16,484 bases of DNA from Phytoactinopolyspora endophytica (lineage in GTDB: Bacteria > Actinomycetota > Actinomycetes > Jiangellales > Jiangellaceae), in the NCBI RefSeq assembly GCF_004138495.1, contig NZ_ML142864.1:38663-55146 (forward strand). The letters are read 5' to 3'. Numbering within the stretch: position 1 is the stretch's first letter; every line of letters begins with the position of its first letter. This document shows positions 1-16,484 of this stretch, one piece after another. The notes under the pieces are model-generated. The model was not told where the DNA came from. It saw only the letters and a program-made list of their open reading frames with translations, and did not search any database. Position numbers and translations under genes: made by a program.

Positions 1-1
1 G

Positions 2-235
2 CTGACGGGGAGCGTGCTGCTCACCGTATTCCTGTGGCACATGACGGCGCTGCTGCTCGTGTTCCTCGCCGTGGAAGCCCTGGGGTTCACCCCGGAGTCC
101 GAACCGACGGGGCAATGGTGGGCGCTGCGGCCCTTCTGGTTGGTCGCGCCGGCGATCGTGCTGGTCGCCCTGCTGGCGATATTCGCTCCGGTCGAGCAGA
201 GACTCCGTCGCGCGCTGTCCATGACCGGGCGCTAG
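2..235 (+). CDS. Acyltransferase-3 family membrane protein, C-terminal fragment (5' end outside window)
   Basis: The reading frame is open from base 2, so the true start lies upstream of the window. It ends at TAG 233-235. About 77 residues are visible. They begin LTGSVLLTVFLWHMTALLL, a hydrophobic helix with the FLWHM pattern common in the last transmembrane segments of acyltransferase-3 (OafA/NodX-type) proteins. A second hydrophobic helix follows (FWLVAPAIVLVALLAIFAPV), then a short basic tail (EQRLRRALSMTGR) expected in the cytoplasm. Members of the family move acyl groups onto sugars or lipids at the membrane; the substrate cannot be read from this fragment. The gene converges on the HD-domain gene with a 48-bp gap and no clear hairpin terminator. 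The family call rests on one short C-terminal stretch and is moderate. Confidence 0.6.
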   Translation: MTGSVLLTVFLWHMTALLLVFLAVEALGFTPESEPTGQWWALRPFWLVAPAIVLVALLAIFAPVEQRLRRALSMTGR

Positions 236-283
236 CGTCCCGGTGCGGGACACCAGCGTCATACGGGACGTTGCCCCGAACCC

Positions 284-919
284 TCACTTTGCAGGACGCA
301 CGGAACGGAGCTGGGCAAGCTCGGCGTTCAGGTTGTGTCGCGCGGCGGCCTCCCAGCGCGCCCGGCCGGTACCGGTGTGAAAGAGCGGATCCTTGGTGAG
401 GAGGCGTTCGACGACGGCGGCCCGGCCGATACGGAACTCTTCGTCCGCGATGTGGCTGTAGTCGCGGCGGACGGCGTCTGTGTAAGCACGGTAATCCTCG
501 GCTCCGGCCCCCAGGACCGACAGGTCGGCATCGCAGAGGACCGCGCCGTTGGCATCGCCTGGCGCTGGGCAATGATCGATCGTCAACAGCACCAGGCGAA
601 CCACCTCATCGACCAACTCGGGCGTTTGGCCGAGCCGGCGCAGGCTCTCGGCGGCGAGGGCGGCGCTCGCCCTTTCGTCGTCGCCAGGGCGGCCGTCGTA
701 CACGGCGTCGTGGAACCACGCGGCCAGCCGGACGGCGTCCGGTTCGTCGGCCACCTCCGCCAGCATGTCGATGGCATCGAGGACCGCACGGAGATGGCTC
801 ACGGCATGGTAATGGCGATGCGGCTGCGACCATCGAGCCAGCAGATCCTGGCCGCAACGGTCGGCCTCCACCGACCGCCCCGCCAGCGAAGCCCATCGTT
901 CGGTGAGGAGGTCGTCCAT
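284..919 (-). CDS. HD-domain metal-dependent phosphohydrolase (COG4339-like)
   Basis: This 211-aa protein has the pattern of predicted HD-superfamily phosphohydrolases. HYH at residues 36-38 is followed by H42 (AVSHL), WFHDAVYD carries the HD pair H70-D71, D115-H116 (TIDHCP) comes next, and CDADLSVLG (D130, D132) is the distal acidic motif. HD enzymes bind one or two divalent metals through such His/Asp residues and hydrolyse phosphate esters; the substrate of this subgroup is not known to me. No signal peptide or membrane segment is visible, so it should be cytoplasmic. The start is ATG 917-919, with a distant AAGGA about 12 nt upstream. It lies 54 bp behind ideR on the same strand, so read-through from ideR is possible. 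The family assignment is good and the function open. Confidence 0.85.
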   Translation of the reverse strand: MDDLLTERWASLAGRSVEADRCGQDLLARWSQPHRHYHAVSHLRAVLDAIDMLAEVADEPDAVRLAAWFHDAVYDGRPGDDERASAALAAESLRRLGQTPELVDEVVRLVLLTIDHCPAPGDANGAVLCDADLSVLGAGAEDYRAYTDAVRRDYSHIADEEFRIGRAAVVERLLTKDPLFHTGTGRARWEAAARHNLNAELAQLRSVRPAK

Positions 920-973
920 GTTCGAGCCGGGTCCTTACCGGTGAGACTTGGTTGCTCGTCCCGATCTGTCCGG

Positions 974-1657
974 TCAGGAGGAACTGACGAAGATGTGGCT
1001 GGCGTCGCCCGCCGTCAGTTCCACCGTCTCGTTGCCACGTAGCTCCACCCCTGCGTCGGTCGTGGCCGCCCGGACGGCGGTGCCCGGGGTGAGCTCCGCC
1101 CGGCGCAGCGTCGCCAGCAGCTTCTCGTCGACCTGTAAGGGCTCGCCGATGTGCCGGATGGTGACGTCAACGCCGTCCGAGGTACTGGCGTGCCGCAGCG
1201 TGGCGACCCCCGCGCGGAACTCCTCGACCTCGACGTCGGAGTCGAGCTCGCCCAGACCGGGTATCGGGTTGCCGTAGGGGTCTGAGGCCGGCTCGTGCAA
1301 CAGCTTGACCAGTCGCCGCTCCACCGCCTCGGACACCACATGCTCCCATCGACATGCCTCGTTGTGCACGAGTTCCCAGTCCAAGCCGATGACGTCGACG
1401 AGTAGTCGCTCCACCAGCCGGTGTTTGCGCATGACACGAGTCGCGAGCAGGCGGCCCTTATCGGTCAGCTCCAGATGCCGATCCTCATCGACATGGAGCA
1501 GACCGTCGCGCTCCATCCGGGCGACGGTCTGGCTGACCGTCGGCCCCGACTGGTGCAGCCGTTCGGCGATTCTGGCGCGGAGGGGCACCACTCCCTCCTC
1601 CTCAAGCTCGTAGATCGTCTTGAGGTACATCTCCGTGGTGTCGATGAGGTCGCTCAC
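974..1657 (-). CDS. ideR: Iron-dependent transcriptional regulator IdeR/DtxR (DmdR)
   Basis: This is a 227-aa metal-activated repressor of iron uptake and storage genes. Starting at GTG 1655-1657, the numbering matches IdeR/DtxR exactly: M10, C102, E105 and H106 form the primary metal site and H79, E83 and H98 the ancillary site. Cys102 marks the iron type rather than the manganese-type MntR. Residues 1-64 form the winged HTH (QSGPTVSQTVARMERDGLL), about 65-140 the dimerisation and metal domain, and the C-terminus the SH3-like domain. The start is supported by AAGGAGAG (1665-1672) seven nt upstream. The frame stays open to 1738, but that extension lacks the family's N-terminus and an RBS. Two inverted repeats lie in the upstream region shared with parA (listed separately). 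Confidence 0.96.
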   Translation of the reverse strand: MSDLIDTTEMYLKTIYELEEEGVVPLRARIAERLHQSGPTVSQTVARMERDGLLHVDEDRHLELTDKGRLLATRVMRKHRLVERLLVDVIGLDWELVHNEACRWEHVVSEAVERRLVKLLHEPASDPYGNPIPGLGELDSDVEVEEFRAGVATLRHASTSDGVDVTIRHIGEPLQVDEKLLATLRRAELTPGTAVRAATTDAGVELRGNETVELTAGDASHIFVSSS

Positions 1658-1664
1658 CGGACCG

Positions 1665-1672
1665 CTCTCCTT
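1665..1672 (-). promoter_or_regulatory. Ribosome binding site that decides the ideR start
   Basis: Read on the minus strand this is AAGGAGAG, 7 nt before the GTG at 1657. It selects GTG 1657 over the start at 1738 that would add 27 residues. Confidence 0.85.
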
Positions 1673-1686
1673 GCTTGTGCCGACCC

Positions 1687-1706
1687 GGATTCGTCGGACC
1701 GAATCC
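1687..1706. promoter_or_regulatory. Perfect 7-bp inverted repeat upstream of ideR
   Basis: GGATTCG (1687-1693) and CGAATCC (1700-1706) are perfect reverse complements separated by 6 bases. The repeat lies about 30 bp upstream of the ideR start. It could be an operator for a dimeric regulator, or a hairpin in the ideR 5' leader. It does not resemble the iron-box consensus, so autoregulation by IdeR through this repeat is not implied. Confidence 0.45.
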
Positions 1707-1727
1707 TTCGGACGCGCTGATCCCAAC

Positions 1728-1744
1728 ATCAGGGTCAACCTTAT
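1728..1744. promoter_or_regulatory. Possible DtxR-family operator between ideR and parA
   Basis: TCAGGGTCAACCTTA (1729-1743) fits an imperfect palindrome TNAGG-N5-CCTNA. This is the half-site and spacing style of a single DtxR/IdeR-type dimer site, although it lacks the full TTAGGTTAG...CTAACCTAA consensus. It sits 70-90 bp from ideR and 34-50 bp from parA, so it could act on either gene. This is inference from pattern only. Confidence 0.3.
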
Positions 1745-1777
1745 CTCGATTGGGGATGCCGTAGGTCCGCAAGTTCC

Positions 1778-2596
1778 ATGGCAGACTCGACAACTGTGCC
1801 GGTTGTCAGCGTGATTAGCCTCAAAGGTGGGGTAGGGAAGACCTCGGTCGCTCTAGGCCTGGCGGGCGCCGCCCGAGCGGAGGGGCTGCGGACGGTGGTC
1901 CTGGATCTGGATCCGCAGGGGAACGCCACGACGGCTCTGGACCCGGAGGACATCGGGCTGACCGCGAACGACGTGCTCGCTGACGGATACCAGGGCAAGC
2001 TGGCCGACACCCTGGTCGCCAGTGGCTGGGGCGGTCAGCTCCGGCTGCTGCCGAGCGAGCCGGCACTCGAACGGCGTAACCATCCCAGTGACAGCGGAGA
2101 TGAGCATCGTCTGCGACTGGCGATGTCCAGACTGCGAGATGTGGATCTGGTCGTGATCGACTGCCCTCCGAGCCTGGCTCAGCTGACCACCAACGCACTC
2201 GCCGCCAGCGACCTCGTTCTGGTGGTCACCGAGCCGACGATGTTCGCGGTCACCGGCGTGCAGCAGGCGCTCGCGGCCGTGGACGTGGTCCGCCAAGGGT
2301 TCAATCTCCGGCTTCGGCCCGCCGGCATCGTCGTGAACCGTTATCGGCCTCGTTCGGTAGAGCATCAGTATCGTCAGAAGGAACTCACCAGCACCTACCG
2401 TGACCTGGTGCTTGCTCCGGTGCTTCCGGAGCGCTCAGCCGTCATGCAGGCGCAGGGAAGCTGCGTTCCAGTACAGCGGTGGCCGTCACCCGGCGCGCGA
2501 GAGGCTTCTCGTATCTTCGCCGGCTACCTGCACCACATCCTCGCCGCGGGCCGGGGCGGGGCCGGAAAGTCGCTTGCGAAGGGAACACGGCTATGA
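1778..2596 (+). CDS. ParA-family ATPase (orphan, paired with an RHH-like protein)
   Basis: This 272-aa protein is a deviant Walker A ATPase of the ParA/MinD/Soj class. KGGVGKTS (residues 16-23) carries the signature lysine K16 and P-loop K21-T22. VLDLDPQGNAT (41-51) is the A' motif, with D43 and D45. LVVIDCPPS (124-132) is Walker B, and a conserved switch follows (LVLVVTEPTMFAVTG). Such ATPases bind DNA non-specifically as ATP dimers and position plasmids, chromosome origins or protein complexes. ATG 1778 has only a poor SD. The stop overlaps the next start (ATGA, 2593-2596), implying translational coupling. No parB lies beside it; the partner is a small basic RHH-like protein. The gene is therefore unlikely to be the main chromosomal parA, which normally accompanies a ParB with its own HTH. 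The cargo is unknown. Confidence 0.9.
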   Translation: MADSTTVPVVSVISLKGGVGKTSVALGLAGAARAEGLRTVVLDLDPQGNATTALDPEDIGLTANDVLADGYQGKLADTLVASGWGGQLRLLPSEPALERRNHPSDSGDEHRLRLAMSRLRDVDLVVIDCPPSLAQLTTNALAASDLVLVVTEPTMFAVTGVQQALAAVDVVRQGFNLRLRPAGIVVNRYRPRSVEHQYRQKELTSTYRDLVLAPVLPERSAVMQAQGSCVPVQRWPSPGAREASRIFAGYLHHILAAGRGGAGKSLAKGTRL

Positions 2597-2883
2597 GCGG
2601 TTCGACACCCTCGCCCCGGCCGGCTCTGGTGCGCCGCAAGGACGGCGTTGTGGTGCCGGCCGCCGCGCATCTGTCATCGATGGCGGTCGACGCCTCGGCC
2701 GTCGCCAAAGCGGCGAAGAAGGCGCGGAAACGGGCCAAGAACAGTCCCGCCGAAGAGACCGTCGAGATCACCGTGGCGCTGAGCAAGCGCGATCGGAAGC
2801 GATTGCGCCGCCGGGCCGAGGCGTACGGGTGGACCGCGGAAGAAGCGGCGGCGCATGTTCTTCGCGCGTGGGCGGACAGCTGA
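2593..2883 (+). CDS. Small basic protein with ribbon-helix-helix-like C-terminus, ParA partner
   Basis: This 96-aa protein overlaps parA by ATGA. The same frame opens earlier (2479), but that extension lies inside parA and lacks an RBS. Residues 31-50 are rich in alanine and lysine/arginine (KAAKKARKRAKN), as in a flexible DNA- or ATPase-contacting arm. Residues 57-95 read as a ribbon-helix-helix fold: strand VEITVAL (57-63), helix SKRDRKRLRRRAEAYG (64-79), a turn, then helix TAEEAAAHVLRAWAD (81-95). By analogy with the RHH centromere-binding partners of plasmid ParAs (ParG, Omega), it may be the DNA-binding adaptor for the upstream ATPase. I do not recognise it as a named family, and the RHH call is from secondary-structure reading only. 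Confidence 0.8.
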   Translation: MSGSTPSPRPALVRRKDGVVVPAAAHLSSMAVDASAVAKAAKKARKRAKNSPAEETVEITVALSKRDRKRLRRRAEAYGWTAEEAAAHVLRAWADS

Positions 2884-2928
2884 CGCGCGCTGGTGTTGGG
2901 GTTGCGCTGCGCTGAGCGGTTGCGGTCC

Positions 2929-3033
2929 GGTGGGGAGGGAGAATCCCGTCCTCGCCCGCGGCGAGGTCGTCGCAGAACTCCTCCCACGCCGACGCCCGCG
3001 CCTACCCTGGACGGGAAGTTCTCCCTCCCCACC
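2929..3033. repeat. Long inverted repeat (15 bp + 8 bp stem, 57-nt loop) after the ParA-RHH pair
   Basis: GGTGGGGAGGGAGAA (2929-2943) is a perfect reverse complement of 3019-3033. After a 2-nt bulge (3017-3018), TCCCGTCC (2944-2951) pairs with 3009-3016. The 57-nt loop holds a further small hairpin, CTCGCC-CGC-GGCGAG (2951-2965), whose first base is shared with the outer stem. It lies between the convergent RHH gene (ends 2883) and nagA (ends 3082). It may be a bidirectional transcription barrier, although no T tract follows and the loop is long for an intrinsic terminator. It may also be a DNA site for the RHH/ParA pair. Confidence 0.6.
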
Positions 3034-3081
3034 TCCCGCTCGGGTTGCGTTGCAGGCAGCTTGACCAACAGAGCGGTGAGG

Positions 3082-4212
3082 TCAGATGTCCGTCCAGGCG
3101 CCTCGGGACATGACGGATTGAACAGTGAGGTCGTCGTCGAGGAGGACCAGGTCGGCGTCGTAGCCCTCGACCAGGGCGCCGGTGCGGTGGCCGAGTCCGA
3201 GGAGCTGGGCGGGTCGCGTCGATGCGGCATGGACCGCTTCTTGGACGGAAAGACCGACCTGTTGGACGGCGAAGCGGAACGCCGCGTCCATGGTCAGGGT
3301 GCTGCCGGCGATCGACCCGCCGTCGGCCAGGCGTGCGACGCCGTCCGCGACGCGGACCTGGCGGTCGCCGAGCAGGTAGTCGCCGTCGCCGACGTCCGTG
3401 GCCGCCATGGCATCGGTGACCAGAACGACGCGCGCGGGGCCGGTTGAGCGGCAGGCGTGCGCGGCGACGGCGGGATGCAGATGGACGCCGTCGAGGATGA
3501 GCTCCACCGTGACCCGTTCGTCCTCCATGAGCGCCACGATCGGGCCAGGGTTCCGGTGATGGATCGGCGCCATCGCGTTGAACAGGTGCGTCGCGACCGT
3601 GGCGCCTGCGTCGACAGCATCGCAGATCACGTCGTACGCGCCGTCGGTGTGCCCGATAGCGGCGATCGCGCCGGCGTCGACGATCCTGCGGACCGCGTCC
3701 AGCCCGTGGTCGAGCTCCGGGGCTAGCGTGACCATCCGGATCCGGCCCCGCCCCGCCTTGAGGAGCCGGTCGACCGTGCCCGGCTCGGGGGCGGCGAGCT
3801 TGTGCGCGCTGTGCGCGCCTTTGCGCTCCGCAGAGATCCACGGCCCTTCGAGATGCACACCGGCGAGCAGCCCGTCGTCGACCAGTTCGGACAATGCCCG
3901 CACGTCATGCTCGAGTTCGTCCGGGAAGCCCGTCACCAGGCTGGCCATCAGCGTCGTCGTGCCGTGCCGGCGATGCGTGGCGGCGAACGCCCGCGCCTTG
4001 TCCGGCTCGCCGCCGACGACCGTCGCCCCGCCGCCGCCGTGGCAGTGGATGTCGACAAAGCCGGGCAGCAGCCAGCCGGTGGCCGGGTGATCCGGGGGAC
4101 GTGGCGGAGGGCCGCTGCCCAACGCGGCGATCCGGCCGTTCTCGACGTCCAGCCAGCCATCGGCCACCGGCCCGTCGGGTGTGACGATGGTGGCACCAGC
4201 AATCAGTGTCAT
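3082..4212 (-). CDS. nagA: N-acetylglucosamine-6-phosphate deacetylase
   Basis: This 376-aa amidohydrolase converts GlcNAc-6-P to glucosamine-6-P and acetate in cytosolic amino-sugar use and cell-wall recycling. The N-terminal part gives the small beta domain strands. DIHCHGGGG carries H56 and H58, HLEGPW carries the metal-ligand E122, GHTD carries H188, THLFNAM carries H209, DGVHLHP (241-247) is the substrate loop, and LVTDAM carries the catalytic D267. SIAGSTLTM lies near the C-terminus. ATG 4212 matches the family start (MTLIAGATIV...). The frame is open to 4293, but that extension lies inside the divergent gene. There is no SD; TACGGT ends 7 nt upstream, so the transcript is probably leaderless. 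No nagB or PTS gene is adjacent, so its sugar source is not shown here. Confidence 0.95.
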   Translation of the reverse strand: MTLIAGATIVTPDGPVADGWLDVENGRIAALGSGPPPRPPDHPATGWLLPGFVDIHCHGGGGATVVGGEPDKARAFAATHRRHGTTTLMASLVTGFPDELEHDVRALSELVDDGLLAGVHLEGPWISAERKGAHSAHKLAAPEPGTVDRLLKAGRGRIRMVTLAPELDHGLDAVRRIVDAGAIAAIGHTDGAYDVICDAVDAGATVATHLFNAMAPIHHRNPGPIVALMEDERVTVELILDGVHLHPAVAAHACRSTGPARVVLVTDAMAATDVGDGDYLLGDRQVRVADGVARLADGGSIAGSTLTMDAAFRFAVQQVGLSVQEAVHAASTRPAQLLGLGHRTGALVEGYDADLVLLDDDLTVQSVMSRGAWTDI

Positions 4213-4218
4213 GGTCAA

Positions 4219-4237
4219 GACCGTAGCCGGTACGGTC
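4219..4237. promoter_or_regulatory. Mirror-image divergent leaderless promoter, nagA / hotdog gene
   Basis: GACCGTA (4219-4225) and TACGGTC (4231-4237) form a perfect 7-bp inverted repeat with spacer GCCGG. On each strand the repeat supplies TACGGT (TANNNT), ending exactly 7 nt before an ATG: 4244 on plus and 4212 on minus. Neither gene has an SD. The symmetry extends outward to GTCATGAC around the plus start and its counterpart near the minus start. One bound dimer could cover both -10 boxes. Confidence 0.65.
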
Positions 4238-4243
4238 GTCGTC

Positions 4244-4939
4244 ATGACGCTGACCATCGCTTCTCGCTTTCGAGGGCCTGTGGGATCCGGCAACGGCGGG
4301 TACGTGTCCGGGCTGGTGGCCGCCTATGTCGGGGACGATGTCGTGACGGTGACGCTGCGGCGGCCACCACCACTCGACGTCGCCTTGGACGTGCGCAACG
4401 ACGATGACGCGGTGCGCCTCGTCCAGGAGGGCGAGACGGTGGCGGAGGCGGTTCCTGGCGACGGCGGAGCGCTCTCGGCGGTACCGCAGGTCAGCGTGGC
4501 TGAGGCGGCGGACGCGTCTAAGACGTACGCGGGCCTGCATAAGCATCCGTTCCCCGAGTGTTTCGTCTGCGGACCGAGCCGGGACCCTGGAGATGGCATG
4601 AGTCTGTTCCCAGGGCGGCTAGGCGACGGACGGACGGCGTGTGTCTGGGTGCCTGCCGCGGATCTTGCCGACGAGGCCGGCCGGGTGGCGGCGCAGTTCG
4701 TGTGGGCGGCGCTCGACTGCCCGGGTGGGTGGAGCGCACCGATCGAAGGCCGGCCGATGGTACTGGGGCGGATGACGACGGGGATCGATGTGCTGCCGAT
4801 GGTCGGCGAGCGGTGTGTGGTCATGGGCCGGCTGCTTGGATCGGAGGGCCGCAAGACCTGGACGGCTACGACGGCGTACGGGGCTGACGGCCGTGTACTG
4901 GGGCGGGCGCACGCCACCTGGATCGTGGTGAAACCGTAG
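4244..4939 (+). CDS. Conserved protein with thioesterase-like (double hotdog) features
   Basis: This 231-aa cytoplasmic protein starts at ATG 4244 (MTLTIASRFRGP). An upstream ATG at 4181 would run into nagA and is rejected. The N-terminal RFRGPVGSGNGGYVSGLVAAYV (8-29) resembles the first helix region of acyl-CoA-thioesterase-like hotdog proteins (4HBT_3 type). The middle has a two-cysteine motif, FPECFVCGPSRDPGDGMSLFPG (103-124, C106 and C109). The second half has WAALDCPGGWS (154-164), a typical start of a second hotdog unit, and ends in a strand pair (GRAHATWIVVKP). The likely role is binding or hydrolysis of an acyl thioester, but no catalytic residue can be assigned. It shares a symmetric promoter with nagA, suggesting co-regulation. 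It is followed by almost 400 bp without a conventional gene. Confidence 0.75.
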   Translation: MTLTIASRFRGPVGSGNGGYVSGLVAAYVGDDVVTVTLRRPPPLDVALDVRNDDDAVRLVQEGETVAEAVPGDGGALSAVPQVSVAEAADASKTYAGLHKHPFPECFVCGPSRDPGDGMSLFPGRLGDGRTACVWVPAADLADEAGRVAAQFVWAALDCPGGWSAPIEGRPMVLGRMTTGIDVLPMVGERCVVMGRLLGSEGRKTWTATTAYGADGRVLGRAHATWIVVKP

Positions 4940-5053
4940 TTGCTGCACTCGGGTCTGCCACCGCTGGTCTGCTGTGGATGACCCGCCACGGATGGTCGGC
5001 CGGTCCGGCGTACATCCGCGCATGGGCCGGCAGTTCGCCACTGGAAAAACCCA
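4940..5053. other. Intergenic stretch between the hotdog gene and the 5' promoter of the structured element
   Basis: No ORF with coding character, RBS or clear hairpin terminator is visible on either strand in this part of the 389-bp gap (4940-5328). The rest of the gap holds the structured element listed next. Confidence 0.5.
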
Positions 5054-5083
5054 TTGCTCTGAACCACGGCGGCCGTCTAGCCT
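5054..5083 (+). promoter_or_regulatory. Possible sigma-70-type promoter of the structured element
   Basis: TTGCTC (5054-5059), an 18-bp spacer, and TAGCCT (5078-5083) give a fair -35/-10 pair. A transcript would start near 5090, just before the short ORF's ribosome binding site. No other gene could be served before the hairpin at 5229. Confidence 0.4.
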
Positions 5084-5095
5084 TTTGAGTACACG

Positions 5096-5111
5096 AGGAA
5101 GGAGGTGGTCC
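5096..5111 (+). promoter_or_regulatory. Extended ribosome binding site of the 12-codon ORF
   Basis: AGGAAGGAGGTGGTCC differs at only two of 16 positions from the exact complement of the conserved 16S rRNA 3' end (AGAAAGGAGGTGATCC). This is far stronger than any other SD in the window. The core GGAGG (5101-5105) is 11 nt from the ATG at 5117. Confidence 0.75.
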
Positions 5112-5116
5112 AGCAG

Positions 5117-5155
5117 ATGAATAGCTATTGGACTCGTGAGGTGGCTGCTCGCTAG
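5117..5155 (+). CDS. 12-codon ORF (MNSYWTREVAAR), possible leader peptide
   Basis: ATG 5117 to TAG 5153 encodes MNSYWTREVAAR. The extended SD at 5096-5111 argues that it is translated. Codon choice is unlike the neighbours: 6 of the 11 sense codons after ATG end in T. This suggests that RNA structure, not protein function, constrains the sequence. The stop codon lies between the two CTGCTCG copies (5145-5151 and 5160-5166), so a ribosome at the stop would cover both. Eight further sense codons run to TGA 5180-5182; I see no reason to assume readthrough. No run of one amino acid points to an attenuation signal, although W5 and three arginine/histidine-free stretches can be tested. Confidence 0.5.
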   Translation: MNSYWTREVAAR

Positions 5156-5228
5156 CCGCCTGCTCGACGCAGGACCTGGTGACAACCCGGTTCGCCGGCC
5201 GGTCGGCTGGCAATCTCGAGCAGTCACC

Positions 5229-5302
5229 CGGCCCGTGGGCTCTCAGGGACTAGTCCTCCTGAGCCGTGCCGTGAAGGTGCGGAAGTAGCCCACGGGCCGT
5301 TT
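5229..5302 (+). terminator. Long terminator-like hairpin ending the structured element
   Basis: CGGCCCGTGGGCT (5229-5241) is a perfect 13-bp reverse complement of 5287-5299, followed by TTT (5300-5302). Inside the loop a second stem forms, CTCAGG (5242-5247) with CCTGAG (5258-5263). GGCCGG at 5197-5202 can pair with CCGGCC at 5228-5233, which would open the base of the hairpin, as an antiterminator would. Confidence 0.6.
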
Positions 5303-5328
5303 CATGTCCGGCTCGTGCCCTCATCCAC

Positions 5329-5967
5329 CTAGGGCGCCAACCGCTCCAGGACCCACGCTTCCCCGGCACGGCGGTAGCGCAGACGATCGTGCAGCCTGCC
5401 CAGCCCGCCTTGCCAGAACTCGACAGTATCGGGCACCAAGCGAAATCCACCCCAGAAGTCCGGCAGCGGTACTTCCTCGGGAAACCGTTTCGCCATCGCA
5501 GCGGCTTCCGATTCCAGTTCTTCACGTGAGCCGATGACGGTCGACTGCTGGCTTGCCCATGCGCCAATCTGCGAGTCGCGAGGACGGGTCACCCAATAGG
5601 CCTGGCTCTCTTCCCGGGAGATGGCCGCGGCCGTGCCGCAGGCCACCACCTGTCGTTCCATCGGGAACCAGGGGAAGCATAACGAAGCGTGCGGGTTGTC
5701 GGAGAGTTCCGACGCCTTGCGCGAGCCGTGGTTGGTGAAGAAGACGAAACCCTCGTCGTCTAGTTCCTTGAGCAGCACGTGCCGGCTGCTGGGCACGCCG
5801 TCCCTGGTGGCGGTGGCCAGCACCATGGCGTTCGGCTCAGGCAGGCCCGCGGTCACGGAGTCGTGCAACCAGCTGCGGAACTGGGTGAACGGATCGGCAG
5901 CGGCGTCGGACTCCAGCAGCCGGGTCGATGTGTATCGGCGCCTCATGAGAGCCAGCGTGTTCTTCAC
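5329..5967 (-). CDS. pdxH: Pyridoxamine/pyridoxine 5'-phosphate oxidase
   Basis: This is a 212-aa FMN enzyme that oxidises PNP or PMP to pyridoxal 5'-phosphate, the last step of B6 synthesis or salvage. SSRHVLLKELD (60-70) holds the R and K substrate/FMN contacts. FFTNHGSRKASEL (76-88) is the FMN-binding segment. ASQQSTVIGSREELE (138-152) and the C-terminal block DFWGGFRLVPDTVEFWQGGLGRLHDRLRYRR (170-200) are the family signature, including RLHDR (191-195). GTG 5967 gives an N-terminus that aligns with other PdxH proteins (LALMRRRYT). ATG 5946, seven codons in, is an equally possible start, and neither has a good SD. It is divergent from the citrate synthase and its 3' end faces the structured RNA element. 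Confidence 0.95.
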   Translation of the reverse strand: MKNTLALMRRRYTSTRLLESDAAADPFTQFRSWLHDSVTAGLPEPNAMVLATATRDGVPSSRHVLLKELDDEGFVFFTNHGSRKASELSDNPHASLCFPWFPMERQVVACGTAAAISREESQAYWVTRPRDSQIGAWASQQSTVIGSREELESEAAAMAKRFPEEVPLPDFWGGFRLVPDTVEFWQGGLGRLHDRLRYRRAGEAWVLERLAP

Positions 5968-6083
5968 AGGGCTACTGTTCCATCCCGTGCTCCGCGCTGG
6001 TACCCGACGCACCGCCGGAAGATTTCCGGCCAGTGCATGTATCCAGCGTGAACTGTGGGAAACCGCACATTCAGTACATCAGA

Positions 6084-6096
6084 ACTTGTAACAAGT
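6084..6096. promoter_or_regulatory. 13-bp palindrome in the citrate synthase promoter region
   Basis: ACTTGT-A-ACAAGT is a perfect inverted repeat with a one-base centre. It overlaps TTGTAA (6087-6092), which with CATGAT (6111-6116, 18-bp spacer) is a possible promoter for the citrate synthase gene. A second perfect palindrome, CATGCGCATG (6105-6114), overlaps the putative -10. Both could bind regulators. The promoter call itself is weak. Confidence 0.4.
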
Positions 6097-6187
6097 CACC
6101 ATCACATGCGCATGATAGAGGCTCTGTCTTTGCGGTTGTTCGTCCCGTGCGCGCTCTGCGACATGGGCCAGACACGAAGGAGTGTGT

Positions 6188-7294
6188 ATGTCTGAGGTCC
6201 AGCACGGCTTAGAGGGCGTCATCGCGTTCGAGACCCACATCGCTGAACCGGATAAGGAAGGAAGCGCTCTCCGGTACCGGGGTGTCGACATCGAGGACAT
6301 CGTCGGCCGGGTGCCTTTCGAGCGGGTATGGGGACTCCTCGTGGACGGCAGCTTCGATCCGGGCCTGCCGGCGGACGAACCGTTCCCTGTACCGGTCCAC
6401 TCTGGCGACGTCCGCGTGGATGTGCAGAGTGGCCTCGCGATGCTCGCGCCGGCGTGGGGATTCAAACCGCTGCTGGACACTACGGATCAAGACGCGCGGG
6501 CTCAGCTTGCTCGGGCGACCGCCATGGCGCTGTCGTTCGTCGCCCAGTCAGCGCGCGGCATCGGACAGCCGATGGTTCCTGAGGACCAGGTCGACAAGGC
6601 CACCACCATCGCCGAGAGGTTCATGACGCGTTGGCGCGGCGAACCGGACCCGCGGCACGTCAAGGCGGTCGATGCGTACTTCACCTCGGCCGCGGAGCAC
6701 GGTATGAACGCCTCGACGTTCACCGCGCGCGTCGTCGCCTCGACCGGTGCCGATGCGGCTGCGTCGCTCTCCGCCGCGGTCGGCGCGATGAGCGGTCCAC
6801 TGCATGGCGGCGCGCCCTCGCGAGTGCTCGCGATGATCGAAGAGATCGAGCGTATGGGCGACGCACGCAGCTATGTGAAGGGCGTGCTCGACCGTGGTGA
6901 ACGGCTGATGGGCTTCGGTCATCGGGTCTATCGCGCTGAGGATCCGCGTGCACGCACGCTGCGGCGGGTCGCGCGGGAGCTCGGCGCGCCTCGCTATGAG
7001 GTGGCGGAGGCGTTCGAGAAGGCCGCCCTGGAGGAGCTCGCCGCTCGGAAACCGGACCGGGTGCTCGCCACGAACGTGGAGTTCTGGGCGGCGATCGTGC
7101 TGGACTTCGCCGAAGTCCCGGCGCCGATGTTCACCTCGATGTTCACCTGTGCCCGCACCGCCGGGTGGAGCGCTCACGTGCTGGAGCAGAAGAAGACCGG
7201 CCGGCTGGTCCGCCCGTCGGCCACGTACACCGGCCCCGGCGGCCGTAACCCGGACTCGGTCGAAGGCTGGAACCCCGACTGGACCGCCAACTGA
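6188..7294 (+). CDS. citA: Citrate synthase 2 (actinobacterial CitA type)
   Basis: This 368-aa enzyme condenses oxaloacetate and acetyl-CoA to citrate at the entry of the TCA cycle. GPLHGGAPS carries catalytic H206 and GFGHRVYRAEDPRA carries H245. The third catalytic position lies in NVEFW, where E298 stands in place of the usual Asp of NVDFYSG. MFTCARTAGWSAHVLEQ and RLVRPSATYTGPG complete the C-terminus. ATG 6188 follows GAAGGAG (6176-6182) by five nt and is preferred over GTG 6182, which lies inside the SD. The shorter length and the Glu suggest the second citrate synthase class of Actinobacteria rather than the main hexameric GltA, so the genome may carry another. A 2-methylcitrate synthase role is less likely but not excluded. 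Confidence 0.9.
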   Translation: MSEVQHGLEGVIAFETHIAEPDKEGSALRYRGVDIEDIVGRVPFERVWGLLVDGSFDPGLPADEPFPVPVHSGDVRVDVQSGLAMLAPAWGFKPLLDTTDQDARAQLARATAMALSFVAQSARGIGQPMVPEDQVDKATTIAERFMTRWRGEPDPRHVKAVDAYFTSAAEHGMNASTFTARVVASTGADAAASLSAAVGAMSGPLHGGAPSRVLAMIEEIERMGDARSYVKGVLDRGERLMGFGHRVYRAEDPRARTLRRVARELGAPRYEVAEAFEKAALEELAARKPDRVLATNVEFWAAIVLDFAEVPAPMFTSMFTCARTAGWSAHVLEQKKTGRLVRPSATYTGPGGRNPDSVEGWNPDWTAN

Positions 7295-7353
7295 TCCTTC
7301 GAACAGCGGACGCCTTCCTGGCCTCCGCTTTCGGCGACGCCTGCCACCCGGGC

Positions 7354-7379
7354 GTGCCGTATCTCACAGGATGCGGCAC
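7354..7379 (+). promoter_or_regulatory. 10-bp stem-loop between citrate synthase and serC
   Basis: GTGCCGTATC (7354-7363) pairs with GATGCGGCAC (7370-7379) through nine Watson-Crick pairs and one G-U pair, with a 6-nt loop TCACAG. It is 60 bp past the citrate synthase stop and has no T tract. It could terminate or stabilise that transcript. It could also be an operator over a serC promoter, since GTGCCG and CACAAT (7377-7382) are spaced like -35 and -10 boxes. Confidence 0.45.
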
Positions 7380-7443
7380 AATGGCGTAGCGACAGCGTGG
7401 TCACGTACCTGTAACCAGCCGGACACACACCGGAGAGGATTAG

Positions 7444-8568
<1,125 letters not shown>

Positions 8569-8589
8569 GCACCGCCCGGACAGACGCCG

Positions 8590-8626
8590 AAGGCCCGGAA
8601 CCGTGGATCACGGTTCCGGGCCTTTC
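8590..8626 (+). terminator. Hairpin terminator of serC
   Basis: GGCCCGGAACCGTG (8592-8605) is a perfect 14-bp reverse complement of 8609-8622 with a 3-nt loop. A8590-A8591 can add two pairs with T8623-T8624. TTTC follows. It lies 23 bp past the serC stop. Confidence 0.9.
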
Positions 8627-8635
8627 ACGTGGAAA

Positions 8636-8678
8636 TCTCCCGCTTCACCAGAGAAACCGGTCGTAGCGGAGCGGGAGA
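8636..8678. repeat. 9-bp inverted repeat after the serC terminator
   Basis: TCTCCCGCT (8636-8644) is a perfect reverse complement of AGCGGGAGA (8670-8678), with a 25-nt loop. Read on the minus strand it is followed by TTTCC, so it would suit a weak terminator for leftward transcription, although I see no supported leftward gene before thpR. Confidence 0.35.
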
Positions 8679-8679
8679 A

Positions 8680-8876
8680 ACTCATGAACGAAACACGCCG
8701 GGAGAGACGCCCAGACCGCGCGGGCGGGGCGCGGCCCGGGCGAAACCCCGGATAGCCTCCAAAAGGAGACTCAACGCTCCCCCGTCGTGTTCGTTGATAT
8801 TGATCCTAGGCCTTGCCGCTGTGTCGACGCGATCATACTTTCGGTCATCTCTGAGTAGACCTCACGGATATGACTA
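8680..8876. other. Gene-free, lower-GC stretch
   Basis: No supported gene is visible. A 62-codon leftward frame (8771-8962) has only about half G/C at third positions and no RBS. The base composition is more AT-rich than in neighbouring genes (for example TTGATATTGATC near 8793-8805). CATACT (8834-8839) resembles a -10 box, but no -35 is well spaced. Confidence 0.4.
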
Positions 8877-9005
8877 TCGACATTTCGTTCTGTCGAGCCC
8901 GTCTTCAGGTCAGAAGGCGGCCCGATCAGTGGAGGCTGACCGCGGCGTGGGATGCTCGTCATGAGGATCGCTCGGTTCGCGTGGATGGCTCAGGTAATGG
9001 CGAAC
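8877..9005 (+). promoter_or_regulatory. Three successive hairpins upstream of the 27-codon gene
   Basis: TCGACA/TGTCGA (8877-8882/8891-8896, 8-nt loop), GGTCAG/CTGACC (8908-8913/8936-8941) and GTTCGC/GCGAAC (8975-8980/9000-9005) are perfect 6-bp inverted repeats in a row. The last ends 9 nt before the SD of the 27-codon gene. Together they would form a structured 5' leader if transcription starts near 8850. Single 6-bp repeats can occur by chance; the series is what makes them notable. Confidence 0.35.
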
Positions 9006-9024
9006 ACGCAGGTAGGAGAGAGCA

Positions 9025-9108
9025 GTGAGACCGAAGACGACGCGGCGAGTGGTGGCGGTCGTGCTTGCGCTGATGGTCGCCGCCGTTGTCATCGCCACAA
9101 TCTTCTAA
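9025..9108 (+). CDS. 27-aa single-pass membrane peptide
   Basis: GTG 9025 to TAA 9106 encodes 27 residues. The first eight (MRPKTTRR) are strongly basic. The remainder is one continuous hydrophobic helix, VVAVVLALMVAAVVIATIF (9-27), long enough to cross the membrane with its N-terminus in the cytoplasm. AGGAGAG (9014-9020) precedes the start with good spacing (4 nt from its end). The positive N-terminus, single helix and small size resemble Prli42-like and other short membrane peptides in general design; I claim no homology. It is convergent with thpR (43-bp gap) and preceded by a possibly structured leader. It is too short for routine gene calling, but the RBS and clean design support it. 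Confidence 0.6.
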   Translation: MRPKTTRRVVAVVLALMVAAVVIATIF

Positions 9109-9151
9109 ACCGAGGAACGATGGCAGCGTGGATTCTCTTCGCGCACTCATG

Positions 9152-9700
9152 TCACGCGCTGGCGAATGGAAAGGACGTGATGCGCTCATATCGCGCGCGC
9201 CCACCAGGCCCGCCTCTGAGCTGGGAACGTACCAACGCCATCTCCTCGGCGTACCACGCCGGACCGGCGTATCCTTCGAGCGCCGCGGCATAGGGGCGAA
9301 GGTCGTCGTTCTGCCGCGCCCGCGCGATGGTGATGTGCGGCCGGAAGGTCCGGGCGGGCTCCCGGTCCACGCCTATCCGCCGTCCGGCCGCCACGGCGGA
9401 TAGAGCCAGCCCGCGAAGCGGCTCCGTGTCTCCTTGCACGCCGACCCACAACACTGCCCGACCGAAGCGGCCCGCGCCTGTGATCCGAAGTTCCATCTTC
9501 GTGCGGCGTCCCGCCGCGCGGGCGAGCCGGGTCGTCAGGTCGGCGGTGGCCTTCTCGCCTACCTCGCCGTAGAACGCGAGCGTGATGTGCATGGCGGTGG
9601 GGAGCGTCCAGTTCAGGTCGTCGTCGCGTACGGCGCGCAGCGCCTCGTCCAGATGGCCGACAACCTCGACGGGTGGGACGATCGCGGCGAAGAGCCTCAC
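9152..9700 (-). CDS. thpR: RNA 2',3'-cyclic phosphodiesterase (2H family, ThpR/LigT)
   Basis: This 182-aa protein belongs to the 2H phosphoesterases. MRLFAAIVPP at the N-terminus and the two active-site HXTX motifs, HITL at H38 and HITI at H122, are both intact. RTFRPHITIARAR (117-129) is the typical setting of the second motif. ThpR opens 2',3'-cyclic phosphates on RNA ends and can join tRNA halves in vitro; its in vivo role in bacteria is unclear. GTG 9700 is preceded by GAGAGGA (9708-9714) with a 7-nt gap. It lies 62 bp downstream of the MFS exporter on the same strand and may be its operon tail. Two tandem copies of CAGCTGGG (9714-9729) lie in that gap, next to the SD. Confidence 0.93.
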   Translation of the reverse strand: MRLFAAIVPPVEVVGHLDEALRAVRDDDLNWTLPTAMHITLAFYGEVGEKATADLTTRLARAAGRRTKMELRITGAGRFGRAVLWVGVQGDTEPLRGLALSAVAAGRRIGVDREPARTFRPHITIARARQNDDLRPYAAALEGYAGPAWYAEEMALVRSQLRGGPGGRARYERITSFPFASA

Positions 9701-9762
9701 GGGAGAGTCCTCTCAGCTGGGCAGCTGGGTCCCGAGCCTAGGACACGCCTCTCACGAGTGCA

Positions 9763-11091
9763 TTACGCCGCCTGCGGCCCAGCGTCACTCTCCGGGGGTG
9801 GGCGTAATCCGAGCGCCTGTTTCTTCTGCATATCGACGATGACGGCCAGGCCCGGTCGCGGGCGGAACCGCGGCCGGACGACGATACCGCTGCGGGGTGC
9901 GATGAAGACGAGGGCCACCAGGGCGAACGCGATGGTCAGGATTCCGCCTCCGATGAATGACCATTGGGCGCCGAAGACGTCGGCGACCCACCCGACCACC
10001 GGAGCGCCGACGGGTTTGCCGCCCATGAGGATCATCATGTAGAGCGCGAGGACGCGTCCCCGTACCTGTTGCGGCACGGTGGTCTGGACATACGTGTTGG
10101 CGGAGATCAGCACCGTCATCGTGATGAAGCCGAGCGGCGCGAGGGCGATCGCGAAGAGTACGTAGTTCGGCATGAGCGCCGCGGCGATCTCGACCAGCCC
10201 GAATACTGCCGCACCACCGACGATGAGCCGGCGGCGTGGGTACTTGCGGCGGGCCGACATGAGCGCACCCGTGAGCGTGCCAACCGCCAGCACCGACCCC
10301 AGGAGGCCGTACTCTCCCGCGCCCTTGTCGTAGACCTCCGTGGCCATCAGCGCCATCGTCATCTCGAAGTTCATGCCGAACGTTCCCAGGCCGAAGGCGA
10401 CGAGCATGATCATGAGCAGGTCGGGCCTGGAACGTACGACGCTGACCCCCTCGAAGAGGCGGCCGAACGCCGTGCCACCGGAGTCCTTCTGGCCGGTGGC
10501 GGCAGCCGGCCGGTAGCTCAGCATGACCAGCGCGATGATCGGCGAGATGAAGGTGATGCCGTTGATCATGAACACCCAGCCGGTGCCGATCGCGTGGATC
10601 AACAGGCCCGCAACACCGGGGCCGATCAGCCGCGCTGCGTTGAACGATGTGCTGTTCAGCGCGATGGCGTTCGGAAGGTCGTCCGGGCCGACCAGCTCGG
10701 AGACGAACGACTGCCGGGCCGGGTTGTCGAGTGCCTTGCCGACGCCGAGCAGAAACGCCAGGATATAGGCGTGCCAGATCTGTGCGACGCCTGTCAGGGT
10801 GAGCATACCGAGGACAAGTCCGATGGACCCCATGAACGCGTTGGTGAAGATCAGCAAGGGGCGCTTCGGCAGCCGGTCGGCGAGTAGCCCACCGAAGGGT
10901 GCCACCAGCAGGAATGGCACGAACTGAAGCCCCATCGTGATACCGGTGGCCCGGGCGCCACCCTCGAGTACCACGAGTACGAGCCAGAGCTGGGCGATCT
11001 GCTGCATCCACGTCCCGATGTTCGAGACGAGCATGCTCGACCAGTAGAGCCGGTAGTCGCGATGTCGCAGGGCGCGGAACGTAGATCTCAC
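9763..11091 (-). CDS. MFS exporter (EntS/DHA3-like)
   Basis: This 442-aa transporter has 12 predicted helices. FRALRHRDYRLYWSSMLVSNIGTWMQ at the start is typical of the EntS-like MFS group. GGLLADRLPKRP (67-78) is motif A between helices 2 and 3, and ARLIGPGVAG lies in helix 5. A cytoplasmic loop near residues 208-228 (RPAAATGQKDSGG) separates the halves. The C-terminal tail after the last helix is basic, then Pro/Gly-rich. The GTG start at 11089-11091 overlaps the marR stop (GTGA), so the two are translationally coupled. With MarR upstream, this looks like a regulated efflux pump for a drug or metabolite, or a siderophore as in EntS. The substrate cannot be read; proximity to ideR (about 8 kb away) is not evidence for a siderophore. 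Confidence 0.9.
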   Translation of the reverse strand: MRSTFRALRHRDYRLYWSSMLVSNIGTWMQQIAQLWLVLVVLEGGARATGITMGLQFVPFLLVAPFGGLLADRLPKRPLLIFTNAFMGSIGLVLGMLTLTGVAQIWHAYILAFLLGVGKALDNPARQSFVSELVGPDDLPNAIALNSTSFNAARLIGPGVAGLLIHAIGTGWVFMINGITFISPIIALVMLSYRPAAATGQKDSGGTAFGRLFEGVSVVRSRPDLLMIMLVAFGLGTFGMNFEMTMALMATEVYDKGAGEYGLLGSVLAVGTLTGALMSARRKYPRRRLIVGGAAVFGLVEIAAALMPNYVLFAIALAPLGFITMTVLISANTYVQTTVPQQVRGRVLALYMMILMGGKPVGAPVVGWVADVFGAQWSFIGGGILTIAFALVALVFIAPRSGIVVRPRFRPRPGLAVIVDMQKKQALGLRPPPESDAGPQAA

Positions 11092-11567
11092 GATCGGGTC
11101 AGCTTCTCCAGGATAGGCAACACCTCACGCAGCTGTTTGCGCTCCTCGGGTGTGAGCCCGCGCAACTGGTTGGCGAGCCAGGCGTTGCGTCGTTTGCGGT
11201 CGGCGGCGGTCCTGCCCAAGCCGGCCTCAGTGATGCGGACGACGGCGAGCCGGCGATCCACGGGATGTGGCTCCCGGACGACCAGGCCCAGTTCCTCGAG
11301 GTTCGAGATGATTCGAGTCATCGAAGGCGGCCGCACTCGCTCGTGTGCGGCGAGCTCACCTACCGGGGTCGGGCCGAGCCGCTCCAGTACACCGAGTGCG
11401 GACAGCTGATTGAGGGTGAGCGAGTCATCCTCGCGCTCGTTGCGGAGGCGCCGGTTCAGCCGTCCGATGGCGATACGGAGCGAACTCGCAAGGCTCGCCT
11501 GGGTGCGTGGCTGGCCCACCTTGGGCTTGCCCGGGGTGGGCGGAGAAGGAGCGTCGTCAGCGTGCAC
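11088..11567 (-). CDS. MarR-family transcriptional regulator
   Basis: This is a 159-aa winged-helix regulator. Residues 1-25 are a Pro-rich tail. SLTLNQLSALGVLERLGPTPVGELAAHERVRPPSMTRIISNLEELGLVVRE (49-99) is the DNA-binding domain, with the recognition helix near 80-92. PHPVDRRLAVVRIT (100-113) is the wing with the conserved D-R-R. The C-terminal helices form the dimer (LTPEERKQLREVLPILEKL). MarR proteins usually repress themselves and an adjacent exporter until a small aromatic or drug-like ligand binds, which fits the coupled MFS gene. GTG 11567 has no SD, but TATAGT ends 7 nt upstream, so the message is probably leaderless. The palindrome over that -10 box is a possible own operator. Confidence 0.93.
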   Translation of the reverse strand: MHADDAPSPPTPGKPKVGQPRTQASLASSLRIAIGRLNRRLRNEREDDSLTLNQLSALGVLERLGPTPVGELAAHERVRPPSMTRIISNLEELGLVVREPHPVDRRLAVVRITEAGLGRTAADRKRRNAWLANQLRGLTPEERKQLREVLPILEKLTRS

Positions 11568-11571
11568 GGTC

Positions 11572-11582
11572 GTTACTATAAC
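11572..11582 (-). promoter_or_regulatory. Leaderless marR promoter with overlapping palindrome
   Basis: On the minus strand TATAGT (11575-11580) ends 7 nt before the GTG at 11567, the spacing for a transcript beginning at the start codon. GTTA-CTA-TAAC (11572-11582) is a perfect palindrome centred on this box. A MarR dimer there would block RNA polymerase. No good -35 is visible. Confidence 0.55.
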
Positions 11583-11620
11583 TCATTACCTTTGCTAAGT
11601 GCCAGTCGTCTACCGGAGTC

Positions 11621-11830
11621 ATGGTGCTGACAAGGAAGGGCTTCCGAGCGCCTGCGCTCCGGGCACCGAGCCTGTTGTCTGCGGCGGCGGGCGAGCTGTC
11701 GCCTCGCGCGCCTGAGTATCGGCCGCCGAGGGTCATGGGCCGCTGGAACCGGCCCGACGATGACTTGCGTGCGCCGGAACAACGTGGAACGTCGGGCTAC
11801 GGCCCGGCCCTGGCCGGCAGGCGGCAATGA
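11621..11830 (+). CDS. Possible small protein divergent from marR (69 aa)
   Basis: This 69-codon frame starts at ATG 11621 with GGAG close upstream. Roughly 78% of its third positions are G or C, which is compatible with coding but not decisive in such GC-rich DNA. The protein is basic and Pro/Arg-rich, with a more acidic centre (RWNRPDDDLRAPEQRG), no membrane helix and no family that I recognise. TACCTT (11587-11592) could be a -10 box, without a clear -35. It lies divergent from marR and ends just before the convergent DUF2530 gene. A leftward frame in the same place is Arg-rich and looks like a shadow. The whole 280-bp gap may be non-coding. Confidence 0.3.
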   Translation: MVLTRKGFRAPALRAPSLLSAAAGELSPRAPEYRPPRVMGRWNRPDDDLRAPEQRGTSGYGPALAGRRQ

Positions 11831-11847
11831 TGCGCCGGGGATGTCCT

Positions 11848-13107
11848 TCAGGCGCTGTCGGGACGGCGGCGCGCGCGGCGGCCGCGGTAGACCCCTCCGC
11901 CGCCTTCCGTGATCTCGTCGATGTCTTCCTGCATGTCGTATTGCTTCGCGCGCCGTCCACCCAGCGTCGTGTCGTCGAGTAGCGGAGCGTCGGGATCAGC
12001 CGAGACCGGGGCATGACCGCTGCCGGTGGTGTCGATCAGCTCGGACCACATCGGGCTGATGTCGCCATCCGGAAGGCGCGAGCCGGAATGGCCGCTGTCC
12101 GGCCGCTTGGGCTCCTCGGCCGGCCCCAGATCCGTGACATCGGCGACGTCCACGCGTCCAGGTCGCGACGGGCCTTTGGACTGGCGCCGTCGGGAGGTTG
12201 GAGGCGTGGGTGTAGCGGCCGGTGGGTCTGGAGTGCGGTTGCGACCCGGGCCGGTCCCAGAGGTGAGCGTCCGCGATGTGTCAGAGGTGCTCTGCGCGCC
12301 TGGGGCGCCGGGCCGGCTCCGCGGGCGGTCTGCGTCGGCCGGCCGCGGTGACGTGGGTGTTCCTGGCGAGGAAGGCAGCCCGCCGAAGGACGGCGGCAGA
12401 ACGCCGGGCGCCGTCGGCGGTCCTACGCCCGGCGCGGTCGCCCCCGGCAATGAGCCGGTACCTCGCGACGTCGACCCTCGGCCCGGTAACGATGAGCCGG
12501 TCCCCGGTAACGACGGCTGGTCGCCTGGTAGCGAGTGCGCTCTTGCGTCTCCTGGGGGTTGTCCGCCGCCGGATGCCGGTGGTTGCCCGCCGGATGGGCG
12601 CTGCGGGTTGCCTGGCTGGGGGCGGTCCTGAGGCGCGGGGCCGGGATGGGGAACCGGGCCGGTGGGGATCGTGTCTTGCTTGCGGCCGCCCGCGTCATGA
12701 CGAGGCCGCGCAGCCGGGCCGTTCGAGTCGTCGGCGTTGTCCCTGGTGGCCCCGACCCGGTCTTCGCGGTCGTCAACGGCGCTGTCGGTATCGCCGTCGC
12801 TGTCATCGTCGGCATCGTCGCTGTCATCGTCGATGGCGGCCTGCTCCTCGGCCTCGAGCTCAGCGTCCGCGATCGCGTCCCGCCGCTTGCGCGTGTACTC
12901 GATTCCCAAGAGCCCGAGACCGACACCTGCCAGGCACATCCAGAGCATCCACCCGTACCCGGCCTCTTCGAGCCGGTCGGTGTTGAACGCCAGGACGACG
13001 AAGGCCACAGCCCACAAAATGGTCAGGATCGCGACGGTACGGACGCCGTCAACGTCCACTGGCTGGACGTGAGGCGCCTCCCGCTGACGACGCCGTCCTT
13101 TCTCCAT
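11848..13107 (-). CDS. DUF2530-type membrane protein with long disordered tail
   Basis: This 419-aa protein starts at ATG 13107; an in-frame ATG at 13131 would add eight residues. The N-terminal 75 residues match the actinobacterial DUF2530 pattern. VDVDGVRTVAILTILWAVAFVVLAF (17-41) is the first helix, GYGWMLWMCLAGVGLGLLGIEY (50-71) the second, and TRKRRDAIADAE follows. The usual family protein ends soon after. Here an acidic run (DDDSDDADDDSDGD, 93-106) leads into about 220 Pro/Gly/Ser-rich residues with recurring LPG units (193-195, 200-202, 207-209, 220-222, all S-L-P-G). The C-terminal part (320-419) is less repetitive (PMWSELIDTTGSG, QYDMQEDIDEITEGGGGVY). Both ends of the tail should be cytoplasmic. 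Function is unknown. TAACCT (13116-13121) 8 nt upstream suggests leaderless expression. Confidence 0.75.
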   Translation of the reverse strand: MEKGRRRQREAPHVQPVDVDGVRTVAILTILWAVAFVVLAFNTDRLEEAGYGWMLWMCLAGVGLGLLGIEYTRKRRDAIADAELEAEEQAAIDDDSDDADDDSDGDTDSAVDDREDRVGATRDNADDSNGPAARPRHDAGGRKQDTIPTGPVPHPGPAPQDRPQPGNPQRPSGGQPPASGGGQPPGDARAHSLPGDQPSLPGTGSSLPGRGSTSRGTGSLPGATAPGVGPPTAPGVLPPSFGGLPSSPGTPTSPRPADADRPRSRPGAPGAQSTSDTSRTLTSGTGPGRNRTPDPPAATPTPPTSRRRQSKGPSRPGRVDVADVTDLGPAEEPKRPDSGHSGSRLPDGDISPMWSELIDTTGSGHAPVSADPDAPLLDDTTLGGRRAKQYDMQEDIDEITEGGGGVYRGRRARRRPDSA

Positions 13108-13115
13108 ATAAGAAC

Positions 13116-13121
13116 AGGTTA
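13116..13121 (-). promoter_or_regulatory. Possible -10 box of the DUF2530 gene
   Basis: On the minus strand TAACCT (TANNNT) ends 8 nt before ATG 13107. AGGACA (13139-13144), 17 bp further upstream, is a weak -35. There is no SD before the ATG, in keeping with a leaderless message. Confidence 0.4.
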
Positions 13122-13242
13122 GCCGCACCATCCGGCAGTGTCCTAACCGATCACCAACTATTGAGGTGAGATCACGGTATGCGGGCGTGGCGTGGCGCTT
13201 GACCGAGGCGCCGGGCCACGGGCACGGCTGGATGCTGAGATG

Positions 13243-13272
13243 CTTGTGCGCCGGAAGGTGTCAAGACACAAG
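13243..13272 (+). promoter_or_regulatory. Nested inverted repeats upstream of the purine permease
   Basis: GTGTC-AA-GACAC (13258-13269) is a perfect palindrome, and CTTGTG (13243-13248) pairs with CACAAG (13267-13272); the two pairings exclude each other. They lie 40-70 bp before the permease start and could be an operator or a leader switch. I looked for a purine riboswitch core here and did not find one. Confidence 0.3.
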
Positions 13273-13312
13273 CCGCAGCATGTGACGACGTCGGAGAACG
13301 TGAGGAGCCAGT

Positions 13313-14770
13313 ATGCCGACAAGCCGAACGCGCGCCCCGGGCGCCGCGCTGGATCGGTTCTTCCGGATCAGCGAGCGTGGTTCGACCATGGGACGTGAGG
13401 TCCGGGGCGGCCTGGTCACGTTCTTCGCGATGGCGTACATCATCGTGCTGAACCCGTTGATCATCGGTCTGGCCCCGGACGTCGACGGCAACTTCCTCGG
13501 CGGCGGCAGTGAACCGGACCTGGCGAAGATTGCGGCGGCTACCGCTCTGGTCGCGGGTGTCATGACCATCGCCATGGGTCTGATCGCCAACTTCCCGCTG
13601 GCGCTGGCGACCGGTCTCGGCCTGAACGCCTTCGTCGCCACCGGCGTGGCCACCGAGATGTCGTGGGCGGATGCGATGGGCTTGGTGGTGATCGAGGGCG
13701 CGATCATCGTGATCCTCGTGCTGCTCCGAGTGCGGCGCGCGGTCTTCAACGCGGTACCACGGGCCTTGAAAACCGCCATCGGCGTGGGGATCGGGCTGTT
13801 CATCTCGCTGGTCGGCCTGGTCAACGCTGGGTTCGTGACGTCGACAGGTGTGGCTTCCCCGCCGGTGGGGCTGGGTATCGAGGACTCCCTGTCCACGCTC
13901 CCCGTCGCGGTGTTCGTCGTCGGTCTGCTAGTCCTGTTCTTCCTCTACACCCGCGGGATCACCGGTGCCATCCTGTGGACGATCGTCGGGACGTCGGTCC
14001 TCGCGGTCGTGGTCGAATCCATCGCCGATCTCGGAACGACGGAGGACAACCCCAAGGGCTGGAACCTCAACGCGCCTGCCGTGCCGGACGATCTGGTCGG
14101 GCTACCGGACTTCTCCCTGCTCGGGGAGTTCAGCCTGCTCGGATCCTGGGAGTCGGTGGGCGTGGTCAGCGTCCTCCTCTTCGTGTTCACACTCATGTTG
14201 GTCGACTTCTTCGACACGATGGGCACGATGGTGGCCGTCGGGCAGGAGGGCGGCCTGCTGGATGAGGAGGGCAACCCGCACAAGAGCAATGAGATCCTGC
14301 TGGTCGACGGGGTAGCGACGATGGCCGGCGGTGCCGCGGCAATCTCGAGCAACACGTCGTACGCCGAGTCCGCCTCGGGCGTGGGTGAAGGCGCGCGTAC
14401 CGGGTTGGCCAGCGTGGTCACCGGTATCTGCTTCCTGTTGGCGACCTTCCTCGCGCCGCTGGTCGGCATGGTGCCGAACGAAGCTGCCGCGCCTGCGTTG
14501 GTGCTGGTGGGATTCTTGATGATGACTCAGATCCGGAGCATCCCATGGGATGACCTGGAGCTGGCGATCCCGGCTTTCCTGACGATCATCCTGATGCCGT
14601 TCACCTACTCGATCAGCGTCGGAATCGGAGCAGGGTTCGTCTCCTTCGTGCTGATCAAGCTCATGCGTGGCAAGATCCGCGAGGTCCACCCGCTGTTGTG
14701 GGCGGTCGCTGCATTCTTCGTCGTCTACTTCGCGATCTCGCCCATCGAGGATCTGCTCGGCGTCACGTGA
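13313..14770 (+). CDS. NCS2 / AzgA-type purine (guanine-hypoxanthine) permease
   Basis: This 485-aa inner-membrane symporter is of the AzgA/PbuG branch of the NCS2 family, with about 14 helices expected. RFFRISERGSTMGREVRGGLVTFFAMAYIIVLNP (15-48) is the family's N-terminus. ATGLGLNAFVA (99-109) holds substrate-site residues, FDTMGTMVAVG (300-310) is the conserved acidic helix, and SSNTSYAESASGVGEGARTGLASVV (345-369) the second half-helix motif. It most likely imports guanine, hypoxanthine or adenine with protons; the exact base cannot be decided. ATG 13313 is preceded by GAGGAG (13302-13307) with good spacing. It is divergent from the DUF2530 gene. Its stop overlaps the stop of the opposing gene by 8 bp, and no terminator lies between them. 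Confidence 0.93.
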   Translation: MPTSRTRAPGAALDRFFRISERGSTMGREVRGGLVTFFAMAYIIVLNPLIIGLAPDVDGNFLGGGSEPDLAKIAAATALVAGVMTIAMGLIANFPLALATGLGLNAFVATGVATEMSWADAMGLVVIEGAIIVILVLLRVRRAVFNAVPRALKTAIGVGIGLFISLVGLVNAGFVTSTGVASPPVGLGIEDSLSTLPVAVFVVGLLVLFFLYTRGITGAILWTIVGTSVLAVVVESIADLGTTEDNPKGWNLNAPAVPDDLVGLPDFSLLGEFSLLGSWESVGVVSVLLFVFTLMLVDFFDTMGTMVAVGQEGGLLDEEGNPHKSNEILLVDGVATMAGGAAAISSNTSYAESASGVGEGARTGLASVVTGICFLLATFLAPLVGMVPNEAAAPALVLVGFLMMTQIRSIPWDDLELAIPAFLTIILMPFTYSISVGIGAGFVSFVLIKLMRGKIREVHPLLWAVAAFFVVYFAISPIEDLLGVT

Positions 14771-16484
14771 TGCCGTGGAACGCCTCCTCGGTGAGCAGGG
14801 TGGCGAGCGCGTCCGGGTCTAGGAGTGCCTCGGCGAGGAGCCACCGCCGGCTCCATTGTCCGGTGGACCAAGCAAGGCCGCGGGCCAAGCCGTCAAGGGT
14901 CGCCGCGTGGACGATGCCGGCCTCGACCCACCAGGTGACAGATACCCCGGCGACCGTCAGCTCGTCATACTCGACGTACGTGTCCGGAATACCGGAGAGA
15001 ACCGCTCGTGCCACGTCGGGAACGGGCTGCCGCGCACCGGCGCCTTCCGGTGCGGCGTCGTAGGCCTCCTGGGCAAGGTCGACGTCCAGGAGCTCGGCCA
15101 GCTGCGCGGAGCCGGGGATCACGGCGGGTAGTCCGAGCTGCATCCAATGTGGCCCATCGCAGACGACGACCTCGTCCGCGTCGACGACGCGGGTGCCGGC
15201 GCCGTCCGGGACACGCAACCGTTCAGGCGCGACGGAGGACTCCGGGACTCGGTGCGCAAGGTCGGAGTAGATCTCCATCAGGTGGCCGGATGCCAGGATG
15301 ACGGTCTCATCGCCGAGCCGCTCGAACAGCACGTCGAGGGAGATGTCCGGTACCGATCGGGCCACGCCGAGCGCCGCGATGAATGCGTCGTCCACCCTCA
15401 GCGATGCGGCGGCAGGCAGGAGCGCGCGGGCAGTGGGGGAAGCGTCGCGGACGCTGAGCTGGCCGAGGCCGCGCCCGTCGATCCTGGCGTGGGTCCGCAA
15501 CCACCAGGCTGTATAAGACTCGACCGCATACCGGGTTCCGTCCGACGTCACAGCGTAGGCCGGCTCGACGACAGCGGCCCGGGTGTCCGGGGAGCCGGCC
15601 AACCGGTGCAGGACCTCCGGCCAGGCGTCGTCGCGGACGAGGTCGAGATCACGCACCGCGGTGAACTCCGGGAAGAACGGCGGGATGCCTGTCTCCGGAA
15701 GGTCGTCCAGGACGGTGGCGGCCCATTCGTCCTCGCCGTCGAGGTCGTGCCACAGCTCGTCGTCGAGCGAAACGTCGCTATCGCGCAAAACAGCGAAATC
15801 GTCGCGCACGCCGACGGCGCGAAGCGTCTCTTCGCCGTGACGTTCCAGAACATGGTCGGCGACGGAATACTCGGCCGGATCGACGTCGAGCAAGGTCAGC
15901 ACGTCGCTGCCCGGAAGCATGAGCTCTTTCGCGGGGGCCAACGTTCCGGTCGCGTCCGGTATTGGCAGCTCCATCAGCCAAGCCTGGTCCTCGTATGTCA
16001 GCTCCGCGGCCGCCACCAGGGTGAGCACCGCGGCCACTGGTTCGATGACCGCATCGTCGTCTGCGTTCTCCACGGCGGAGCGCACCGCCGGATCGCGCAG
16101 CGCCGACGCCGCGCCGGCCTCGGTGGCACCGAGCCTGTCCAACAGCGGATGGACCGCGTCCGGGTCGACCACCCGCAGCCCGAACGGCGCGAGCAGTTCG
16201 GGATCGACGTCGCTCGGGAGGAGCACACTGCGCGGACCGCGGACCACTCGGCCATCCGCCAACGGAACCGGCAGCGCCCCGAGCGCCTCAAGGTCGGCAC
16301 CGTCCAACGCGGCGTAGATCTCCCGCCACCGTGCGGGCGGCAGATCGACAGCGCTCAGTTCGTCGACAAGGTCGGCCAGCGAGGTGACACGGGCACCCAG
16401 CCGCTGCAGGACGTCGCGCCGCCACCACCCTGTGGCGGGGAGACCGGCGACGAATGGCGCCAGAGCCGTCGGGTTCGCGGCTCG
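14763..16484 (-). CDS. C-terminal 573 residues of a large sacsin/HSP90-ATPase-like protein (N-terminus outside window)
   Basis: The frame is open to the right edge, so the start is missing. A TTG at 16307 is internal: 59 upstream codons in frame read as normal protein (LPPARWREIYAAL leads into it). The visible part is acidic, Leu/Ala/Val-rich and soluble, without membrane helices. Segments such as PLADGRVVRGPRSVLLP, LDLVRDDAWPEVLHRL, YAVESYTAWWLRTHARIDGRG and WVEAGIVHAATLDGLARGLAWSTGQW recall the C-terminal half of the large actinobacterial proteins annotated as sacsin N-terminal ATPase-like (GHKL/HSP90-type ATPase at the missing N-terminus). The family call rests on recollection of this pattern, and the ATPase domain itself is not in view. 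It converges on, and overlaps by 8 bp, the permease gene. Confidence 0.6.
   Translation of the reverse strand, partial: RAANPTALAPFVAGLPATGWWRRDVLQRLGARVTSLADLVDELSAVDLPPARWREIYAALDGADLEALGALPVPLADGRVVRGPRSVLLPSDVDPELLAPFGLRVVDPDAVHPLLDRLGATEAGAASALRDPAVRSAVENADDDAVIEPVAAVLTLVAAAELTYEDQAWLMELPIPDATGTLAPAKELMLPGSDVLTLLDVDPAEYSVADHVLERHGEETLRAVGVRDDFAVLRDSDVSLDDELWHDLDGEDEWAATVLDDLPETGIPPFFPEFTAVRDLDLVRDDAWPEVLHRLAGSPDTRAAVVEPAYAVTSDGTRYAVESYTAWWLRTHARIDGRGLGQLSVRDASPTARALLPAAASLRVDDAFIAALGVARSVPDISLDVLFERLGDETVILASGHLMEIYSDLAHRVPESSVAPERLRVPDGAGTRVVDADEVVVCDGPHWMQLGLPAVIPGSAQLAELLDVDLAQEAYDAAPEGAGARQPVPDVARAVLSGIPDTYVEYDELTVAGVSVTWWVEAGIVHAATLDGLARGLAWSTGQWSRRWLLAEALLDPDALATLLTEEAFHGIT

Follow-up and report, generated by a model that had tools for sequence, protein, structure and literature searches.

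The small RNA RF02471 carries a frame-conserved mini-ORF behind a long 16S rRNA complement and probably acts by being read by ribosomes

In leader ORFs of the trp or erm type, translation of a short ORF rearranges overlapping helices. The 6S RNA is a conserved stand-alone RNA that mimics a promoter and is read by RNA polymerase, and the tag ORF of tmRNA is a short ORF with its stop within structure. The RNA described here resembles each of them in part. It has a short ORF lying over helices, as the trp- and erm-type leaders do; in contrast to them, it is stand-alone and lacks a constant downstream gene and any codon or peptide signature. Where 6S RNA mimics a promoter, this RNA would mimic the initiation region recognized by the ribosome, a likeness drawn from its 16S complementarity. 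Like tmRNA, it carries a short ORF that ends in a structured stop; however, no tRNA-like domain was seen, and the ORF is preceded by a Shine-Dalgarno site and opens with a start codon. Dual-function small RNAs such as rnTrpL/peTrpL and RyhB/RyhP also contain a translated short ORF, but those RNAs are reported to have a functional or detected peptide, whereas the peptide of the present RNA is not conserved.

The window analyzed here is a stretch of 16,484 nucleotides from the genome of Phytoactinopolyspora endophytica. A sequence-only reading of it had pointed to a compact element between 5054 and 5305 and had recognized no described family. The element does belong to one: with cmscan, positions 5091-5305 of the forward strand match RF02471 (Ms_IGR-5) over model positions 1-184 of 184, at 103.5 bits against a gathering cut-off of 45. 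In the portions of the literature at hand, Ms_IGR-5 is listed as an RNA-seq validated sRNA in S. lividans (PMC8079986), is one of two sRNA transcription units with an Rfam match in S. avermitilis (PMC8780764), turned up again among the sRNAs of cold-stressed M. smegmatis (PMC10454040), and shows significant ribosome reads on its M. abscessus and M. smegmatis homologues (PMC4974804). The same reading had suggested a stand-alone or dual-function small RNA, an idea that the family match, these sRNA records and the ribosome reads support. Where our literature searches turned up the family, the mentions are of listing, mapping and ribosome reads, and these searches gave neither a function nor a mechanism for RF02471; as far as these accounts go, they mention no ORF or 16S match and describe the family as actinobacterial.

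We consider it likely that RF02471 is a stand-alone, structured and translated regulatory RNA on which ribosomes dock and whose state is switched by translation. By sequence comparison, the family has a conserved RNA structure, an ORF in phase, an unconserved peptide, complementarity to 16S rRNA and no constant downstream gene. The features to which the text refers are the following.

5054..5083, + strand: promoter-like sequence read from the letters, with -35 TTGCTC (5054-5059) and -10 TAGCCT (5078-5083); the 5' end would lie near A5091
5091..5305, + strand: the whole RNA element, RF02471 (Ms_IGR-5), from cmscan
5092..5095, + strand: 5' strand of P1, pairing with 5135-5138; 98.2% of cells paired
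5096..5114, + strand: SD1, the extended Shine-Dalgarno sequence AGGAAGGAGGUGGUCCAGC; 19 consecutive nucleotides complementary (two G-U) to the 3' end of 16S rRNA
5117..5155, + strand: predicted ORF of 12 codons (MNSYWTREVAAR) and its TAG at 5153-5155; start and stop in phase in 132/132 homologues
5130..5134, + strand: pseudoknot strand a, GGACU, within the ORF, pairing with 5252-5256
5135..5138, + strand: 3' strand of P1, within the ORF, from covariation
5138..5143, + strand: SD2, GAGGUG, whose end lies 6 nt upstream of the last sense codon; GAGGTG in 127/132 homologues
5140..5151, + strand: 5' strand of P2, in the 3' half of the ORF, pairing with 5217-5228; the first 8 pairs were counted
5151..5211, + strand: P3 arm, predicted by folding, its basal pairs (5151-5156 with 5206-5211) surrounding the stop codon
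5217..5228, + strand: 3' strand of P2, from fold and covariation
5229..5299, + strand: P4, the 13-bp 3' hairpin in terminator position, with inner stem 5242-5247/5258-5263, from covariation
5252..5256, + strand: pseudoknot strand b, AGUCC, in the loop of the 3' hairpin, from covariation and outside model R1
5329..6012, - strand: pdxH, convergent neighbor outside the system, TIGR00558 at 257.6 bits

The element is present in a single copy in the 7.6-Mb genome. Its distribution was followed with the Rfam model and with a model built here, R1, from an alignment (A1) of 39 of the 61 homologues hit by Rfam. Both were run at stricter filters, with six candidates scored per genome, on genomes drawn evenly from a larger group of the phylum. 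The Rfam model matched 70 of 396 genomes at E <= 0.001 and R1 140 of 392, with one match each in 139 of the 140; because of the strict filters and the six candidates per genome, copy numbers outside the genome of the window may be too low. The matches extend far beyond the class of the window. RF02471 is nevertheless not universal, since ten genomes of the same class without a match yielded no convincing one under laxer filters either (best E 0.58). The distribution of RF02471 exceeds its present family model; as a side observation, only 35 of the 396 genomes pass the Rfam gathering cut-off, which thus misses many homologues that R1 recovers. Upstream of the 5' end, a weak TG..TA...T pattern emerges at -15 to -7 from 129 homologues, in 98% of which the match begins with A.

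The most conserved stretch outside the helices is SD1. To measure its match to 16S rRNA, the 3' tail was taken from the 16S gene of the genome of the window (contig 43, antisense strand) and applied to all 132 homologues. The match measures 15-22 nt in 131 of them and 12 nt in the remaining one, against 5-8 nt at seven predicted start sites of the window, to which pdxH contributes two alternatives. Moreover, the SD1 core AAGGAGGTGRTYC occurs only twice in the genome assembly, at SD1 and antisense to the 16S gene. Folding with ViennaRNA, which does not model the pseudoknot, gave SD1 a mean unpaired probability of 0.38 over the 132 homologues, a value that does not mark it as clearly open.

This complementarity bears on the possibility that RF02471 is an ordinary base-pairing sRNA, in which translation of the ORF would set only stability or turnover. 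The family is catalogued as an sRNA, and translated sRNAs are known in general. However, with SD1 as the stretch most strongly kept outside helices, the obvious pairing partner is 16S rRNA, and we think this explanation unlikely.

Returning to a ribosome-docking RNA, its structure is supported by covariation. The element folds to a minimum free energy of -114.9, compared with -88.6 +/- 4.9 for shuffled versions (z -5.4; none of 200 shuffles as low). We aligned 98 of the 133 Actinomycetota loci together with L166 and L168 (alignment A2), dropping near-duplicates by hand before counting, and fitted them to P1-P4 of R1; the pseudoknot lies outside that model. Across these 100 homologues, 77.1% of the cells of P1, P2, P3, P4 and the pseudoknot are paired, against 56.7 in shuffles, and two-sided changes occur in 839 cells; shuffling gives 312 +/- 17 such cells and sliding the partners 233-283. 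The shuffles leave the relatedness of the sequences in place, and one of the five measures compared with them showed no excess: pairs having at least one two-sided change numbered 32, vs 31.7 in shuffles.

In P1, CG, AU and GC each occur at the three inner pairs, and at a fixed register all four pairs form in 117 of 132 loci, three in 12 and none in 3; with partners swapped, four pairs form in 15.9%. The pseudoknot, GGACN in the ORF with NGUCC in the P4 loop, is paired in 87.9% of cells. Its two-sided changes fall at the two outer of five pairs, the middle three being nearly invariant, in a count with 14-15 gapped rows and one row family, misaligned by one nucleotide, that was retained and lowers its support; the variants seen by eye are GGACA/UGUCC, GGACU/AGUCC, CGACC/GGUCG and GUGACC/GGUCAC. 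The two halves of P2 are paired in 77.6% and 91.1% of cells, and 5 of its 8 counted pairs show two-sided changes; P4 has such changes at 13/13 outer and 6/6 inner pairs, with 75-83% of cells paired. P3 is poorly supported in homologues (38% of cells paired), and as aligned it leaves the A position of the stop codon unpaired in 92 of 99 cells. In the Rfam entry, which has the same sequence and length as the RNA of the window, P4 is also drawn; however, its structure line draws a helix between part of SD1 and the end of the ORF, keeps the 3' strand of P2 single and lacks P1, P2 and the pseudoknot, all supported here. The Rfam consensus structure needs revision.

P1, the pseudoknot and the match to 16S rRNA had escaped the sequence-only reading. 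The features that it did list are present where it placed them: the ORF at 5117, CTGCTCG at 5145-5151 and 5160-5166, CGAGCAG at 5217-5223, GTCACC at 5223-5228 and the 13-bp hairpin base at 5229-5241/5287-5299, and both the ORF and the 3' hairpin (P4) are conserved in homologues. Its scheme of competing stems holds for the first CTGCTCG, whose pairing with CGAGCAG/GTCACC is the conserved P2, but not for the second copy, which by eye lies in the variable P3 arm. That arm also contains (by eye) the inner GGTGAC and the GGCCGG proposed to open the hairpin, and conservation was seen for neither. We rejected the second CTGCTCG and the GGCCGG opener as functional parts because their region is variable. 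The compensatory changes by which that reading proposed to judge the stems were found, as covariation in P1, P2, P4 and the pseudoknot. It had also reasoned that stems lost between conserved flanking genes would speak against the element, and the homologues display the reverse, with stems kept and flanks changed.

On a separate point, an asymmetric internal loop between P3 and the 3' strand of P2 (about 5212-5220) contains a GAAUCC-like motif, which was matched, with a loose pattern, in 106 of 132 homologues; it is a possible candidate for a protein or ligand site.

The overlap of the ORF with P1, the pseudoknot and P2 is an attenuator-like anatomy, and the sequence-only reading had seen in it the logic of a translation-controlled attenuator. 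Under this explanation, translation of the leader would choose between the 3' hairpin, which indeed sits in terminator position, and read-through into a downstream gene. The neighbors were surveyed with tblastn against 133 loci, 61 with at most 4 kb and 72 with at most 1.5 kb of flank per side; genes were named by eye, except pdxH and citrate synthase (NCBIfam). Counting the window, pdxH lies near the RNA in 13 of the 133 loci (convergent in 7, not so in 6) and citrate synthase in 12, and in 6 loci the pair is inverted relative to the RNA. A FABP-like gene was found in 10 of the 133 loci, always downstream and convergent; a ligA-like gene in 14, downstream and convergent in 13 and upstream in one; and a gyrA-like gene in 9, each time upstream of the RNA and on its strand. 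In this tblastn survey of 133 loci, no constant gene was found downstream of the RNA.

A crude gene finder, which on the window itself missed the ORF at 4181-4939 and put 1853-2365 on the wrong strand, called, among 126 loci, an opposite-strand next gene in 73, a same-strand one in 49 and none in 4. Thus a same-strand next gene, as an attenuator would need, was called in 49 of 122 loci, but a convergent one in 73 of 122. In the window, there is no same-strand regulated gene downstream: pdxH is convergent and points the opposite way, as had been noted from the letters. The ORF, in addition, is not rich in any single amino acid. We therefore rejected a cis-acting attenuator of pdxH or citrate synthase, as both the strand and the inconstancy of these neighbors argue against it; of the earlier proposal the anatomy stands and the control of a downstream gene does not. 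For attenuation in general, with downstream genes as variable as these counts make them, we regard the explanation as very unlikely. Because the flanking genes differ between lineages and the RNA is kept, we take the element to be a stand-alone RNA gene and not an attenuator of a neighbor.

One upstream gene does recur. A YgfZ-like gene was found in 27 of the 133 loci, always upstream and divergent and in several distant families (for example, L010-L018, L041, L044 and L218-L254). Its recurrence indicates that the context of the RNA is not random; being divergent, it is out of reach of read-through. It is possibly the ancestral neighbor of the RNA. The forward-strand ORF at 4181-4939, between nagA and the RNA gene, has no NCBIfam match.

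The mini-ORF of the stand-alone RNA was scored in 61 loci hit by Rfam and in 71 scorable held-out loci that R1 alone detected, omitting L259, which is cut by a contig end; the held-out loci were absent from the construction of R1, yet many share families with loci used there. Homologues were anchored on GGAGG of SD1 and GAGGTG of SD2. A stop lies exactly five codons past GAG in 59 of 61 Rfam-hit and 60 of 71 held-out loci, and one nucleotide earlier in 2 and 11, respectively, and so is present at every scored locus (132/132; UAG 101, UGA 26, UAA 5). Starts were sought 9-18 nt from GGAGG, as AUG, GUG, UUG or the near-cognates CUG, AUU, AUC, AUA and ACG. A start in phase with the stop and open to it was found in 61/61 and 71/71 loci, while the other two phases had one in 0 and 2 of 61 and in 0 and 9 of 71. 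The start window had initially been 9-17 nt, giving 60/61 and 69/71, and L046, L232 and L250 depend on its widening. With AUG, GUG and UUG only, the start is in phase in 43/61 and 62/71 loci, and any other phase has one in at most 1/71. Homologues also use CUG, AUU and AUC, and their ORFs range from 10 to 17 codons. With the fold (z -5.4) and this phase test, we rejected a chance origin of the element.

Since the stop begins 15 nt past the start of SD2 in 119 loci and 14 nt in 13, the frame shifts relative to the conserved RNA elements between families, and an ORF that is open, started and terminated is kept all the same. As an observation on the 13 loci (L064, L069, L230, L236, L238, L244, L248, L249, L255 and others), the ORF with the closer stop crosses the conserved elements in another frame, and in several of them a plain terminator-like hairpin seems to replace the complex 3' hairpin. 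In the part of the ORF before the conserved elements, mismatch rates at codon positions 1, 2 and 3 are.418,.487 and.434, and 325 codon changes are synonymous as against 2130 non-synonymous, both measured on non-independent sequence pairs; purifying selection on amino acids was not seen among the 132 homologues, nor was any codon-position bias. Because the in-phase ORF is kept while its codon changes are mostly non-synonymous and its positions unbiased, these comparisons indicate that the frame and the stop are selected and that the amino-acid sequence is free.

It follows that a functional micropeptide gene, in which the RNA structure would be secondary, is highly improbable. An ORF in phase in 132/132 scored homologues would fit such a gene, and Rhodobacterales-type loci do have an N-terminal stretch in common; however, the codon positions are unbiased, 2130 of 2455 codon changes are non-synonymous, and from family to family the frame moves relative to the conserved GGACN and GAGGUG. 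As selection on amino acids was not seen, we rejected this candidate. We give practically no credence to structure only, with the ORF as a by-product of conserved RNA motifs, because, although P1, the pseudoknot and P2 constrain much of the 3' half of the ORF, starts stay in phase despite its variable length, all three stop codons are used, the A of the stop is mostly unpaired in P3 (92/99 cells) and other phases carry a start in only 0-13%.

What is kept across very distant bacteria is the frame and not the peptide, and the RNA therefore probably exerts its function when ribosomes read it. We propose the following course for such a ribosome-docking, translation-switched RNA. The ribosome would dock through SD1, the near-complete complement of the 16S rRNA 3' tail, using the whole of the match. 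It would initiate at the start codon, which is weak in some families, and read 10-17 codons. Since the strands of P1, the ORF/hairpin-loop pseudoknot and P2 lie inside the ORF, reading it must unzip all three, and translation would thus act as the switch. At termination, the last sense codon would be in the P site, with SD2 (GAGGUG) ending six nucleotides upstream. This spacing is that of an ordinary Shine-Dalgarno sequence to its start codon, so that SD2 may slow the terminating ribosome and hold it at the stop. The RNA would then exist in two states, one folded and free of ribosomes and the other opened and ribosome-held, which we infer to have different outputs, acting in trans. In this scenario, the selected property would be that of being read (frame, length and stop) and not the peptide.

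A catalogued sRNA would thereby gain a mechanism: selection retains the match to 16S rRNA and, in the mini-ORF, frame, length and stop, but not the peptide. If this is true, bacteria maintain an RNA dedicated to being read, whose translation is an end in itself, and ribosome availability, start-codon stringency or recycling would become approachable through one gene.

Relatives also appear outside Actinomycetota. A scan of named genomes for SD1 followed by GAGGTG gave at least 118 loci, the taxon counts being lower bounds. In at least 72 of them, a stop lies exactly five codons past GAG; 59 are titled Actinomycetota and 13 are not, the latter bearing the titles Nitrospinae, Sumerlaeota, Rokuibacteriota, Acidobacteria, Bryobacterales, Deltaproteobacteria, Krumholzibacteriia, Lujinxingiaceae, Zixibacteria, Myxococcales and, in two cases, 'bacterium'. 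To these 13 we added L175 (Planctomycetaceae), which has the second form with the stop one nucleotide earlier, and L113, with a stop one codon later. These 15 relatives were hand-picked for their stop, not for their start, and all 15 are MAG contigs, so that mis-binning is possible. An AUG, GUG or UUG start is in phase in 15/15 and in either other phase in 0/15; with near-cognates, 3/15 have a start in one other phase. For 8 of these relatives the terminator search reported an intrinsic terminator, and it missed the hairpin and T run visible in L127, L140 and L154.

Among 12 of these loci (L083, L113 and L183 not included), Rfam RF02471 exceeds its cut-off in one, L168 of Zixibacteria, at 55.9 bits. 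R1 matches 9 of 11 at E <= 0.021, with a best value of 3.5e-13 (L166), scores that are inflated because the loci were chosen by SD1 and GAGGTG; L113 and L141 gave no R1 match at E <= 1. P1 is unsupported in the 15 relatives, with 3.13 pairs against 3.12 when partners are swapped. The pattern itself is expected by chance in so large a collection, so the layout of the ORF, and not the pattern, is the evidence. A control on 11 viral contigs bearing the pattern found no in-phase start on any of them, so these 11 gave no sign of an RNA of the RF02471 type in phages. A stop lies at an expected place in 4 of them (three nearly identical) without an in-phase start, and thus a stop alone is weak evidence.

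It is tempting to speculate, although we hold it to be doubtful, that RF02471 is one branch of an ancient bacterial RNA class of several phyla, the ribosomal counterpart of 6S RNA. Such an RNA would imitate a perfect translation start and capture ribosomes through the whole 16S tail; its mini-ORF, fixed in frame and free in sequence, would park them at a second Shine-Dalgarno sequence by the stop, and the RNA would report on or buffer free ribosomes, initiation stringency or recycling.

Two further layouts were observed. A sister-like RNA, with the same SD1 and a GUG start, is present in at least 23 loci titled alphaproteobacteria or Proteobacteria (L070, L074, L077, L082, L086, L088, L090, L091, L095, L103, L108, L112, L114, L117, L122, L128, L135, L142, L159, L161, L162, L171 and L185), hosts that we take to be mostly Rhodobacterales genera. 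Neither RF02471 nor any other Rfam family matched the element in the two loci tested, L077 and L114. Its ORF has 18 codons in every one of the 22 complete loci (L082 is truncated), with a variable C-terminus and UAG, UGA and UAA stops in 10, 6 and 6, respectively. With a loose pattern, a CCAYCUCC-like stretch that could pair with SD1 was matched downstream in 16 of the 23 loci, and TTGACA lies upstream in five loci inspected. In L096 and L097, both of SAR86, a similar layout has an AUU-started ORF of 14 codons ending GGAGGUGCCUUCUGA, together with an intrinsic terminator.
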